Assembly: GCF_000380185.1 (NCBI RefSeq)
Contig: NZ_KB904753.1
Span: 1-64,000 of the forward strand
Origin: Thiofilum flexile DSM 14609
Lineage (GTDB): Bacteria > Pseudomonadota > Gammaproteobacteria > Thiotrichales > Thiotrichaceae
Reading direction: 5' to 3'
DNA length: 64,000 nucleotides
Part shown: piece by piece, positions 1 through 64,000 of the stretch
Layout of the letters: the number at the start of each line of letters is the position of its first letter
Numbering within the stretch: position 1 is the first letter of the stretch
The notes under the pieces: model-generated
The model's input: only the letters and a program-made list of their open reading frames with translations
Database searches by the model: none
Told to the model about the DNA's origin: nothing
Position numbers and translations under genes: made by a program

Positions 1-141
1 TAATAGGATCTCGGGCAGCGGATAGATCACTTTGGCGAGTTGGCGCGGATCGCGTAGGCTTGCCAGATGTTCCATCAGACGGCTTACGGCATTGGCAGGA
101 GGTGGGCATTGGGTAGGGGGGATAGGAGGAGTGTTTGGCAT
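1..141 (-). CDS. ISAs1-family transposase, N-terminal part (runs off the left edge)
   Basis: Read on the minus strand from the ATG at 141, the frame is open for 47 codons to the window edge. The translation contains LMEHLASLRDPR followed by KVIYPLPEILL. This matches the N-terminal transposase-associated domain of ISAs1/H-repeat elements, whose consensus is a Leu-rich helix, a DPR motif, then a YPL..ILL stretch. Only the N-terminus is present, so the DDE catalytic residues cannot be checked. About 70 bp separate the start codon from the inferred element end at 211, which is normal for this family. The gene faces away from nnrS, so the rest of the element lies left of the window. Confidence 0.7.
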   Translation of the reverse strand, partial: MPNTPPIPPTQCPPPANAVSRLMEHLASLRDPRQLAKVIYPLPEILL

Positions 142-211
142 CTTGACGGCTCTCGGAGTAAAAGCCTTACTTATCCTCTATTTATATAGCAGGGTTCAAG
201 CGATTGCCCTG
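1..211 (-). mobile_element. End of an ISAs1-like insertion sequence inserted in nnrS
   Basis: The nnrS reading frame is normal down to about 212 and then becomes meaningless. At that point the minus strand reads CAGGGCAATCGCTTGAACCC, and this family typically starts with CAGGG. The transposase start lies just inside. The boundary at 211 is an inference from the loss of nnrS similarity plus the CAGGG end. The other end and the target duplication are outside the window. Confidence 0.6.
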
Positions 212-550
212 TAAACCAGTAAAGGGTAAGAGACGAGCAATGAACCATAGGCCGAACAAACCTGCCAAACTATAGCCATGTAGGGTGGGTAAGCCCGTCC
301 AGTTTTTAACAGCCGTTAATAAAAACCCAGCAATTACCGCCAAGGCATAGGCAAACACCATTTCATGCGCATGCCATAACATCGGGGGATAAGTAGCAGG
401 GAGACCTACCCATTGGAAGTTATACAAAGCGACCCATGCCAAAGTGCCAAAAACAGCAAACAGGCTTGCCGCCAAAAAGAAAGGGCGGAAGCCTAGTTGA
501 AATAACGCAAAGCGCGGGGGCGTGTCAGTGGGATCAGTAATTTGTAACAT
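212..550 (-). pseudogene. nnrS: nnrS 5' fragment, truncated by an insertion sequence
   Basis: NnrS is a multi-spanning haem-copper membrane protein tied to nitric oxide and denitrification stress. The fragment starts at ATG 550 and keeps the family signatures LGFRPFF, WHAHEM and GFLLTAVKNWTG, with about three membrane segments. Intact NnrS is roughly 400 residues; here about 113 remain. After LLPFTGL the frame runs into the IS end and stops at 182. An upstream TTG at 574 is in frame, but the ATG gives the normal family N-terminus. It lies downstream of the nar operon on the same strand and fits a nitrate/NO theme. It is probably non-functional. Confidence 0.75.
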
Positions 551-657
551 AATATTTCGTGAACCAAGCCTCAAAATAGATCACAAAGATTTATAAAACC
601 CACCATACTCGTTCAGCCCCTTTAGTGCCAACATAAAAAACCTATTATTTAGGGCGT

Positions 658-1461
658 CTATGAGCTGCAGGCAGGCGTAAATGTGATGCCTTCAATACCA
701 ATAGCCAGCCCCAATGTTTGTAAATATTGCGCTAATGCCCGTCGTGTCACTTGCTCATGTAAATATACCCGAATACGCGCGGCAACGAGTTCATAGTCCA
801 AGGACTTACCTTCTTCGCGTTGATCTACCCGCACCACATGAAACCCAAAGCGGGTTTCTATGGGCTGATTATGTAAACCTACAGGCAGTCGCCATACTTG
901 ACGCTCAAACTCTGCCACCGTTTGCCCTAGTGACAATTGCCCAAGGCTGCCTCCTTGCCCTGAAGAGGGACAAGCGGAATATTGCCGAGCGAGTGTTGTG
1001 AAACTTGCCGGATCAGCTTGCAATTGTCGCAGTAATTGCTCTGCTAGTTGGCGTTGTTGATCGCGTTGCACCATATCATCAGGGGCTGCAGGTAGCAGAA
1101 TATGACTCACCGCTAACAATACTGGAGTTTGGAAACGTTGCCGATTGTTTTGGAAATAGTGAAAACACTGCGCCTCTGTTGGATCAGGTGCTTGCAGCTC
1201 CCTTTCCAACAGTAGGGCAGTGCGTTCTTCCTCACTAGCGGCTTCAATGTGTAAGGCAACAGCCCGTTGTGCTAATAGCTCACGAATGACCAGACTAGTG
1301 GTCGCTGCCTGCCAGGCTTCTTCCATTTGTTCGGCTGGATGATATTGCAACTCCTGTGCAATGGTTGCTTCCGTTAAAATACGTGAGCCAACCCGCACCT
1401 CTGGCCTTCCCAATGTGGGAGGGGTAGGCTCAGAGTGAGGGCGATATATCCCAATATCCAT
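658..1461 (-). CDS. PpiC-type peptidyl-prolyl cis-trans isomerase (NifM-like) of the nar operon
   Basis: This 267-residue protein has an N-terminal helical part and a parvulin (rotamase) domain at about residues 110-215. The parvulin signatures are VSHILL, ARQYSACPSSGQGGSLG and FGFHVVRV. No signal peptide is seen, so it is probably cytoplasmic. Its start lies 3 bp after narI on the same strand. A PpiC/NifM-like gene directly after narI is also known in Pseudomonas aeruginosa. From that position it likely helps fold or mature the nitrate reductase, but the client is not shown by the sequence. NifM itself works on nitrogenase iron protein, and no nif genes are present here. Confidence 0.8.
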   Translation of the reverse strand: MDIGIYRPHSEPTPPTLGRPEVRVGSRILTEATIAQELQYHPAEQMEEAWQAATTSLVIRELLAQRAVALHIEAASEEERTALLLERELQAPDPTEAQCFHYFQNNRQRFQTPVLLAVSHILLPAAPDDMVQRDQQRQLAEQLLRQLQADPASFTTLARQYSACPSSGQGGSLGQLSLGQTVAEFERQVWRLPVGLHNQPIETRFGFHVVRVDQREEGKSLDYELVAARIRVYLHEQVTRRALAQYLQTLGLAIGIEGITFTPACSS

Positions 1462-1464
1462 TAC

Positions 1465-2142
1465 TTAACCCCTTGCCCGTACAATCTGATAACGACGATT
1501 CACATATTGCAGCGGAACGCTCCAAATATGTACTAAGCGAGTAAAGGGGAAGAGCAGGAAAATGGTTAAACCTAGGACAATATGCAGCTTAAAAATAATC
1601 CCCACATCGGCTAAATGAGCAGCGGCACCCCCTTTAAAAAACACAATGGCTTGCGCCCATTCGGCGAGTTTTAGCATATTGCTACCATCTAAATGGCCTA
1701 AGGTCGGAATAATAGTCAGTAAGCCAAGGGTCACTTGTACTAGCAAAATACCAATAATGACCAGATCCATCGTCGAGCCTGTTGCCCGTACTCGTGGGTC
1801 GTTCATGCGGCGCAGGAATAACAGTAGTGCGCCATACCAACAGGCTATACCGGCAATACCCCCCACCATAATGGCTAGGACTTGTTTGGTGCCTGCCGAC
1901 ATAAAGGGTTCATAGACCCAATGCGGGGTCAGTAAACCTACTAGATGTCCAAAGAAAATCACCAAAATACCCACATGGAATAAATTGCTGGCTTTACGCA
2001 TATGGGTTTTATTTAGCATTTGGCTAGAGCCTGCCCGCCATGTGTATTGTGCATGGTCGTAACGTAGCCAACTGCCGAGCAGAAATACCGTACCTGCTAC
2101 ATAGGGGTACAGTCCAAAGAAAATTGCATCAAAATAAGACAT
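1465..2142 (-). CDS. narI: Respiratory nitrate reductase gamma subunit (cytochrome b)
   Basis: NarI anchors the NarGH complex to the inner membrane and passes electrons from quinol through two b haems. The 225-residue product has about five hydrophobic spans and starts with FDAIFFGLYPYVAGTVFLLG, typical of the family. Histidines in the second and last helices (for example FHVGILVIFFGHLVG and KLHIVLGLTIFLLFPFTRLVH) are in the positions of haem ligands. The length equals that of E. coli NarI. It begins 1 bp after narJ, so the two are translationally linked. Confidence 0.95.
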   Translation of the reverse strand: MSYFDAIFFGLYPYVAGTVFLLGSWLRYDHAQYTWRAGSSQMLNKTHMRKASNLFHVGILVIFFGHLVGLLTPHWVYEPFMSAGTKQVLAIMVGGIAGIACWYGALLLFLRRMNDPRVRATGSTMDLVIIGILLVQVTLGLLTIIPTLGHLDGSNMLKLAEWAQAIVFFKGGAAAHLADVGIIFKLHIVLGLTIFLLFPFTRLVHIWSVPLQYVNRRYQIVRARG

Positions 2143-2143
2143 A

Positions 2144-2827
2144 TCAGTTCTCCCTAAAATGTAGCGTATAGGCTTGATTAGCGGCTTGAGTGGGGCGGCA
2201 GGAGCTGCCTTTGTCTTCTACAAAGCGCACCATTTCCTCTTCCCACACCTTATCCAATGCAGCCGGGGTATCATCGCGGGATTCAATCGCTACTTTATCG
2301 CGTAATTCAGCCATATTCGGCTGAATGCCAATCATTGCGAGTAGCGCATCAAACAAGAGATGGTAAGGGCTATCACGCTCTTGTAAGCGTGCCGATAGCA
2401 GCGCGAGTATGGGGTGAATATCACCTAGACCTTGAGCAGCCTCTGCTTCAGTGCGGGTAGCGAGGTATTCGAGATAGAGCGGAATATAATCCGGCAACTC
2501 CTTAATATTTAACTCTAAGCCCGCATCACGGTATTGCTGCAGCAAATCCACCATTGCCTGTCCACGGTCGCGCGACTCACCATGTACATGTTCAAATAAC
2601 AGTAATGATAGTGAACGCCCACGATCAAAGGTGGAGACATAATCTTCCTGTGCATCCAATAAACCGCGTGCCCCTAGGCGCTGAATAAATGAAACTAGGG
2701 AACTACGTAGCGCTAGGGGCAAACGGGTCTCTTCACGCACGACCTCCATCAAGGTCGTTTGGGCGGTTAGCAGCTCAGCGCTGGGGTAGTCTAGTAAACG
2801 TGCAATGACTACAAAAATTTTGATCAT
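2144..2827 (-). CDS. narJ: Nitrate reductase assembly chaperone
   Basis: NarJ is a cytoplasmic TorD-family chaperone that holds apo-NarGH until the molybdenum cofactor is inserted and docks it to NarI. The 227-residue product is all-helical in appearance. It has the family elements LLDYPSAEL, YVSTFDRGRSLSLLLFEHVH and a DMVDLLQQY-like stretch (QAMVDLLQQYRDAGLE). The ATG overlaps the narH stop by 4 bases (ATGA), indicating coupled translation. Confidence 0.95.
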   Translation of the reverse strand: MIKIFVVIARLLDYPSAELLTAQTTLMEVVREETRLPLALRSSLVSFIQRLGARGLLDAQEDYVSTFDRGRSLSLLLFEHVHGESRDRGQAMVDLLQQYRDAGLELNIKELPDYIPLYLEYLATRTEAEAAQGLGDIHPILALLSARLQERDSPYHLLFDALLAMIGIQPNMAELRDKVAIESRDDTPAALDKVWEEEMVRFVEDKGSSCRPTQAANQAYTLHFREN

Positions 2828-4374
2828 GAGTTGACTTCCTGTTTCACGAAGTCAATTTTTTGTACCATCGTTACTGTTTGCTTACGCCCACCGAATAGGT
2901 TGACCTCATTGTTACTACTACCGCTACAACCATCTCCAAAGCTGAAACCACAACCGCCACGCTCTGGGAAGGCATCGCGGGCCAGTTCTCGGTGACTGCT
3001 GGGAATAACGTAACGGTCTTCATAATTAGCAATAGCGAGGTAACGGTACATTTCCTTGGCTTGAGCCTCGGATAAACCGACTTGCTCTAGTGCACGAGTA
3101 TCGTGAATACCCTCTACCGTTTCGGCTCGCTTATATTGACGCATAGCCATTAAGCGTTTGAGGGCTAATTTCACCGGCTCCTCATCACCTGCGGTCAATA
3201 GATTGGCTAAATAGCGCACGGGAATACGTAAGCTATCCACATCCGGTAAAACACCCTCATAGCCAATTTTGCCCGCATCAGCCGCGGACTGAATCGGAGA
3301 AAGGGGAGGCACATACCACACCATGGGTAGGGTACGGTATTCAGGGTGTAAGGGTAGAGCTAGCTTCCAATCCATTGCTAGCTTCCAGACCGGAGATTCT
3401 TGTGCGGCTTTTAACACACCGTCGGGAATACCGTCTTTTTTTGCCTGTTCAATCACTTTTGGGTCAAAGGGATCGAGGAATACCTCCAATTGTTTTTCGT
3501 ATAGATCGCGTTCATTGGGGGTGCTGGCGACCGCTTCAATTTTATCAGCGTCATAGAGCAATACCCCTAGATAACGAATCCGTCCGACACAGGTTTCAGA
3601 ACAGACGGTGGGCATGCCAGACTCAATACGCGGATAGCAGAAAATACACTTTTCAGATTTTCCAGACTTCCAGTTGTAATAAATCTTTTTGTAGGGGCAG
3701 CCGCTGACACACATACGCCAGCCTCGGCATTTGTCTTGGTCAATCAAGACAATCCCGTCTTCATCACGCTTATAAATCGCACCACTCGGACAAGAGGCGA
3801 CACACGCCGGATTCAAACAATGCTCACATAAACGCGGCAGGGTAAACATGAAAGTATTTTCAAATTCACCATAAATGTCTGCTTGAATCTGCTCGAAGTT
3901 TTTATCTTTGCGCCGATGAGAAAACTCAGTACCGAGAATTTCCTCCCAGTTTGGCCCCCATTCGATCTTGTCCATACGCTGACCTGAGATCAATGAGCGG
4001 GGGCGGGCTACTGGCTGATGCTGGCTATCCGGTGCATTGTGTAGGTGTTGATAGTCAAAATCGAAAGGCTCGTAGTAGTCATCAATTTCAGGTAAATCGG
4101 GATTGGCAAAGATATTGGCTAATATCCGAAACCTTCCACCAATACGTGGCTCAATTTTGCCATCGGCACGGCGTAACCAGCCGCCTTTCCACTTATCCTG
4201 ATTCTCCCATTCTTTGGGATAGCCGATACCGGGTTTGGTTTCGACATTATTAAACCACGCGTATTCCATGCCTTCGCGTGAAGTCCAGACATTTTTACAA
4301 GTAATCGAACAGGTATGGCAGCCGATGCACTTGTCTAAATTCAGCACCATGCCGACTTGGGAACGAATTTTCAT
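2824..4374 (-). CDS. narH: Respiratory nitrate reductase beta subunit (iron-sulfur protein)
   Basis: NarH carries three [4Fe-4S] clusters and one [3Fe-4S] cluster between NarI haems and NarG. The 516-residue product has four Cys groups: CIGCHTCSITC near residue 16, CEHCLNPACVASC, CRGWRMCVSGC and CIFCYPRIESGMPTVC. The Trp in CxxW replaces a Cys and is the hallmark of the [3Fe-4S] site of NarH. The length matches the family. It overlaps narG by 4 bases and narJ by 4 bases. Confidence 0.97.
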   Translation of the reverse strand: MKIRSQVGMVLNLDKCIGCHTCSITCKNVWTSREGMEYAWFNNVETKPGIGYPKEWENQDKWKGGWLRRADGKIEPRIGGRFRILANIFANPDLPEIDDYYEPFDFDYQHLHNAPDSQHQPVARPRSLISGQRMDKIEWGPNWEEILGTEFSHRRKDKNFEQIQADIYGEFENTFMFTLPRLCEHCLNPACVASCPSGAIYKRDEDGIVLIDQDKCRGWRMCVSGCPYKKIYYNWKSGKSEKCIFCYPRIESGMPTVCSETCVGRIRYLGVLLYDADKIEAVASTPNERDLYEKQLEVFLDPFDPKVIEQAKKDGIPDGVLKAAQESPVWKLAMDWKLALPLHPEYRTLPMVWYVPPLSPIQSAADAGKIGYEGVLPDVDSLRIPVRYLANLLTAGDEEPVKLALKRLMAMRQYKRAETVEGIHDTRALEQVGLSEAQAKEMYRYLAIANYEDRYVIPSSHRELARDAFPERGGCGFSFGDGCSGSSNNEVNLFGGRKQTVTMVQKIDFVKQEVNS

Positions 4375-7300
4375 TTTACTGCCTCCTGCTCATAGTCATT
4401 GCCTTCATTATCGAGCCATTCGACTTTGGTCATTTTGCGCACAATAACGAACTCATCACGATTAGAACCCACCGTGCCATAGTAGTTAAAGCCATAGGCT
4501 AATTGGGCATAACCGCCAATCATATGCGTGGGTTTGGGGCAAACACGGGTGACAGAGTTATGAATACCGCCCCGTTCGCCGGTAATGGCAGAGCCGGGGA
4601 CATTCACAATTTTCTCTTGAGCGTGATACATCATGACCATGCCGGGCATAACGCGCTGACTGACTACTGCACGAGCGGCTATGGCTCCATTGGTGTTGAA
4701 TAGGTCAATCCAATCATTATCGACAATACCGAGTGTTTTGGCATCGGCTTCACTCATCCATACAATCGGCCCCCCGCGTGATAGGGTGAGCATGAGTAGG
4801 TTATCAGTATAGGTTGAGTGGATACCCCATTTTTGATGCGGCGTAATCCAGTTCAAAGCCAGTTCTGGGTTGCCATTCGATTTTTGATTAAGCAGCGGCT
4901 TAATGGTTTTGGTATTAATGGGTGGACGATAGACCAGCATACTTTCACCAAAGTCACGCATCCAGTCATGATCCAGATAGAACTGTTGCCTTCCCGTCAG
5001 AGTACGCCAAGGGATTAACTCATGCACATTGGTATATCCGGCATTATAGGACACATGCTCATCTTCCAAACCGGACCAGGTAGGGCTAGAAATGATTTTG
5101 CGCGGTTGGGTAACAATGTCACGGAAGCGAATTTTCTCATCTTCTTTATAGCGTGCGAGATGAGTATGGTCGATGCCGGTGATTTTTGATAAAGCAGCCC
5201 ATGCTTTTACCGCGACTTGCCCATTGGTTTCGGGCGCTAGCGAGAGAATCATTTCCGCCGCATCAATCGCACTGTCTAGACGTGGGCGGCCTTCATTGCT
5301 GCCGCTAGTGTGCTGGTGATTGAGTTTACCGAGGAAAGCAACTTCGATGTCGGTATTCCAATTAATACCTTTACCACCATTACCCAGTTTCTCCAGTAAA
5401 GGACCAATCGAGGTAAAACGCGCATAAGTGTCGGGATAATTACGCTCAACCGCAATAAATGCGGGGGCGGTTTTACCCGGAATCAGCTCACATTCGCCTT
5501 TTTTCCAATCCTTCACACCGATCGCTTGACCGAGTTCAGCCGGAGCATCATGCAATAAGGGTAGGGTTACTAAATCGGTTTCTATGCCTAAATGACCCTC
5601 ACAGACGCGAGAAAAGGCTTTAGCAATCCCTTTGTAGATTTCCCAATCACTACGCGCTTCCCATGCAGGATCAACCGCAGCAGTCAGCGGATGGATGAAG
5701 GGGTGCATATCGGAGGTATTCAGATCATCCTTTTCATACCAAGTCGCGGTAGGTAGCACAATGTCGGAATATAAACAGGTAGTAGACATACGGAAGTCGA
5801 GGGTGACGAGTAAGTCCAGCTTGCCCTCAGGCGCGTCTTGATGCCATTTAACCTCTTGCGGTTTGCTGCTCCCCATTTCACCGAGATCTTTGCCTTGTAT
5901 ACCGTGTTTAGTACCCAGCAAATATTTGAGCATGTACTCATGCCCCTTACCTGAGGAGCCTAATAAATTTGAGCGCCACACGAATAGGTTACGCGGGAAG
6001 TTTTGTGGATTATCGGGATCTTCTGCGGCAAAGGCGATCTTGCCTGATTTAAGTCCTGCTACGGTGTACTCAACTGGACTCATGCCTGCGGCTTTGGCAG
6101 CTTTTGCGATATGTAGCGGGTTAGTATTGAGTTGTGGTGCAGAAGGTAGCCAACCCATACGCTCGGAGCGCACATTATAGTCGATCAAGTTACCGGATTG
6201 ACGCTTAGGGTTAGCTAAGGGCGAGAGGATTTCCTTGATTTCTAGCTTCTCATAGCGCCATTGACTAGCGTGATTATAAAAGAAGGAGGTCGAATTCATT
6301 TGCCGAGGAGGACGGCTCCAGTCGAGGGCAAAGGCTAACGGTAACCAGCCAGTTTGTGGGCGTAGCTTTTCTTGTCCCACATAATGCGCCCAGCCACCGC
6401 CCGATTGCCCCACACAACCACACATAGCCAGCATATTAATGAGGCCACGGTAATTCATATCCATGTGATACCAGTGGTTCATGCCCGCCCCAACGATAAT
6501 CATCGACTTACCTTTGGTCTTATCGGCAGTATCAGCAAATTCACGCGCAATGCGAATCACTTTATCGCGAGGTACACCTGTAATCGCTTCTTGCCAAGCC
6601 GGAGTATAGGGTGCATTAGCATCATCAAAGTCTTTAGCACTGTCATCATCACCCAGACCACGGTTAATACCGTAATTCGCCATATTCAGATCATAAACCG
6701 CGACTAATAAACCTTCCGAGCCATCGGCTAAGGTGACTTTGCGGGCGGGTAATTTATATTTGAGAATATCCTTAATGGTATTACCCGCAAAGTAATCACT
6801 AGGCACACCACCAAAATAAGGGACGGCTACGTCCACCACCGTATCGTGATGTTCTACTAATGAGAGGCGTAGGGTAATGTCAGTGTGAGTTTTGCCATCC
6901 TTTTGTTGCAAATTCCATTGACCGCTGCCATCCCAACGGTAGCCAATGGAGCCATTCGGGGAAATGATTTCACCGGTGGCATCATCAATCGCTACAGTTT
7001 TCCAATCGGGATTTTTCTCCTCGCCTAGACCTGAAACAAAGTCGCTAGCACGCGCAAAGCGTCCGGCTTGATAGCTGCCATCCTCACGTTTTTCTAGTAA
7101 AACAAGATTAGGCCAGTCAGTATAGCGGCGCACATAATCTGTGAAATAAGTGCTCGGCTTATCCAGATGGAATTCTTTAAGAATCACATGACCAAACGCT
7201 AGCGCTAAGGCAGCATCAGTGCCTTGCTTGGGATTTAGCCATTGATCAGCATGCTTGGCGACCTCGGCATAGTCCGGTGTAATCGCAACCGTTTTCGTAC

Positions 7301-8123
7301 CTTTATAGCGTACCTCAGTAAAGAAATGCGCATCCGGTGTACGAGTCTGTGGAATATTCGACCCCCACGCAATGATATAGCTACTGTTATACCAATCGGC
7401 AGATTCTGGTACATCGGTTTGTTCACCCCATACCATCGGCGAGGCGGGTGGTAGGTCGCAATACCAATCGTAGAAGCTCATGCACGTCCCACCAATTAAG
7501 GAGAGGTAACGGCTTCCGGCGGCATACGACACCATTGACATAGCGGGGATAGGTGAGAAACCAATCACACGATCGGGGCCGTATTGCTTGGCCGTGTACA
7601 CATTGGCGGCTGCAATCAGCTCGTTTAGCTCTTCCCAATTTGAGCGAATAAAGCCGCCCAAACCACGACGGGTTTTATAGGATTTTGCCTTGACCGGATC
7701 TTCCACAATGGAAGCCCATGCTGTGACCGGATCGGAGTTTTTAGCCTTAGCATCGCGCCATAATTCCACTAGCTGTCTACGTATCAAGGGATATTTGAGG
7801 CGGTTAGCGCTATAGGTATACCACGAATAACTAGCCCCCCGTGGGCAGCCACGCGGCTCATGATTAGGTAAGTCAGGGCGAGTACGAGGATAATCCGTTT
7901 GCTGTGTTTCCCACGTGATTAAACCGTTTTTGACATATATTTTCCAACTGCATGAGCCGGTACAGTTTACCCCATGCGTGGAGCGTACTACCTTGTCGTG
8001 TTGCCAGCGTTGACGATAGCCATTCTCCCAGTCACGATTTTCAGTGGTTGTCGCGCCGTGTTGGTCGGAAAAGGGTTGTGAGGTACGTTTAAAAAAATTC
8101 AATCGATCAATAAAGTGGCTCAT
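4371..8123 (-). CDS. narG: Respiratory nitrate reductase alpha subunit (Mo-bisMGD)
   Basis: NarG is the cytoplasmic-facing catalytic subunit reducing nitrate to nitrite. The product is 1250 residues from the ATG at 8123 (MSHFIDRLNFFKR), the standard NarG start; an in-frame TTG lies three codons upstream and is less likely. HGVNCTGSCSWK gives the His and Cys ligands of FS0. YDWYCDLPPASPMVWGEQTD holds the Mo-coordinating Asp region. The last Mo-cofactor binding lobe includes GGIHNSVTRVCP. No break is seen. A GGGAG sequence lies 12 bases before the ATG. Confidence 0.97.
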   Translation of the reverse strand: MSHFIDRLNFFKRTSQPFSDQHGATTTENRDWENGYRQRWQHDKVVRSTHGVNCTGSCSWKIYVKNGLITWETQQTDYPRTRPDLPNHEPRGCPRGASYSWYTYSANRLKYPLIRRQLVELWRDAKAKNSDPVTAWASIVEDPVKAKSYKTRRGLGGFIRSNWEELNELIAAANVYTAKQYGPDRVIGFSPIPAMSMVSYAAGSRYLSLIGGTCMSFYDWYCDLPPASPMVWGEQTDVPESADWYNSSYIIAWGSNIPQTRTPDAHFFTEVRYKGTKTVAITPDYAEVAKHADQWLNPKQGTDAALALAFGHVILKEFHLDKPSTYFTDYVRRYTDWPNLVLLEKREDGSYQAGRFARASDFVSGLGEEKNPDWKTVAIDDATGEIISPNGSIGYRWDGSGQWNLQQKDGKTHTDITLRLSLVEHHDTVVDVAVPYFGGVPSDYFAGNTIKDILKYKLPARKVTLADGSEGLLVAVYDLNMANYGINRGLGDDDSAKDFDDANAPYTPAWQEAITGVPRDKVIRIAREFADTADKTKGKSMIIVGAGMNHWYHMDMNYRGLINMLAMCGCVGQSGGGWAHYVGQEKLRPQTGWLPLAFALDWSRPPRQMNSTSFFYNHASQWRYEKLEIKEILSPLANPKRQSGNLIDYNVRSERMGWLPSAPQLNTNPLHIAKAAKAAGMSPVEYTVAGLKSGKIAFAAEDPDNPQNFPRNLFVWRSNLLGSSGKGHEYMLKYLLGTKHGIQGKDLGEMGSSKPQEVKWHQDAPEGKLDLLVTLDFRMSTTCLYSDIVLPTATWYEKDDLNTSDMHPFIHPLTAAVDPAWEARSDWEIYKGIAKAFSRVCEGHLGIETDLVTLPLLHDAPAELGQAIGVKDWKKGECELIPGKTAPAFIAVERNYPDTYARFTSIGPLLEKLGNGGKGINWNTDIEVAFLGKLNHQHTSGSNEGRPRLDSAIDAAEMILSLAPETNGQVAVKAWAALSKITGIDHTHLARYKEDEKIRFRDIVTQPRKIISSPTWSGLEDEHVSYNAGYTNVHELIPWRTLTGRQQFYLDHDWMRDFGESMLVYRPPINTKTIKPLLNQKSNGNPELALNWITPHQKWGIHSTYTDNLLMLTLSRGGPIVWMSEADAKTLGIVDNDWIDLFNTNGAIAARAVVSQRVMPGMVMMYHAQEKIVNVPGSAITGERGGIHNSVTRVCPKPTHMIGGYAQLAYGFNYYGTVGSNRDEFVIVRKMTKVEWLDNEGNDYEQEAVK

Positions 8124-8226
8124 AGCAAGCAATGCTCCCGTGTAGTGCTACAGATACCCTGAACATCAGTGGCGATCTGCGGGGTGGGGTCATAAAGTAG
8201 AGTAGTCATACATTATTTCTCCGGTA

Positions 8227-9834
8227 TTAAGGGTTTTTGATTTCGCTACCGCTACGCAGATAGAACCACCAGTTCAAAATCAGGCATAGTGCGTAGAAAA
8301 TCGCAAAACCATACATGGCATATTCAGGTGTACCGGCTTGGATTTGATTACCAATCACAACGGGGGCGATAAAAGCGCCATAGGCCGCTACAGCCGAAGT
8401 CCAGCCGAGTACAGGGCCTGCTTGAGCGCGATCAAAAATGAAGCCTATAGAGCGGAAAGTGGAACCATTACCAATGCCGCTAGCTGCGAATAACACAATG
8501 AATAAACCCAAAAAGGCAGGAAAATAGAGTTCAGGAGTAGGAGACGCATAAGCCTGCATCATCACATAGCCCACCGCCGCAGAGGCAATTACCATCACTA
8601 CAGAAACCACCTGAGTCACAATGGAGCCACCAACCTTATCTGAAATCCATCCCCCTACCGGACGAATAGCAGCACCTACAAACGGGCCAATCCACGCATA
8701 AGTAAGGGCTGAAGGAGCATTGAGGTTTTTGGTAGTATGAGTGATGACACCTGCTGCATCAGGTAAGTGCTGGAACCCGAAAATAACGGTAATAGCTAAA
8801 GGTAATGCCATAGAAAAACCAATGAATGAGCCAAAGGTGACTACATAGAGAGCCGTCATCGACCAAGTGTGTTTATTCTTAAAAATAGCAAATTGCTTGG
8901 CTACGTTTTCCTTCATGGCTCCAAACGCGGCTAAACGCATAATCAAGAGTGCCGCTAAAATATCCAGTGGAATGGCTATCCACATATTCAGCAGCCCTAG
9001 TCCAGTAGGTGCGGGTAGGTATAGATAAAGGATGGCAATCGAAGGAATGAATACCAGCGAGTAGAGATAGGTAATTTTTAGAAAGGCTACGATGGGACTA
9101 CCAGTGTCGGGTGATACTGTCTTGAGGTTATTCATCCCAAACCAGCATAAGATGGAGAGTGGTACTAGTGAAATTACCCATGCTAGACCCGCATTTTGAA
9201 TCCAAGTCGGTGTACCAGCGGCTATTTTACCAAAAATCCAACCGCTATCTTTTTGCAGGATCATGGATTCGCCACCGAGAGCGCCAAATATCCCTACAGT
9301 CATCACAAGGGGTATGACGATTTGCATCGTGGTGACACCAAAGTTACCTAAACCCGCATTAAGACCGAGTGCTGTACCTTGTAAGCGTTTAGGATAAAAC
9401 GTGCTGATATTAGACATGGAGCTAGCAAAATTACCCCCGCCCACACCTGACCAAAGAGCCATCAGTTGAAATACCCACAGCGGAGTATCAGGATGCTGGA
9501 GTACTAATCCCGTCCCTAAGGCAGGGGCTAATAACATCGCGGTAGTCAGAAAAATAGTATTGCGTCCACCCGCGAGGCGAATTAGGAACGAGGCGGGAAT
9601 ACGCATGGTAGCACCGGAAATTCCGGCAATGGCGGTGAGGGTGAATAGCTCTTCTTTGGTAAAGGGAAAACCTAGATTGAGCATCTGTACCGTAATAACG
9701 CTCCACATGCTCCAGATGGCAAACCCACACAGCAAGGCTGGAATCGACAGCCATAAATTACGATTGGCAATCTTTTTGCCAGTCTGTTCCCAGAATGTGT
9801 TATTTTCCACATCCCATTGTTGGATATCTTTCAT
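8227..9834 (-). CDS. narK: Nitrate/nitrite transporter, NarK type II
   Basis: This is an MFS transporter of the nitrate/nitrite porter family with about 12 membrane spans. The signature GGGNFASSMSNIS followed by QGTALGLNAGLGNFGV is almost that of E. coli NarK, a nitrate/nitrite exchanger. A second nitrate signature (FAASGIGNGSTFRSIGFIF) lies in the C-terminal half. The start is ATG 9834, preceded by AAGGA; a longer open frame to 9978 has no similarity and overlaps the spacer. The 535-residue length exceeds the usual 430-470 because of loops between the halves. It is 31 bp after narK1 and 103 bp before narG. Confidence 0.92.
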   Translation of the reverse strand: MKDIQQWDVENNTFWEQTGKKIANRNLWLSIPALLCGFAIWSMWSVITVQMLNLGFPFTKEELFTLTAIAGISGATMRIPASFLIRLAGGRNTIFLTTAMLLAPALGTGLVLQHPDTPLWVFQLMALWSGVGGGNFASSMSNISTFYPKRLQGTALGLNAGLGNFGVTTMQIVIPLVMTVGIFGALGGESMILQKDSGWIFGKIAAGTPTWIQNAGLAWVISLVPLSILCWFGMNNLKTVSPDTGSPIVAFLKITYLYSLVFIPSIAILYLYLPAPTGLGLLNMWIAIPLDILAALLIMRLAAFGAMKENVAKQFAIFKNKHTWSMTALYVVTFGSFIGFSMALPLAITVIFGFQHLPDAAGVITHTTKNLNAPSALTYAWIGPFVGAAIRPVGGWISDKVGGSIVTQVVSVVMVIASAAVGYVMMQAYASPTPELYFPAFLGLFIVLFAASGIGNGSTFRSIGFIFDRAQAGPVLGWTSAVAAYGAFIAPVVIGNQIQAGTPEYAMYGFAIFYALCLILNWWFYLRSGSEIKNP

Positions 9835-9865
9835 AAGAAAGTCCTTAAAATATAAATAACGCGAA

Positions 9866-11137
9866 TCACTGGGGCTGAGTTTGTTGGCGCAAACGTTCTT
9901 GCTGGATATGCAAGTCGGCATATACAGGGCGTACTTCCGTGAAATACATCCACATGAGCGATACCCAAACAATTCCAAACATCAACATAAAGGCAGACGA
10001 ACGAATGCCGGTTAAATCCACGAGCATTCCAAACATAATAGGCATGAGAAAACCACCCAAACCTCCGGCTAATCCAACGACGCCTGAAACGACACCAATA
10101 TTTTGTGGATAATCATCTGAGATATATTTAAAAACCGAAGCTTTACCAATCGCAAAGGCAATTCCTAAGGTAAACATGAAAATAGTAAATAGAGTGGAGT
10201 TCAAACCGAAATGGAAAGTGGCATCACCGTCAATGGTTTTAATGGTAAAAGTAGTTTGTGGATAAGAGAGGAAAAATAGGCATACTAAAGCAACCCATAG
10301 TACCCACCAAGTAATGGTATGCGCCCCAAATTTATCAGAGAAATATCCACCGACTGCGCGTAATAAGCCTCCAGGAATACTAAATGCAGCGGCTAGAACA
10401 GCGGCTGTTTTAAGATCAAAGCCATATTCTGAAATATAATACTTTGTCATCCAGAGTGATAACGCTACATAGCCACCAAATACAATGGAGTAATATTGGC
10501 TATAGCGCCAAACGCGAGGATCTTTGAGTGCCGCTAATTGCTCACTGACCGTGACTGATTTAGCAACTTTATGGCTAGGATCGGTAAAGGTAAAAAACCA
10601 AAAAATAATGGCCGTGATCAGCATTAAAACCGCATAAACCCTAGGAACCATAGTCCAGCCATAACTCACCACAATCATAGGAGCCACTAATTTAGTGACT
10701 GCCGAACCCGTATTACCGGCTCCGAAAATTCCCATAGCAGTACCTTGCTGATCTTTAGGAAACCAACGCGCACAATAGGCAATACCAACGGTAAAAGACC
10801 CCCCCGCAATCCCAACAAATAATCCCAGAATTAAAAACTGCCAATATTCCGTAGCATAGGTAATCAGCCAAATAGGAATAACGGTTGATAACATTAAAAT
10901 AAAAAAGACTAGACGCCCGCCCCATTTATCCGTCCACATGCCTAGGGGTAAGCGGGCTAGTGAGCCGGTTAATACGGGGGTTGCTACTAAAATACCAAAT
11001 TGGGTTTCATTCAAACCCAAAGAATCTTTAATCGGAATGCCAATAACAGCAAACATCATCCAAATCATGAAGCACACGGTAAATGCTAGCGTGCTCATAA
11101 TAACGACTGACCATGCCTTATATTGTTGTGTTGCCAT
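9866..11137 (-). CDS. Nitrate transporter, NarK type I (nitrate/proton symporter-like)
   Basis: This 423-residue MFS protein has about 12 spans. It contains the type I nitrate porter signature GIAGGSFTVGIAYCARWFP with QQGTAMGIFGAGNTG, and a C-terminal copy GIAFAIGKASVFKYI. Family knowledge suggests proton-coupled nitrate uptake that primes respiration, while the type II neighbour exchanges nitrite for nitrate. It is the first gene of the minus-strand nar operon and starts at ATG 11137. Its promoter must lie in the 260 bp shared with narX. A NasA/NrtP assimilatory role is possible but less likely given the location. Confidence 0.9.
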   Translation of the reverse strand: MATQQYKAWSVVIMSTLAFTVCFMIWMMFAVIGIPIKDSLGLNETQFGILVATPVLTGSLARLPLGMWTDKWGGRLVFFILMLSTVIPIWLITYATEYWQFLILGLFVGIAGGSFTVGIAYCARWFPKDQQGTAMGIFGAGNTGSAVTKLVAPMIVVSYGWTMVPRVYAVLMLITAIIFWFFTFTDPSHKVAKSVTVSEQLAALKDPRVWRYSQYYSIVFGGYVALSLWMTKYYISEYGFDLKTAAVLAAAFSIPGGLLRAVGGYFSDKFGAHTITWWVLWVALVCLFFLSYPQTTFTIKTIDGDATFHFGLNSTLFTIFMFTLGIAFAIGKASVFKYISDDYPQNIGVVSGVVGLAGGLGGFLMPIMFGMLVDLTGIRSSAFMLMFGIVWVSLMWMYFTEVRPVYADLHIQQERLRQQTQPQ

Positions 11138-11217
11138 AACTCACTTATCTCGCTTGTCTGAATAGACGGTGAACCTAGTTGTACGCTGCTACTGAGGCAA
11201 CGACTAGTGGGCAGATA

Positions 11218-11374
11218 AGGGGTAATAAACACGGATATACCACTTTAGTGGTATAGGTGATTTTTAACTAACTATTTGTTTTATATAAAAACTATTTGGG
11301 TAGTGGCTTTATTATAGGGTGACGGGAGATCATTAGGGGTATACCTAGGATTCTGTCTTGTTTCACTAGTGGTA
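11218..11374. promoter_or_regulatory. NarL binding region between narK1 and narX
   Basis: TATACCACTTTAGTGGTATA at 11236-11255 contains a perfect 7-2-7 pair of NarL heptamers (TACCACT, TT, AGTGGTA; consensus TACYNMT). Further heptamers in the complement lie at 11218-11224 (AGGGGTA), 11335-11341 (AGGGGTA) and 11368-11374 (AGTGGTA). The last sits just before a TATAAT at 11379-11384, which may be the narX -10. No full FNR palindrome (TTGAT-N4-ATCAA) was found. Control by the adjacent NarX/NarL is an inference from these matches. Confidence 0.75.
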
Positions 11375-11397
11375 GTACTATAATAAAGCATAGTGGA

Positions 11398-13323
11398 GTG
11401 CTCAGTATTTTAATCGGCAGGGATCGTAATATTTTGAAATCGTTGGCGTGGACTAAATTGCAAAACTCTTTGCTGTTTCGCTTAGGGGGAATGATTGCAG
11501 CTATCACCTTACTGGCTATTTTAGGCATGTCTACTTCGTGGATGGTTGCCGAAACTACCCAAGGCAGTGGTCAGGCTATTAATATCGCGGGTAGTTTACG
11601 CATGCAAAGTTGGCGTATGGCCTCGATACATCAGCAGTTAGTACATAAAGACGATCCGCTACAACGTACCCGTCTTGAGCAGGCCATCACACAATTTGAA
11701 CAAGATCTTACTTCGGATTCAATTCAATCGGTATTACCTACCGATGCAAATGGCTCATTGAGATTCACCTATGAGGCTATTCAAACGCATTGGCAACAGA
11801 ACATTATGCCAGCACTACAAATCATTAGTGCCTCAAGTAATGAAGAGTTATTAAGTGCTATTCCGTATTTTGTGGATACGATTAATTATTTAGTAAAGCA
11901 AATTGAAGAAGCGACAGAAGCAAAAATATTAGTGTTACGCATAGTTTTAGGGGTGGCAGTGATTGGCACTTTATTAATGGTATTACTCTCCATTTATCTT
12001 ATTCGTAATATTTTAGTTAATCCACTCAAGGATTTATTGAGCCTTACCGATCAAATACGCCGTGGTAATTTAACTGTGCGTTCGGGGCTAAAAGGTGAGG
12101 ATGAAATCGGGTATCTAGGGCGAGCTTTTGATTTGATGGCAGAGGACTTATTTAAGCTTTATCGCGATCTAGAAACTCGTGTGGAACAAAAAACGGAAGA
12201 ATTGACTCGTAGTAATCGCTCATTAGATTTGCTGTATCGTTCGATTATACAGTTGCACGGTATTTCTCCGAGTCGAGAAGTGTTTTATAAGGTATTAAAA
12301 GACGCTGAAGCGACTTTAGGTTTGGGGGTGGGAACCTTATGTTTAAAAGGGGATCATGATAAACAGGGTACGGTTATCGCTACGACGGCTCCGAATCAAC
12401 AGTCTCCTTTATGTTTACAAATGGCTAATTGTGAGGAGTGCCAAAATACTAAAACGGTAGGGTTAGAGCCAGCTACTCAGTCGGGTAGACCTATTATACG
12501 TTTGCCCCTTACTAATACTGATAGGCATTATGGTTTATTAGCGATTGATATTCCGGCGGATAAACAGGCGGAGCTGTGGCAATTACAATTATTAGAAGCG
12601 CTCTCGCATCATATTAGTGTGACGCTCGCCTCCGAACAACGTATTGAGCAAAATCGGCGGGTCGCTTTATTAGAGGAGCGAGCAGTCATTGCGCGTGAAT
12701 TACATGACTCACTCGCCCAATCACTCGCTTATATGAAAATTCAAGTCAGTCGCCTACGCATGGCGATTCAAAACCCCGCAACGGCACATGAGGTGGCAGA
12801 GGCTTTAGAGGAATTACGCGAAGGATTGCATTGTTCTTATCAGCAGTTACGAGAATTATTGTCTACGTTTCGGCTGCGTATGGAGGGGGCTGATTTGGGT
12901 ATGGCTTTAGCGCAAACCACCGCCGAATTTGCCGAGCGCGGTGATTTCCCGATTCAATTGGATATTGATCTCGGCGTTTTACACCTCACCCCGAATGAAG
13001 AGATTCATTTACTGCAAATTGTGCGTGAGGGCTTATCTAATATTCTTAAACATGCCCGTGCACAACAGGCGTGGGTGAGCTTAAAGACCCAAGATACTAA
13101 TAAGGTAGAGTTATTAATTGAGGATAATGGGATTGGTATTCAAGCCAATGCTTCTTTGCATCACTATGGTATTACGATTATGAATGAACGTGCGCAAGCA
13201 TTAGGGGGTAAATTGGTCTATTATGCGCGTCCGCAAGGTGGTACGGGAGTGCGGCTGATTTTTACCCCACATCAAAGTTCATCTTCCACTCCTATGACTG
13301 TAGAGATTCCTTATGCTGCCTGA
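11398..13323 (+). CDS. narX: Nitrate/nitrite sensor histidine kinase
   Basis: NarX senses nitrate in the periplasm and phosphorylates NarL. The order is: TM1 near residues 25-50; a periplasmic helical sensor starting with the P-box-like GSGQAINIAGSLRMQSWRM; TM2 near residues 180-205; HAMP; a GAF-like region with a CEECQ motif; then HisKA_3 with phospho-acceptor His436 in ARELHDSLAQ and an HATPase_c domain (EDNGIGI, GGTGVRL). The length of 641 is close to E. coli NarX (598). The GTG at 11398 is the longest start but has a poor ribosome site and lies only 14 bases after the proposed -10. TTG 11434 after GGGAT is an alternative. Confidence 0.92.
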   Translation: MLSILIGRDRNILKSLAWTKLQNSLLFRLGGMIAAITLLAILGMSTSWMVAETTQGSGQAINIAGSLRMQSWRMASIHQQLVHKDDPLQRTRLEQAITQFEQDLTSDSIQSVLPTDANGSLRFTYEAIQTHWQQNIMPALQIISASSNEELLSAIPYFVDTINYLVKQIEEATEAKILVLRIVLGVAVIGTLLMVLLSIYLIRNILVNPLKDLLSLTDQIRRGNLTVRSGLKGEDEIGYLGRAFDLMAEDLFKLYRDLETRVEQKTEELTRSNRSLDLLYRSIIQLHGISPSREVFYKVLKDAEATLGLGVGTLCLKGDHDKQGTVIATTAPNQQSPLCLQMANCEECQNTKTVGLEPATQSGRPIIRLPLTNTDRHYGLLAIDIPADKQAELWQLQLLEALSHHISVTLASEQRIEQNRRVALLEERAVIARELHDSLAQSLAYMKIQVSRLRMAIQNPATAHEVAEALEELREGLHCSYQQLRELLSTFRLRMEGADLGMALAQTTAEFAERGDFPIQLDIDLGVLHLTPNEEIHLLQIVREGLSNILKHARAQQAWVSLKTQDTNKVELLIEDNGIGIQANASLHHYGITIMNERAQALGGKLVYYARPQGGTGVRLIFTPHQSSSSTPMTVEIPYAA

Positions 13324-13963
13324 AGAACCACAACGCCTATTGATCGTGGATGATCACCCTTTGTTTCGTAAAGGGGTGCGCTATTTAGTGAATATGATTC
13401 CTGATTTCACGATTGTAGGGGAAGCTTCTTGTGGGCAGGAGGGTATTGATCTGGCGGCTGAGCTGACCCCCGATATGATTCTGCTAGATCTGAATATGAA
13501 GGATATGAGTGGGATTGAGGTTTTAAAAGTGATTAAAGCCTCTGGTTCGGATGCGCGAGTGGTCATGTTGACCGTCTCTGATCAAGCGGATGACCTGATT
13601 GCGGCCTTGCGTTCGGGCGCAGATGGTTATTTGCTAAAAGAAATGGAACCAGAAGATCTAGTGGAAAAGCTCGCTGAAGCAGCGGCGGGGCATATTACTC
13701 TGACTGAGCGCCTGATTAATATCTTAGCTCATAGTATGCGCCATGACGCAGCTCACCCCAAGACCACTGTAGAGGCAGGATTAACCGAACAAGAGCAGCG
13801 CATTCTAGAAAGAGTTGCGACAGGTAAAAGTAATAAATTAGTAGCACGGGAATTAAACATTACCGAGGGGACGGTAAAAGTGCATGTGAAGCATTTGCTA
13901 CGTAAGCTAAATCTACGCTCGCGGGTCGAGGCGGCGGTGTGGTTTGTAGAGCAGCACAGATAA
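13313..13963 (+). CDS. narL: Nitrate/nitrite response regulator
   Basis: This is a 216-residue two-component regulator with a receiver domain (DDHPLFRKGVRYL; phospho-acceptor Asp59 in LLDLNM; Lys in LLKEM). A LuxR/FixJ-type helix-turn-helix at about residues 150-212 follows (LTEQEQRILERVATGKSNK). It overlaps the end of narX by 11 bases, so the pair is co-translated. NarL binds TACYNMT heptamers, several of which lie upstream of narX and narK1. NarP cannot be fully excluded, but the pairing with a NarX-type kinase favours NarL. Confidence 0.93.
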   Translation: MLPEEPQRLLIVDDHPLFRKGVRYLVNMIPDFTIVGEASCGQEGIDLAAELTPDMILLDLNMKDMSGIEVLKVIKASGSDARVVMLTVSDQADDLIAALRSGADGYLLKEMEPEDLVEKLAEAAAGHITLTERLINILAHSMRHDAAHPKTTVEAGLTEQEQRILERVATGKSNKLVARELNITEGTVKVHVKHLLRKLNLRSRVEAAVWFVEQHR

Positions 13964-13984
13964 GACGGATAAGCTGTTGATTGA

Positions 13985-14018
13985 AACTCTTAGGCAGTAG
14001 CTCTACTACCTAAGAGTT
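13985..14018. terminator. Hairpin between convergent narL and the 14040 gene
   Basis: AACTCTTAGGCAGTAG at 13985-14000 pairs with CTACTACCTAAGAGTT at 14003-14018, with one mismatch and a 2-base loop. It lies between two converging genes. There is no long T-run, so it may act in both directions weakly or as an mRNA 3'-end stabiliser. Confidence 0.6.
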
Positions 14019-14039
14019 AAGATTAGCCGTATCTACCGA

Positions 14040-17024
14040 TTATTCGCTAGGCTCGACCTGCTGCTGAAACACGAAATTAGCCGCTGTACTTTGATTCGCG
14101 GGGTGTAAGACCACATTACTGCTTAATAAATTAATATCATTTTCTGGGCCAGCAAATAAGGTAATGCCATTTAAATTAAGGTCAGCCGTAGAGTAGCCAG
14201 TCGCTTTAAAATTACTATTGGTCACACTATTGTGGGCATCACTAATGATTTGATTGAGTACCTGAGTGTGATCATTAGTGGGGCCATTCGAGGTAATGGT
14301 GCCATTACTATCCGCATCACCTGCCCATAGTAAAGCAATAGTGCCTTGCTCTATGCGTGCGTGAGTGCCATACACTGGCGTTGTAGCTAGGGTAAAGTCA
14401 ACACTAACCGGCGTTGTTGAAAACGGTAGCGCAGTTTGAGTCATAACCCCTAGGTGATTACGGTGCTTAACAGATACCCAGTAGGTTGCGGTAGGTAAGG
14501 TCGGAAAGAGTAGCGTGGTGTCATTAGTAGCGGCATCGACAATATCACCGTCGCGCTGCAAGATAGCCGCCTTTTGTATAGCCGGTGTGGTTTCTCCCTC
14601 ACGAGTGAGTTCAACAAGTACCCAATCTACCGGAGCATCGGAGGTAGTCAGCGTGAGCAGTTCCGGTGCTAAGGTTTCGGTGCCATTATAATTAAAAGGG
14701 GCATAGTTATAGGGCTGGGCGAGAGGTAAAACTTGTAAAGAACGTAAATCATCGCGCATTAAGCCCTCTTGATAAGCGCCTTGTAGCAAAGCTCGTACCC
14801 GTAGAGCTGGGGATTGAAAACGCCACAATACTTCCGTGCCTGAAGTCGAAACAGGATAGAGTTGTAATACTTGAGTGGTCGCTTGAGCGGTAAAACCAAA
14901 GTTTTGGGTATCAAAATCTGCACCATCATCGATGCCATCAAGGTCTTGATCTTGACCGTTGAGTGTGAGGTTGGCTTCTTGCGTATCGGAGAGATAGTCA
15001 TTATCACTATTGGTATCCAGATAGTCAGGGGTATCATCCCCATCGGTATCAACCGGAATTACTCCCGCACTAGTGGCAGAGTCGTAGCTATTATCTAAAC
15101 CATCTTGATCCCCGTCGAAATAGAGCGGATTAATATAGCTTGGTGTACCTTGTCCCTCAATGAGATCGGGGATACCATCGCCATCCGAATCTAAGTCTTG
15201 ATAATTAGGTATACCATCTTGATCAGGATCGGCATCACCCTCAACGGTATTTAAAATACCATCACCATCGACATCAATATCAATGGTATCTCCCACGCCA
15301 TCTCCATCTAGATCAGTTTCAATTTCAATATAGCTACTATCATAAATACCCTCTACCGCGTCATAGATACCGTATTTGATCTGATCGACGCCGAGGAAAT
15401 TAGGATTGGCTTGATAGCTGATTGTGCCATTGGTATTTAGGGTGGCTTGTCCATTTTGGGCAGGGGTACAGATCTGATTCAAATCAAAGTCATAAACCGA
15501 GGCGACATCATTGGCTAAAGGATCGATGGTAAAGGCTTGGCGAGGACGTACTAAAACTGTGTCACGCACCGCGAAGGAGTTAGGAAAGCCTACGAAATAA
15601 CCCGCCGCTCCCCGTGAGCCTGCGACGGTACTTAAGGTCGCTAAATAAGGGAGATCGGCTGTAACATTTACCGTCCCTGTTTTGCCTAGTATGTTGTATT
15701 GGAGGTAATTAACATTACCACTGAGAGGTGTGCCTTGGGTGAGTAGTTGATTATCTACCAATACTTGAGCCTCTTTTTCACCAATGATAGTCATGGCCGC
15801 ATCCCCTATTTGCTCTACTTGAGGCAGAACGAGTTCTTGCATTTCTAAACTAGGGTGCAGTCCAGCGATAAAGTTTAAGCCTGTTCCGCTGCCGGATAAA
15901 TTAGAAGAGGTTGATTGATAGACATAGGCCGGTTGGGAGGTGCGAATATAAAGCGAGTTATCAGCTCCCCAATGTCCCGGCAGCGCATAATAGTCCCCTG
16001 CATTAATGGTCGCTATAGGTTGAGAACCGCCATTGGCATAAATAATGGTGTTATCTTTATCCGCAACGACAATCGGGACTTCGGTATTATCCGTACCGAC
16101 TCCGCGCACTAATAAAAAATCCTTACTGAGTAAGTTAGCAGGAATAATTTGATCCATACCAATATCTTGCTCTATGTCTTCTCCTCCCCCTAACCACGAG
16201 CCTGAATTCACCACAATCGGTTTATCCGCCGTGATGAGTGTGCCATTGAGTTCATTGACTAGGGTAGGCTGGACATTATTACCTGCATTCAGACGCATCC
16301 CCACCATAAAAGATTCGTATTTATTTAAAACGAGCGGATTAGGAATGGGTTGGACAAGCGTAACGCCAGCAGGTAAATCGCTAATATTAACCGTGGTATT
16401 ATCCTTAGTCGCCATAATACTAAAACTATGGGAGCGAACATGCATTTTAGCAGTATCACTACTGGTCCATAAATGCCCAGTACGAAAACGGCGTCCGAGG
16501 GCGGTCTGGCCTTTAGCGATTAAAAAATTGCCTTGGCTCTTTGAGGAGTGACGAACCTGGGCATAGAAGCGCTTATCTCCCTGCAAAACTATGCCATCCG
16601 TGCGATTAACGCTCGCAATGTCAGCATCATTAACAATACCAAGCCCGGCATAGGTCGCTCCCCCATAAGGAGCTGTATTTAAATTTAAGCGTAATGGTGA
16701 GCTCTTGGTAATCGTAACGGTTTGGTTTAAGCCTTGAGTCGGGTCACTCTCATTTAGGGCATTTTTTAGCGTAATGGTGACAGTGCCTTCTTCTGGTGTA
16801 GATAACCATAAAAATTGTTGATTAATATTGTCAATAATGAGAGCACTAGGGACATATTGAGGAGGGATAATATGCTGAGTATCGAGCGTACCAATCTCGG
16901 CTTGTACAGTGCCACAACTATTTGCATAGGCATTGGATAGATTGAATAAAATGAAAATAAAAGACCAACTCAGTATAGTTTTGATGTATAGAGTAGATGC
17001 TTTTTGAGCAAAGAATTTAGACAC
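14040..17024 (-). CDS. Large secreted protein with IgGFc-binding-like, calcium-repeat and shared C-terminal modules
   Basis: The product is 994 residues from a GTG at 17024 preceded by GGGGA; the longer TTG frame lacks a ribosome site. A signal peptide ([18 protein letters not shown]) leads into a region of about 450 residues resembling the IgGFc-binding N-terminal domain, with [10 protein letters not shown] and [14 protein letters not shown]. An Ig/cadherin-like segment follows ([20 protein letters not shown]). Next is a run of Asp-rich thrombospondin type 3-like repeats at about residues 575-685 ([18 protein letters not shown]), likely binding calcium. The last 250 residues match the C-terminus of the protein at 47251-50718, with HRNHLGVMT and WAGDADSNG. 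It is probably an extracellular adhesin or matrix protein. Its function is not known. Confidence 0.75.
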
Positions 17025-17436
17025 GAATAGTTCCCCAAACAAAACAGAAGCTAATTTTTATTTAGACTTGAGTATTTGATCGAGAGAAATAGCTTTACTA
17101 GTGTATATTTAAGATGTTGATTTTATGTGTGATTTATAGGTAAAGGATCAAATACTACGAAGCACCTCATGGCTAGTAATAAAAGCAGCCTATTGATTTT
17201 TATATTAATAACAACAACATAACCCTAACCAACTGCTTATCGTTAAGTGACTGAGTAGTTTAGGTTTTTATTAAAAAATGTGCAAGGGTAATTTGCTATT
17301 ATGAATAAACTGAGAATGCTTACTTTACGATGGGTATTGTGGGAGCAGCTTAGCTAGCGATTGGGAGCAAAAGCAGCCTTCTAATAAAAAAGACTGCTTT
17401 TGTAGCTAAAAGAGGTGCATAAAAAGGGTTAGTAAG
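17025..17436. other. Intergenic region upstream of the large secreted protein
   Basis: About 410 AT-rich bases lie between the lipoprotein gene end and the start of the 994-residue gene. No coding frame was recognised. It must hold the promoter of the minus-strand gene ending at 14040. It also holds the hairpin at 17369-17401. Confidence 0.5.
17369..17401 (-). terminator. Probable terminator after ubiG-lipoprotein unit
   Basis: AAAAGCAG (17369-17376) pairs with CTGCTTTT (17394-17401), and the loop carries an A-rich/T-rich run. It lies about 35 bp downstream of the minus-strand stop at 17437. Confidence 0.5.
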
Positions 17437-18024
17437 TTAGCGTGCCATTGAGGGGTCTTGGAATACTTTCCAAGGATAATCTTCATCGTCTGGAACACGG
17501 CTCCAGAATAATTCACCCGAATTACGCCACGGGTCTAATAAAATACCACTGTCAAAAGGCTTGCCTTTAGCGGTCATGACTAGAGTACTATGCTCGCGCC
17601 ATGCATTACCCTTATAGGCAACACCCCACCACAGATCAAAGGTTTTGAGTTTCTTTTTGTACATATGAGTACGCATAGCTTGCGTCCAGTCGGTACATAA
17701 ACCTGCAGGGCGTTTTTTCGCATTACGTAACACATTATGGTACAGAGGAGGCCATGTTAGCCCCCACTCATTCGCTAAGTGGCGTGGATAAATATAAGCA
17801 TCATAAGCGACATCCGCTGCTTCGCGCGGGCTTATGCTAGGACTCATAGCCTGTAAGGCGGTTTGTAGTTCACTAATATTTTTTTTAAGTTCGGGGGAAA
17901 GGTTATTCACTTGAGGCTGAGTAGACCCTGGAGTCATACTCACTCCATCATATTGCACTGCACACCCTGTCGAAGTTACTGCGACGAGTAACAAAACGGG
18001 GGCGAGACGGCGAACACTTACCAT
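17437..18024 (-). CDS. Lipoprotein with a possible transglutaminase/NlpC-like Cys-His-Asp fold
   Basis: The 195-residue product has a lipoprotein signal peptide with lipobox STGC (Cys21). The mature part has a helical stretch and then Cys110 in AGLCTDWTQAM at a helix start, His145 in WREHSTLVM before a strand, and Asp164 in GILLDPWRNSGELFW. This order and context look like a papain-like transglutaminase or peptidase active site. That reading is inferred from the motif pattern only; the family was not recognised by name. It starts 4 bp after ubiG on the same strand, so it is likely co-transcribed. It would face the periplasm. Confidence 0.6.
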   Translation of the reverse strand: MVSVRRLAPVLLLVAVTSTGCAVQYDGVSMTPGSTQPQVNNLSPELKKNISELQTALQAMSPSISPREAADVAYDAYIYPRHLANEWGLTWPPLYHNVLRNAKKRPAGLCTDWTQAMRTHMYKKKLKTFDLWWGVAYKGNAWREHSTLVMTAKGKPFDSGILLDPWRNSGELFWSRVPDDEDYPWKVFQDPSMAR

Positions 18025-18028
18025 GAAA

Positions 18029-18739
18029 TTAATCTTCCTTTCTAAAATACATTATATAGTTAACATCAATATCACGTCCAAGGCGATAACTTTGAAACAA
18101 GGGGTTATAAGTTAAACCACTAGTGTGTTGCAAGTCTAAACCAGCCTCATGCGCCCAAGCCTCTAGCTCAGATGGACGGATAAATTTAGCGTACTCATGT
18201 GTACCCCGTGGGAGCATATTCAAGATATATTCCGCACCTACAATTGCCAGAGCAAAGGCTTTAGCATTACGATTAATGGTGGAGAAAAAAACTTGCCCGC
18301 CGGGTTTGACTAAAGTGGCACAAGCTTTGATCACCGAAGAGGGATCAGGCACGTGCTCTAACATCTCCATACAAGTGACAACATCAAAGGTTTGAGGCAT
18401 TTCTTCTGCTAAAGTTTCAGCGCTGACTTTGCGATAATCCACCGTGATCCCAGACTCTAACGCGTGAAGGCGTGCTACGGATAAAGGGGTTTCACCCAGA
18501 TCAATACCTGTCACTATAGCGCCACGCCGTGCCATACTTTCGGCTAAAATCCCGCCGCCACAGCCCACATCGACGACTTTTTTTCCGGTTAAGCGTACGC
18601 GCTCATCAATATAGTTAAGACGCAGCGGGTTAATCGCATGGAGTGGTTTAAATTCACTTTCTTGATCCCACCAACGATGGGCAATATCTTCAAATTTGCG
18701 GATTTCATTTAAATCCACATTGGTTGTTGCAGTACTCAT
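18029..18739 (-). CDS. ubiG: Ubiquinone biosynthesis O-methyltransferase
   Basis: UbiG performs both O-methylations in ubiquinone synthesis using S-adenosylmethionine. The 236-residue product begins at ATG 18739 (MSTATTNVD). Family elements are [23 protein letters not shown] motif [21 protein letters not shown] and the later [11 protein letters not shown]. The length matches E. coli UbiG (240). A longer frame to 18769 lacks a good start. It is the first gene of a two-gene unit with the lipoprotein. Confidence 0.95.
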
Positions 18740-19030
18740 GCATAATCCTAGTTGTAAAACAGTCTGCATTACAGACAGAGCTGTTGGTTAAGATCCATTA
18801 TTGGCAATAAATCTATCGCATTAAGTGACCTTGATCATTGCCATATGCAGCGCCTGTTGGGTTGGTGGCAGGTTTTGCAGTGGTGTTGTGGGGGCATTTT
18901 AGCAAGTCAAGCAGCAATATGCATTTCATCCATACTATTCAAGCTATTATTTGGTTTTGCTGTGCCATAAGTAATAAATCATCAAAGGTATGTATGTGAA
19001 TAATTCGTGACCAATCAGTGTGCTATAGGT
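18740..19030. other. Intergenic region with a short coding-like fragment
   Basis: No intact gene is seen. On the minus strand, 19019 down to the stop at 18939 reads TDWSRIIHIHTFDDLLLMAQ and a few more residues, which looks like the C-terminal tail of a lost gene. The family was not identified. The rest holds the ubiG promoter side and the lead-in to vapB. Confidence 0.35.
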
Positions 19031-19088
19031 TTGGATTTAAGCCCGGAATCGGGTTATGATTGAGCTGTATATGTCATGAGGATATACA
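19031..19088 (+). promoter_or_regulatory. vapBC promoter and operator
   Basis: TTGGAT at 19031-19036 and TATGAT at 19055-19060 form a -35/-10 pair with an 18-bp spacer. The inverted repeat TGTATAT (19066-19072) / ATATACA (19082-19088) lies at and after the start site and overlaps the ribosome site. This is where a VapB-VapC complex would repress its own operon. The binding role is inferred from position and symmetry. Confidence 0.55.
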
Positions 19089-19090
19089 AG

Positions 19091-19327
19091 ATGAGTAATG
19101 TACAAACAACGCTCTTTAAGAGTAATCGAAGCCAAGCGGTACGTTTGCCTAAAAGCGTAGAGCTACCTAGTGAAGTGCAACAAGTAAGAATTGTAGCGCT
19201 AGGTAGGCAGCGAATTATTACCCCACTCCATGAAAGTTGGGATGATTGGTTTGATCACCCTCATTGTACGGCTGATTTTATGGATGAGCGTCTGCAACCT
19301 AATGATCAGATTCGGGAGCTACTTTAG
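19091..19327 (+). CDS. vapB: VapB-type antitoxin (AbrB/SpoVT fold)
   Basis: The 78-residue protein has the VapB/VagC N-terminus TTLFKSNRSQAVRLPK, a swapped-hairpin AbrB-like DNA-binding domain. The acidic tail (DDWFD, DERLQPNDQIRE) would wrap the toxin. ATG 19091 follows GAGGA by 8 bases; a GTC-side longer frame from 19076 is not needed. The stop touches the vapC start, so the two are coupled. Confidence 0.88.
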   Translation: MSNVQTTLFKSNRSQAVRLPKSVELPSEVQQVRIVALGRQRIITPLHESWDDWFDHPHCTADFMDERLQPNDQIRELL

Positions 19328-19729
19328 ATGCTGCGGTATTTGTTGGATACCAATATGGTTATTTATACGATTAAAAATCGTCCGGCATCGGTACGTGAGG
19401 CATTTAAACGTTACGAAGGGCAGCTAGCTATTTCGACAGTGACATGGGGTGAGTTAATTTTTGGAGTAGAGCGCTCGTCACGTCCTGAGCAAAATCGTAA
19501 GGATATTGAGGGGTTGGCAGCACGTTTGGAGGTATTAATGTTTGATGATAGTGCAGCCGATCATTTTGGGCAGATTCGAGCCGAACTCTATGCGCTGGGT
19601 CAACCAATTGGCCCCTACGATATGATGATCGCAGGTCATGCCCGATCTCGTGGTTTAGTGCTAGTGACTAATAATACCCGTGAATTTAGTCGTGTAGCAG
19701 GGCTGCGTTTGGAGGGTTGGGTGAATTAA
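19328..19729 (+). CDS. vapC: VapC-type PIN-domain ribonuclease toxin
   Basis: The 133-residue PIN-domain protein has acidic active-site residues Asp7 (LLDTNMVIY), Glu42 (WGELIFG) and Asp98 (GPYDMMIAGHA), followed by the usual VTNNTREF box. VapC toxins cut RNA, often initiator tRNA, when freed from VapB. It directly follows vapB with no gap. All expected residues are present, so the toxin looks active. Confidence 0.9.
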   Translation: MLRYLLDTNMVIYTIKNRPASVREAFKRYEGQLAISTVTWGELIFGVERSSRPEQNRKDIEGLAARLEVLMFDDSAADHFGQIRAELYALGQPIGPYDMMIAGHARSRGLVLVTNNTREFSRVAGLRLEGWVN

Positions 19730-19837
19730 TTGGATTCAGATAGTATAGTGATCTATTATTTAGTTCGTATTTTGTTCGGGATTTACTTTAGAGAACTCGG
19801 AAAATCTTAGAGTAGCTAAAAATGGTAGGACTACATT

Positions 19838-20581
19838 ATGAGCAATAGTAGTAAGATTGAGTGGACTGAGCGGACGTGGAACCCAGTGACGGGATGTACC
19901 AAAATATCTCCTGGGTGTAAACACTGCTATGCTGAAACAATGGCGGTGCGCCTAAAGGCGATGGGAACACCAGGTTATAGTAATGGTTTTGAGCTATCAC
20001 TGATGCCAGATCGTTTGAGCGAGCCTTTACAGCGTAAAAAGCCCACTTTATATTTTGTAAACAGTATGTCAGACCTATTTCATGAGGATGTACCGTTTGC
20101 CTATATTGATCAAGTCATGCGGGTGATTCACCAAACTCCTCAGCATACCTATCAGATATTAACTAAACGCGCTGAGCGTATGGCAGAATATTATACTGAT
20201 CGAGTAATACCTCAGAATGTATGGCAAGGTGTTACAGTGGAGGATAAAAAATATGGTGTTCCACGTATAAATGCTTTACGTACAGTCAAAGCTAGAATTC
20301 GTTTTCTGTCAGTTGAGCCATTATTGGAGGATATAGGGGTAATTAATTTACAAGGTATTCATTGGGTGATTGTAGGGGGAGAAAGTGGTAGTCAGGCTCG
20401 CCCTATGCGTCCCGAATGGGCAGATAACGTCAGAATACAATGTGAAGCTCAAGGTGCGGCTTTCTTTTTTAAGCAGTGGGGCACGTGGGGTGCCGATGGT
20501 AAAAAGCGTAACAAGAATCTTAATGGACGTTTGCTTCATGGTAAACAATGGGATGGTTATCCACTTTCAGCGCATCCTTAA
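19838..20581 (+). CDS. Three-Cys-motif protein (phage Gp37/Gp68, DUF5131 family)
   Basis: The 247-residue protein opens with IEWTERTWNPVTGCTKISPG then CKHCYAE. Cys20, Cys27 and Cys30 form the C-x6-C-x2-C motif that names the group, and the motif resembles a radical-SAM iron-sulfur site. Other family blocks are NSMSDLFHEDVPF, YQILTKRAERM, RFLSVEPLLE and VIVGGESG. Function is unproven; homologues occur in phages and mobile islands. ATG 19838 follows TAGGA by 8 bases. Its 3' end overlaps the convergent tcmP gene by 15 bases, the partner known to accompany this family. The neighbouring vapBC supports an accessory island. Confidence 0.88.
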   Translation: MSNSSKIEWTERTWNPVTGCTKISPGCKHCYAETMAVRLKAMGTPGYSNGFELSLMPDRLSEPLQRKKPTLYFVNSMSDLFHEDVPFAYIDQVMRVIHQTPQHTYQILTKRAERMAEYYTDRVIPQNVWQGVTVEDKKYGVPRINALRTVKARIRFLSVEPLLEDIGVINLQGIHWVIVGGESGSQARPMRPEWADNVRIQCEAQGAAFFFKQWGTWGADGKKRNKNLNGRLLHGKQWDGYPLSAHP

Positions 20582-21484
20582 ATGATTGCGTATAATATCA
20601 TTAGCTACTCGTTTTGCTAGATCAGTAGCTTTTTGTCCTTTATTGGAAACGCAAAGGAATAAAGAAAATTGCTGTACACCTGTCACGGGTAGGGGTACTG
20701 GTTGAGCTACATAGTGAAATAAGCTTGATAAACGCTGATGTACATAGTTTTCTAATTCTTTAATACTAGCAGTTCGAGTAGTCTTATTAGAAAAGCCCCC
20801 AAATAAGTCCCCTTGCTTATCGGTATACTCATTTGAGTAAAAAATACGCTGCCACTCATCAGTGCCAAAAATAGTGTTAATCCGTTGTTTTTTATAATTT
20901 TCTATATTATCAAACTCTATTGATGTATTACGATACAGGCCAGAAAGAGAAAATAAAAACCATAAGTCTGTTTTCTCAGTAGCATTGATTTGTTGTAAGG
21001 TAGACCACTCAACACCTAAACCATAAGGATCAAGAAATAAAACTGCTCGCGTAAGGTAGCTAGCTCTACCCATTAGGTAGGTGTGAATAATGCTTGAAAG
21101 CTGATTGTTAGCATCAGCATGATAAAGTTTAATTCGATCTTTTAAGTGTTTGTATTCTTCAGATTGTACAATTTCTTGCAAACGCTCATAGTGTTTCTTC
21201 TTCTTTTCAATAAAGTGATAACTAGCGAATGCTGGTTGAGTAGCCAAGGCAATACGAGCTGATCCATCTAAAATGTCTACTTCCTTTTCTTCGTTAAATA
21301 AAGGGGCTGCTTCTTGTATGATCTGCTCGCGTTCGCCTGTACCTGCAAAAGCATCGATATACATTAGTTGAAAGGGATTTTCCCTTGTGGGTTGATATTG
21401 TAGAGCTTTGGTATAAAAGGAGAGGTAATCACGTAAAATAGCCAGTTTAATTTCAGTCCATGCACCACCAAATTTATGAGCCAT
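20567..21484 (-). CDS. tcmP: Three-Cys-motif partner protein TcmP
   Basis: The 305-residue protein starts with FGGAWTEIKLAILRDYLSFY and has YIDAFAGTGERE, the TcmP signature that resembles a methyltransferase SAM loop. Later VLFLDPYGLGVEW resembles the catalytic motif region of such enzymes. TcmP proteins are defined by their pairing with three-Cys-motif proteins; the biochemical role is unknown. Here the two genes converge and share 15 bp at their 3' ends instead of forming one operon. The ATG at 21484 has AAAGG 7 bases upstream. It is lower in GC than most neighbours, which fits recent gain. Confidence 0.85.
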   Translation of the reverse strand: MAHKFGGAWTEIKLAILRDYLSFYTKALQYQPTRENPFQLMYIDAFAGTGEREQIIQEAAPLFNEEKEVDILDGSARIALATQPAFASYHFIEKKKKHYERLQEIVQSEEYKHLKDRIKLYHADANNQLSSIIHTYLMGRASYLTRAVLFLDPYGLGVEWSTLQQINATEKTDLWFLFSLSGLYRNTSIEFDNIENYKKQRINTIFGTDEWQRIFYSNEYTDKQGDLFGGFSNKTTRTASIKELENYVHQRLSSLFHYVAQPVPLPVTGVQQFSLFLCVSNKGQKATDLAKRVANDIIRNHLRMR

Positions 21485-21870
21485 ATTTCGCCTTTCTCAT
21501 GTTTAGAGCACTATTAGTACTTGGTAAAGAATAGATTCAATACTATTGAAAATTCTACTTTTTTGATTAAAAGTTTGTCAACTTATTGATTGTGTGCAAA
21601 ATTTGTACAATAGAACTAACATCTAAAGGCATTATGATAAAAACAAGAAAAAATCGACTAGCGAGCTGATTTGTCTGACCTTCTGTTGGCGCACGGTCTC
21701 AATATGTGGCAGGATAGCGACAATAAGCCCCTTGTCGTTAACAATGGCATAGTGGGAAAGTATTTTGTTATCTTAAGCAACCATTAAAATCCAGCGCGCC
21801 AAAACTAATAAAGCAATAGTATAGTCATGAGTGTTGTCCGCAGTAGTACCACTGTAAAGGTAGTTATATT
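21485..21870. other. Intergenic region upstream of tcmP and mtnA, with possible gene remnant
   Basis: This holds promoters for the divergent tcmP and mtnA. An AT-rich part includes ATTGT...ACAAT symmetry near 21590-21612. On the minus strand about 21667-21760 reads IVNDKGLIVAILPHIETVRQ, which resembles the C-terminal part of DUF3368 PIN-type toxins. No start or intact frame remains, so it is at most a remnant. Confidence 0.35.
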
Positions 21871-22926
21871 ATGTTGAATAATGTTAAGAACCAACATGAT
21901 TCCATTCGAGCCGTAGAGTGGAAAAATGACCATCTCATTCTCCTTGATCAGCGCAAACTACCGCATAATGAGCAGTATATTGAATTATATAGTGCAGAAG
22001 ATGTGGCAGAAGCCATTCGTAATATGGTGGTACGCGGCGCACCTGCTATTGGGATTGCGGCAGCCTATGCACTGGTCTTAGCCGCTCGTAAAAGCTATAA
22101 ACAATACCCCAATGACTGGCGTAATCGTCTAGAAATCGAAAAGGATATTCTAGCTAATGCTCGCCCTACCGCAGTCAGTTTAAAGTGGGCACTCAAACGT
22201 ATGTGTGATGCGCTACTGCGGATTGATGGTGATCCTATTGCTACTTTATTAGAACTTGCGAAAACCATTCATAGCCGCGACATTGCCGCGAATTATCAAA
22301 TGGGGCAGCTTGGTGCTCAATTAATTGACTCGGCTCACGGCTTAATTACCCATGGTAATACCGGATCATTAGCTACAGGCGGCTATGGTACGGCCTTGGG
22401 TGTGATTCGTAGCGCCTATGCTGATGGTAAGTTTGAGCGTATTTATGTGGGTGAAACTCGTCCTTGGTGGCAAGGCTCACGTCTGACCGCTTGGGAATTG
22501 GGCAAAGATCATATTCCTTATAAATTAGTCCCTGATAGTGCTATGGCGGCACTGATGGGAACTAAGCGTATTGCTGCTGTCATTGTTGGAGCAGATCGTA
22601 TTGCTGCTAATGGCGATGTGGCGAATAAGATTGGCACCTATAGTTTGGCGGTGAATGCGCGTTATCATGGCATAAAGTTTATAGTAGTCGCGCCGACCAG
22701 TACCATTGATTTAGCTACCCTGACGGGGAATGATATTCCCATTGAAGAGCGCTCTATTGATGAGGTCTTACAAGTGGGTAATCAGCGTATTGCAGCACCG
22801 GGTGCTGATGCGTGGAATCCCTCTTTTGATGTGACACCCGCTGAGCTTATTGATGTGCTGGTGACAGAAAAAGGTGTCATCTATCATCCTAGTACTGAAA
22901 AACTTGCCCAACTCATGCAAGCGTGA
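21871..22926 (+). CDS. mtnA: Methylthioribose-1-phosphate isomerase
   Basis: MtnA converts methylthioribose-1-phosphate to methylthioribulose-1-phosphate in methionine salvage. The 351-residue product has MVVRGAPAIGIAAAYAL, ATGGYGTALGVIRSA, ETRPWWQGSRLTAWEL and GADRIAANGDVANKIGTY, which places it firmly in the family. The catalytic Asp in GADRI is present. However, the motif normally written THCN reads THGN, with Gly at residue 162 (bases 22354-22356) where the catalytic Cys is expected. Other mtn genes are not in the window. Activity is therefore uncertain although the fold is clear. Confidence 0.9.
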   Translation: MLNNVKNQHDSIRAVEWKNDHLILLDQRKLPHNEQYIELYSAEDVAEAIRNMVVRGAPAIGIAAAYALVLAARKSYKQYPNDWRNRLEIEKDILANARPTAVSLKWALKRMCDALLRIDGDPIATLLELAKTIHSRDIAANYQMGQLGAQLIDSAHGLITHGNTGSLATGGYGTALGVIRSAYADGKFERIYVGETRPWWQGSRLTAWELGKDHIPYKLVPDSAMAALMGTKRIAAVIVGADRIAANGDVANKIGTYSLAVNARYHGIKFIVVAPTSTIDLATLTGNDIPIEERSIDEVLQVGNQRIAAPGADAWNPSFDVTPAELIDVLVTEKGVIYHPSTEKLAQLMQA

Positions 22927-22944
22927 GCTACTAGGATTGGTCTT

Positions 22945-23286
22945 ATGTTATATCCAGTGAGTACTTTAGACGAATTGGCTGAGTACTCCAGTTTTGGGTT
23001 TGAAGTTCAAACAGAGCAGGGAATAGTGGATGGTTTTCTAGTAAAAACCGCAACCGATCAATACCTAGCTTATAAAAATCATTGCCCGCATCAGCATCTA
23101 CCCTTGAATTGGAATCCGCACCAATTTTTAGATAAAAATAATGAGCTAATTGTCTGTGCCATGCATTTGGCTTTGTTTGAGCTGGAAACGGGGCAGTGTG
23201 TTGCAGGGCCTTGTACGGGAAAATCATTGACCCCGCTATCTATTGAAATTAGAGATCGTGTAGTATGGCTATCTATTGAGTCTTAA
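22945..23286 (+). CDS. Small Rieske-type [2Fe-2S] protein
   Basis: The 113-residue protein has one Rieske domain: Cys47-x-His49 (CPHQ) and Cys71-x2-His74 (CAMHLALFELETGQC) supply the four cluster ligands. It resembles the ferredoxin-like Rieske proteins that accompany oxygenases or reductases, but no oxygenase gene is beside it. No signal peptide is seen. It lies 18 bp after mtnA and 11 bp before xerD on the same strand. Its partner is unknown. Confidence 0.85.
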   Translation: MLYPVSTLDELAEYSSFGFEVQTEQGIVDGFLVKTATDQYLAYKNHCPHQHLPLNWNPHQFLDKNNELIVCAMHLALFELETGQCVAGPCTGKSLTPLSIEIRDRVVWLSIES

Positions 23287-23297
23287 GGAAACCCTGT

Positions 23298-24230
23298 ATG
23301 GATACAGTGTTAAGGGGGTCTAATAGTAAAGCCCAATGCCAACAACAAACCCGTATTGATCAATTTCTAGATAATATTTGGGCTGAGCGTGGGGTAAGTC
23401 GCAATACCTTAGAAGCCTATGAGCGTGACTTACGTAGTCTATGCGCTTGGCTAAATGAGCGAGAAAAGTCACTAGAACAGGCTCAACAAGAAGATTTATT
23501 AGAGTTCTTAAGTTTTAAAGTGGGTAAGGGCGCTAAGGCTTCGAGTAATGCCCGCTTATTATCTAGCTTAAGACGTTTTTATCGTTACTTACTGCGTATT
23601 TCAGTATTAGAGGCTGACCCTACTGCCCTAATTGAATCCCCACGTCAAGGGCGAGTATTACCCGGAACCTTAACTGAAAACGAAGTAGAACGGTTACTGA
23701 GAGCACCGGATACTACACATCCGCTCGGCATCCGTGATCGGGCTATGTTGGAGTTACTTTATGCTACTGGGTTGCGAGTGTCTGAATTGGTGATGATTCG
23801 CCAAGATGAAATCTCACTCGAACAAGGTATTGTGCGTATCATCGGTAAAGGGCGTAAAGAGCGTTTAGTCCCTATGGGGGAAGAGGCATTGCATTGGTTA
23901 GTGCAATACTTGCGTGAGGCGCGGGAAGAACTGATGCAGGGCAAAGGCTATTGTGAGCAAATGTTTATTACCAGTCGCGGGGCAGGTATGACACGTCAAG
24001 CCTTTTGGTATGTGATTAAACGTTATGCCCTGAGTGCGAATATTCATAAAGACATTTCACCCCATACCTTAAGGCATGCGTTTGCGACCCATTTATTGAA
24101 TCATGGGGCGAACTTAAGGGTGGTACAGCTACTCTTAGGGCATAGCGATTTATCGACTACCCAAATTTATACGCATGTAGCACAAAGTCGCTTACAAGAA
24201 CTCCATCGTAAACATCATCCCCGTGGGTAG
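23298..24230 (+). CDS. xerD: Site-specific tyrosine recombinase XerD
   Basis: XerD acts with XerC at dif to resolve chromosome dimers. The 310-residue product has a SAM-like N-terminal DNA-binding domain (residues 20-105) and the catalytic set Arg160 (TGLRVSEL), Lys184, His256 and Arg259 (HTLRHAFATHLLNHG), His282 (LGHSDLSTTQIY) and Tyr291. SD AAGGAA precedes ATG 23298 by 7 bases. XerD commonly neighbours dsbC in gammaproteobacteria, as here. Confidence 0.93.
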   Translation: MDTVLRGSNSKAQCQQQTRIDQFLDNIWAERGVSRNTLEAYERDLRSLCAWLNEREKSLEQAQQEDLLEFLSFKVGKGAKASSNARLLSSLRRFYRYLLRISVLEADPTALIESPRQGRVLPGTLTENEVERLLRAPDTTHPLGIRDRAMLELLYATGLRVSELVMIRQDEISLEQGIVRIIGKGRKERLVPMGEEALHWLVQYLREAREELMQGKGYCEQMFITSRGAGMTRQAFWYVIKRYALSANIHKDISPHTLRHAFATHLLNHGANLRVVQLLLGHSDLSTTQIYTHVAQSRLQELHRKHHPRG

Positions 24231-24338
24231 TAAGTATACTCGCCACTGGGCGCGTGTTATGTTAGAAGGCGTTCATGAAAGCTAATTATAATAACGTGCT
24301 TATATTATTTCTAATCTTGTCTGGGATTTACACATACT

Positions 24339-25253
24339 ATGGCTAAAAACTTAGTACTAGCAGCCGTGTTGAGTGCTGCTTTGTCAACATTGACATGGGC
24401 TGAAGATAAACCTGCTACAGCTCCGGCTGAAGCCGCCGCACCGGCTGCTGCTACTGAAAAAGTGGCAACTACTCCAGCGACGACTGAAGCTGCTGCTGAG
24501 AAAGTGGCTGCTACGCCTGCAACAACGGAGGCCGCTGCACCTGTGGCTACCCCTGAAAAAACAGCATCTGCTCCAGCGGCTAGTGTTGACCCTGAAGTCG
24601 TCAAACAAATCACAGAACAATTGAAACCCTTATTCGGTTCAGCACCGGATAGTGTTAAACCAACTCCTATAGCAGGTGTCTATGCGGTGAGTTTTGGTAT
24701 GGAGTTACTTTATAGTAGCCCCGATGGGCGTTATGTTTTCAGTGGCGACTTAATTGATAGCAAAAGTCGTACTAACTTATCTGAAAATGCCCGCGCTTCA
24801 GGTCGCAAAGCGGTGATGGACAAAGCAGATCTAAGTAAGACCATTACCTTTAAAGCTAAAGGTGAGGAAAAATACGCGATTTCGGTATTTACCGATGTGT
24901 CTTGCCCCTATTGTGTGAAGCTGCACCATGAAGTGCCGAAACTCAATGATCTAGGCGTAACTGTGCATTATTTTGCCTATCCACGTGCAGGTGTTGGCTC
25001 AGGGCCTTATAAACAAATGGTGTCCGCGTGGTGCAGTGCTGATCCTATGAAGGCGATTAGTGAGCTGAAAGATGGTAAAACGATTGATCCTAAAGACTGC
25101 ACCAATCCAGTTGCTGATCATTACAATCTAGGTCAAAAAGTAGGGGTAACAGGTACGCCTGCGATTGTGACGCAAGATGGGGTAATGATTGCAGGATACC
25201 GTCCGGCGCGTGAAATGTTTGAGGCTTTAGAAGAGAGTAAGGTTGCGCAATAG
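24339..25253 (+). CDS. dsbC: Thiol:disulfide isomerase DsbC with an extended Ala/Thr/Glu-rich linker
   Basis: DsbC reshuffles wrong disulfides in the periplasm. A signal peptide ends near residue 21 (LSTLTWA). Residues 22-82 are an Ala/Thr/Pro/Glu-rich stretch with near-repeats of EKVATTPATTEAAA and EKVAATPATTEAAA. A dimerisation domain follows at about 85-150 and a thioredoxin domain with active site CPYC at 189-192 plus cis-Pro motif GVTGTPAIV. Further Cys residues in AWCSADP and DCTN match DsbC. At 304 residues it is longer than E. coli DsbC (236) because of the linker. Confidence 0.92.
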   Translation: MAKNLVLAAVLSAALSTLTWAEDKPATAPAEAAAPAAATEKVATTPATTEAAAEKVAATPATTEAAAPVATPEKTASAPAASVDPEVVKQITEQLKPLFGSAPDSVKPTPIAGVYAVSFGMELLYSSPDGRYVFSGDLIDSKSRTNLSENARASGRKAVMDKADLSKTITFKAKGEEKYAISVFTDVSCPYCVKLHHEVPKLNDLGVTVHYFAYPRAGVGSGPYKQMVSAWCSADPMKAISELKDGKTIDPKDCTNPVADHYNLGQKVGVTGTPAIVTQDGVMIAGYRPAREMFEALEESKVAQ

Positions 25254-25303
25254 CCTTCTGTTATACTAGGTAATCCGTTATACTTTGGCGCTTAACGGTA
25301 GGT

Positions 25304-25495
25304 AAGCAGAAGAGACTGTTGGGGGTAAACTCAGACAGCACCGAAGGCGCAATTCCGCCCGGAAACGCTCAGGTAAAAGGACTGTTTGCTAATCACGCTC
25401 GGCGTGTAAGTTAACTCTGGAGAGTAGTGCTAAACGCACTCACCGAAGGGTAGTAACTGTGAATTCACAGGAATCTCTCAGGTTTCAGGACAGAG
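25304..25495 (+). promoter_or_regulatory. Tandem glycine riboswitch
   Basis: Aptamer 1 spans about 25304-25390, with P1 arms AAGCA/TTGCT and core pieces CACCGAAGG and CTCAGGTAAAAGGAC. Aptamer 2 spans about 25415-25495, with P1 arms CTCTG/CAGAG and core pieces CACCGAAGG and CTCTCAGGTTTCAGGAC. These are the conserved glycine riboswitch blocks. It precedes gcvT and a strong terminator hairpin. Glycine binding should therefore let transcription continue into the glycine cleavage operon. Confidence 0.95.
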
Positions 25496-25530
25496 GGGCG
25501 GCAGATACAGCTGTGTCTGCCGCCCCTTTT
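25495..25530 (+). terminator. Riboswitch expression-platform terminator before gcvT
   Basis: GGGGCGGCAGA (25495-25505) pairs with TCTGCCGCCCC (25516-25526), followed by TTTT. The first bases overlap the 3' P1 strand of aptamer 2 (CAGAG), so folding of the ligand-bound aptamer would compete with the terminator. This gives an ON switch in the presence of glycine. Confidence 0.85.
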
Positions 25531-25555
25531 GTTTGTTGGCTTTGGGAGATTATCG

Positions 25556-26641
25556 ATGCAACGCACCCCTTTTTATATAAAACACCTCGAAGCAGGTGCC
25601 AAAATGGTGGATTTCGCGGGTTGGGAAATGCCGATTCATTACGGCTCACAACTCCAAGAACACCATGATGTCCGCACCGATGCAGGCATGTTTGACGTAT
25701 CACACATGACCATTTTAGACCTTGAGGGGGCGGACGCTAAACCTTTCCTCTTAAAGCTACTCGCTAATAATGTTGATAAACTTAAAGAATCCGGCAAAGC
25801 CCTCTATAGCTGCATGCTAAATGAGCAAGGCGGCGTCATTGATGACCTCATTGTTTATTACCTCACCGATACTAAATACCGCATTGTGGTCAATGCCGCG
25901 ACCCGCGAAAAAGATATTGCGTGGATGAATGAACAACTAAAACCCTTTAATGCCACGCTGACTTTCCGTAGTGATTTAGCCATGATCGCGGTGCAAGGCC
26001 CGAATGCACGTGACAAAGTATTAGGTATGATGCCCGCCCACGAAGTGGCGATTGCGGAGCCTTTAAAGCATTTCTATGGCGCATTTATTAATGACTGGTT
26101 CATAGCTCGCACGGGTTATACCGGCGAAGATGGGTTTGAAATGATGTTCCCCGCAACTCAAGCACCTAAAGTATGGGATGCGTTATTAGCCGCAGGTATC
26201 AAACCGATTGGCTTGGGCGCACGCGATACCTTGCGTTTAGAAGCGGGTATGAATCTATATGGCTTGGATATGGATGAAACGACCTCGCCGCTCACCTCAG
26301 GATTGGGTTGGACGATTGGTTGGCAACCTGCCGAGCGTGATTTTATCGGACGTAAAGCCTTAGAAGCTGAAAAAGCAGCGGGTGTGCAGCAGCGTTTTGT
26401 CGGTTTAGTACTAACAGGCAAGGGCGTATTGCGTAGCCATATGAAAGTGGTTTGTAGTCAAGGCGAGGGTGAAACCACCAGCGGCACCTTTTCCCCCACC
26501 CTTAAAGAATCGATTGCGTTCGCTCGTATTCCAGCGGGTACGGAGACCGAATGCCAAGTGGATATTCGGGGCAAATTACAATCGGCGCGTATTGTAAAGC
26601 CTAACTTTGTCCGCTTTGGTAAATCAGTGTTAGATGTGTAA
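25556..26641 (+). CDS. gcvT: Glycine cleavage system T protein (aminomethyltransferase)
   Basis: GcvT releases ammonia and passes the methylene group from lipoyl-bound aminomethyl to tetrahydrofolate. The 361-residue product starts at ATG 25556 ([10 protein letters not shown]) with GGGAGA upstream. Signatures are [34 protein letters not shown] and the folate-site Asp region [13 protein letters not shown]. An earlier in-frame start at 25529 falls in the terminator tail and is rejected. It is the first gene of the gcvT-gcvH-gcvP unit. Confidence 0.95.
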
Positions 26642-26668
26642 CAGAGTGAGTTTGTTCTCTGAAAGATT

Positions 26669-26755
26669 ACCCCTCCCCAACCCTCCCCTTGGTAGGAGAG
26701 GGCGTTGGTTTTACCTCTTCCCCTGTCAAGGGGTAGATCGAGAGGGGGTTTTAGT
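26669..26755. repeat. C-rich palindromic intergenic repeat
   Basis: CCCCTCCCCAACCCTCCCC begins an imperfectly self-complementary block, with CCCTCC...GGAGAGGG at 26681-26702 and TCCCCTGTCAAGGGG further on. Such C-rich dispersed repeats are common between genes in many proteobacteria. Only this copy is visible in the window, so its repeated nature is inferred. Confidence 0.5.
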
Positions 26756-26814
26756 AACCTTCGCAAGAACCGTATTATTTTTCCCCTTAATCTTATTCTC
26801 TCTTGGAGATCATC

Positions 26815-27207
26815 ATGAGCAATGTATTAGCTAATTTAAAGTATTCCGAATCACATGAATGGTTACTCGATAATGGTGATGGCACCGTGACGGTGGGTAT
26901 TACCGATCATGCACAGGCCTTATTAGGTGATTTAGTGTTTGTGGAAGTGCCTGAAGTGGGTAGCACCTTTGCCGTTGGTGATGAGTGTGGCGTGGTGGAG
27001 TCAGTGAAAGCCGCCTCTGACCTTTATGCGCCTGTATCCGGTGAAGTGACCGAAGTTAATGAAGCACTAGGGGATAGCCCTGAATCCGTGAATGCAGATC
27101 CTTATGGTGCGGGTTGGATTTTTAAAGTGAAATTAGCCGATAAAGCTCAACTCGCTAGCCTCATGGATGCAGCAGCTTATCAAGCACTCTTAGACAGTGA
27201 AGCGTAA
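26815..27207 (+). CDS. gcvH: Glycine cleavage system H protein
   Basis: The 130-residue H protein carries a lipoyl arm that shuttles intermediates between P, T and L proteins. The lipoylated Lys is Lys65 in [10 protein letters not shown]. Family elements [24 protein letters not shown] and [10 protein letters not shown] are present. ATG 26815 has GGAG 6 bases upstream. It sits 25 bp before gcvP. Confidence 0.97.
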
Positions 27208-27232
27208 TCGATTGATTTGAAGGTGTAACATT

Positions 27233-30118
27233 ATGACAAATTCACGCGTCGCTTTGGCTGATCTTGAACAGCGCGACGATTTCATTGCCCGCCACATAGG
27301 CCCTAGTGACGCTGATACACAGGTCATGTTGCAAACGGTAGGTGCAGAGTCCTTAGATGATCTGATCGATAGTACGGTACCTGCCAATATTCGTAGCGCT
27401 AATCCTTTGAATTTAGAGGGTAGCTACACCGAGACTGAGGCATTGGCCTATTTGCAAAGCCTAGCCTCACAAAATAAGGTCGCAAAGTCTTATATCGGTA
27501 TGGGGTATTACCCTACGATTGTACCGCCGGTGATCCAACGCAATGTGTTAGAAAATCCGGGTTGGTATACCGCCTACACGCCGTATCAGCCGGAAATTTC
27601 TCAAGGCCGCTTAGAAGCATTACTCAATTACCAGCAAATGGTGATAGACCTAACGGGTATGGATATTGCGAATGCGTCCTTATTAGATGAAGCCACCGCA
27701 GCGGCTGAGGCGATGACACTCTGTAAGCGTTCTAATAAGCTTAAATCAGATAAATATTTTGTCGCAGATACGGTGCATCCACAGACCATTGATGTACTCA
27801 AAACACGGGCGGAGTATTTTGGTTTTGAATTAGTGATTGCGCCCCTAAGTGAACTCTCTAAGCACGAAGTTTTTGGGGTAGCCGTACAGTATCCCAGCAC
27901 GACGGGTGAAATTATTGATCTCGATGCGATTATTAAACAAGCGCATGATCAAAAAGCTTTGGTCTGTGTTGCGACTGATTTAATGGCACTTATCACGCTC
28001 AAATCTCCGGGTGAGTGTGGTGCAGATGTCGTAGTGGGTAATTCCCAGCGCTTTGGTGTACCGATGGGGTTCGGTGGCCCACATGCAGCATTCTTTGCTA
28101 CTAAAGATGCGTTTAAACGGACGATGGCAGGACGCTTGATTGGCGTATCTATCGATAGTCATGGTAAGCAAGCTTTACGGATGGCGATGCAAACCCGTGA
28201 ACAACACATTCGCCGCGAAAAAGCGACCTCCAATATTTGTACTGCCCAAGCCTTACTCGCCAATATGGCAGGCTTTTATGCGGTCTATCACGGTGCGGAA
28301 GGCTTAAAGAAAATTGCCGGACGAATCCATCGTTTAACCAGTATTTTAGCCCAAGGCTTACAACAAAAAGGCCTGAAACTATTAAATGATACCTGGTTTG
28401 ACACTCTAACCTTAGTCGTTGGGGATAAGCAAAACGCTTTATATCAAGCGGCATTAGCGGCCAATATCAATTTACGCAAAGTCGATAGTGATAAATTAGG
28501 TATTAGCCTTGATGAAACTACCACACGGTCGGATGTCGAGCAGTTATTCACGGTATTACTCGGTCAAGGTCATGGCTTAACGATTGAGCAGCTGGATCAA
28601 GTCGTGCAGACAGGGGGAAGCGGTATTCCCTCTGGCTATGCTCGCACGAGTCCATTCCTTACGCATCCGGTATTCAATACGCATCACTCTGAATCTGAAA
28701 TGTTGCGCTATCTCAAGCGCTTAGAGAATAAGGACTTTTCTCTAACACACGGTATGATTCCGCTCGGCTCTTGCACTATGAAGCTCAATGCAACGGCAGA
28801 AATGATGCCGATTACATGGCCTGAGTTTGCCCAGATTCACCCCTTTGCCCCGAAGGAGCAAACCACGGGTTATCAAGCCATGATTCGAGAGCTAGAGGCG
28901 TGGCTGGTTGAAATTACGGGTTATGATGCGATTTCTATGCAGCCTAATTCAGGGGCGCAAGGTGAGTATGCCGGTTTGGTCGCGATTCGTCGTTATCAGG
29001 CCAGTATTGGACAAGGCCATCGTGATGTATGCTTAATCCCCAGCTCTGCACACGGAACGAATCCGGCCTCTGCTGCTATGGTGAATCTCAAAGTGGTAGT
29101 GGTGGAGTGTGACAGCAATGGCAATGTGGATATTAATGATCTACGCGCTAAAGCTGAGCAACACAAAGAGGATTTATCCTGTTTGATGGTGACCTATCCT
29201 TCGACTCATGGTGTGTTTGAGCAGGATATTGTGGAGATTTGCCAGATTGTGCATGAGTTCGGCGGTCAGGTGTATATGGACGGCGCGAATATGAATGCTC
29301 AGGTGGGACTATCTAAGCCGGGGAAATTTGGCTCGGATGTGTCGCATTTGAATCTGCATAAAACCTTTGCGATTCCACATGGTGGTGGTGGCCCCGGAAT
29401 GGGACCAATCGGGGTAAAAGCACATCTAGCACCTTTCTTATCTAGCCATGTGGTCAATCCACCTGAAGGTATTCCACAAGGTAATAGTGCTGTATCGGCG
29501 GCTCCTTATGGTAGTGGTGCCATTCTGCCCATTTCGTGGATGTATATTAAGCTGATGGGTGCAGAAGGCCTCAAGAAAGCCACTCAAATGGCTATTTTGA
29601 ATGCTAATTACATTATGCAACGCCTGAGTGCTCATTATCCGGTGTTATTCCGTGGGGCTAATGGTCGAGTAGCACATGAGTGCATTATTGATATTCGCCC
29701 GATAAAAGCCGCGTCCGGTATGGATGAATCGGATATTGCCAAGCGTTTAATGGATTATGGTTTCCATGCACCGACGATGTCGTTTCCGGTTGCAGGTACA
29801 TTAATGATTGAGCCGACCGAATCCGAGCCTAAAGAAGAGCTGGATCGTTTTTGTGATGCCATGATTGCCATTCGTGAAGAGATTCAAAAGGTTCAAGACG
29901 GTGTATGGCCTAAGGATAATAATCCATTAGTGAATGCGCCGCATACCTTAGATGATTTAGTGAATGCGTGGGAGCGTCCTTATAGTCAAACGGAGGCGGT
30001 ATTCCCGAAAGGTATTCATCCAACTGCGAAATATTGGCCTACGGTAAATCGTATTGATAATGTCTATGGTGATAGGAATTTAGTGTGTTCTTGTCCGAGT
30101 GTGGATAGTTATCGCTAA
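27233..30118 (+). CDS. gcvP: Glycine dehydrogenase (decarboxylating), P protein
   Basis: GcvP decarboxylates glycine and loads the aminomethyl group on GcvH. The product is 961 residues (E. coli 957), a fused two-half PLP enzyme. The PLP-binding Lys is Lys710 in [17 protein letters not shown]. Other blocks are [36 protein letters not shown] and [11 protein letters not shown]. It starts at ATG 27233 after AAGGTG. It ends the operon at a terminator. The L protein is expected elsewhere in the genome. Confidence 0.97.
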
Positions 30119-30142
30119 AGAGTAATAGACATATTGATCAGG

Positions 30143-30166
30143 AAAGGGGGCATATGCCCCTTTTTC
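30143..30166 (+). terminator. Terminator after gcvP
   Basis: GGGGGCATATGCCCC is flanked by AAA and TTTTT, giving a compact stem with a T-run about 25 bp after the gcvP stop. Confidence 0.8.
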
Positions 30167-30241
30167 TTTGATAGCTTATTTGTGTTTACGTGATTTATGT
30201 ACTACATTTGAATACATTCGATGATCAATTGGAGTGACTCT

Positions 30242-30511
30242 ATGAGCCGTACTGCTGTGATTACAACCCGTGTTGACCCTGTTTTAAAAGATAATGCTGA
30301 GCAGATTTTCGCTCAATTAGGTATGACAACGGCACAAGCGATCAATATGTTTTTAAAACAAGTAGAACTGATGAGAGGTTTACCTTTTACGCCCCGCTTA
30401 CCAGAAGAGGCTAAGTTAAGAGCAACACAGCCTTTTATAGTAGAAACCTTTGATTTAGGGCTAAATACTATGCCAGATCGGGATGAGTTATATGCTGAGC
30501 GTGGATTATGA
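30242..30511 (+). CDS. RelB/DinJ-family antitoxin
   Basis: The 89-residue protein has the ribbon-helix-helix RelB/DinJ pattern: ITTRVDPVLKDNAEQIFAQL, then GMTTAQAINMFLKQVEL with the usual LPF after it. ATG 30242 is preceded by GGAG; an in-frame earlier codon at 30221 has no ribosome site. It would autoregulate the pair and neutralise the PIN toxin that overlaps it by 4 bases (ATGA). Confidence 0.85.
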   Translation: MSRTAVITTRVDPVLKDNAEQIFAQLGMTTAQAINMFLKQVELMRGLPFTPRLPEEAKLRATQPFIVETFDLGLNTMPDRDELYAERGL

Positions 30512-30957
30512 GTGCTCTGTATGCGATTGATACCAATTTATTAGTGTATGCCCATAATACAACAGCCCCTTTTCATACCGAGGCTAAATCGTTTATTGAA
30601 AAAGCTTTTAGTAATTATGATATTAGTAGGGAAGTATGTATTCCCGCTCAGGTACTAGTTGAATTTCTAAATGTGATAACGTGGTCAAAAATAGGAAATC
30701 CCCTCCCATTAGACAAAGCAACCATTATTGTGCAAAGGTATATAGCTTCAGGTGTTCCTATTATTCATCCGCAAGCGACTCAATTAACGACTCTTTTTTC
30801 ATTATTAGAAGGGATGACGACACGAAAAAAGATATTTGATGTCGCCTTAGCTGCAACGCTTAAAGATAATAATATTAAGGGTTTATACACCATCAATGTT
30901 AAAGATTTTAAAGAATTTGGTTTTTTAGATGTGGTAAACCCTTTAGCTATTAATTAG
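30508..30957 (+). CDS. PIN-domain toxin paired with a RelB-like antitoxin
   Basis: The 149-residue PIN-domain protein has Asp8 (AIDTNLLVYAHN), Glu52 (VLVEFLNVI), Asp111 (KKIFDVALAATL) and the INVKDF box as the acidic site. It is a likely VapC-type RNase. The usual partner of a DinJ/RelB antitoxin is a RelE/YafQ toxin, so this is a mixed antitoxin-toxin pair. All catalytic positions look intact. Confidence 0.85.
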   Translation: MSALYAIDTNLLVYAHNTTAPFHTEAKSFIEKAFSNYDISREVCIPAQVLVEFLNVITWSKIGNPLPLDKATIIVQRYIASGVPIIHPQATQLTTLFSLLEGMTTRKKIFDVALAATLKDNNIKGLYTINVKDFKEFGFLDVVNPLAIN

Positions 30958-31169
30958 CAAGAAATGAAGAGGTTGGTTTACTCATTTTGTCAAATAGTTT
31001 GTTATTAACCTACCAATTAAATAGCAGATGGGGTTAATTTTAACTCATTGATTTATAATAGAAATAAGTGGAATTTAGCTTAACTATGTCGCCTATTTAT
31101 TTAGGGGATTAATATTAGGTGACTTATTATGACATGCTATAATAAATCATAAGTAGAGAGGTCTAAATC

Positions 31170-31403
31170 ATGGCTCTTGTATACGAAGAAATCATTGATT
31201 TTATTGCTGCGGGAACCACACCCGATAAAGTTATTGCTTTCAGACCTTCAGAGGCATCTAATATACGAGTGAGTGATCTGATTCATAAGTCTAAGAGTAC
31301 TACCCTATCTGTGGAGGAAGTGTCCGAATTAGAACATTATTTGCGGCTTGAGCACTTGATGCGTATGGCAAAAGCTCGCGCTCAAAAGCTTCTTATCCAA
31401 TAA
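31170..31403 (+). CDS. Small protein of unknown function, antitoxin-like context
   Basis: The 77-residue protein has a good ribosome site (GAGAGG, 8 bases from the ATG) and a TATAAT at 31138-31143. The N-terminal half contains GTTPDKVIAFRPSEA and the C-terminal half a helical VSELEHYLRLEHLMRMAKAR. Similar small proteins often sit beside toxin genes, but no toxin follows here. I do not know its function. The start and codon pattern look like a real gene. Confidence 0.65.
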   Translation: MALVYEEIIDFIAAGTTPDKVIAFRPSEASNIRVSDLIHKSKSTTLSVEEVSELEHYLRLEHLMRMAKARAQKLLIQ

Positions 31404-31482
31404 AAAAATAATATAATTCGTATTCGATGCCAGAGATACGCCGTTCTTTAAAATCATTGTGAAAGCCAAGGCAGGTAATAAT

Positions 31483-31806
31483 ATGATTACGGTTTGTTAC
31501 CCAAGAGATGAAGTCGAGCAAATCCTACTAGTTGCTGAACTAGGCGCTGCTGATATTCCTTATTTTATAAACTCACAATATTTAGGGGGTATATTACCCG
31601 GTATGCAAATCCCCGGATATAACGAAAGGTCTATTAGTGTTCCTCCTTCCTATTATGAAGAGGCTATTGAGGTCATTAATAAATTTAGAGAGCATTATGT
31701 ACCCCAATCAGAAGGGTTAAGAAGCACCTCAAAATTTAGAATATTATTAGAAGCTGTTTTATTCGGTTGGGCGATTCCTTATGGAAAGAAGAAAAATAAA
31801 AAGTAG
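31483..31806 (+). CDS. DUF2007-like putative signal-transducing protein
   Basis: The 107-residue product begins MITVCYPRDEVEQILLVAEL and has AADIPYFINSQYLGGILPGM, a pattern typical of DUF2007 proteins (two-helix ferredoxin-like fold, often annotated signal transducing). A basic tail (PYGKKKNKK) follows. GTG 31459 is possible, but ATG 31483 gives the family start. It is separated by 79 bp from the preceding small gene. Its function is unknown. Confidence 0.6.
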   Translation: MITVCYPRDEVEQILLVAELGAADIPYFINSQYLGGILPGMQIPGYNERSISVPPSYYEEAIEVINKFREHYVPQSEGLRSTSKFRILLEAVLFGWAIPYGKKKNKK

Positions 31807-31811
31807 CTTTG

Positions 31812-32811
31812 TTAAGCTTGATACTCACTAATCAACTGTTGTATGTGAGGATGAGAGTATCTATAGCTCACAATAAAAACGTTAAGATCAAAGCTCTTAT
31901 ACAACTCTAAACTCCGTGCAATCGCATTTATAATCCACTCTTGATTATTACCAAATGCACCGCCACCTAGCAGTGTTAGATAGATTTTATTATTACCTGT
32001 GTTTAATTGATTCAATATTCCTGCACAGAACGTTGCCTCATAGGCAGCTTCTAATATTAATTTTGCAAACTCTGCCCATAGTTTTGCCGGCAGATTAGAA
32101 TAGGAAACAGGTAGTGCAGAACAATACGCTTGAGTAACAGTGTGTTTTGCCTCGTTTAATGTCACTTCAGTATTCCACTGAATACCAATACGCAATAATT
32201 TTCTTAATTCATCCCGCTCTAATTCACTAGCTGATATTATTTGATTATTGATGGCATCTAACCCTTCTAGTGAGGGTAAAGCGTAGCCATTTTTCATTTG
32301 CCATAATTGATTTTTGGAATTTTCTAAAGCTGCTCCCATCTCAGCAAGGCAATCTATTTGATTATCAGCCGTTTGGCCTATTTTGCCATTAACCGGAGCA
32401 AAGTAATTTCGATAAATAGTGCCAGCACCGGCGGCAATAGCACAAGCAGGCCCTTGGGTTAAATCATATTCGTATCGATTTACTCCATCCTCAGGTGTCA
32501 CACTAGGATGAACCATTTCTAAAAGATTAAATTGTGAGGCAACTTGAAATAAGGCATTAGCATTTGATTGATCAATATGTAATTGTTGGGCATGGGCTAT
32601 TTATTACTTCATTAACCACTAGTTTTCCAGAAATAGCCTGTTTTCTACTAATACGCTGCCTTAGTTCTGCTAGTGAGGGGATTTCTAATTGACCACACTG
32701 ATATTGTTTATCATTGACATGAGATTTTAATATTAATCCTTCAACGGATAAATTCTCTCGAACTTGCGCTGGATTTTCTTCATGAAAGCCTGTTAGTTTT
32801 TTAAACCACAT
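31812..32811 (-). pseudogene. Frameshifted gene with macro-domain-like C-terminal half
   Basis: Two minus-strand frames belong together. The first starts at ATG 32811 (MWFKKLTGFHEENPAQ) with GAGGAT upstream and reads to SGKLVVNEVINS near 32597. The second frame continues in phase +1 with AHAQQLHIDQSNANALFQVA, then TQGPACAIAAGAGTIYRNYF, and ends at 31812. One base removed near 32597-32600 (AATAGCC) would join them into about 332 residues. TLLGGGAFGN and AGTIYRNYF resemble macro-domain proteins that handle ADP-ribose; this is an inference. The window copy is broken unless the base is a sequencing error. Confidence 0.75.
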
Positions 32812-32864
32812 ATGGTTATCCTCACCTTGTTTTTATCAAAAGTTAACTATTTCGAGAAAGTATT

Positions 32865-33071
32865 CTATTGTATCCGTTCAAAGTCGCTATCTTTGCCAAC
32901 ATTCGGCATCTCTGTTAAGAGCGTGAGAAAGTTTTTTTTCTTAGGACGCATTAGTACCTGCTCTAAAATTTGACGGTGAGCAGCTTCAGCACTAATACCT
33001 AACTGGCTGGCATGTAGTTTTAAAGCTTGAGCGATTTCATCGCTGATGTTCCTGACAATCAGAGTAGCCAT
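32865..33071 (-). CDS. FitA/VapB-like ribbon-helix-helix antitoxin, apparently orphan
   Basis: The 68-residue protein starts MATLIVRNISDEIAQALKLH and continues with helix-helix sequence ISAEAAHRQILEQVL, the pattern of FitA-like Arc-type antitoxins. ATG 33071 gives the normal family start. A toxin should follow on the same strand, but the next gene is the frameshifted gene ending at 31812. It is therefore a solitary antitoxin or a remnant of a pair. Confidence 0.7.
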   Translation of the reverse strand: MATLIVRNISDEIAQALKLHASQLGISAEAAHRQILEQVLMRPKKKNFLTLLTEMPNVGKDSDFERIQ

Positions 33072-33119
33072 AGCTGTCAACCTATACTGTGGTTTGATAG
33101 TTAAGTGATAACATTGCTA

Positions 33120-33545
33120 TCATTTTTTAGCGATAACTAATAGACCTGCGACAATCAGCCCCGCACCTAATAACATGCGTACTGTAATCACCTCTTTGAG
33201 TAGCAACCACGCCATTAACATAGCAATCAATACACTGCCTTTATCAATGAGAGCTACGGTTGCAACATCTCCCTCTTTCAGCGCTTTATAATAAAATATC
33301 CATGACAAAGTCGTAGTGACACCCGATAACCCAAGCCATAACCAATTTGTCGAATTAACTTTACTCCAGTCCGCTGTAGGTATAGCAACCCACGCGAAAC
33401 CTAAGACCAGCACAAATACAAATAGGGTACGTATGGTTAATCCTAATTCACCCGAAATACCGGCTAGTCCTTGTTTGGCAATAACAGAAGTAAATCCGGC
33501 AAAAAACATAGAGATAAACGCATAAATAACCCATCGCTCTAGCAT
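33120..33545 (-). CDS. Single-domain EamA/DMT-family membrane protein
   Basis: The 141-residue protein has five hydrophobic spans and one EamA unit (VIYAFISMFFAGFTSVIAKQ near the start, LIDKGSVLIAMLMAWLLLKE and GAGLIVAGLLVIAKK at the end). Full-size DMT exporters have two such units, so this one must work as a dimer. The substrate is not predictable. It is monocistronic between the antitoxin and tesA. Confidence 0.85.
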   Translation of the reverse strand: MLERWVIYAFISMFFAGFTSVIAKQGLAGISGELGLTIRTLFVFVLVLGFAWVAIPTADWSKVNSTNWLWLGLSGVTTTLSWIFYYKALKEGDVATVALIDKGSVLIAMLMAWLLLKEVITVRMLLGAGLIVAGLLVIAKK

Positions 33546-33666
33546 GAATAATGTCCTATTTCGAGGCTGATAGCTTGATAAGTACCTAATAAAAGTAATC
33601 GTATGTTTCTGGAGTAGTTTTAAAGGTACGATTACTTCTAGGTGAGTAGTTAGGTGATGATACTAG

Positions 33667-34308
33667 TTACAAATCTAATAGCTCCACTACTATCGGCCAG
33701 ATATTATCTAATAATTTAGGCTGTGCTTTAGCATTCGGATGTAAACCATCGGGTAATAATAAATCCTCTTGTAAAGCCACTCCATCTAAGAAAAATGGAT
33801 TAAAAGGTAATTGATATTGCTCGGCTAAATCCACAAAAGTCTTATCATACTGCTCACGGTATAAACGCCCGAAATTAGCCGGCATATGCATACCGAGTAA
33901 GGCGACTTTTGCCCCACTTTTCTGTGCCATTTGAATCATCTGGTCTAAATTACTACGCATGGCTTTAACCGATAAGCCACGTAGCCCATCATTCGCACCT
34001 AGCTCTAGAATGACAAAATTAGGTTTATAGGTATCTAAATGCGCCGGAAAGCGGGTTAAGCCACCACTAGTGGTTTCGCCACTGACACTGCCATTGACCA
34101 CCTTAATATCGCTAGCTCCCTCGGTATTCTCCAGTTTAGATTGGAGTAATTGCACCCAGCCTTCATCGGTACTGATACCATAGGCGGCACTTAGGCTGTC
34201 ACCCCAGACTAATAGCGTGCGTGTTGAGTTCGGCTCATTGGCAAACACTTGACTACTCCAGCTCAAAAACAGGGTGATAATAACCATGAATAATCCACGT
34301 AATTGCAT
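33667..34308 (-). CDS. tesA: SGNH hydrolase: thioesterase I / lysophospholipase L1 / arylesterase
   Basis: A periplasmic GDSL hydrolase of 213 residues with a signal peptide ending near ANEPN. SGNH blocks: GDSLSAAYG with nucleophile Ser38, NGSVSGETTSGG, GANDGLRG, and PDGLHPNA with the Asp-His pair. TesA hydrolyses acyl thioesters and esters. AGAGG lies 6 bases before ATG 34308. It diverges from ybbA with only 14 bp between the start codons, as in E. coli tesA-ybbAP. Confidence 0.93.
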   Translation of the reverse strand: MQLRGLFMVIITLFLSWSSQVFANEPNSTRTLLVWGDSLSAAYGISTDEGWVQLLQSKLENTEGASDIKVVNGSVSGETTSGGLTRFPAHLDTYKPNFVILELGANDGLRGLSVKAMRSNLDQMIQMAQKSGAKVALLGMHMPANFGRLYREQYDKTFVDLAEQYQLPFNPFFLDGVALQEDLLLPDGLHPNAKAQPKLLDNIWPIVVELLDL

Positions 34309-34322
34309 GGAAAACCTCTTAA

Positions 34323-35012
34323 ATGATGAAAAATATTATTCTTGAGACTAATACTCTAACTAAATCTATCCCCACCAGCGATAAAATGCTCACCATTTTG
34401 ACCGGCATTGATTTAGCCGTACACGCAGGGGAGTCTATTGCTATCACGGGAACTTCAGGCTCAGGCAAAAGCACCTTATTAGGCTTACTCGCTGCTTTAG
34501 ATACCCCAACCTCAGGCTCGATTAAACTATTCGGCACTGAAGTAGGGACATTAAGCGAAGATCAACGCGCTCAACTACGCCTCGGTAAAATCGGCTTTGT
34601 ATTTCAGTCCTTTCATTTATTAGATAATTTAACCGCCCTTGAAAATGTCATGCTGCCCTTGGAGTTACAAAGTAACGATGCGAGTGTGCGTGAGCGGGCT
34701 ACTAAGGCATTGCAGCGCGTGGGCTTAGGCGAGCGTCTCAATCACTTTCCTACCCAACTCTCAGGAGGCGAGCAACAGCGGGTGGCTATTGCTAGAGCCT
34801 TTGTGATCGAGCCACAACTGTTATTTGCCGATGAACCTACCGGCAATTTAGACCGCGCCACCGGACATGAAGTAGAAGAGCTACTGTTTAGTTTAGTACA
34901 CGATCAAGGTACGGCCTTAGTCATGGTGACACATGATGAGGGACTCGCTGCCCGCTGTCAGGCGCATTATCACCTCGATGGCGTGCTTGTTCGACAAGGA
35001 GGTTCCGTATGA
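34323..35012 (+). CDS. ybbA: ABC transporter ATP-binding protein YbbA
   Basis: The 229-residue ATPase is of the LolD/MacB type. It has Walker [11 protein letters not shown]-loop [20 protein letters not shown], signature LSGGEQQR and Walker [13 protein letters not shown]. The ATG at 34323 gives a family N-terminus; the ribosome site is weak. It overlaps the permease by 4 bases. The export substrate of YbbAP is not established. Confidence 0.93.
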
Positions 35013-37471
35013 ACCTTTCCTATCACTGGACGCTGTGGCTGCGGCGCTGGCGTTTATCAGAAATGCGTTTATTACTCATTGCCATGATCGTGTCCGTCGC
35101 GGTGGTCACGGCAGTAGGATTTTTTACCGACCGAGTCGGGGAAGCGATGCGATCGCAAGCGGTGGAACTCATGGGGGGCGATTTAGTGCTGACCTCGACG
35201 CGCCCATTGAGTGAGGATTTTATTAAACAGGCCGAGCAGCAAGGTCTAAGCACCGCGCAAATGCTCAAGTTTAATAGCATGGCAAGTACCGCTGATGCCA
35301 TGCAGTTGGTAGAGGTGAAGGCTGTCAGTGGGGCTTATCCCTTAAAGGGCGAGGTGCGCCTAGCTAAAGCATTAGGGCAACCTTACACCCTAGCGACCAC
35401 TTTACCCAAGGCGGGTGAGGTATGGGCTGAACCAGCTCTGATGAATATGTTGCAACTAAAAATCGGTGATCAAATTGAGCTGGGTAATAGCCTATTCACC
35501 ATAAGCGAGTTATTGATTCAAGAGCCGGATCGAGGTACGAGCTTTTTACAAATTTCACCCGTGATCTTAATGAATGCGGCAGATGTACCCGCTACCGGCT
35601 TAGTCACCATCGCGAGTCGTGCGCGTTATAACCACTACTATGCTGGTAATAGCCGAAGTATTGAGAGTCTGCAAGCGTGGCTAAAACCGCAATTAAAATC
35701 TACCGAGCAAGTACGTACCCTAGAAGATGGTTTACCTAGTGTGCAGGAGTCCTTACAGCGTGCGATGCGTTTTCTAGGATTATCCTCCCTATTAAGTGTG
35801 GTACTTGCTGCTACAGCCATTGCCTTAACTAGTGCGAGTTTAGTAAGAAAAGAAACCGTAGCCGTCGCAGTGTCTAAAGCTATGGGGCAATCACGACGCA
35901 ATTTAATGCGTGAACAATTTATTTCTTTACTGGTTTTGGCCTTGCTAGCGGCATTAGTAGGTTCAGCTATTGGCTATGGCTTGCAATTCTTGCTGGCGGA
36001 TCGTTTAGCTGAGGTGATCCATGAAACCTTGCCCTTACCGAGCTGGCGTCCGGTGTGGTTAGGCTTTTTAACCGCCGTGATTTTATTATTGGGTTTTGCT
36101 TTGCCCTATATTTGGCAATTACTCAATACTGAGCCGATTCAAATTCTGCAACAGCGTTTTAATACCATTCGTGTACCACTTAAAGGCTGGCTAATCGCCT
36201 TAGTACCCGCACTGTATGGATTGTTTTGGTTGCAGGCACAAGACCCTTTGCTGGCACTGTGGATTTTGGGTGGTTTAGTGGTAGGGTTGGGTGTTTTCTG
36301 GTTAGCCGCTTTGGGCTTAGTGCGCTTAGTCAGTTATTTAAGTTGGCATTTTTCATGGCGCTGGTTAGCAGTGTTTCGGGGAGCTAGGCGTTCGGTATTA
36401 TTATTAGTGGTCTTTGCTACCGGATTTTTTAGCCTATTATTATTGACCACGATTCGTACTGATCTAGTCAATCGTTGGGAAGAGAGTTTGCCTGCGAATG
36501 CACCGAATCAGTTTCTGATTAATATCCAACCTCAAGACCAACCGGGCTTAGTAAAAGCATTACAAGAGCGCCAATTCGAGGGTAAACTCTATCCTATGAT
36601 CCGAGGGCGTCTCATCGCAGTGAATGGTAAGGAAATCACCCAAGAGCAATTTGAGAATCCAGAAGCCAAACAACTACTCAATCGGGAGTTTAATCTATCC
36701 TCTTTTAGCGAATTACCCGCGAGTAATACCGTGCTGCAAGGGACATGGTTTAGCGCAGATACGAAAGACGGGTTTTCGATTGAGCAAGGGGTCGGTAAAA
36801 CCTTAGGTTTTGGTCTGGGTGATCGTCTTACCTTCGATATTGCCGGACAGCGTTTCGAGCAGGCGGTGACGAGTGTGCGTGAGGTAAAATGGGATAGCTT
36901 ACAACCTAATTTCTTTGTGGTAGCGGCTCCGCAGTTATTGAAAGACTTGCCTCATACCTATATTACTAGTATTCATGTACCAAAAGATAACCAAAATCTA
37001 CTGCAACAAGTGATTCAGCAGTATCCGAGTATTACAGCGATTGATGTATCGGCTATTATGGAGCAGATTCGCGCCTTAATTAATCGAGCTACCTTTGCGG
37101 TACAAGGGATTTTCTTATTCACTTTAGTCGCGGGTGTGGTGGTCTTGATTGCCGCTTTGCAATCGCAACGCTCTGAACGGCAACGTGAAATCGCCATTTT
37201 AAAATCCATGGGGGCTTCACATACCGAGCTAAAACAACGTATTAGCATTGAGTTTATGGTGATTGGAGCATTAGCAGGTTTATTAGCGGGGCTTATAGCG
37301 AGTGTGTTAGGCAGTATTATTGCCTTACAATTATTTGATTTAGTAGGGGCTTTTAACCCACTGCCACCCTTATTAGGAGCCATCACGGGGATGGTGTTGG
37401 TTGGTTTAGCGGGTTTTTGGAGTTTGCGAGGATTATTAAATGTGCCACCTATGTTACTACTCAAGGGCTAG
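35009..37471 (+). CDS. ybbP: FtsX-like ABC permease YbbP
   Basis: This 820-residue MacB/FtsX-type permease has TM1 near residues 15-35, a large periplasmic domain, then two sets of FtsX spans (about 255-420 and 690-815). The length is close to E. coli YbbP (804). Family phrase VSKAMGQSRRNLMREQFISL and the C-terminal KSMGASHTELKQRISIEF are coupling-helix-like. It partners YbbA and likely moves a lipid or hydrophobic molecule, by analogy with MacB/Lol proteins. Confidence 0.92.
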   Translation: MNLSYHWTLWLRRWRLSEMRLLLIAMIVSVAVVTAVGFFTDRVGEAMRSQAVELMGGDLVLTSTRPLSEDFIKQAEQQGLSTAQMLKFNSMASTADAMQLVEVKAVSGAYPLKGEVRLAKALGQPYTLATTLPKAGEVWAEPALMNMLQLKIGDQIELGNSLFTISELLIQEPDRGTSFLQISPVILMNAADVPATGLVTIASRARYNHYYAGNSRSIESLQAWLKPQLKSTEQVRTLEDGLPSVQESLQRAMRFLGLSSLLSVVLAATAIALTSASLVRKETVAVAVSKAMGQSRRNLMREQFISLLVLALLAALVGSAIGYGLQFLLADRLAEVIHETLPLPSWRPVWLGFLTAVILLLGFALPYIWQLLNTEPIQILQQRFNTIRVPLKGWLIALVPALYGLFWLQAQDPLLALWILGGLVVGLGVFWLAALGLVRLVSYLSWHFSWRWLAVFRGARRSVLLLVVFATGFFSLLLLTTIRTDLVNRWEESLPANAPNQFLINIQPQDQPGLVKALQERQFEGKLYPMIRGRLIAVNGKEITQEQFENPEAKQLLNREFNLSSFSELPASNTVLQGTWFSADTKDGFSIEQGVGKTLGFGLGDRLTFDIAGQRFEQAVTSVREVKWDSLQPNFFVVAAPQLLKDLPHTYITSIHVPKDNQNLLQQVIQQYPSITAIDVSAIMEQIRALINRATFAVQGIFLFTLVAGVVVLIAALQSQRSERQREIAILKSMGASHTELKQRISIEFMVIGALAGLLAGLIASVLGSIIALQLFDLVGAFNPLPPLLGAITGMVLVGLAGFWSLRGLLNVPPMLLLKG

Positions 37472-37474
37472 CCT

Positions 37475-38020
37475 ATGCAGCGTATTCTAGTGTTATTAGC
37501 CCATCCGGCTTTTGAGCATTCTCGCTCACAGTCTTATCTTGCGGATGCTGTCCGCTCGTTAGAAGGGGTAAAAGTGCATGATTTATATCATCACTACCCT
37601 GATTTTATGGTTGATGTGATGCGGGAACAGGGATTGCTAATGGAGCATGATGTGATTGTGTTTCAGCATCCTTTTTATTGGTATAGCATTCCGGCGCTGT
37701 TAAAAGAGTGGATGGATTTAGTACTAGAACATGGTCTTGGTTATGGCTCGACGGCGGTGACTTTAAAAGGTAAATATCTCATGAATGCCCTAAGTGCGGG
37801 TGGGAGTCGTAGCTCTTATCAAGCCGGGGGATTGAATCGTTTTACCATTAAACAATTACTTGCCCCTTTTGAGCAAACCGCAAATCTATGCGGTATGCAC
37901 TATCTAGAGCCTTTTGTCGTATATGAGGCGGATAGTCTGTCCGAAAAACAATTGGCTCAATACGCAGAACAGTATCGTAATTCACTGTTAGCCCTGCAGC
38001 GGGGTGATACATGGAGCTAA
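37475..38020 (+). CDS. Flavoprotein quinone reductase, KefF/KefG-type ancillary subunit
   Basis: The 181-residue flavodoxin-like oxidoreductase starts ILVLLAHPAFEHSRSQ, the KefF/MdaB start. It has QHPFYWYSIPALLKEWMDLVL and the flavin loop SAGGSRSSYQ. KefF/KefG bind KefC/KefB and activate glutathione-gated potassium efflux. It overlaps kefC by 10 bases, which strengthens this role. Whether it is KefF or KefG is not separable here. Confidence 0.88.
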   Translation: MQRILVLLAHPAFEHSRSQSYLADAVRSLEGVKVHDLYHHYPDFMVDVMREQGLLMEHDVIVFQHPFYWYSIPALLKEWMDLVLEHGLGYGSTAVTLKGKYLMNALSAGGSRSSYQAGGLNRFTIKQLLAPFEQTANLCGMHYLEPFVVYEADSLSEKQLAQYAEQYRNSLLALQRGDTWS

Positions 38021-39891
38021 TGCTGCAGGCTTTTGTGTTTCTCGCTGCGGGTGTGATTGCTGTACCTTTAGCGAGCCGCTTAGGACTAGGCGCGGTATTA
38101 GGCTATTTAATAGCGGGTGCTGTCATTGGGCCATTTGTCCTTGGTCTAGTTAAAAATCCAGAAAGCATTATGCACATCGCCGAATTTGGTGTGGTAATGA
38201 TGCTGTTTTTGATTGGTTTAGAGTTAGAACCTTCCGTGTTATGGCGTATGCGTGGCCCTATTTTAGGTTTAGGTGGGCTACAAGTAGTCGTAACAGCGGG
38301 GGTATTAGCGGCTATTGGTTTTTATGTCTTAGCTTTAACCTGGCAAGCCTCAATAGCCATTGGTTTAATTTTATCCCTATCCTCCACCGCTATTGCCTTG
38401 CAGTTATTAATGGAGCGGCAGCATTTAAAAAGTGAAAGCGGGCAAGCTAGTTTTGCCGTGTTGTTATTCCAAGATATTGCCGTTATTCCGATTATTGCCT
38501 TTTTACCTTTACTCGCTACAGCCACGACTAAAAGTAAAAAGGCTGCTGATCATTCGGGTAGTCTTATTGGTGATTTACCTGATTGGCAGCAAGCGGGTAT
38601 TACTATCGCAGTAATACTCGGTATTATTTTAGGCGGTAGAATTTTACTTCGACCTATATTACGCTTTATTGCCGATAGCCATTTACGAGAAATATTTACT
38701 GCCGCTGCGTTAATGTTAGTAGTAGGCATTGCTTTATTAATGGGTATGGTCGGTCTATCCCCTGCACTAGGTGCTTTTATTGCGGGTGTAGTATTAGCCA
38801 ATAGCGAATATCGCCATGAATTAGAAGCCACAGTTGAGCCATTTAAGGCCTTATTACTGGGGCTGTTTTTTATGTCGGTAGGGGCTAATATTGATTTTAA
38901 TTTATTATTCAAAGAGCCTAAGTTAATTACGAGTTTGGTGGTGGGTTTAGTAGCGGTTAAATTTATTCTGCTATTCTTATTAGCTAAAATCTATCGTATT
39001 AGTCATAGTGAGCGTTATTGGTTTGCTTTTTGTTTGGCTCAAGGGGGCGAGTTTGGCTTTGTATTATTAAATTTGGCCTTACAAAGTCGGGTATTGGGTT
39101 CTCATTGGGTAGATCTTTTAACCGTCACGATTGCTTTATCGATGTTAAGTACCCCACTATTAGTCATGTTTAATGAGCGCCTATTACAGCCGCGCCTTAA
39201 ATTACCAGAGCATCTAGAAATTGGTGAGGATGCTAAACTGGTAGAGCTGCAAGATACGCCGGTGATTATTGCCGGTTTTGGGCGTTTTGGTCAGATTGTA
39301 GGACGTTTGCTCGTTGCTAATAATATTCCAGTGACGGTATTAGATAATAATACTGCTCATATTGAACGAGTAAGAGCCTTTGGCTTTAAGGTCTTTTATG
39401 GGGATGCTAGTCGAGCAGATTTATTAGAGGTAGCCGGTGCTGCTACGGCTCAAGTATTAGTGATCGCCATCGATGAACGTGAAAAAGTAAAGGATATTAT
39501 TCGTATTGTTAAAAAGAACTATCCTAATTTGAAATTATATGTTCGGGCTTATGATATGCTTAATTATCAGGAACTTCAGCTCTTAGGCGTCGATCATGTA
39601 GAGCGTGAAATGTTTCGTTCTTCCGTGCAATTAGGACAGCAGGTCTTGAGGGCATTAGGTATGCGAGCTTATCAGGCTAAGCGCAAGGCTTTGCAATTTG
39701 TGATTCATGATGAAATGTTAGTCGATGCATTAGGCAAAATTAAAGCCGAACGCGGGAGTCCGGCCTTTGTGTCTGAGGCTCGACAGGTGCAAGAAGAAGT
39801 GCTTGAGTTATTACAGGCAGATCGTTTTAACCGCCATTACTACACCGATCATACGTGGGAGCGCCCACTTGAGGATGAGAGTAGCCATTAA
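38011..39891 (+). CDS. kefC: Glutathione-regulated potassium-efflux antiporter
   Basis: This CPA2 antiporter of 626 residues has about 12-13 spans followed by an RCK/TrkA-N nucleotide-binding domain from about residue 408 (VIIAGFGRFGQIVGRLL). Signature blocks are VVMMLFLIGLELEPS, FQDIAVIPI and AFIAGVVLANSEYRHELE. The product uses potassium/proton exchange to acidify the cytoplasm during electrophile stress. KefB cannot be excluded. The overlapping upstream KefF-like gene supports KefB/KefC identity. Confidence 0.92.
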   Translation: MELMLQAFVFLAAGVIAVPLASRLGLGAVLGYLIAGAVIGPFVLGLVKNPESIMHIAEFGVVMMLFLIGLELEPSVLWRMRGPILGLGGLQVVVTAGVLAAIGFYVLALTWQASIAIGLILSLSSTAIALQLLMERQHLKSESGQASFAVLLFQDIAVIPIIAFLPLLATATTKSKKAADHSGSLIGDLPDWQQAGITIAVILGIILGGRILLRPILRFIADSHLREIFTAAALMLVVGIALLMGMVGLSPALGAFIAGVVLANSEYRHELEATVEPFKALLLGLFFMSVGANIDFNLLFKEPKLITSLVVGLVAVKFILLFLLAKIYRISHSERYWFAFCLAQGGEFGFVLLNLALQSRVLGSHWVDLLTVTIALSMLSTPLLVMFNERLLQPRLKLPEHLEIGEDAKLVELQDTPVIIAGFGRFGQIVGRLLVANNIPVTVLDNNTAHIERVRAFGFKVFYGDASRADLLEVAGAATAQVLVIAIDEREKVKDIIRIVKKNYPNLKLYVRAYDMLNYQELQLLGVDHVEREMFRSSVQLGQQVLRALGMRAYQAKRKALQFVIHDEMLVDALGKIKAERGSPAFVSEARQVQEEVLELLQADRFNRHYYTDHTWERPLEDESSH

Positions 39892-39954
39892 AATAATGAG
39901 CCTTAAGGTGTGCCCTGAAGTCCGCCCTAAGCGCCTCATTAAGAAAGGATTGAT

Positions 39955-41442
39955 ATGAAAAAATTAATTAGCACCCGTACTTTGGGTGTTTGGGTGTTAG
40001 GGTGGGTTTTAATTTCAATGTCCCCGGTGTGGGCAGCCCCTAAGATAAACACCAGCGAAGAGCTGCGGCAATTAGCTAATTCTGTGGTAAAGATTTATAC
40101 CACCGCCGAAGTATTTAATTCGTTTACCCCGTGGAATTCTGGCTCAGAGTCACGTATTGGCAGTGGGTTTTTGATTGAGGGTAATCGCATTATTACCAAT
40201 GCTCATGTGGTGGCGAATGGTACTTTTATTGAAGTACAACGTGATGGTGCACCTGAGCGTTATGAGGCCGAGGTTGAGTTTGTAACCCATGAGGCTGATT
40301 TAGCTATTTTAAAAGTACAAGATAAAGCTTTTTTTACGGATAAAAAGCCGCTTCCCATTGGTGGACTACCCGATATTCACCAAGAAGTGACGGTCTATGG
40401 TTTTCCAACTGGGGGAGATAGCCTTAGTGTTACTAAGGGTATTGTGTCACGCATTGAATATCAAACCTATGCCCATAGTGATTTAATGTTTAAAGCTATT
40501 CAAATTGATGCGGCAATCAATGCCGGCAATAGCGGGGGGCCGGTATTATCGGATGGTAAGGTAGTCGGTGTCGTGATGCAGGTTGCGGGTAATGGTGAGG
40601 AGAATATTGGTTATATTATTCCAACGAGTATTTTGAATCATTTTTTAACTGATCTGGCAGATGGTAAGTATGATGGTTTTCCACGTTTGGCTTTGATCAC
40701 GGAAGAATTACTCAATCCCTCCATGCGGAAAAAATATAATTTAAAAGCCGGTGATCCCGGTATTTTAGTGACCAGTGTGTGCGCGGATACGGATGCCGAA
40801 AAGTTTATTAAGGCCGGTGATATTATTACTCGTGTCGATAAATATGCGATTGAGAGTAATGGTAGTATTATGTATTTACCTGATCGCTTTATTAATTTCT
40901 TTCATCAGATCGACATGCTACAGGTAGGGGAAACGCTAAAGCTTGAAGTATTACGAGATGATAAAAAACTGGATATTACGATGCCACTAATGAGCGCTGA
41001 TCACACCGATTATAATTACGATGAGCAACCACGTTATTGGGTCTATGGTGGTTTTGTCTTTACACCGCGCAAAATTGCTGATCGTTGTTTAACACGCTCA
41101 GAGTTTGATAAATTAGATCAACCCAAGCAAACAGAGTATGTACGTATTTCTAGAGTACTCGCCTCTAGTAGTAATGTGGGTTTTCATGATGCAAGTATGA
41201 TAGTCGATAAAGTGAATGGTCAATATTTTAATAACTTTAGTGAGTTTTATAAAATGATGAATGCTATTCAAGACCCTTTTATTACTTTAACCAGCTCTAG
41301 TGGTTATGAGGTTGTCATTGAGCGTTCATTAGCTTTAGCAGAGCATAATAAGTTATTAAAGAAATATCATATGAAAGCGGATCGCTCAGAGGATTTAAAG
41401 CTTTTAGATAAAGAGCTAAAAAACACCGCTGAGAAACAATAA
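39955..41442 (+). CDS. Trypsin-like periplasmic serine protease with PDZ region (Deg family)
   Basis: The 495-residue protein has a signal peptide ending SMSPVWA. A trypsin-like domain carries the triad His84 (TNAHVV), Asp115 (EADLAIL) and Ser193 (NAGNSGGP). A PDZ-like region is at about residues 265-335. The long C-terminus is unlike E. coli DegP and resembles the plant Deg9-like group. It likely cleaves or protects exported proteins. SD AAAGGA precedes ATG 39955. Confidence 0.88.
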   Translation: MKKLISTRTLGVWVLGWVLISMSPVWAAPKINTSEELRQLANSVVKIYTTAEVFNSFTPWNSGSESRIGSGFLIEGNRIITNAHVVANGTFIEVQRDGAPERYEAEVEFVTHEADLAILKVQDKAFFTDKKPLPIGGLPDIHQEVTVYGFPTGGDSLSVTKGIVSRIEYQTYAHSDLMFKAIQIDAAINAGNSGGPVLSDGKVVGVVMQVAGNGEENIGYIIPTSILNHFLTDLADGKYDGFPRLALITEELLNPSMRKKYNLKAGDPGILVTSVCADTDAEKFIKAGDIITRVDKYAIESNGSIMYLPDRFINFFHQIDMLQVGETLKLEVLRDDKKLDITMPLMSADHTDYNYDEQPRYWVYGGFVFTPRKIADRCLTRSEFDKLDQPKQTEYVRISRVLASSSNVGFHDASMIVDKVNGQYFNNFSEFYKMMNAIQDPFITLTSSSGYEVVIERSLALAEHNKLLKKYHMKADRSEDLKLLDKELKNTAEKQ

Positions 41443-41453
41443 TAAAGGAACGA

Positions 41454-41486
41454 AAAACTAGGGCGATAGTAATCGACCCTAGTTTT
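41454..41486. terminator. Bidirectional terminator between protease gene and crcB
   Basis: AAAACTAGGG (41454-41463) pairs exactly with CCCTAGTTTT (41477-41486). A-rich and T-rich flanks make it work in both directions. It overlaps the crcB stop. Confidence 0.8.
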
Positions 41487-41859
41487 AGAAAGCTCGTGCC
41501 GACATAAGACCTAACCCTGTTGCGAGTAGGCATAATAGAACACTACTCAAAACATAAATCCCAGCTTTGAGCCACTCTCCTGCCTCCAATAAAATCAACG
41601 TATCCAAGGAAAAGGTAGAGAAAGTGGTGTAAGCCCCTAATACCCCAACAATCACCCCACGTGCATAGGGAAGGCTCAGCCACTCACGCTGCAAAAACCA
41701 CACCGCACAGATACCGATTAGAAATGAACCGAGAATATTAATAACTAAAGTGCTATAGGGAAATTCTCGTCCTAGTGCGGCTACTAGGAGGTTAGCGGTG
41801 CCATAACGTAGCAAAGCGCCACAGGCTCCGCCTAGAGCAATGAATACTAGCGTCAACAA
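41485..41859 (-). CDS. crcB: Fluoride exporter CrcB/FluC
   Basis: The 124-residue protein has four membrane spans and matches Fluc: GGACGALLRYG near the start, NILGSFLIG, and GVLGAYTTFSTFSLDTL in span 3. It dimerises as a fluoride-specific channel. A fluoride riboswitch was looked for upstream and not found. It is convergent with the protease gene. Confidence 0.93.
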   Translation of the reverse strand: MLTLVFIALGGACGALLRYGTANLLVAALGREFPYSTLVINILGSFLIGICAVWFLQREWLSLPYARGVIVGVLGAYTTFSTFSLDTLILLEAGEWLKAGIYVLSSVLLCLLATGLGLMSARAF

Positions 41860-42190
41860 TTTTTAGCCTCTATCTCAGGGGAAGATACGCAATTTATGCC
41901 GCAAATAGGATACACTTATCAGGGCATTGCCTCAAATGAGGTTTGATTATCCATAATAGGTTAAGCATTAAAGTGGTAACTATTCACAGCGGACGGATGA
42001 CTATTTAGATATCTTTTATTTCATATGCTGCTAATAGGGCAGAGGAGCCTACGCCATACCCAGCTATTTTGAGTGCCTATCTTAGCGCTCTATAGGGTCA
42101 TGTGAGTAGCTCATAACTGAAAACATGATCTAGAGTAGGACAAGACCTAACTCTAGGTCGGCAATTTAATGAATGCGGATGCTTTATTGA
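41860..42190. other. Intergenic region with no recognised gene
   Basis: About 330 bases between crcB and the glcD remnant show no open frame with recognisable protein similarity. The crcB promoter must lie at the left end. It may represent DNA decayed from the lost glcD gene, but no motif remains to show this. Confidence 0.45.
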
Positions 42191-42252
42191 CAGGTATTTC
42201 GTGCTTTAAAGCGGGCTTTTGATCCTGAAGGTTTATTAAACCTGGGGAGTGA
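42191..42252 (+). pseudogene. glcD: Remnant of the glcD C-terminus
   Basis: From 42191 the frame reads QVFRALKRAFDPEGLLN. This is the very C-terminal motif of the GlcD subunit of glycolate oxidase, usually FDPEGLLNPGK. After Asn the expected Pro-Gly is reached only by a one-base shift (AACCTGGGGAGTGA). The frame is closed upstream by TGA, so the rest of glcD is gone. It lies 43 bp before glcE, where glcD normally lies. Confidence 0.7.
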
Positions 42253-42294
42253 CTCCCCCCTAGGAATCTCCGCGTTTTTAATCTGGGGCAAGAC

Positions 42295-43359
42295 ATGGAT
42301 ATCAGTGAATCATTACAACAACAAGTACGTGATGCGCTTGAGGCACGTCGCCCATTGCTGATTATGGGTAGTGGTAGTAAGCATTTTTATGGTAACGAAT
42401 GTAGCGCTAAACAGGTGCTGTCTACGGCACGACATGTCGGTGTGATGGCGTATGAGCCAACGGAGCTATTTATTAAAGCGCGTAGTGGTACGCCTTTAGA
42501 GCAAATAGAGAGCATGTTAGCCGAACAAGGGCAGATGTTAGCCTTTGAGCCGCCGCGCTTTTCTCCGGTATCTACCATTGGCGGGGTGATTGCAGCCGGT
42601 CTTGCAGGGCCTGCTCGTCCGTGGTGGGGCGGCGTGCGCGACCATATGTTAGGCACGACTATGATTACCGGGTTTGGGGAGGTTGCGAGTTTTGGGGGGC
42701 AAACAGCGAAAAACGCAGCGGGCTACGATGTGCCGCGCCTAATGGTGGGAGCGCTTGGAACCTTAGGGGTGATGCTGGATGTGACCCTTAAGGTAGTCAC
42801 AAAACCCGAATACTCGCTCACTACTGCCTTAGAAATGCCGCTGAATGAGGCTCTAGATTATGTACTGGCTCTACGCCGCTCGGCTCCACCTTTGAGTGGC
42901 TGTTGTTATTTTGATGATTGCCTCTATATCCGCTTTAGTGCTACAGAGCGTCAAGTGAAGGAGACTCATTCTGGCATCGGGGGTGAGGAGGTGCCGGATG
43001 CTGATGAGTTTTGGCAATCATTACGCAATCAAACCCACGAGTTTTTCCAACAATATGATCGCCCCCTTTGGCGCTTGTCGGTGGAACCTACTACGCAGGT
43101 AGCGAGTCGTTTAGAGGGTAACGCTTTGCTGGATTGGGCAGGAGCGCAGCGTTGGGTATATAGTAATATGCCCGTAAATCTAATGCGGAATATTGCGAGT
43201 AAACAAGGCGGACAGGCAACCCTATATCGAGGGCGTTTGCCGGGTGTGGGTGCCTTTCAACCACAGGCCGATGCAGCAGTACAAGCACAACGGCGCGTCA
43301 AAGCAGCACTAGATCCGCAGTATATTTTTAATCCCGGACGCTTATATGCAGATTGGTAG
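42295..43359 (+). CDS. glcE: Glycolate oxidase FAD-binding subunit GlcE
   Basis: The 354-residue GlcE-type FAD protein has the FAD-binding PCMH pattern: LLIMGSGSKHFYG near the start, FSPVSTIGGVIAAGLAGPAR, and KNAAGYDVPRLMVGALGTLG. The C-terminus ends ALDPQYIFNPGRLYADW, the typical terminal motif. In functional glycolate oxidase it acts with GlcD and GlcF. Here glcD is a remnant and glcF is not downstream. The enzyme may be orphaned unless the partners are elsewhere. Confidence 0.9.
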   Translation: MDISESLQQQVRDALEARRPLLIMGSGSKHFYGNECSAKQVLSTARHVGVMAYEPTELFIKARSGTPLEQIESMLAEQGQMLAFEPPRFSPVSTIGGVIAAGLAGPARPWWGGVRDHMLGTTMITGFGEVASFGGQTAKNAAGYDVPRLMVGALGTLGVMLDVTLKVVTKPEYSLTTALEMPLNEALDYVLALRRSAPPLSGCCYFDDCLYIRFSATERQVKETHSGIGGEEVPDADEFWQSLRNQTHEFFQQYDRPLWRLSVEPTTQVASRLEGNALLDWAGAQRWVYSNMPVNLMRNIASKQGGQATLYRGRLPGVGAFQPQADAAVQAQRRVKAALDPQYIFNPGRLYADW

Positions 43360-43374
43360 TCAGCCTAGCAATGC

Positions 43375-43968
43375 TTAGTCATCCGTTTCGTGAATCCGTA
43401 CTTCATGCATTAGCGGAATCAAGAAAGGCTTATGCTGTTCAATTTCTTCTAAACTCAGGCCGCTCATTTCATACGGAAAGACCAGCCAGTCTTCAGTGGT
43501 GTGCAGATAATAATCGGGTTGGAGTTCTGTTTTATTAAAAGTAGGGCGATACCAAGGTGTCGCAATGCGTACATCATGAGGCATATTGCGTTTTAAATGG
43601 GTGCGCAGTCGAGTTAACACCGCTTGTACACTTAATCCGGTACTAAACACATCATCGACAATCAAGAGTTTGTCAGTCACATTGAGATTTTCCATCAAGT
43701 ACTGCGTGCCATGTACGCGAATTTCAGTGGTCGGTGAGCTGACCATATTTTGATAATGCGGCAAACCACGATACGAAGTGCGCAGGGCAATATGATCCGT
43801 TTTAACCCCTAAAGTCTGTAAACATTCCTGTACATAAATCCCCACCGTACTGCCGCCGCGCCACAGTGCGACGATAAAGGTGGGACGAAATCCACTTTCG
43901 TAAATCTTAACGCCTAAACGAAACGCATCAAGGAGTAGAGTTTCTTCATCTAGAAAATGTTTTTTCAT
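43375..43968 (-). CDS. Phosphoribosyltransferase-domain protein
   Basis: The 197-residue PRTase-type I protein has the PRPP-binding loop LLIVDDVFSTGLSVQAVL. It is close to hypoxanthine/xanthine-type PRTases (FIVALWRGGSTVGIYVQEC). The substrate hood cannot assign a base. It diverges from a paralogue at 44034 across 65 bp. The ribosome site is weak. Confidence 0.85.
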   Translation of the reverse strand: MKKHFLDEETLLLDAFRLGVKIYESGFRPTFIVALWRGGSTVGIYVQECLQTLGVKTDHIALRTSYRGLPHYQNMVSSPTTEIRVHGTQYLMENLNVTDKLLIVDDVFSTGLSVQAVLTRLRTHLKRNMPHDVRIATPWYRPTFNKTELQPDYYLHTTEDWLVFPYEMSGLSLEEIEQHKPFLIPLMHEVRIHETDD

Positions 43969-44033
43969 AGTAGGGCTTGCGTTGCACGGACAGGCTAGAG
44001 AATATAACGCACTTTATGGCTCGGAGTGTAGTG

Positions 44034-44606
44034 ATGATTAGCAAGCAATATTTAAGCGCACAACAATTACTCGAAGACTCCTTTGAGCTAGCCGTACAGG
44101 TACTCAATAGTGGTTTTCGCCCCACCTTTATGTTGGCGGTTTGGCGCGGCGGAGTGCCGATGGGAATTGCGGTGCAGGAATTTTTAGATTTTTACGGGGT
44201 ACATACCGATCATATTGCCATTCGTACCTCCTCTTATAGTGGGATTGATAAGCAAACTAAGCAGGTACAAGTATTCGGTCTCAATTATTTAGTTAAAAAC
44301 ATTCAATCCCATGATAACTTATTGATTGTAGATGATGTATTTGATACTGGGCGCTCAATCGAAGCGATTATTAATGAGTTACAGCGTCGTACTCGTTTAA
44401 ATGCACCAGAAGATATTCGGGTTGCAGTGCCTTATTACAAACCGAGTCGCAATCAAACCGAGCGCGAACCAGATTACTATTTGTATGAAACCGAGGCTTG
44501 GTTAAAGTACCCGCATTCCCTAGAGGGTTTAACGGTGGAGGAGATTCGCACCCAACGTCCTGCGATCTATGAGATTTTGCAGCCCCATTTATCAGTTGAG
44601 CAATAA
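44034..44606 (+). CDS. Phosphoribosyltransferase-domain protein, paralogue of the divergent gene
   Basis: The 190-residue protein has the PRPP loop LLIVDDVFDTGRSIEAII and FMLAVWRGGVPMGIAVQEFL. Its end, DYYLYETEAWLKYPHSLEGL, parallels the neighbour's DYYLHTTEDWLVFPYEMSGL. ATG 44034 follows GGAG at 44022 by 8 bases; a GTG/ATG upstream frame from 43977 is unlikely. It likely catalyses purine base plus PRPP, or regulates as a PRTase relative. Confidence 0.85.
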   Translation: MISKQYLSAQQLLEDSFELAVQVLNSGFRPTFMLAVWRGGVPMGIAVQEFLDFYGVHTDHIAIRTSSYSGIDKQTKQVQVFGLNYLVKNIQSHDNLLIVDDVFDTGRSIEAIINELQRRTRLNAPEDIRVAVPYYKPSRNQTEREPDYYLYETEAWLKYPHSLEGLTVEEIRTQRPAIYEILQPHLSVEQ

Positions 44607-44760
44607 GCAAGTCTTATCTACTGTAGGAGCAAAGGGGGCTAGTCTATGGATTAGGGTTAAAATCACTCTATAGATCACCAGTAATCATCTAGAATTGAGT
44701 TATTGGCTTAACCTTGCTAGACTGTTAATAAATTAAATTTATAAAAAATAGAGCAAGTCT

Positions 44761-45822
44761 ATGTCTAAGACTAATTTTATTGTAGTAGCACCCCTAGTTT
44801 TTGTATTAGCTGCTTGTGGTGGAGGTGGTACGGTCAACTCTTCTGCTCCTAGCCCGCTGACGCCTACACCTACGCCCACTCCAACCCCCACACCTACGCC
44901 CACCCCAACACCGACTCCTACGCCGACACCCACCCCAACACCAACTCCTACGCCCACTCCGACACCTACCCCTAGTAGTTTGTCGCGTGCTCAAGTTGAT
45001 GCAGTGGTGGGGGTGTATATGACTAATATACATATGCAGAATGACCTGCTGAGCTTTATTACTAAAGCGACCCCTAGCTTTAATGGTAGTAAGTTCACAG
45101 TCCCATTATGCTCGGAGGGAACTTATACCTTGGATTATCAGGACAATGACCTGAATAAAAAGGTATCAGAGGGAGATCTGTACACTATTACTTTTAATAA
45201 TTGTACGAATGGCGATACGGTCTATATGTCGGGTGGTATTAGTGTGGAGGTGAGTTTTGCGAGCAGCTCCTTGCCTGCATTTAATAGCTCAGCCCAAGCC
45301 GCTTATGTGCAGGCGTGGACGTTGGGGCAGAGCACTACGTTTAAAGATTTCAAATCCCGCTCTACTAATAGCAGTGATTATGATGTGATCAATGGTTTAC
45401 TGGATACCAGCTTGGTGAATAGCTTGGAGGAGCGCAAAAGTTATGAGGCGCTCAATAGTAATAATCTGAGCTATACCGCCACAGTAGGAGGCAGCACTAT
45501 TCAGCATACCTATGAATCAATCAAGTTTCGCTACACCACTGATGTGAGTAATTTAACCTTTAAAATGCAGCATGAGTTCAAAAGTACCTATACCATGAAC
45601 AGTGCTAGCCTGACACTGGATGTATTTAGCCCCATTGAGTTTGCAGGCACATTGGGTACTCTTAACGATAAGACCTCAGCGCCTAGCTCTGGGACGGTCA
45701 ATGTCGGGGTTAAAAATTATAAAACCATTATTCTACAAGCGACGGCGACAGGACTCAGTGTATTGCTGCTCGGTAATGTCGATGCTGAAGTCAAACCATG
45801 GTCAACGTATGGCTTTCATTAG
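44761..45822 (+). CDS. Lipoprotein with a long Pro-Thr repeat linker
   Basis: The 353-residue protein has a lipoprotein signal with lipobox LAAC at about residue 19. Residues about 34-70 are almost pure Pro-Thr dipeptides. The rest is a folded domain with KFTVPLCSEGTYTLDY and ITFNNC, where two Cys residues could form a disulfide, and no named family was recognised. The Pro-Thr arm likely spans the periplasm or the wall. It is a monocistronic unit. Confidence 0.75.
   Translation: MSKTNFIVVAPLVFVLAACGGGGTVNSSAPSPLTPTPTPTPTPTPTPTPTPTPTPTPTPTPTPTPTPTPTPSSLSRAQVDAVVGVYMTNIHMQNDLLSFITKATPSFNGSKFTVPLCSEGTYTLDYQDNDLNKKVSEGDLYTITFNNCTNGDTVYMSGGISVEVSFASSSLPAFNSSAQAAYVQAWTLGQSTTFKDFKSRSTNSSDYDVINGLLDTSLVNSLEERKSYEALNSNNLSYTATVGGSTIQHTYESIKFRYTTDVSNLTFKMQHEFKSTYTMNSASLTLDVFSPIEFAGTLGTLNDKTSAPSSGTVNVGVKNYKTIILQATATGLSVLLLGNVDAEVKPWSTYGFH
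44861..44974 (+). repeat. Low-complexity Pro-Thr coding repeat
   Basis: Tandem six-base units of the form ccnacn (CCTACG, CCCACT, CCAACA) encode Pro-Thr repeats within the lipoprotein. Units keep the frame because they are multiples of 6, so copy changes would change linker length and not cause frameshifts. The opposite strand shows an artefact Gly-Val frame. Confidence 0.9.
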
Positions 45823-45858
45823 TACTGAGCTATGAGCTAAACGCATTGGCTATAGGCT

Positions 45859-45880
45859 GGGGATAGCTAAGACTATCCCT
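45859..45880. terminator. Hairpin between convergent lipoprotein and merR genes
   Basis: GGGATAG (45860-45866) pairs with CTATCCC (45873-45879) in the short space between converging genes. No strong T-run is seen. Confidence 0.4.
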
Positions 45881-45913
45881 ATGCTGATCTGTTTAGACGC
45901 ATGATAGTTGGGT

Positions 45914-46360
45914 TTAGGCCTCTGATACAGTGACCCAAGCAAAATCAACAGGCGAACAACAGCTACGATGATCTAATACTTCTAATAGACGGCAATGCTC
46001 TGCATTATGGCTGTCACATTCGGCTAATTGTTCAAGTACTTGCTGAATAGCTTGCAGATCGCGGATTTTCGCTTTGACTTCGGTGAGATGGTTTTGTACC
46101 AAGGCATCCGCTTGGGCGCAGGGCTGAGTAGGGTGATCGGCAAGCTGTAATAGGGTTTTCAATTCTTCAATACTAAAGCCTAAATCTCGCCCCCGACGGA
46201 TAAAGCGCAGGCGTTGAATATCGAGGGCACCATAGCGCCTATAACCATTCAGACTACGCTTGGCTTTAGCCAGTAGGCCGCTTTTTTCATAATAGCGAAT
46301 AGTTTCAATCGCCACCCCTGAGGCGGTACTCAGTGCGCCTATAGTTAATTCACTTGTCAT
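45914..46360 (-). CDS. MerR-family heavy-metal-responsive regulator
   Basis: The 148-residue MerR protein has the HTH start TIGALSTASGVAIETIRYYEK and RRYGALDIQRLRFIRRGRDLGFSI. A long dimerisation helix follows, then a Cys-rich end: Cys81, Cys115, Cys123 and Cys134-135. This pattern resembles ZntR/CadR/PbrR-type sensors of Zn, Cd or Pb; the exact metal is not determinable. It diverges from the CDF gene, and the shared promoter has the MerR layout. It likely activates the exporter. Confidence 0.88.
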   Translation of the reverse strand: MTSELTIGALSTASGVAIETIRYYEKSGLLAKAKRSLNGYRRYGALDIQRLRFIRRGRDLGFSIEELKTLLQLADHPTQPCAQADALVQNHLTEVKAKIRDLQAIQQVLEQLAECDSHNAEHCRLLEVLDHRSCCSPVDFAWVTVSEA

Positions 46361-46363
46361 AGC

Positions 46364-46394
46364 TTGACTCTGTAGTGACTACAGACTTTAGCAT
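46364..46394 (+). promoter_or_regulatory. MerR-type promoter/operator of the cation exporter
   Basis: TTGACT (46364-46369) and TAGCAT (46389-46394) are separated by 19 bp, the long spacer typical of MerR-controlled promoters. The palindrome CTGTAG-TGA-CTACAG (46370-46384) sits inside the spacer. Confidence 0.85.
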
Positions 46395-46423
46395 AAACCT
46401 AATAGTAATTTAGGAGCAAGAAC

Positions 46424-47035
46424 ATGGCTTGTGATCATCATGATTGTAGTACCGAGGCAGTACCCGATGAGCGCTATCGTAAGGTGCTGTGGGTCGCGTT
46501 GATTATTAATGCCCTCATGTTTGGGGTAGAAATTATTTACGGTCTTAAGGCCAATTCGTCCGCTTTACTAGCTGACTCACTCGACTTCTTGGGCGATGCG
46601 GCGAATTACGGCATTAGCCTATGGGTATTAGGTATGGCGACTCTAGTACGCGCCCGCGCATCGTTGATTAAAGCCTCGACCATGGCGCTGTTTGGCGTGT
46701 GGGTATTAGGCGATGCACTATGGGGATTGATGAATAATAGTGTGCCAGAGGCTACCACCATGGGAGTAGTCGGTGTGCTAGCACTCATTGCCAATGTGAC
46801 CGTGGCAGTTATGCTGTATGCATGGCGCGAAGGTGATAGCAATATGCGTAGCGTGTGGCTATGCAGCCGCAATGATGCCATTGGTAATATTGCGGTTATG
46901 TTGGCAGCCTTAGGGGTATTAGGTACACAATCTGGTTTGCCTGATTTTATGGTCGCGGTCGTCATGGCTAGTCTAGCTTTGAGCGCCTCCTATCAAATTA
47001 TTAAACAAGCGCGTAGTGAGCTAGCTCAAGGATGA
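46424..47035 (+). CDS. Cation diffusion facilitator-type metal efflux transporter
   Basis: The 203-residue protein has six hydrophobic spans. It carries the CDF blocks SALLADSLDFLGDAANY in TM2 and SRNDAIGNIAVMLAALG in TM5, with metal-binding Asp residues. The N-terminus has His/Cys (CDHHDCS). The usual cytoplasmic C-terminal domain is missing, so the protein is short for the family. ATG 46424 follows AGGAG. The divergent MerR and its operator support a heavy-metal efflux role. Confidence 0.9.
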   Translation: MACDHHDCSTEAVPDERYRKVLWVALIINALMFGVEIIYGLKANSSALLADSLDFLGDAANYGISLWVLGMATLVRARASLIKASTMALFGVWVLGDALWGLMNNSVPEATTMGVVGVLALIANVTVAVMLYAWREGDSNMRSVWLCSRNDAIGNIAVMLAALGVLGTQSGLPDFMVAVVMASLALSASYQIIKQARSELAQG

Positions 47036-47250
47036 TGGGGGTAGTAGCTTGTTATTATCTGAACCGTAGCAATAGTGGGGCAAAAATAGCGAGTTGTTTT
47101 TATGTAAAAAACGCCGATAACCTAATCATTAATTAATTAAATTTATAGAACACCTTGTGTTTTTATGGTTTTTATTTGACTATATAAGGCATAAAATAAT
47201 ATATGTATCAAACGATAGTTGAATATAAAAAATAAATAACAGGTTGATTT

Positions 47251-50200
47251 ATGTCTAAAATATTTGAGCTACTCAAGCTAAAAAATATATCATCTACCTA
47301 CCCTCCCACATTACTAAAACTGATCATAGCTATATTATTGTTCAGTTTCGGAAATATCGCTCAGGCGACTATGGTGGTAGAGACCTGCGGTAGTATGGAT
47401 TTATCGACGACCGCCAATCCTGCTCCTTGGACAGGTACTCCCATAACTTCAACCGTGACTAAAGTGAATGCCGGACAAAATGTGAAAGCCTGTTCGGCAT
47501 ATAACTTCGGGAAAGTGAATGCCACCATACTCGGTTTTGGTACTGCTGATCAGGTTTCCCCCGGCGGAACTGGATATCAATACTTAATGGACTTTAATCA
47601 ACCGGTACATGGTTTGAACTTTAAACTATCCGCTTTGGTTAAAACAGGATTAATTAATGGCATATATGGCTATGGTGAGTCTGTTAAATTAGTCATTAAT
47701 TTATCAAGTGGAGGCACCTATACATTACAAGCCGCTAATGTGAGTAATATGACGGGGTTGTCGCGTTCGGGCAATAATTTTGCTGCGACGACAATGACGA
47801 ATGGAAGTGTAGACATTTCTTTGCCTACTACCGTGTCGGTGAGTTCTATCCGGTTTGAAATGTATGATACTGAGCTGAGTTCTGCTAACTGGTTCTGTGG
47901 TAGTGCGGCATCTAATGGTATGTGGTTTACGGGTACTAATGCTTGTACTAATACGACGGTTCAAATTGATAAATCAGATGCGCCCATTACAGGTGTAAGT
48001 GCTAATGGGACAGGTACGAATAGCTATGGTGAAACACTTCATCAAATCGTGCCCGGTATCTTATTAGGTGCTGCTATCGATGATGATACGGCAAGCCTTG
48101 CTAGTATCGGAGCTACTGGTGATGGTAGCGATGACGATGGTATTGTTTTCCCCGTATTGAAGCAGGGACAAACCGCTACGATTACGGCAACCGTCGCAGG
48201 CGCTGGTGGCTTTTTGCAAGGTTGGATCGATTGGAATGGCAATGGAGTGTGGGAGGCTAGTGAGCAAGTCGCTGTCAATATACAAGATAATGCTACGGGC
48301 GATACTAACGCTGCAACGGGTGTGATCAGTTTTAATGTCAATGTACCTACTAATGCCGTTACTACTCAGACCTATGCTCGCTTTAGATGGTCAACCACTA
48401 CAGATCTTAATAGTGTCAGTAATGCGAGTAATGGTGAGGTGGAGGATTATGCTGTCACCGTATTAATAGGCAATAGAGCGCCTGTGATTACGAGTAATGG
48501 GGGGGGTGATACCGCCGCTATTAGTGTGCCAGAAAACCAAACCGCAGTAACAACGGTAACAGCCACCGATGCGGATGGGGACACCTTAACCTATAGCATT
48601 ACAGGTGGAGCTGATGCGGCTAAGTTCACCATTAATAGTAGTACGGGTGTCTTACAATTTGTCTCAGCTCCCGATTATGAGGCTCCCACCGATGCTGGGG
48701 CTAATAATGTTTATGATGTTCAAGTGACTGTATCCGATGGCAAAGGTGGCACAGATATGCAGGCCATTGCTGTAACAGTGACTAATCTGCCTGAGCTGCC
48801 TGTTATTGGGGGAACTCCGAGCTGTACGGCTACCGGGGGTACTGATGTCATTTTTCTCTTGGATAACTCAGGCTCTGTCCTTGCTGCAGAATATACTGAA
48901 TATGCCGCAACGGTGGTGAGTATTGGTAATGCGCTGCGTACTGCTAATCCAGCCACCCGTATTGCTGTCGCTCATTTTGCAGGCCCCGTTGCTGGTGGTA
49001 GTGTACTCTTAGCCAATTATGGACAGTATCTCTCTCTAGAGCGAGACTTCTCAACGGCGGCACTCTCCTCACCTGTACGCCAATTTCCCAGCATTTATAA
49101 TTATACTGAGGACAACCTAGCGGGCGCTGTGAATCAGTTGAGCTATGCGCTTGACGGCAATGCCAGCACCACCTCAAGTTTTATTCTAAGCCCCCTCAAG
49201 GAGCTGAGCCGTGATTTAAGTCGCCCCTTACAAATCGTCATTTTCACCGATGCCTATCGAGACGGGTCTGTTGCTGGTTCTTCTATGATTGATGGCGTGG
49301 GGTATGGCTACGAGCCGAATGATGGGTCAAATTTTACTATCTACAATCTATTAAAAGCCCAAGGTGTTAAGTTTTCAATGGTATCGCTTACGCTACCTAA
49401 TGGAAGCACAGCAGATGAGCGTGATGGCGCGGCTGCAGCCATTGCCTCTGTCGGTGGTTCTTGGAGTGGTATTATAGAAAGTAATCCTTCTGATCCTGAT
49501 GGATCTAAGACTAGCCCTAGACGCTATGAAACCTCCTCTACCTTCACTCTTTCTGCGGCACAAATTAGTAATTTCGTAACGCCGATCGCTAATGTCTGCC
49601 CTATTGCACCGGCTAATAGAGCGCCTGTGATTACCAGTAATGGCGGAGGAAATACAGCAAGTATTACCTTAGCAGAGGGAACACAAACGGTTACAACAGT
49701 AACAGCAACCGATGCCGATAATGATGTGCTCACTTATAGCATTAGTGGGGGAGTGGATGCAGCACGCTTTAGTATTCAAGCGAGTACGGGTGTTTTAACC
49801 TTTATCACTCCGCCTGATTTTGAAGCGCCAACCGATAGTGATGGTAATAATAGCTATCTAGTGACGGTATCGGTGAGCGATGGTAAGGGCGGGGTGGATA
49901 CCCAAGTGCTTACGATTACGGTCACCAATACACCAGAAGGTGTGAGCCTCTCCGTCATGGGGTTATTACAAGGCCCTTATGATTCTGTGAGCACACTAAT
50001 GAATGATAGTCTGCGTGTACTGAATCTTATCCCTACTACACAGCCTTATAGTCGTTATACTGCTTTCAATTACACAGGAAATGAAGTGGTTAGTAGTACT
50101 CGTCTAGCCGTCACAGGTGCTTCTGCTATTGTAGACTGGGTGATAATCGAGTTACGTGATGCGACTAATCCTAGTACTATTGTGGCACAAAAGGCGGGAC

Positions 50201-50718
50201 TATTGACGCGTGAAGGACTCGTGCTGAATCCAAGCAATGATAGTGCACAATGGCTCATATCAGCAGTCAATGATGGGTCTTACTATGTGGTATTGCGCCA
50301 TCGTAATCATTTAGCGGTGATGACTAAAGCGCCTATTGCGATGAGTTTGACTCTAAATAGCGTGGTAGATTTCCGTTTAAGCTCGACACCGACCTATGGC
50401 GCACAAGCGCAATTAATGGCTGGTAGCAAAGCAGTAATGTGGGCGGGTAATGCTAATTTAGATAAAAATATTATCGTTAATGGCCCCAATAATGATGTGA
50501 GTCCGGTGTTATCCAATGTTTTACTAGCCGAGGGTAATACCTTATTTAATGCAAATTATGTGTACCAAGCCTATTCCAATTCCGATATTAATATGGATGG
50601 AGTGACTATTTTTGCAGGCCCTGGTAATGAGTTAAATATTGCTACGGGCAATATTATTCTACACCCCACTAATACGACATTATCTGGCAACTATGTGATA
50701 TTGGGTACGGTGCCTTAA
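47251..50718 (+). CDS. Large secreted protein: GEVED, cadherin-like, VWA and shared C-terminal module
   Basis: The 1155-residue product has a signal peptide (LLKLIIAILLFSFGNIAQA). Residues 260-405 hold a GEVED domain (WIDWNGNGVWEASEQV, NGEVEDYAV). A cadherin-like repeat at about 407-512 (NRAPVITSNGGG) is followed by a VWA domain from about 528 with MIDAS motif DNSGS. A second cadherin-like repeat at 788-893 nearly duplicates the first. Residues 897-1155 match the C-terminus of the protein at 14040-17024 (HRNHLAVMT, MWAGNANLDKN, TIFAGPGNELN). It is probably an adhesion or surface protein. Its function is unknown. Confidence 0.8.
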   Translation: MSKIFELLKLKNISSTYPPTLLKLIIAILLFSFGNIAQATMVVETCGSMDLSTTANPAPWTGTPITSTVTKVNAGQNVKACSAYNFGKVNATILGFGTADQVSPGGTGYQYLMDFNQPVHGLNFKLSALVKTGLINGIYGYGESVKLVINLSSGGTYTLQAANVSNMTGLSRSGNNFAATTMTNGSVDISLPTTVSVSSIRFEMYDTELSSANWFCGSAASNGMWFTGTNACTNTTVQIDKSDAPITGVSANGTGTNSYGETLHQIVPGILLGAAIDDDTASLASIGATGDGSDDDGIVFPVLKQGQTATITATVAGAGGFLQGWIDWNGNGVWEASEQVAVNIQDNATGDTNAATGVISFNVNVPTNAVTTQTYARFRWSTTTDLNSVSNASNGEVEDYAVTVLIGNRAPVITSNGGGDTAAISVPENQTAVTTVTATDADGDTLTYSITGGADAAKFTINSSTGVLQFVSAPDYEAPTDAGANNVYDVQVTVSDGKGGTDMQAIAVTVTNLPELPVIGGTPSCTATGGTDVIFLLDNSGSVLAAEYTEYAATVVSIGNALRTANPATRIAVAHFAGPVAGGSVLLANYGQYLSLERDFSTAALSSPVRQFPSIYNYTEDNLAGAVNQLSYALDGNASTTSSFILSPLKELSRDLSRPLQIVIFTDAYRDGSVAGSSMIDGVGYGYEPNDGSNFTIYNLLKAQGVKFSMVSLTLPNGSTADERDGAAAAIASVGGSWSGIIESNPSDPDGSKTSPRRYETSSTFTLSAAQISNFVTPIANVCPIAPANRAPVITSNGGGNTASITLAEGTQTVTTVTATDADNDVLTYSISGGVDAARFSIQASTGVLTFITPPDFEAPTDSDGNNSYLVTVSVSDGKGGVDTQVLTITVTNTPEGVSLSVMGLLQGPYDSVSTLMNDSLRVLNLIPTTQPYSRYTAFNYTGNEVVSSTRLAVTGASAIVDWVIIELRDATNPSTIVAQKAGLLTREGLVLNPSNDSAQWLISAVNDGSYYVVLRHRNHLAVMTKAPIAMSLTLNSVVDFRLSSTPTYGAQAQLMAGSKAVMWAGNANLDKNIIVNGPNNDVSPVLSNVLLAEGNTLFNANYVYQAYSNSDINMDGVTIFAGPGNELNIATGNIILHPTNTTLSGNYVILGTVP

Positions 50719-50754
50719 CAGTAAAACATCGTTTAAACTAGTCAGAAATACTTC

Positions 50755-50783
50755 AGTCCCCCATAGTAGCTATGGGGGACTTT
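50755..50783 (+). terminator. Terminator after the large secreted protein gene
   Basis: AGTCCCCCATAG (50755-50766) pairs perfectly with CTATGGGGGACT (50770-50781) across a 3-base loop. Confidence 0.7.
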
Positions 50784-50883
50784 GCTAGAGCGTCGTAATG
50801 CCGAATAATACACCCCTGTCGCCAAGACTACTCCAGAAATACCACCTTACTTTTACTCCAGTCTCTAGAGGTCAGTAGTAACC

Positions 50884-51834
50884 ATGTCTGAATTTGATAT
50901 TATAAAGCGTTATTTTCACTGGGAAAGTAATGACTCTGCGCTTGTAGTCGGTAATGGGGATGATAGTGCTTTAGTACAAGTACCAGCAGGGTTTGAGCTA
51001 GCCGTAGCGGTGGATACTTCCAATAGCGGTGTCCATTTTCCGGTGGCAACGCCTGCTGATGCAGTAGGCTATAAATCATTAGCGGTCAATATTAGTGATA
51101 TGGCTGCTATGGGAGCTACCGCGCGTTGGTTTACCTTATCACTTTCTTTGCCAGAGGTGGATGAGGCTTGGTTACAAGGATTTAGTACAGGTTTAAAAAC
51201 CATAGCTGATGCACATCAGCTCAGTTTGATTGGAGGGGATACCACACGGGGTGCGCTTAGTATTAGCATACAAATCTTGGGTCTAGCCCCTCAAGGTACA
51301 CGGTTGCTACGTTCTAAGGCTCAGGTGGGGGATGTGGTATGTGTCACGGGGTTTTTAGGGGATGCAGCGGCGGGTTTGGCGCTCTTGCAGGAGCGTTTGA
51401 GTTTGCCGGAGGCAGCAGCTCATTATTGTATGGAGCGTCTCAATTATCCTACGGCTCGCACAGCAGCGGTTGATTTTCTGATTCAACATGCTCATGCCTG
51501 TATTGATATATCCGATGGCTTAGTGAGCGAGGCTTGGCATTTAGCGCGGCAATCTCAAGTGACGATTGAATTAGACGCAACATGCTTGCCCTATTCAGAG
51601 GCATTAAAGCCATTGCCTTTAGCGCAACGTCAAGCCTTTGCTTTAGCGGGAGGGGATGATTATGAGTTGTTGTTTACCCTACCATCTGAAAAAATATACC
51701 TTTTAGATCAGTATTTTAGTGCTATTCATCTACCAGTCACCCTGATTGGTTTAATAAGTGAAGCCAAGCCCGCTGTGCGGGTACATGGTGCTGAGAACTT
51801 TCAGACAAGTGGATACGATCATTTCAAATACTGA
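50884..51834 (+). CDS. thiL: Thiamine-monophosphate kinase
   Basis: ThiL phosphorylates thiamine monophosphate to the active diphosphate with ATP. The 316-residue product has the N-terminal GNGDDSALV, the Mg-binding VDTSNSGVHF and AVNISDMAAMGA stretch, and IGGDTTRG. C-terminal blocks CIDISDGLVSEAWHL and LAGGDDYELLFTLP are typical. It belongs to the PurM-like fold. Confidence 0.95.
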   Translation: MSEFDIIKRYFHWESNDSALVVGNGDDSALVQVPAGFELAVAVDTSNSGVHFPVATPADAVGYKSLAVNISDMAAMGATARWFTLSLSLPEVDEAWLQGFSTGLKTIADAHQLSLIGGDTTRGALSISIQILGLAPQGTRLLRSKAQVGDVVCVTGFLGDAAAGLALLQERLSLPEAAAHYCMERLNYPTARTAAVDFLIQHAHACIDISDGLVSEAWHLARQSQVTIELDATCLPYSEALKPLPLAQRQAFALAGGDDYELLFTLPSEKIYLLDQYFSAIHLPVTLIGLISEAKPAVRVHGAENFQTSGYDHFKY

Positions 51835-51909
51835 GCTTGTGCAAAGAACTCTGCCCTAATAATATAGTCTTATAAAGTGATAACTAAATAAAATAAGGGC
51901 TTAAAATAT

Positions 51910-52728
51910 ATGACTAGTCAATTAAAGGTAGGCGTATTAGTAACGCTGATGGCGCTAACCCTAAGTGCTTGTTCTACCGCACCTATAGAGGAAATGGATA
52001 CTAATGCCGTTGCCTCTATTCCAGAATCTGGGCCATTGGTTCAAGGCAGTAATACCTCTACAGTAGCCACGACAACGATCACAACAGTACAGCCGCAGCA
52101 ACCTAACTATAATACTCAGACTCAGTATCAACCTAATTATACGGCTAATACTTATGTGCCCGCACCGGCCTATACGCCGCCGGCACAGTCTCAATCCCAA
52201 TATCAAGCGGCAACACAAGGCTATGATGATGGGGGCAGCACTAGCTATGAGGATACTACTCCGGTAGCGAATTATGGCACTAATAGCACGACTAACTATG
52301 GTAGCATTACTAATTATGATACCAGCAGTACGAATACCGCTAGCAATACCAGCAGCAATAGTGGTTCCTATGATATGTATGACAATTATGGTCGCCCTAA
52401 AGCACAAGCTAAACCACAATATGATTACTCAGGTTCCGAAGGTTATCCTGACAGCTATTCAGATAGTGGTTCAGGAGGTGGTGGCTCTAGTTCTTCTGGT
52501 AGTGCCAGTGGTTCGCATGCAGTACAGGTACTAGCAACGGGTAATAGCAGCAAAGCGCAGAGTATGCGTAGTCAAATGCAAGCAGTAGGCCTCAGTGCGG
52601 TAGTGGATAATGTGGGCGGCCTCTATAAAGTACGCGTCCCTTTTGCTAGCCGCGATCAAGCCAGTGCTAATTTAGCTCGAATTCGTAGTCTATCTGGCGA
52701 GTCTGGCGCATTCATTACCACTCGCTAA
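51910..52728 (+). CDS. SPOR-domain lipoprotein with a low-complexity linker
   Basis: The 272-residue product has lipobox LSAC near residue 21. A Tyr/Asn/Thr/Ser-rich linker at about 35-195 contains YNTQTQYQPNY and NYGTNSTTNYG. A C-terminal SPOR domain from about residue 200 (HAVQVLATGNSSKAQSMRSQ, LYKVRVPFASRDQASANLARI) binds denuded peptidoglycan. It likely acts at the septum or in cell-wall stress. RlpA has a different central domain, so this is not RlpA proper. Confidence 0.85.
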   Translation: MTSQLKVGVLVTLMALTLSACSTAPIEEMDTNAVASIPESGPLVQGSNTSTVATTTITTVQPQQPNYNTQTQYQPNYTANTYVPAPAYTPPAQSQSQYQAATQGYDDGGSTSYEDTTPVANYGTNSTTNYGSITNYDTSSTNTASNTSSNSGSYDMYDNYGRPKAQAKPQYDYSGSEGYPDSYSDSGSGGGGSSSSGSASGSHAVQVLATGNSSKAQSMRSQMQAVGLSAVVDNVGGLYKVRVPFASRDQASANLARIRSLSGESGAFITTR

Positions 52729-52758
52729 TTCAACGTTGATGATGTAGCTTTGTGAGCA

Positions 52759-52789
52759 AAGCCCAATCTGGTGAAGGTTGGGCTTTTTT
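52759..52789 (+). terminator. Terminator after the SPOR lipoprotein gene
   Basis: AAGCCCAA (52759-52766) pairs with TTGGGCTT (52778-52785), followed by TTTT. Confidence 0.8.
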
Positions 52790-52882
52790 GTATATAACTC
52801 CATCAAGCCCCCACAAAGTATTTTAGAGTTGTCTCAGGTGTAATGGGCTTCTAAACTAAGCTAAAATCACCGAGCTAGCCCC

Positions 52883-53585
52883 ATGAATCTTAAAGTCCCC
52901 TACGGCGAAAGCAATTTTCAAAAAGTCATTACGGGTGGCTTTGTCTATATTGATAAAACCCACTACATCCCACAGCTTGAAGCAACAGGTAGCCACTTAT
53001 TTTTACTGCGCCCGCGTCGCTTTGGTAAGAGCCTATTTCTATCGATGTTGGAGTATTACTACGATATCGCCTATAAAAATGAATTCTCAACCTTATTCGG
53101 GCAGTTAGCCATTGGGCAAAGTCCTACCCCTGCGTGTAATAGCTATCAAGTATTGTTCATGGATTTTAGCGGTATTGATACTGATGGTGGGCATGAGGCT
53201 ATTTTTCAGCGTTTTAGCAGTAAGCTTGAAATGCACTTGCAAACTTTTTTGCGTCGCTATGCCTACCCGGATAGTTATCAAATAGCTTTAAAGGACAAAG
53301 GTTCTCCAGCCGATAAAATGCAACAATTTGTTGAATTACTAGGAGAGCAAAAGTTTCTACTTCTGAGAAATGATGCGAGTCTTACAATTACTCTCCAACC
53401 TTGATGCAATGGCTATGGATGAAAAGCATGTTAAGGCGCTATTACTGACGCTGTTGTATCAAACTCAAATCTATTTTGCGCAAAGTGAGCGCGAACTCAA
53501 TCGTAAATACCCCGATATTCTACTACTTGAGCGTAATCCGATAGCCTTACCCTATGAACATCTTAGCCCATCAATAGTTGAGTAA
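52883..53585 (+). pseudogene. AAA-ATPase-like/PD-(D/E)XK protein gene with an internal deletion
   Basis: The N-terminal part begins MNLKVPYGESNFQKVITGGF and has FLLRPRRFGKSLFLSMLEYY, the start and Walker-like region of AAA-ATPase_like proteins. After MQQFVELLGEQK near 53352 it loses phase. The second frame, 53380-53585, reads DEKHVKALLLTLLYQTQIYF and KYPDILLLERNP, which is the C-terminal PD-(D/E)XK nuclease domain of the same family. Around 250 residues between are missing, and the end is cut short. It is a decayed copy of a commonly duplicated family. Confidence 0.7.
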
Positions 53586-53776
53586 AAGTAAGCAGGTATT
53601 GCTTTCGTAGCTGTTGTAAATACATCCTTGCTGTCAAAACGGCGGAATTATCTGTTTAATTTTGTCTATTTTCTGAATAGTCTGCTAAGAATTGTTGAGT
53701 CTAGGCAAGGTAGAGGTGCCGTGAGTGAGAAGCTTTGTTATAGTGCAGCGTCGGATTTGCTGGGACGTTTATAGGC

Positions 53777-54406
53777 GTGATACATCAACCTCCTCGTTTT
53801 ATTGGTATTTGTGGTGGTAGCGGCAGTGGCAAGAGTACATTAGCGCAAGCAGTGGTGAGCCATTCATTAAAACCTACTACCTTGATTAGTTTAGACTCTT
53901 ATTATCATTGTAAAAGTAATATCCCTAGTACTTTACGCGGTAATTATGATCACCCTGATACGATTGATACTCCGCTCTTAAGTGAGCATTTACAGTCCCT
54001 ACGTCAGGGAAGAGCGGTGGATTTACCCCATTATGATTTCACTATTCATGATCGTAGTGAGCATACTCAGGTACTATTACCCACGCCCATTATTATTTTG
54101 GATGGTATTTTATTATTTGCGTTGCCCACGGTGATGAAGCATTTAGATTTATCGATTTATGTGGATACTCCTTCGGATATTCGTTTAGCACGCCGCATTC
54201 AGCGCGATACCCGCGAACGTGGACGGACAGTGGATGACATTTTAGAGCAATACTTTGCAACCGTGCGCCCGATGCACGAGTGTTATGTCGAGCCGTATCG
54301 ATTACAGGCTGATGTGATTGTAGCCGGTGATGGAGAGCTAGAGGTCGATACCGTTTTGGCTGCCATACACAGTTGCTTACATGCAACAACGTCCGTTTAT
54401 TTCTAA
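53777..54406 (+). CDS. Uridine kinase-like P-loop kinase
   Basis: The 209-residue protein is of the uridine kinase (Udk/PRK-like) family. It has Walker A GGSGSGKST, DSYYHCKSNIPSTLRGNYDHP, and VDLPHYDFTIHDRSEHT. The lid-like RLARRIQRDTRERGR and PMHECYVEPYR are standard. The likely reaction is uridine or cytidine plus ATP to the monophosphate. The start is a GTG at 53777. A phosphoribulokinase relative cannot be fully excluded, but the length favours Udk. Confidence 0.85.
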   Translation: MIHQPPRFIGICGGSGSGKSTLAQAVVSHSLKPTTLISLDSYYHCKSNIPSTLRGNYDHPDTIDTPLLSEHLQSLRQGRAVDLPHYDFTIHDRSEHTQVLLPTPIIILDGILLFALPTVMKHLDLSIYVDTPSDIRLARRIQRDTRERGRTVDDILEQYFATVRPMHECYVEPYRLQADVIVAGDGELEVDTVLAAIHSCLHATTSVYF

Positions 54407-54435
54407 GTCCCACCCTTAAAAGAGCATGGATAAGA

Positions 54436-55515
54436 ATGAATCTTAAAAATATTAAATTCAATTGGCATTGGCTAGTCGCCTTACTCACTCTCGGAGTGTT
54501 TGTTTTAGCGATTAGCAGTTTGTATCACATGCTGCATGATTTAGATGTTCGCGCGGTTAAAGAAGCGGTGAAGGCGATTCCTGTAAGCCATTTATTAGGC
54601 GGCTTAGCGATCGTAGGGGTGGGCTATTGGATTTTGGCTCTTTATGACTCCTTAGCCTTGCGTTATTTAAAGCTGAGTGTACCTAATTCAAAAGTAGTCT
54701 TTACCTCATTAACCGCTTATGCTGTAGGGCATAGTGTGGGGCTTGCCATTGTATCAGCAGGATCGGTGCGTTATCGGCTGTATTCGGCGGTTGGTTTAAC
54801 ACCGCTGCAAATTGCCGCTGTGATGGTGCTGGTCTCGGTAACTTTCACCTTCGGGATTAGTTTTATGGCTGGGGTGGTCTTGCTGTTGCGCCCGGAAATG
54901 ATGAGCCATATGTTTGATCAAATGTTGGGTTGGCACTTAGCCGTCGGTTTAGTGCAAACTTTGGGTGGTTTATTAGTTGCGGGGATTATTGGGTTAGCAC
55001 TTTGGGCGGGGCCAGTAGGTCGACGCTTACAATGGCGACAATGGTATGTGGATATGCCGTCCTCGCGTATGCTCTTGATGCAAACCGGCGCATCTGTGCT
55101 GGATATTATCACCGTAGCCTTAGCCCTATATATTTTATTACCGTCTGGTGTGAGCTATATCGAAACCCTAACTGCTTTTGTGATGTCGATGGTGATTGGT
55201 ATTTTAAGCCATGTGCCGGGGGGGCTAGGGGTCTTTGAAGTAGTGATGCTCAATACCCTAACTCAACTCCCTAAGGCTGAGCTAGCGGCTACTTTATTAA
55301 TATTTCGTATTTTTTATTATTTACTACCTTTCGGGATTGCGCTGTTATTGCTATTGGTTAATGAGGGGATTCAACAGCGGGACTGGATTAAAAACAGTTA
55401 TCAATCCTTGCATCAACGTCTCAAGCCTTATTTGCCAGATATGCTCTTAGCTATCATAGTTGTAGTGGTAGGTTTGGTGATTTTAATATCCTTTGCTGTA
55501 GCCCATCAGCATTAA
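54436..55515 (+). CDS. UPF0104/lysylphosphatidylglycerol synthase-like membrane protein
   Basis: The 359-residue protein has about eight hydrophobic spans. It shows the LPG synthase TM-region pattern SLTAYAVGHSVGLAIVSAGS, VRYRLYSAVGLTPLQIAAV and GILSHVPGGLGVFEVV. The soluble lysyltransferase part is absent, as in UPF0104/YbhN proteins. ATG 54436 gives the family start; the longer frame from 54373 overlaps the kinase gene. It may flip or move a lipid; this is inferred. Confidence 0.85.
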   Translation: MNLKNIKFNWHWLVALLTLGVFVLAISSLYHMLHDLDVRAVKEAVKAIPVSHLLGGLAIVGVGYWILALYDSLALRYLKLSVPNSKVVFTSLTAYAVGHSVGLAIVSAGSVRYRLYSAVGLTPLQIAAVMVLVSVTFTFGISFMAGVVLLLRPEMMSHMFDQMLGWHLAVGLVQTLGGLLVAGIIGLALWAGPVGRRLQWRQWYVDMPSSRMLLMQTGASVLDIITVALALYILLPSGVSYIETLTAFVMSMVIGILSHVPGGLGVFEVVMLNTLTQLPKAELAATLLIFRIFYYLLPFGIALLLLLVNEGIQQRDWIKNSYQSLHQRLKPYLPDMLLAIIVVVVGLVILISFAVAHQH

Positions 55516-55617
55516 GGTGATAAAAAGCGCTTTGAAAGGAATACCTTTATTGTTTAAAAACGATTATAGTTGAACCCCAAGCACGTTCTTGCTAACCATC
55601 CCCAATAAGGAGCAACT

Positions 55618-56607
55618 ATGAAACGCCGCTTGTTAGGTCTAGCTATCTCATTATTATTACCCACCTGGGCTTATAGCGCGGAGATTAGTCCCGCTATTGT
55701 ATATGATTTAGGCACTAAGTTTGACAAATCCTTTAATGAAGGCGTGTCAAATGGCGCTAAACGTTTTACTGAAGACACTAAAGTCGAAGTGCGTGAGTTT
55801 GAGCCTTCCAATGACTCTCAAATCGAACAAGCTATTCGTAAAATGGCTAAACGGGGATCTGATCCCATTGTCTCCGTCGGTTTTAGCCAAGCCAATGCCT
55901 TAGGTGTTGTCGCTAAGGAATTCCCAGATACCAGCTTTACCATTATTGATAGCGTGGTGGATCAGCCCAATGTGCGTTCCGTCACCTTCCGTGAAGAACA
56001 AGGTTCCTTTTTAGTCGGTGCCTTAGCTGCTTTAGCCTCTAAAACGGGGAAAATTGGTTTCGTAGGCGGACAAGATATTGCTTTAATTCGTAAATTTGCC
56101 TGTGGTTATGAGCAAGGGGCAAAATATGTGAATAAAGATATTGAAGTCTTCCAAAATATGACGGGTTCCACGGGTGCCGCTTGGAATAACCCTACCAAAG
56201 GTGGCGAGTTAGCCAAGTCACAATTTGATCGCGGTGCGGATGTGGTGTTTGCCGCAGCAGGTGGCACAGGTATTGGTGTTTATCAAGCCGCTAAAGATAA
56301 TGGCAAATATGCCATTGGTGTGGATTCTAACCAAAACCATTTACACCCAGGCACGATGCTAAGTTCCATGATTAAGCGGGTTGATAATGCAGCTTATGAC
56401 ACCTTTAAGGCCAAAATGGATGGTACTTGGACCTCAGGTATTGTCAGCTTAGGTCTGGCAGAGAAGGGTGTGGGCTGGGCAGTCGATGAGCACAATGAAA
56501 AGATTGTAGAGCCTTTCAAGGAAAAAATGGCAGCGATTGAAGCCGATATTATCGCTGATAAAATTAAAATTCATGACTATATGAAAACGAATAGCTGTGA
56601 GTATTGA
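55618..56607 (+). CDS. BMP-family ABC transporter substrate-binding protein
   Basis: The 329-residue periplasmic protein has a signal peptide ending TWAYSAE. BMP/PnrA-like features are YDLGTKFDKSFNEGVSNGAK, VREFEPSNDSQIEQAIR, FREEQGSFLVGALAAL and IGVDSNQNH. Family members bind purine or other nucleosides. It is the first gene of a four-gene ABC operon and starts after AAGGAG. It overlaps the ATPase gene by 11 bases. Confidence 0.93.
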   Translation: MKRRLLGLAISLLLPTWAYSAEISPAIVYDLGTKFDKSFNEGVSNGAKRFTEDTKVEVREFEPSNDSQIEQAIRKMAKRGSDPIVSVGFSQANALGVVAKEFPDTSFTIIDSVVDQPNVRSVTFREEQGSFLVGALAALASKTGKIGFVGGQDIALIRKFACGYEQGAKYVNKDIEVFQNMTGSTGAAWNNPTKGGELAKSQFDRGADVVFAAAGGTGIGVYQAAKDNGKYAIGVDSNQNHLHPGTMLSSMIKRVDNAAYDTFKAKMDGTWTSGIVSLGLAEKGVGWAVDEHNEKIVEPFKEKMAAIEADIIADKIKIHDYMKTNSCEY

Positions 56608-58144
56608 TCCTAACGCTTCTTTAGCATTGGAACTGCTGGAAGTCTCCAAGCAGTTCGGTGCCGTCAAGGCTAATCAAGATATTAATTTATCGGTTGTGAG
56701 TGGTTCTGTACACGGCATTATTGGTGAAAATGGAGCCGGTAAGTCGACGCTCATGAGCATCATTTACGGGCTATACCAACCCGATAAGGGTCAAATTCGT
56801 GTCAATGGGCAAGCAATACAGCTCCGTAATCCACAACAAGCCATTAGCCTTGGTATTGGTATGGTTCACCAGCATTTTATGCTGGTGGAAACCTTCACTG
56901 CTTTAGAAAATATTATTCTAGGCGCAGAGGGGGGAGCCTTATTAAAAACCACTACGGCTACGGCTCGCCAACAATTAGAGCAGATTATTGCGCGTCATGG
57001 TTTGGCAGTGCCACTCGATATACCCGTTGCGGAGTTATCTGTAGGGGTACAACAGCGCATTGAAATTCTGAAAGCGCTTTATCGCAATGCACGTATTCTC
57101 ATACTTGATGAGCCTACTGGAGTCTTGACCCCGCAAGAGGCGGATGAGCTATTTGTTATTTTACGCCAGCTCACGGCTCAAGGGGTCACGGTATTGCTGA
57201 TCACGCATAAATTACGTGAGATTATGGCGATTACCGATCAGGTATCTGTCATGCGCCAAGGGCGTATGGTGGCGCATCGCAAAACGGCTGAAACCACTAT
57301 TGCTGAGCTAGCCGAGCTAATGGTAGGACGTAAAGTACGCCATACGGTAGAGTATAGTGAGGTAGCTTTAGGGACAGAACGTTTACGGGTAAAAGATCTG
57401 GTAGTCCGTGATGCTAGTGGAGTTGAGCGGGTTAAAAAGGTCAATTTTCACCTCAATGCAGGCGAAATTGTCGGTGTAGCCGGAGTCTCAGGTAATGGGC
57501 AAAGCGAGCTACTTCAAGTATTAGCCGGCATTATTAGCCCCACGGCGGGGGAAATTCACTATAGTCAGCATATGATTACCCCTAAAACCCCTATTGATGC
57601 CGCTGAGGTACGCCGCTGGGGCGTCGCCCATGTCCCTGAGGATAGGCACCGCATGGGGTTAGTATTACCCTTTCAGGCATATGAATCCCAGATTTTAGGC
57701 TATCAGAGTGAGCCTAAATACAATAAAGGGCTGAGCCAGAATTATACCGCGATGCTCAATACTTACGCTGAGCAAGCAGAGAAGTTCGATATTCGCCCGC
57801 GTAGCCCTTATCTTAAATCGGCTTCTTTTTCGGGCGGCAATCAACAAAAAATCGTTATTTCCCGTGAAATCAATGCCGAGCCTGAGGTGCTGTTAGTCGG
57901 ACAGCCTACGCGTGGCGTCGATATTGGTGCGATTGAGTTTATCCATCAGCAGCTAATGGAACTACGTGCTAGAGGCAAAGCGATTTTATTAGTATCAGTT
58001 GAGCTAGACGAGATTATCAGTTTGTCGGATCGTATTATTGTCATGTGCGACGGTATGATCACCGGCGAGGTGGCGCGTGAAGAGGTTAATGAGACCTTAT
58101 TGGGGATGCTCATGGCGAATGCAACGGGGGAGCAACACGGATGA
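56597..58144 (+). CDS. BMP-type nucleoside ABC transporter, double ATP-binding protein
   Basis: The 515-residue ATPase has two ABC domains: Walker A GENGAGKSTLMSII and signature LSVGVQQR in the first half; GVSGNGQSELLQVL and FSGGNQQKIVISREI in the second half. In the second domain the Walker A lacks the GKS Lys, as is normal for this family. GTG 56597 overlaps the substrate-binding gene, and the stop overlaps the permease by 4 bases. Confidence 0.93.
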   Translation: MSIDPNASLALELLEVSKQFGAVKANQDINLSVVSGSVHGIIGENGAGKSTLMSIIYGLYQPDKGQIRVNGQAIQLRNPQQAISLGIGMVHQHFMLVETFTALENIILGAEGGALLKTTTATARQQLEQIIARHGLAVPLDIPVAELSVGVQQRIEILKALYRNARILILDEPTGVLTPQEADELFVILRQLTAQGVTVLLITHKLREIMAITDQVSVMRQGRMVAHRKTAETTIAELAELMVGRKVRHTVEYSEVALGTERLRVKDLVVRDASGVERVKKVNFHLNAGEIVGVAGVSGNGQSELLQVLAGIISPTAGEIHYSQHMITPKTPIDAAEVRRWGVAHVPEDRHRMGLVLPFQAYESQILGYQSEPKYNKGLSQNYTAMLNTYAEQAEKFDIRPRSPYLKSASFSGGNQQKIVISREINAEPEVLLVGQPTRGVDIGAIEFIHQQLMELRARGKAILLVSVELDEIISLSDRIIVMCDGMITGEVAREEVNETLLGMLMANATGEQHG

Positions 58145-59244
58145 AAGCGAGTACCGCTGAACGTTGGTTATCCTTATTTATTTTACCGAGCCTTAATTTA
58201 CTAACCGCTTTTTTCTTTACCGCGTTAATTTTACTGATTACCAATGTGAATCCTATTGAAGCGGCTCACTATATGATTCAAGGTGCTTTTGGTTCACAAG
58301 AAGGCTGGGGCTATACCCTTTACTACACCACTAATTTTATATTTACCGGACTCGCCGTGGCTATTGCCTTTCATGCGGGGCTATTCAATATCGGGGGTGA
58401 GGGACAAGCGTATATTGGTGGTTTAGGGGTGACGTTAGTCGCCTTGGGGCTGAGTCCTTATTTACCCGCTCTTATAGTGATTCCGCTGAGTATTATAGCC
58501 GGTGCCTTATTTGGGGCAGCGTGGGCAGCGATTCCGGGCTATTTACAGGCGTATCGGGATAGCCATATTGTCATTACCACCATTATGTTTAATTTCATTG
58601 CAGCCTCCTTAATGGTTTATCTGCTGGTGAATGTATTTGCTGTCCCCGGTGAGATGACCCCCGCGAGCCGTTCTTTTCCTGATGATATTAAGCTGTGGCA
58701 ATGGCATGAGTTTATGGGATTTTTTGGGGTGGATTTTGATTCTTCCCCCTTGAATATTTCACTGCTATTAGCGCTTTTGTGTTGTTATGGGGTGTGGTTT
58801 TTATTATGGAAAACCCGTTGGGGCTATGAGATTCGTACCGTCGGTGCGAACCCAGATGCTGCCATTTATGCTGGTATTAATCCCCGTAAGATTTGGGTGC
58901 TAGCGATGTTATTAGGTGGCGCATTAGCCGGTCTAGTGAGTGTTAATGAGCTATTAGGGGTGCAGCATCGTTTAGTCTTGGGATTTAATGCCGGTTATGG
59001 TTTTGCCGGTATTGCGGTGGCCTTGATGGGGCGCAATCACCCCATTGGTATTATCTTAGCAGCACTTTTATTTGGTGCCTTATATCAAGGTGGGGCGGAA
59101 TTAGCTTTTGAAATGCCTAATGTCACGCGTGATATGGTCATTGTGATTCAAGGTTTGATTATTTTATTCAGCGGGGCAATGGAGTTTATGTATCAACCAC
59201 TAGTACGGCGGCTCTTGTGGCGTTGGGTGAGGGCTGGGGCATGA
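58141..59244 (+). CDS. BMP-type nucleoside ABC transporter permease 1
   Basis: The 367-residue inner-membrane permease has about ten spans. Family blocks are FNIGGEGQAYIGGLG, GYLQAYRDSHIVITTIMFNF and GYEIRTVGANPDAAIYAGIN. It forms a heterodimer with the next gene, with which it overlaps by 4 bases. Confidence 0.92.
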   Translation: MKASTAERWLSLFILPSLNLLTAFFFTALILLITNVNPIEAAHYMIQGAFGSQEGWGYTLYYTTNFIFTGLAVAIAFHAGLFNIGGEGQAYIGGLGVTLVALGLSPYLPALIVIPLSIIAGALFGAAWAAIPGYLQAYRDSHIVITTIMFNFIAASLMVYLLVNVFAVPGEMTPASRSFPDDIKLWQWHEFMGFFGVDFDSSPLNISLLLALLCCYGVWFLLWKTRWGYEIRTVGANPDAAIYAGINPRKIWVLAMLLGGALAGLVSVNELLGVQHRLVLGFNAGYGFAGIAVALMGRNHPIGIILAALLFGALYQGGAELAFEMPNVTRDMVIVIQGLIILFSGAMEFMYQPLVRRLLWRWVRAGA

Positions 59245-60218
59245 ATGACATTTTGACCTTTATTACCTTGGCACTGGATGCGACCTTACGCGTTGCTACC
59301 CCCTTGATTTTAGCGGCCTTAGCCGGCTTATTCTCGGAACGTTCGGGGATAGTCGATATTGGCTTAGAGGGTAAAATGCTAGTGGGTGCCTTTGCAGCCG
59401 GAGCAGTGGCCTATTGGACAGGGTCGGCGTGGCTGGGGCTAGGAGCGGCGATGCTGGCTTCTATGGGATTTGCTTTATTACATGGCTTGGCTTGTATTAC
59501 TTATCAAGGTAATCAAGTGGTTAGTGGGGTTGCGATTAATATTCTAGCCTCTGGGCTAACTACCATCTTAGGCTTAGCATGGTTTCATCAAGGCGGATCT
59601 ACCCCACCCTTAGTAGGCGCACAACGCTTTAATGACATAACCCTACCCGGAGCGGATGCGCTTAAAAGTGTTCCGGTACTAGGCGATTTCTACGCGAATG
59701 TCCTTTCTGGACATAATATTCTGGTTTATATCGCTTTGTTATTAGTGCCGTTTTGTGCATGGGTACTCTATAAAACCCGCTTTGGTTTACGTATTCGCGC
59801 GGTGGGGGAAAACCCAAAAGCGGTGGATACGGCGGGTGTATCTGTAGCTTTATTACGCTATCGGGCGGTTCTAATTGCAGGAGCCTTATGTGGTATTGCA
59901 GGAGCCTATTTATCTACCGCGCAAAATGCGCAATTCATCCGCGATATGACCGCCGGACAAGGTTTTATGGCCTTGGCTGCCTTGATTTTTGCCAAGTGGC
60001 GTCCGTGGCCTATTTTAGCGGCGGCTTTATTATTTGGCTTTTTAGATGCGTTGGCTATTCGTATGCAGGGCGTGAGCTTACCGTTAATAGGTCAAGTACC
60101 CGTACAGCTCATTGAATCATTACCCTATATTTTGACCGTTGTCTTACTGGCTGGATTTATTGGTAAAGCGATGCCGCCTAAAGCATTAGGTCTACCTTAT
60201 CTTAAAGAGCAGCGCTAG
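59241..60218 (+). CDS. BMP-type nucleoside ABC transporter permease 2
   Basis: The 325-residue permease has about nine spans and the family block SGIVDIGLEGKMLVGAFAAG, LACITYQGNQVVSGVAINIL and FGLRIRAVGENPKAVDTAGV. ATG 59241 overlaps the previous stop (ATGA). The start at 59217 would extend it without a ribosome site. It completes the importer. Confidence 0.92.
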   Translation: MNDILTFITLALDATLRVATPLILAALAGLFSERSGIVDIGLEGKMLVGAFAAGAVAYWTGSAWLGLGAAMLASMGFALLHGLACITYQGNQVVSGVAINILASGLTTILGLAWFHQGGSTPPLVGAQRFNDITLPGADALKSVPVLGDFYANVLSGHNILVYIALLLVPFCAWVLYKTRFGLRIRAVGENPKAVDTAGVSVALLRYRAVLIAGALCGIAGAYLSTAQNAQFIRDMTAGQGFMALAALIFAKWRPWPILAAALLFGFLDALAIRMQGVSLPLIGQVPVQLIESLPYILTVVLLAGFIGKAMPPKALGLPYLKEQR

Positions 60219-60230
60219 TAGGAGTCAGTG

Positions 60231-61067
60231 ATGGAATTAGTAGCGGTTGATTATGCGGCTCCCGATGCTCCGCAGCAATTTGTAGAGTCATTACGAGAGT
60301 TTGGTTTTGCGGTTTTAAAAAACCATCCCCTGCAGGCGGACGAGATTACCCATATTTATACAGCATGGCAGGCGTTTTTTAATAGCCCTAGTAAATATGA
60401 CTATCGTTTTAGCAAGCGCTTTGACGGTTATTTTCCGCCGGAGGTATCTGAAACTGCTAAAGGGCATCAGGTTAAAGATCTTAAAGAGTATTTCCATTTT
60501 TATTATCCGTGGGGGCAATGTCCGCCGGAATTAGTGGATATCACGGTGCAATATCGTCAGAAGACGAATCATATCGCCGAGCAATTATTAAATTGGATAG
60601 AGCGCTATTCGCCATCTGAGGTTGCCGCACATTATACAGAACCCTTATCAGCGATGATTGAAGGCAGTGATCAGACTTTATTGCGGGTATTACATTATCC
60701 GCCTTTAACAGGTAATGAAGTCCCTAATGCTATTCGTGCCGCTGCGCATGAGGATATTAATTTTCTGACCATTTTGCCTGCGGCAAATCAGCCCGGATTA
60801 CAAGTATTAACCAAAGCAAATCAGTGGCTGGATGTGCCTTGTGATTTCGGGTTATTGATCATTAATATTGGCGATATGCTACAAGAAGCCTCTGGTGGCT
60901 ATTTCCCCTCGACGACACATCGGGTGATTAATCCTCCTCAGACCACACAAAATAAATCACGTATTTCTTTACCCTTATTTCTGCATCCACGTCCTGAGGT
61001 GGTATTATCAGAACGTCATACCGCACAAAGCTATTTACAAGAACGCTTAAAAGAGTTGGGGTTCTAA
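60231..61067 (+). CDS. 2-oxoglutarate/Fe(II)-dependent oxygenase of the isopenicillin N synthase type
   Basis: The 278-residue oxygenase has a double-stranded beta-helix with His173, Asp175 (AAHEDINFLTIL), His230 (THRVINPP) and Arg244 (SRISLPLF). The N-terminal sequence REFGFAVLKNHPL is typical of the IPNS-like group. ATG 60231 is 6 bases after GGAG. It lies 12 bp after the nucleoside importer genes, in the same operon. It could act on the imported compound, but the substrate is not known. Confidence 0.88.
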   Translation: MELVAVDYAAPDAPQQFVESLREFGFAVLKNHPLQADEITHIYTAWQAFFNSPSKYDYRFSKRFDGYFPPEVSETAKGHQVKDLKEYFHFYYPWGQCPPELVDITVQYRQKTNHIAEQLLNWIERYSPSEVAAHYTEPLSAMIEGSDQTLLRVLHYPPLTGNEVPNAIRAAAHEDINFLTILPAANQPGLQVLTKANQWLDVPCDFGLLIINIGDMLQEASGGYFPSTTHRVINPPQTTQNKSRISLPLFLHPRPEVVLSERHTAQSYLQERLKELGF

Positions 61068-61139
61068 AGCAATGTGCTGTAGGCCGTCCCTTTTTTGGAA
61101 TGGGGATGAGCAATAAAACCACCAGTAGGAGGTAAGGAA
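61068..61139 (+). other. Spacer after the oxygenase gene with an ideal ribosome site
   Basis: AGGAGG at 61127-61132 is a perfect anti-SD match 7 bases before ATG 61140. Confidence 0.5.
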
Positions 61140-61370
61140 ATGTCTGAACAATGGTTAACTAGCTTAATTACCGAAGATGCTTAACAAGGTTTTGAGTTGG
61201 CAATAACGCTATCTAGAATGGGGGTGAAGTATACCCAGCCCTCTAGTGCAGTTAGGGATAAATTAAGACCTGTGTATGGGGAAAATGCGGATAGTCTCAT
61301 CGCATCCTCGCAAGTCATCGCCCTCAACTTTCAGACGGTAGCTGCCGCTAATAATTATTGGCGTCATTGA
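61140..61370 (+). pseudogene. Small ORF interrupted by an in-frame TAA
   Basis: From ATG 61140 the frame reads MSEQWLTSLITEDA, then TAA at 61182-61184. The same frame is then open for 61 codons with coding-like sequence (QGFELAITLSRMGVKYTQPS, later NFQTVAAANNYWRH) to TGA 61370. The start has an ideal SD. Either it is a recently inactivated small gene of 76 residues or the first 14 codons are a leader peptide. The family was not recognised. The closest gene upstream is the oxygenase; a promoter of its own is not obvious. Confidence 0.5.
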
Positions 61371-61544
61371 CTCCTGATATAAAACCCCTCACTAAGGCTA
61401 TAGACTGATCGGAGGTAATCCCCGTTTTCATTAGGTAGGCTAAGGTAGCTGTGTATTAATTTGATTTTGGCGTATGATGTGCGCCTTCCTAATTTTGATC
61501 TCGAATACTAAACCCAATACGTATTCGTTTGCTGCAGGTGCTAT
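61371..61544. other. Spacer before ribBA
   Basis: About 170 bases before ribBA show no gene. The conserved blocks of an FMN riboswitch were searched for by eye and not found. Confidence 0.5.
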
Positions 61545-62651
61545 ATGCCGTTCAATACCATAGATGAAATTCTGACCGATTTGGCGCAAGGCAAAATGGT
61601 TGTGATCGTGGATGATGAGGATCGTGAGAATGAGGGGGATTTAATCATGATTGCCTCTTTGACCCGTCCCGAAGATGTCAATTTCATGGTCAAAGAGGCG
61701 CGTGGCCTAGTGTGCTTGACCCTCACTCGTGAGCGTTGTAAGCAACTCCGCTTGCCTCTCATGGTGTCACAGACTAATGAACAACATACCACGAATTTCA
61801 CCCTTTCTATTGAAGCGGCTGAAGGGGTGACGACGGGTATTTCCGCCTATGATCGGGCACATACAATTCGTACCGCAGTAGCGCCTAATGCTCAACCTCG
61901 CGACATTACTCAACCCGGACATATTTTTCCTCTGATGGCGCAACCCGGTGGAGTCCTCACGCGAGCGGGACATACTGAGGCGGGCTGCGATTTAGCGCGT
62001 CTTGCAGGATTTGAGCCTGCCGCCGTGATTGTTGAAATCATGAATGAAGATGGCACGATGGCGCGGCGCTCGGATTTAGAGATTTTCGCCGAGAAACATC
62101 AGTTAAAAATGGGGTCGATTGAAGATCTGATTCGCTATCGGGTACAGAATGAAAAAACGGTGGAACGGGTCTATGAGCGCGAAGTCCAGACCGAGTTTGG
62201 GCCATTTCAATTGATTGCTTATCAAGAGCAAGCCCGCCATGAAATTCATTTAGCTTTAGTGAAAGGTAACATTCAGCCTCAAGAGCCAACATTAGTACGG
62301 GTACATTTAGAGAATGAGTTATGTGACCTCTTGGCACTACAAGAGCCGGGGTGTGGTTGGCCTTTGCGGGGTGTGATGCAGCATATCGCCGAGCAGGGTA
62401 AAGGGGTTATTGTGATTTTACGTAATCCGACCTCTGGTCAAGATGTGTTAAAAGCATTAAAAGCGTTTGAATCTCAAGCGCCACTAGTTGACAATACGCC
62501 CTCTTCACCGGCTGACCTCAAAACCTATGGTATAGGAGCGCAAATCATTAGTGATGTGGGTGTAACGCATATGCGCGTGATGAGTGCCCCTAAACGCTTT
62601 TTGGGTATTGCCGGATTTGGCTTAGAGGTCGTCGAGTACGTTCAGGATTAA
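61545..62651 (+). CDS. ribBA: 3,4-dihydroxy-2-butanone-4-phosphate synthase with a degenerate GTP cyclohydrolase II domain
   Basis: The N-terminal RibB domain (residues 1-200) converts ribulose-5-phosphate to dihydroxybutanone phosphate. It has [30 protein letters not shown] and [20 protein letters not shown] with its catalytic acidic and His residues. The C-terminal RibA-like domain, from about 205, lacks the Cys zinc site and the GSLRCDC motif of GTP cyclohydrolase II. Hence it is likely inactive, as known for several gammaproteobacterial RibBA-like proteins. The product has 368 residues. ribA is expected elsewhere. Confidence 0.93.
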
Positions 62652-62664
62652 GGTGGGTGTTTAT

Positions 62665-63141
62665 ATGCAAAAGATTTCAGTGATTGAAGGCGATTTTCTG
62701 CCTCAAGCCGCTCGCTACGGTATTTTAGTGGCACGTTTTAATGGCTTTATTGTCGAGAGCTTACAAGCCGGAGCGATTGATACGCTGAGGCGTCATGGTA
62801 TTAGCGATGAGCACATTGAGATTGTTAAAGTGCCCGGCGCGTATGAGTTACCACTAGCTGCACAAGTGATGGCGGTGAGTGGTGAATATGATGCCATTAT
62901 CGCATTAGGTGCGGTGATTCGGGGTAGCACGCCGCATTTTGATTATGTTGCCGGTGAGGCTGCCAAAGGCTTAGGTGCGGTGGGCATGGATAATGAGCTG
63001 CCGGTAGTATTTGGCGTGTTGACGACCGATACGATTGAACAAGCTATCGAGCGAGCAGGTACTAAAGCGGGTAATAAAGGCGCTGAAGCTGCATCAACGG
63101 CCATTGAAATGGTGTCTTTATTACGCAAACTACGCTCTTGA
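62665..63141 (+). CDS. ribH: 6,7-dimethyl-8-ribityllumazine synthase
   Basis: The 158-residue product starts at ATG 62665 ([11 protein letters not shown]), 8 bases after AAGGTGG. Family blocks: [48 protein letters not shown] and [17 protein letters not shown]. It joins the RibB product and the pyrimidine to give lumazine. It lies 13 bp after ribBA and 4 bp before nusB. Confidence 0.95.
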
Positions 63142-63145
63142 GATT

Positions 63146-63625
63146 ATGGCACATAAACCTATCACCGAAGCGCAGCAGCGCATTGCTCAACGTCGTGTGG
63201 CTAGACGCCTTGCGATGATTGGTACTTATCAATGGATTATGACGCATAATAACTTCCATGAAATCTATGTTTATTTTCAGGAAGATTCTGAGCTTGCGGC
63301 AGATTTTCGTAAGTCTGATCCAGCCTTTTTCCATCAATTGCTGCGCAGTGCCATTGAGGAAGGGGAGCGTATTGAACCGCTATTAACCCCTCATTTGGAT
63401 CGTACCTTGGCACAAATTGACCCTATTGAATATGCTGTGTTACGTATTGCCTGTGCTGAGCTTCTTAATCACCCCGAAACCCCCTATAAAGTAGTGGTCA
63501 ATGAGGCGGTGAATTTGACTAAAAAATTTGGTGCAGAACAAGCGCATAAGTTTGTAAACGGCATTTTAGATAAAGTAGCGGTTCAAACTCGCGCCTTAGA
63601 GGTGTCTGCCTCTACTTCTGCCTAA
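63146..63625 (+). CDS. nusB: Transcription antitermination factor NusB
   Basis: NusB binds boxA RNA with S10 for rRNA antitermination. The 159-residue product starts at ATG 63146 (MAHKPITEAQ). It has RRLAMIGTYQWIM near the start and the typical end TPYKVVVNEAVNLTKKFGAE, then FVNGILDKV. The start at 63035 would run through ribH and is rejected. It forms the classical ribH-nusB pair. Confidence 0.95.
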   Translation: MAHKPITEAQQRIAQRRVARRLAMIGTYQWIMTHNNFHEIYVYFQEDSELAADFRKSDPAFFHQLLRSAIEEGERIEPLLTPHLDRTLAQIDPIEYAVLRIACAELLNHPETPYKVVVNEAVNLTKKFGAEQAHKFVNGILDKVAVQTRALEVSASTSA

Positions 63626-63666
63626 GCTATGGTTTTTTAAAAACATAAATAGCCTATATCCTGTTA

Positions 63667-63690
63667 ATGTGACGATTTAATGCGTCACAT
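63667..63690. repeat. Perfect inverted repeat after nusB
   Basis: ATGTGACG and CGTCACAT flank an 8-base ATTTAATG spacer. It could be a hairpin at the nusB 3' end or a protein-binding site. No T-run follows. Confidence 0.4.
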
Positions 63691-63889
63691 GATGGCATTT
63701 CAGTCATCAAGATTGTTTTTGCTTAATACTCAAGTGCATATCAGCATCAGCTACACGGATTCTATTTCCTTAGATCTAGGTGTTAGTAGATGCTGCTCTA
63801 TGCATAATGCTATATAACTACTCCGCCTAATAAGCTAAGGGACAAGGCCTCACCCGTTTTATTATCGGTGGGCTATTTTTATCAGTTTT
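63691..63889. other. Intergenic region after nusB
   Basis: About 200 bases without a recognised gene. The weak stem GCCTCACCCG/CGGTGGGC near 63848-63880, followed by TATTTTT, could be a terminator. Confidence 0.35.
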
Positions 63890-64000
63890 GCCGTAAAACC
63901 CCGTCGTTCACGGCGGGGATATCAGGCGAATCGGTTACAAACCGATGATTCGGTCGTTCACTTGAGTTAGAATAGTAGCATGACATCCCCCCTAGTGACG
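63890..64000. mobile_element. Possible IS200/IS605-type end with stem-loops, cut by the window edge
   Basis: CCCCGTCGTTCACGGCGGGG (63899-63918) is a compact stem, followed by GAATCGGTTACAAACCGATG (63929-63948) with TCGGTT/AACCGA pairing. Such imperfect hairpin ends near a GTTCAC-type tetramer are typical of IS200/IS605 termini. An ATG at 63980 opens MTSPLVT to the edge and may be the start of its gene; no identity can be claimed. Confidence 0.4.

Follow-up and report, generated by a model that had tools for sequence, protein, structure and literature searches.

A predicted X-dockerin-like module on large secreted proteins of Thiofilum flexile, its filamentous relatives and Bacteroidota

We analyzed a stretch of 64,000 nucleotides of the genome of Thiofilum flexile DSM 14609, referred to here as the window. 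On its reverse strand, positions 14040 to 17024 hold a gene for a giant secreted protein, P0001, of 994 amino acids when read from the GTG codon at 17024. The frame can be extended to a TTG codon at 17042 (14040 to 17042, 1000 amino acids), but this is merely the longest open frame. Given that inspection of the sequence reveals ggggaa directly 5' of the GTG codon, the true start is probably the GTG at 17024 and not the TTG at 17042, in agreement with the gene boundary of a first-pass annotation of this DNA. A simple hydropathy scan finds a Sec-signal-like N terminus with a hydrophobic core (16920 to 17024, reverse strand). It is followed, on the same strand, by an IgGFc_binding domain (PF17517, residues 181-469, 15636 to 16502, E = 3.1e-31) and a Big_9 Ig-like domain (PF17963, residues 490-564, 15351 to 15575, E = 2.7e-9), both above the cut-off, and by Asp/Asn-rich TSP3-like calcium repeats at residues ~575-719 (14886 to 15320), which are apparent from the sequence and have a weak, below-cut-off match to NCBIfam NF047638 (E = 0.01). 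The protein ends in a 252-residue module (14043 to 14798, reverse strand), delimited by blastp, an AlphaFold2 model and fold searches.

A second large gene lies on the forward strand at 47251 to 50718. Its product, P0002 (1155 amino acids), has a signal-like N terminus followed by GEVED, cadherin, VWA-like (a weak match) and cadherin domains, as identified by a domain scan of the ORF, and it ends in a copy of the same module (49954 to 50715, forward strand), recognized by blastp and shared motifs. When P0001 and P0002 are compared by blastp, there is a single real alignment, which joins residues 746-992 of P0001 (in its 1000-residue numbering) to residues 899-1150 of P0002 with 98 of 252 positions identical (39%), 189 bits and E = 4e-53. 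All remaining local matches have E >= 5; therefore, the rest of the two proteins is unrelated. These results bear out the first-pass claim that the two proteins are alike only at their C-terminal ends, and the motifs quoted for it (HRNHL.VMT, WAGDA/WAGNA, NGP.ND and FAGP.N) are present. Elsewhere in the window we observed a tandem glycine riboswitch (two aptamers, 60 and 56 bits) at 25297-25503, upstream of an ORF at 25529, and a lipoprotein-like ORF at 44761-45822 whose signal region leads into a long (PT)n repeat.

The module had been presented as common to two genes; it is indeed shared by both, but the family is far larger. When the T. flexile genome (3.79 Mb in 71 contigs, 100% complete) is searched for the 252-residue module, copies are found at 25 places, all of them in long open frames that no stop codon interrupts. 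Apart from the query itself, they are 39-50% identical to it, with E values from 1e-53 to 4e-76. A Sec-signal-like hydrophobic stretch is found by simple hydropathy scan in about 20 of the 22 carrier ORFs with a complete 5' end. We tallied Pfam domains over 24 full-length proteins, leaving out one at the end of contig C32 that is split over two loci; Big_9 occurs in 17, Cadherin in 16 and GEVED in 9. Two of the copies, C19:1-2961 and C32:18933-21893, lie at contig ends and seemingly share the same protein start before diverging, probably because the assembly broke within module paralogues that are almost identical. In a further carrier (C20:29735-32203), the N terminus looks out of frame, a possible sign of an upstream frameshift or a wrong start.

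The first-pass annotation had raised the question of whether every copy ends its protein. Inspection of whole ORFs indicates that this is not so: in 22 of the 25 T. flexile ORFs, at most 16 residues separate the end of the module from the C terminus. A carrier on contig C10 has it internally, and in two proteins encoded on contig C57 it stands directly after the signal peptide, with about 945 residues C-terminal of it. Therefore, the module is not strictly a terminal signal. Both C57 proteins contain the motif HEMGHN, and Peptidase_M60 and IMPa domains match two of the 24 T. flexile carriers scanned, which are presumably these same two. They thus appear as two paralogous secreted peptidases of M60/IMPa type (C57:34590-38258 and 38495-42172 of the T. 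flexile genome, G000), whose N-terminal module reverses the layout of most other carriers. No cytoplasmic carriers were seen, and no described enzyme domain matches the module.

A C-terminal position likewise prevails among relatives. No more than 25 residues follow the module in 98 of 105 relatives whose 3' end is closed, four of the 109 module matches having been left out of this count for open 3' ends. Of the Bacteroidota, 49 of 64 have the dipeptide LP among their last 8 residues; of the Gammaproteobacteria, 14 of 41 do. Two relatives (L085 and L088) continue for ~610 residues past the module with TSP3-like repeats. Another two with a non-terminal module (L066 and L079) come from one assembly and, judged by eye, are apparently frameshifted. 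The other three of the seven exceptions (L093, L096 and L105) have a different repeat pair as their second half, as described below.

This overwhelmingly terminal placement, on diverse secreted carriers with no other visible export domain, is what would be expected if the module were a C-terminal export or sorting signal in the manner of the C-terminal domains of the type IX secretion system (T9SS), served by a translocon that Thiothrix would share with Bacteroidota. In the Bacteroidota carriers seen, the protein finishes with the module and not with a T9SS C-terminal domain, and the translocon domain SprA_N (PF14349) is present in 7 of the 7 Bacteroidota carriers tested, which served as positive controls. 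The same domain is absent from the T. flexile genome, in which the first-pass annotation had called for a check for a type IX partner, and from all three Thiothrix/Thiolinea genomes searched. We therefore rejected a T9SS in T. flexile. The module resembles T9SS C-terminal domains (type A and type B/CHU_C) in being C-terminal on giant surface proteins, but it differs from them in fold, in being carried by an organism without the T9SS translocon and in not always being terminal. The N-terminal and internal copies in T. flexile and the relatives that extend beyond the module also argue against an export signal, as does a predicted fold that resembles X-dockerins. In addition, the last 60 residues of the 25 T. 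flexile ORFs contain no hydrophobic segment, the highest 17-residue hydropathy mean being 1.45. A sortase- or exosortase-type tail was rejected on sequence, there being no hydrophobic C-terminal segment with a basic tail. We consider an export signal unlikely, and the earlier suggestion of a sorting signal is weakened.

We next consider the predicted structure of the module. The AlphaFold2 model, built from 89 module rows, has a mean pLDDT of 96.6 and a pTM of 0.92. In the model, the first half of the P0001 module (VDWVLVEL ... HRNHL, 14328 to 14798, reverse strand) is a transthyretin/X-module-like beta-sandwich according to DSSP, and transthyretin-like rows span model residues 1-161. The second half comprises two repeats, each with a putative calcium loop that leads into a helix of the model: loop 1 at module residues 161-176 (14271 to 14318, reverse strand) with helix 176-185, and loop 2 at residues 206-221 (14136 to 14183, reverse strand) with helix 221-230. 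The repeats match one another in hhalign with a probability of 99.3% (E = 3.3e-20), indicating that they are duplicated. Counts over the 89 rows show that ligand-type residues are retained in both loops, as D206 (89/89), N/D208 (82/89), D/N210 (84/89) and D/E221 (88/89) in loop 2, and as D/N/E161 (87/89), N/D163 (68/89) and D176 (85/89) in loop 1. The calcium repeats of the first-pass annotation were thus right in two senses, given the TSP3-like Asp/Asn-rich stretch of P0001 and the two duplicated loops inside the module.

When the model was compared with the PDB by Foldseek, no match fell below E = 0.001, and the top two matches, both from A. cellulolyticus ScaA, were X-dockerin dyads (E = 0.020 and 0.035, probability 0.87 and 0.82). 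Re-ranking of the Foldseek chains by VIA placed type II X-dockerin dyads in all of the top eight positions, in the order 4wi0 (Z 8.6, 141 residues aligned, 3.7 A), 4u3s, 3kcp, 4fl4, 5m0y, 2b59, 5g5d and 5k39 (Z 6.9), where a Z near 8 can reflect a common arrangement. The eight superpositions align 137-150 residues at an rmsd of 3.7-4.4 and span model residues 1-251. The ninth row drops to Z 4.4; after these entries come transthyretin-like folds, which align with the first half alone. We read the module as X-dockerin-like because all eight top entries share one architecture that is aligned over both halves.

As in the type II X-dockerin dyads of cellulosomes (thermocellum CipA, A. cellulolyticus ScaA), an Ig/transthyretin-like X sandwich directly precedes two calcium-loop/helix repeats at the C terminus, and both halves of the predicted module superpose globally on the dyads. 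The model has the rigid dyad of X sandwich and dockerin half as well as the two duplicated loop/helix repeats of an X-dockerin. The canonical calcium loop of dockerins has 12 residues. The loops of the module have 16, with an xGPxN insertion, and the module measures ~252 residues against ~156 for the dyads. It is also carried by adhesin-like proteins of Gammaproteobacteria and Bacteroidota, and no cohesin is detectable in T. flexile. Compared with type I dockerins (PF00404), the module has the same duplicated D-x-N-x-D-G loop and helix, but its loops carry the insertion and no member reaches the Pfam cut-off: none of the 89 rows matches Dockerin_1 at E = 0.01. In three relatives (L093, L096 and L105), the first half of the module is intact and the second half is swapped for a different repeat pair with 12-residue loops, which takes the canonical dockerin form in L096 and L105 and gives weak Dockerin_1 matches there (E = 0.19 and 0.49); these two relatives lie outside the set of 89 rows. 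Given the loop length, the missing Dockerin_1 match and the lack of a cohesin in the genome, we do not assign the module to the dockerin family proper. The earlier guess of a dockerin-like calcium-binding module is nevertheless well supported by the predicted structure, the internal duplication and the relatives with a plain dockerin-type repeat pair.

Judging from these searches, the module is described by no Pfam or NCBIfam model. At E = 0.01, Pfam gives scattered matches to the 89 rows, with at most 4 rows per family (Y_Y_Y), and in NCBIfam no more than 2 rows match either of the two families found. Searches of PDB sequences return a best phmmer E of 0.11 and no profile match at E = 10, and PHROGs return weak, scattered matches alone. 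We found no literature linking Thiothrix and dockerin. The X-dockerin literature that we found concerns, in the portions available, cellulosomes or cellulosome-type cohesin-dockerin systems, and for cohesin, dockerin and Saprospiraceae together we found a CAZyme metagenome study alone, available in part. Cohesin/dockerin systems outside cellulosomes, from both archaea and bacteria, were reportedly described by Peer in 2009. In ANME archaea, according to the available part of the paper, dockerin-like modules occur on surface proteins outside cellulose degradation, where classic Pfam dockerins and cohesins were counted (PMC9012536). The module likewise adds a dockerin-like element to surface proteins, but here it is invisible to Pfam dockerin models.

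One scan of genome contigs yielded 320 relatives of the module. The best 80 of these 320 correspond to 78 loci, all of which belong to Thiotrichaceae/Thiolinea-type Gammaproteobacteria or to Bacteroidota. Within the order, the module occurs in 27 of 63 genomes: in the only genome of its own genus in the set (T. flexile, 25 copies), in 2 of 3 genomes of group g6, in 8 of 9 of g7, which includes Thiolinea disciformis, in all 16 of g8, which includes Thiothrix fructosivorans, and in none of the 34 of g2-g5. One copy is on the T. fructosivorans plasmid pTfr446 (L060 4998-5747). Among 295 Bacteroidia genomes, 35 carry the module, with copy numbers that are lower bounds since at most 9 candidates were scored in each. 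Sulphur-type filaments and Bacteroidota co-occur in activated sludge. We built a tree from 112 modules, 52 of them from Bacteroidota and 60 from Gammaproteobacteria. The gammaproteobacterial set lies on one side of a branch with support of 99/90; the bootstrap is not fully settled, and the midpoint root gives no direction for the transfer. The topology fits a single transfer followed by expansion. Thus, the module family apparently entered the Thiothrix/Thiolinea branch once and expanded most in T. flexile.

Given the likeness to X-dockerins, the expected partner would be a cohesin. Neither Pfam PF00963 nor a Thiotrichaceae-specific cohesin profile (A8) has a match in the T. flexile genome at E = 10. 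Across the 295 Bacteroidia genomes, PF00963 cohesins show no association with the module, being present in 6 of the 35 genomes that carry it and in 42 of the 260 that do not (p = 0.52), and we therefore rejected a Pfam-type cohesin as the general partner. Individual Bacteroidota carriers can be rich in cohesins, with 23 matches in G001 and 14 in Phaeodactylibacter luteus (G004) among the 10 carriers searched. Scaffoldin-like proteins are found there as well. One (L138 2179-7926, reverse strand) has seven cohesin stretches, then SprB repeats and, at its end, a CHU_C T9SS signal, another (L139 2-5266, forward strand) has tandem cohesins and SprB-like repeats, and both adjoin a PorP/SprF gene. 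The cohesin array of this kind in P. luteus stands beside PorP/SprF.

In Thiothrix relatives, we observed a conserved, single-copy gene of ~425 amino acids in which an N-terminal domain of ~150 residues is fused to the module, and which has a trypsin-like gene downstream of it in 5 of 5 loci (L057, L065, L067, L071 and L075); the trypsin-like neighbor at L065 matches Trypsin_2 with E = 4e-9. This N-terminal domain is a cohesin. PF00963 matches 7 of 26 family members (best E = 3.2e-8), hhalign against Bacteroidota cohesins gives 96% (E = 4e-9), and 27 of 29 Foldseek matches of its model, which is of moderate confidence (pLDDT 68.7), at E <= 0.001 are cohesins, with VIA placing cohesin rows in a tie with other beta-sandwiches. 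By analogy, the combination of cohesin and X-dockerin-like module is the layout of a scaffoldin. Cohesin-like domains occur in 23 of the 63 genomes of the order (12/16 in g8, 6/9 in g7, 1/3 in g6, 2/6 in g3 and 2/9 in g4). In the ORFs examined, the g8 proteins carry the module and the g7 proteins lack it, mostly having, as judged by eye, a hydrophobic, membrane-anchor-like tail.

Such proteins could make the module a true cohesin-binding X-dockerin, received by the Thiothrix cohesin-plus-module protein or the membrane-tailed Thiolinea cohesin protein. The frequency of cohesin-like domains in module genomes of the order (19 of 27, against 4 of 36 others; Fisher p = 2.6e-6, confounded by descent) and the cohesin identity of the candidate receptor domain speak for this reading. 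It is opposed by the 8 module genomes of 27 that have no cohesin domain, including T. flexile with the most copies, by the missing association in Bacteroidia, and by the adjoining trypsin-like protein, whose own dockerin-like DG..LLRYL.GLRG repeats are the more obvious cohesin partner. Since the Thiothrix-type cohesin protein is absent from T. flexile, the genome richest in modules, the Thiothrix cohesin may serve the repeats of the neighboring protease. We regard a cohesin-binding X-dockerin as quite improbable. A second dockerin-like repeat type (D.D.NG...DG..LLRYL.G.RG) is found in Thiotrichaceae (L065 5768-7522, L222 1086-2660, L229 and L232), where it sits on the trypsin-like neighbor or on cohesin proteins; the L222 repeats match Dockerin_1 at E = 0.062.

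We also searched the gene neighborhoods of the 78 loci and of the T. flexile contigs. With one exception, no module-adjacent family is common to both phyla; the exception is a cluster of 29 multi-domain proteins from 19 loci, which presumably group together through repeat domains that they have in common. The anchoring role proposed in the first-pass annotation is plausible, but neither the cohesin searches nor the neighborhood search found a receptor. That no protein partner emerged, and that the domain is portable to N-terminal and internal positions, would suit a calcium-stabilized structural end-cap or a binder of carbohydrate or LPS with no protein partner. Residues that are not calcium ligands, along the second helix and the tail (HP.N.T.SAN), are highly conserved across the 25 paralogues, which suggests a shared binding face and argues against an end-cap or glycan binder, as does the lack of a match to lectin families. 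We hold this explanation to be very unlikely.

With some reserve, we favor an X-dockerin-like docking role for the module, through which secreted, adhesin-like proteins would be attached to a partner at the surface. Its predicted transthyretin/Ig-like sandwich, the X half, would pack on a dockerin-like half made of two duplicated repeats, in each of which a 16-residue Asp/Asn calcium loop precedes a helix, and the whole would act as a plug. The cargo would be adhesin-like proteins (with cadherin, Big, GEVED, VWA, TSP3 and IgGFc-binding domains) together with the two M60/IMPa-type peptidases, exported by Sec and then by an outer-membrane route. We infer that the module binds calcium and docks, and that its carriers are at the surface; folding on calcium outside the cell, it would fix each protein to a common partner on the cell surface or in the matrix. 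As a more tentative proposal, Thiothrix-type filaments and many Bacteroidota might possess a non-cellulosomal X-dockerin-like system that holds a protein coat of dozens of adhesin-like proteins, with a receptor that is either of a new class or a cohesin diverged beyond recognition.

In T. flexile, 25 large secreted proteins share a module that Pfam and NCBIfam do not cover, so that annotation has missed how they are attached and exported. Should the module serve in docking, the X-dockerin architecture would no longer be confined to cellulosomes but would extend to surface coats in sulphur-type filaments and Bacteroidota. The module also opens a way to test how these proteins are kept at the cell.

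Follow-up and report, generated by a model that had tools for sequence, protein, structure and literature searches.

A mobile DUF5131–TcmP gene pair in Thiofilum flexile lies downstream of a candidate LexA box and may form an SOS-inducible nucleic-acid-processing module

Introduction

What does a radical-SAM-type protein do when its gene meets, tail to tail, that of a methyltransferase-like partner, and is such a pair a new mobile or defence system? The question is raised by a locus of Thiofilum flexile DSM 14609, within a stretch of 64,000 nucleotides (contig NZ_KB904753.1, positions 1–64,000; the window), for which an initial annotation had proposed an undescribed system of this kind next to vapBC. 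The gene for the DUF5131 (Gp37/Gp68) radical-SAM-type protein (19838–20581, + strand; 247 aa; PF07505, PADLOC PDC-M41B/M30B) and tcmP, encoding its class I SAM-methyltransferase-fold partner (20567–21484, − strand; 305 aa; TIGR04474, PADLOC PDC-M41A), are indeed convergent, the former product carrying Cys20, Cys27 and Cys30, and their 3′ ends have 15 bp in common (20567–20581; TCAGCGCATCCTTAA). As that annotation also described, they lie with vapBC between ubiG and mtnA, which flank all four genes. The toxin–antitoxin genes (19076–19729, + strand), neighbours outside the module, were assigned by family profile matches (vapB, NF040493; vapC, PRK13725, tRNA-fMet type).

Results

The pair belongs to families that already have names, an assignment that is virtually certain. 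The DUF5131 product matches PF07505 (E 1.8e-108) and PDC-M41B (E 5.7e-110), and TcmP, with its three-Cys neighbour present, matches TIGR04474 (tcm_partner; 188.5 bits against a cut-off of 53) and PDC-M41A (E 5e-78); no Pfam family matches the TcmP of the window. Adjacent PDC-M41A and PDC-M41B matches, in genes overlapping by 15 bp, identify the pair as PDC-M41 of PADLOC-DB 2, a defence candidate by genomic embedding (PMC10855318). Since TIGR04474 and PDC-M41 already name it, the pair cannot be called undescribed; TcmP appears in few papers, and in the literature searched ‘three-Cys-motif partner’ is rarely mentioned and ‘DUF5131’ was not found. DUF5131 is not an equivalog of TIGR04471 (rSAM mobile pair protein A), because it scores 95 bits against a cut-off of 355.

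The radical-SAM-type site suspected in the three-Cys protein is supported by both alignment and predicted structure. Across 63 homologues the only invariant cysteines are Cys20, Cys27 and Cys30, which form a CX6CX2C motif, and in the AlphaFold2 model (pLDDT 94.2) this three-Cys [4Fe-4S] motif sits in a partial TIM barrel whose top fold match is spore photoproduct lyase (SPL; Z 13.8, rmsd 3.0, 195 residues), followed by viperin (Z 11.4) and RlmN (Z 11.0), with LipA also matched. The spacing is non-canonical for radical SAM enzymes, and radical SAM chemistry is also supported by other three-Cys motifs (PMC3742179). On the model we hold a radical SAM fold to be highly likely, and the cluster motif found by computation leads us to expect Fe–S chemistry. 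The fourth catalytic Cys of SPL (the H-donor Cys140/141) is absent from DUF5131 in the 63 homologues. Because SPL needs this fourth, essential Cys (PMC3742179) and only three are invariant here, SPL chemistry cannot be assumed, and we therefore suggest that DUF5131 ‘works like an SPL-fold radical SAM enzyme’, not that it ‘is SPL’; Ser76 may occupy the position of SPL Cys140, a putative correspondence. An SplB-like sequence profile matches weakly (prob 12.5), the Cys motifs aligning with a 3-residue insertion, and a sequence search found no solved structures for DUF5131.

In TcmP, the SAM-loop-like and DPY(G) motifs remarked on at the outset correspond to a conserved motif I (D44-x-F-x-G48-x-G50) and motif IV (D152-P153-Y154), and the SAM-site residues are its few invariant ones in the homologue alignment. 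Together with the Rossmann fold of the AlphaFold2 model (pLDDT 92.7), these motifs place TcmP among class I SAM methyltransferases by predicted structure, and a methyltransferase fold is almost certain as modelled. Trm1 (Z 16.1) and RlmJ (Z 15.4) are tied as fold matches, and the alignment to the RlmJ profile (prob 95.3) covers the SAM site and motif IV; TcmP is thus predicted to be a distant RlmJ/Trm1-type Rossmann methyltransferase-fold protein. Its identity as RlmJ proper was rejected, there being no PF04378 match, a distant profile match only, and an RlmJ of the host's own. Sub-cut-off TcmP matches in relatives' genomes resemble RlmJ, and the host's was verified as RlmJ by Pfam.

The two families keep close company. 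Of 200 sampled Pseudomonadota genomes, 21 encode DUF5131 and 14 a TcmP scoring above cut-off, which in each of the 14 adjoins DUF5131. A tcmP gene lies no more than 2 kb away for 75 of the 80 closest DUF5131 homologues in the genome collection, and 31 of these loci hold two. The convergent overlap of 4–23 bp recurs in 12 of the 80, and because these share it we do not regard the arrangement as a product of chance. Mutual antisense, which the overlap had been taken to allow, has no support as a general mechanism: same-strand arrangements are commoner, and most same-strand pairs lack such an overlap. Genes for short TcmPs (about 290 aa) frequently face that of DUF5131 with the 4–23 bp overlap, and those for long ones (about 420 aa), several of which carry a GMT-wHTH domain, lie downstream of it in the same orientation. 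Mean identity across 44 convergent pairs is 69% for DUF5131 and 32% for TcmP, and the distances of the two proteins correlate (Mantel r 0.38, 0 of 1000 permutations). The best reading of these alignments is a conserved radical enzyme that would serve diverse, fast-evolving TcmP partners, with which it may form a complex. E. coli genomes gave no DNA-level match to the pair, a search that divergent copies could escape, and a viral scan queried with the window TcmP alone gave none because that query is too divergent.

A candidate LexA box of the GTTCN7GTTC class (GTTCGTATTTTGTTCGG; 19763–19779, + strand) ends 58 bp before the ATG of DUF5131. GTTCN7GTTC is a LexA motif known from alpha-proteobacteria (PMC3091678), and the host uses it instead of the E. 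coli-type SOS box: it lies upstream of lexA in 7 of 7 family members examined, the host lexA promoter carrying TTAAGTTCGTGTTTTGTTCGGTT and the DUF5131 promoter TTTAGTTCGTATTTTGTTCGGGA at the corresponding place. With any base allowed at the single differing position, the 3,785,882-base genome contains two copies of the motif GTTCGTNTTTTGTTCGG and no more, one upstream of lexA and one upstream of DUF5131. By this host-type predicted box DUF5131 falls into the LexA regulon of the host, and its control by LexA there is very probable on sequence grounds; given the box, the likely role therefore shifts towards the DNA-damage response. The box is new, no regulation of PDC-M41 being described in the literature searched. 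GTTCN7GTTC also stands upstream of DUF5131 in two relatives (L018/L005 and L001), at unrelated loci; no LexA box was found upstream of the operon-type pair in family member L002 or in the window's tcmP promoter, and no GTTCN7GTTC box in the recA promoter. A search of the window for an SOS box of the E. coli type gave no exact site, and one-mismatch sites were fewer than expected, so that such a box was rejected. Elsewhere in the genome, a LexA-box-like site with two mismatches lies near an HATPase-type gene (L224, G000:C30:14023–14039). For tcmP we note tentatively a candidate promoter, TTGACA-N18-TAGAAT, with the palindrome TTCAATA-N-TATTGAA after it (21536–21581, − strand) as a possible operator; a single repeat of this kind in 201 bp is not improbable by chance.

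Outside the family, the host-type box appears to give way either to SOS boxes of the E. coli type or to S24/LexA-like repressors next to the pair. CTGTN8ACAG is present in 7 of 267 upstream regions of the pair versus 3 of 901 neighbour regions (p 0.002), and in several genomes it stands 31–40 bp upstream of DUF5131; the SOS box of Marinobacter koreensis (L051) is close to consensus. At 21 of 80 loci the immediate neighbour of the pair is an S24 LexA-like protein, whereas 0 of 12 random control regions had one, and most of these repressors retain the Ser/Lys dyad and the A-G cleavage site. Carriers with a neighbouring LexA-like gene include Curvibacter (L052) and Roseateles (L065). Two S24 subgroups have a conserved palindrome at their own gene start; the palindromes (GTGTACGTTCGTACAC-like; GATTTCGTCACGAAATC) differ between the two sets (L034, L065, L066, L069, L076; and L030, L031, L043, L052, L068, L080, L084, L090) and are likely to be distinct LexA-like operators. 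In mycobacteria, we take Rv2734 to be the DUF5131 protein. Rv2735c, the mycobacterial TcmP gene, is co-transcribed with recA (PMC3062782), and the mitomycin-C-responsive recA–recX cluster includes Rv2734/Rv2735c (PMC5057432); Rv2735c would, by gene numbering, correspond to the annotated BCG TcmP (BCG_2748c, PMC7387457).

That the pair is mobile, as the initial annotation supposed, is apparent from plasmids, prophages, Tn7/integrase contexts and a site lacking it in relatives. In 6 of 6 family relatives checked, the ubiG–mtnA interval holds an amidohydrolase gene only, in place of which the host has vapBC and DUF5131/tcmP. This mtaD-like gene is missing from positions 18770–21870 of the window, and its closest counterpart at any other site of the genome shares 29% identity with it. 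Plasmid records with the pair or DUF5131 number 403 and phage records 161, the location often being the end of a prophage contig; in the viral contigs L102, L111, L125 and L134 the pair sits right at the edge of the viral sequence, an accessory position. Plasmid pCAR1 of Pseudomonas putida (L179) carries the pair. Integrases, relaxases, TnsA and transposases are among its neighbours. The suggested link to vapBC did not hold up: PIN proteins make up 2 of the 125 nearest neighbours and L001 has the pair in inverted orientation with respect to vapBC, on which grounds vapBC was rejected as part of the module. In that relative (G014:C14), three modules stand together in another order, and the grouping of vapBC with the pair there probably reflects shared island ecology.

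As to enrichment near defence genes, for which a neighbourhood survey had been proposed, some was seen and is suggestive. PADLOC family matches number 194 among the nearest neighbours versus 41 families in the random control, and a hand count of strong PADLOC genes within the 25 best-ranked families gives at least roughly 9 of the 125 neighbours, with DRT2, PD-T7-1, Druantia M and type IIG/III among them, versus 1 of 105 genes in the control (p 0.02). BREX-1 lies beside the pair in Nostoc and a DEAD/DEAH helicase in Agrobacterium; CHAT-domain protease genes occur near the TcmP cassette in a Nostoc plasmid (L180) and an Agrobacterium plasmid (L184). Where DUF5131 stands without a TcmP, in phages and elsewhere, DNA methyltransferases or phage replication genes are frequent neighbours (10 DNA methyltransferase domain matches in 96 neighbours, some from hand-picked phages).

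Discussion

The analyses presented here provide, by computation, the gene pairing, the predicted folds, the cluster motif, the mobility and the LexA box, and from these we tentatively favour the reading that the pair is a mobile, SOS-inducible nucleic-acid-processing module. DNA seems, by a small balance, the probable substrate, and repair or lesion processing is a plausible main role that we hold with more reserve. We suggest that the three Cys of the SPL-fold DUF5131 would hold a [4Fe-4S] cluster, which would cleave SAM to give a radical on a base, and that the RlmJ/Trm1-like TcmP would recognise the target and might also transfer a methyl group. Upon damage or prophage induction, LexA or a local LexA-like S24 repressor would be cleaved and DUF5131 thereby de-repressed; DUF5131 and TcmP would then act on DNA, with a damaged or modified base as the likeliest target, and the conserved enzyme would work with diverse, fast-evolving partners.

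In agreement, the candidate LexA box occurs only at lexA and DUF5131 in the genome, other lineages have SOS boxes or adjacent S24 repressors, the mycobacterial TcmP gene is in the recA–recX cluster (PMC5057432, PMC3062782), the SPL fold leads the next family (Z 13.8 versus 11.4) and TcmP-less DUF5131 genes stand beside DNA methyltransferases; the identities of 69% for DUF5131 versus 32% for TcmP, and the two TcmPs in 31 of 80 loci, are consistent with a shared radical enzyme. Against this reading, however, are the absence of the fourth catalytic Cys of SPL, the RNA methyltransferases that are the closest relatives of TcmP, the absence of a LexA box at the window tcmP promoter and in L002, and an adjacency to defence genes that suits defence equally well.

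A dedicated anti-phage defence (PDC-M41), in which the pair would recognise and inactivate phage DNA or modified bases and SOS control would arm it during infection or keep it in step with prophage induction, we consider unlikely. The PDC-M41A/B matches, the strong PADLOC neighbours (at least about 9 of 125 versus 1 of 105, p 0.02), the company of BREX-1 (Nostoc), a DEAD/DEAH helicase (Agrobacterium) and Hna (Sinorhizobium meliloti; PMC12445080) and the diversification of TcmP partners all fit such a role, but dedicated defence systems are not typically placed under the host's own LexA or in a recA operon, and mobile cargo in general adjoins defence genes. Repair and defence are not mutually exclusive.

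It is improbable that prophages and plasmids use the pair to hypermodify their own DNA and so escape restriction: phage DUF5131 genes do adjoin DNA methyltransferases and replication genes, and the 403 plasmid and 161 phage records would suit this, but chromosomal copies lie distant from prophages, and constitutive protection needs no SOS control. Modification of rRNA or tRNA under DNA-damage stress, to which the nearness of TcmP to RlmJ and Trm1 by fold and profile and the RlmN match of DUF5131 point, is if anything a shade less probable, given the DNA-centred genomic context, in which ribosomal or tRNA genes were not prominent among the neighbours, and the GMT-wHTH domain on long TcmPs. That DUF5131 is a maturase modifying TcmP as the effector, like the radical SAM maturases of sulfatases, is very improbable, for although sampled TcmP always occurs with DUF5131 and the converse is false, the few invariant residues of TcmP are those of the SAM site, with no obvious modification site.

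Returning to the SOS-inducible processing module, what is new here is the SPL-like predicted fold of DUF5131 without the fourth Cys, the RlmJ/Trm1 kinship of TcmP, the LexA box and the amidohydrolase gene at the site in relatives. DUF5131/TcmP is spread over bacteria, plasmids and phages with almost no literature, and the LexA box, the SOS boxes or LexA-like repressors and the SPL-like fold mean that a role of the cassette in the DNA-damage response, or in damage-triggered defence, can be put to a direct test. A wider proposal, that such pairs are a second, widespread class of radical-SAM enzymes that process DNA under SOS control, with an SPL fold and, in contrast to SPL, exchangeable methyltransferase-fold partners aiming them at different lesions or phage-modified bases, is doubtful at present.

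Finally, among known systems, SPL/SplB (COG1533) resembles DUF5131 in predicted fold (Z 13.8), in a three-Cys cluster followed by Tyr-Ala or Phe-Ala and in the precedent for SOS control, splB having been predicted to belong to the SOS genes of alpha- and beta-Proteobacteria (PMC3323433); DUF5131 differs in having CX6CX2C where SPL has CX3CX2C, in lacking the fourth conserved Cys, and in being mobile with a recurrent methyltransferase-like neighbour. The rSAM mobile pair protein A family (TIGR04471) is resembled below its cut-off. RlmJ, the 23S rRNA A2030 m6A methyltransferase, shares with TcmP the Rossmann fold, motif I, an Asp-Pro-Tyr motif IV and an N-terminal Lys, whereas TcmP has DPY in place of DPPY, is highly variable and DUF5131-linked, and by context is not ribosome-associated. 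NCBIfam TIGR04474, which the window TcmP exceeds well above cut-off, defines TcmP as the partner of a three-Cys protein, and PDC-M41, itself of candidate status, consists of the same two families (A, TcmP; B, DUF5131), with no known difference from the window pair. The Hna locus of S. meliloti differs in that no helicase stands beside the pair in the window, and resembles it in having two TcmPs and DUF5131 (L181), its TcmP gene SMa2243 being co-regulated with hna (PMC12445080).
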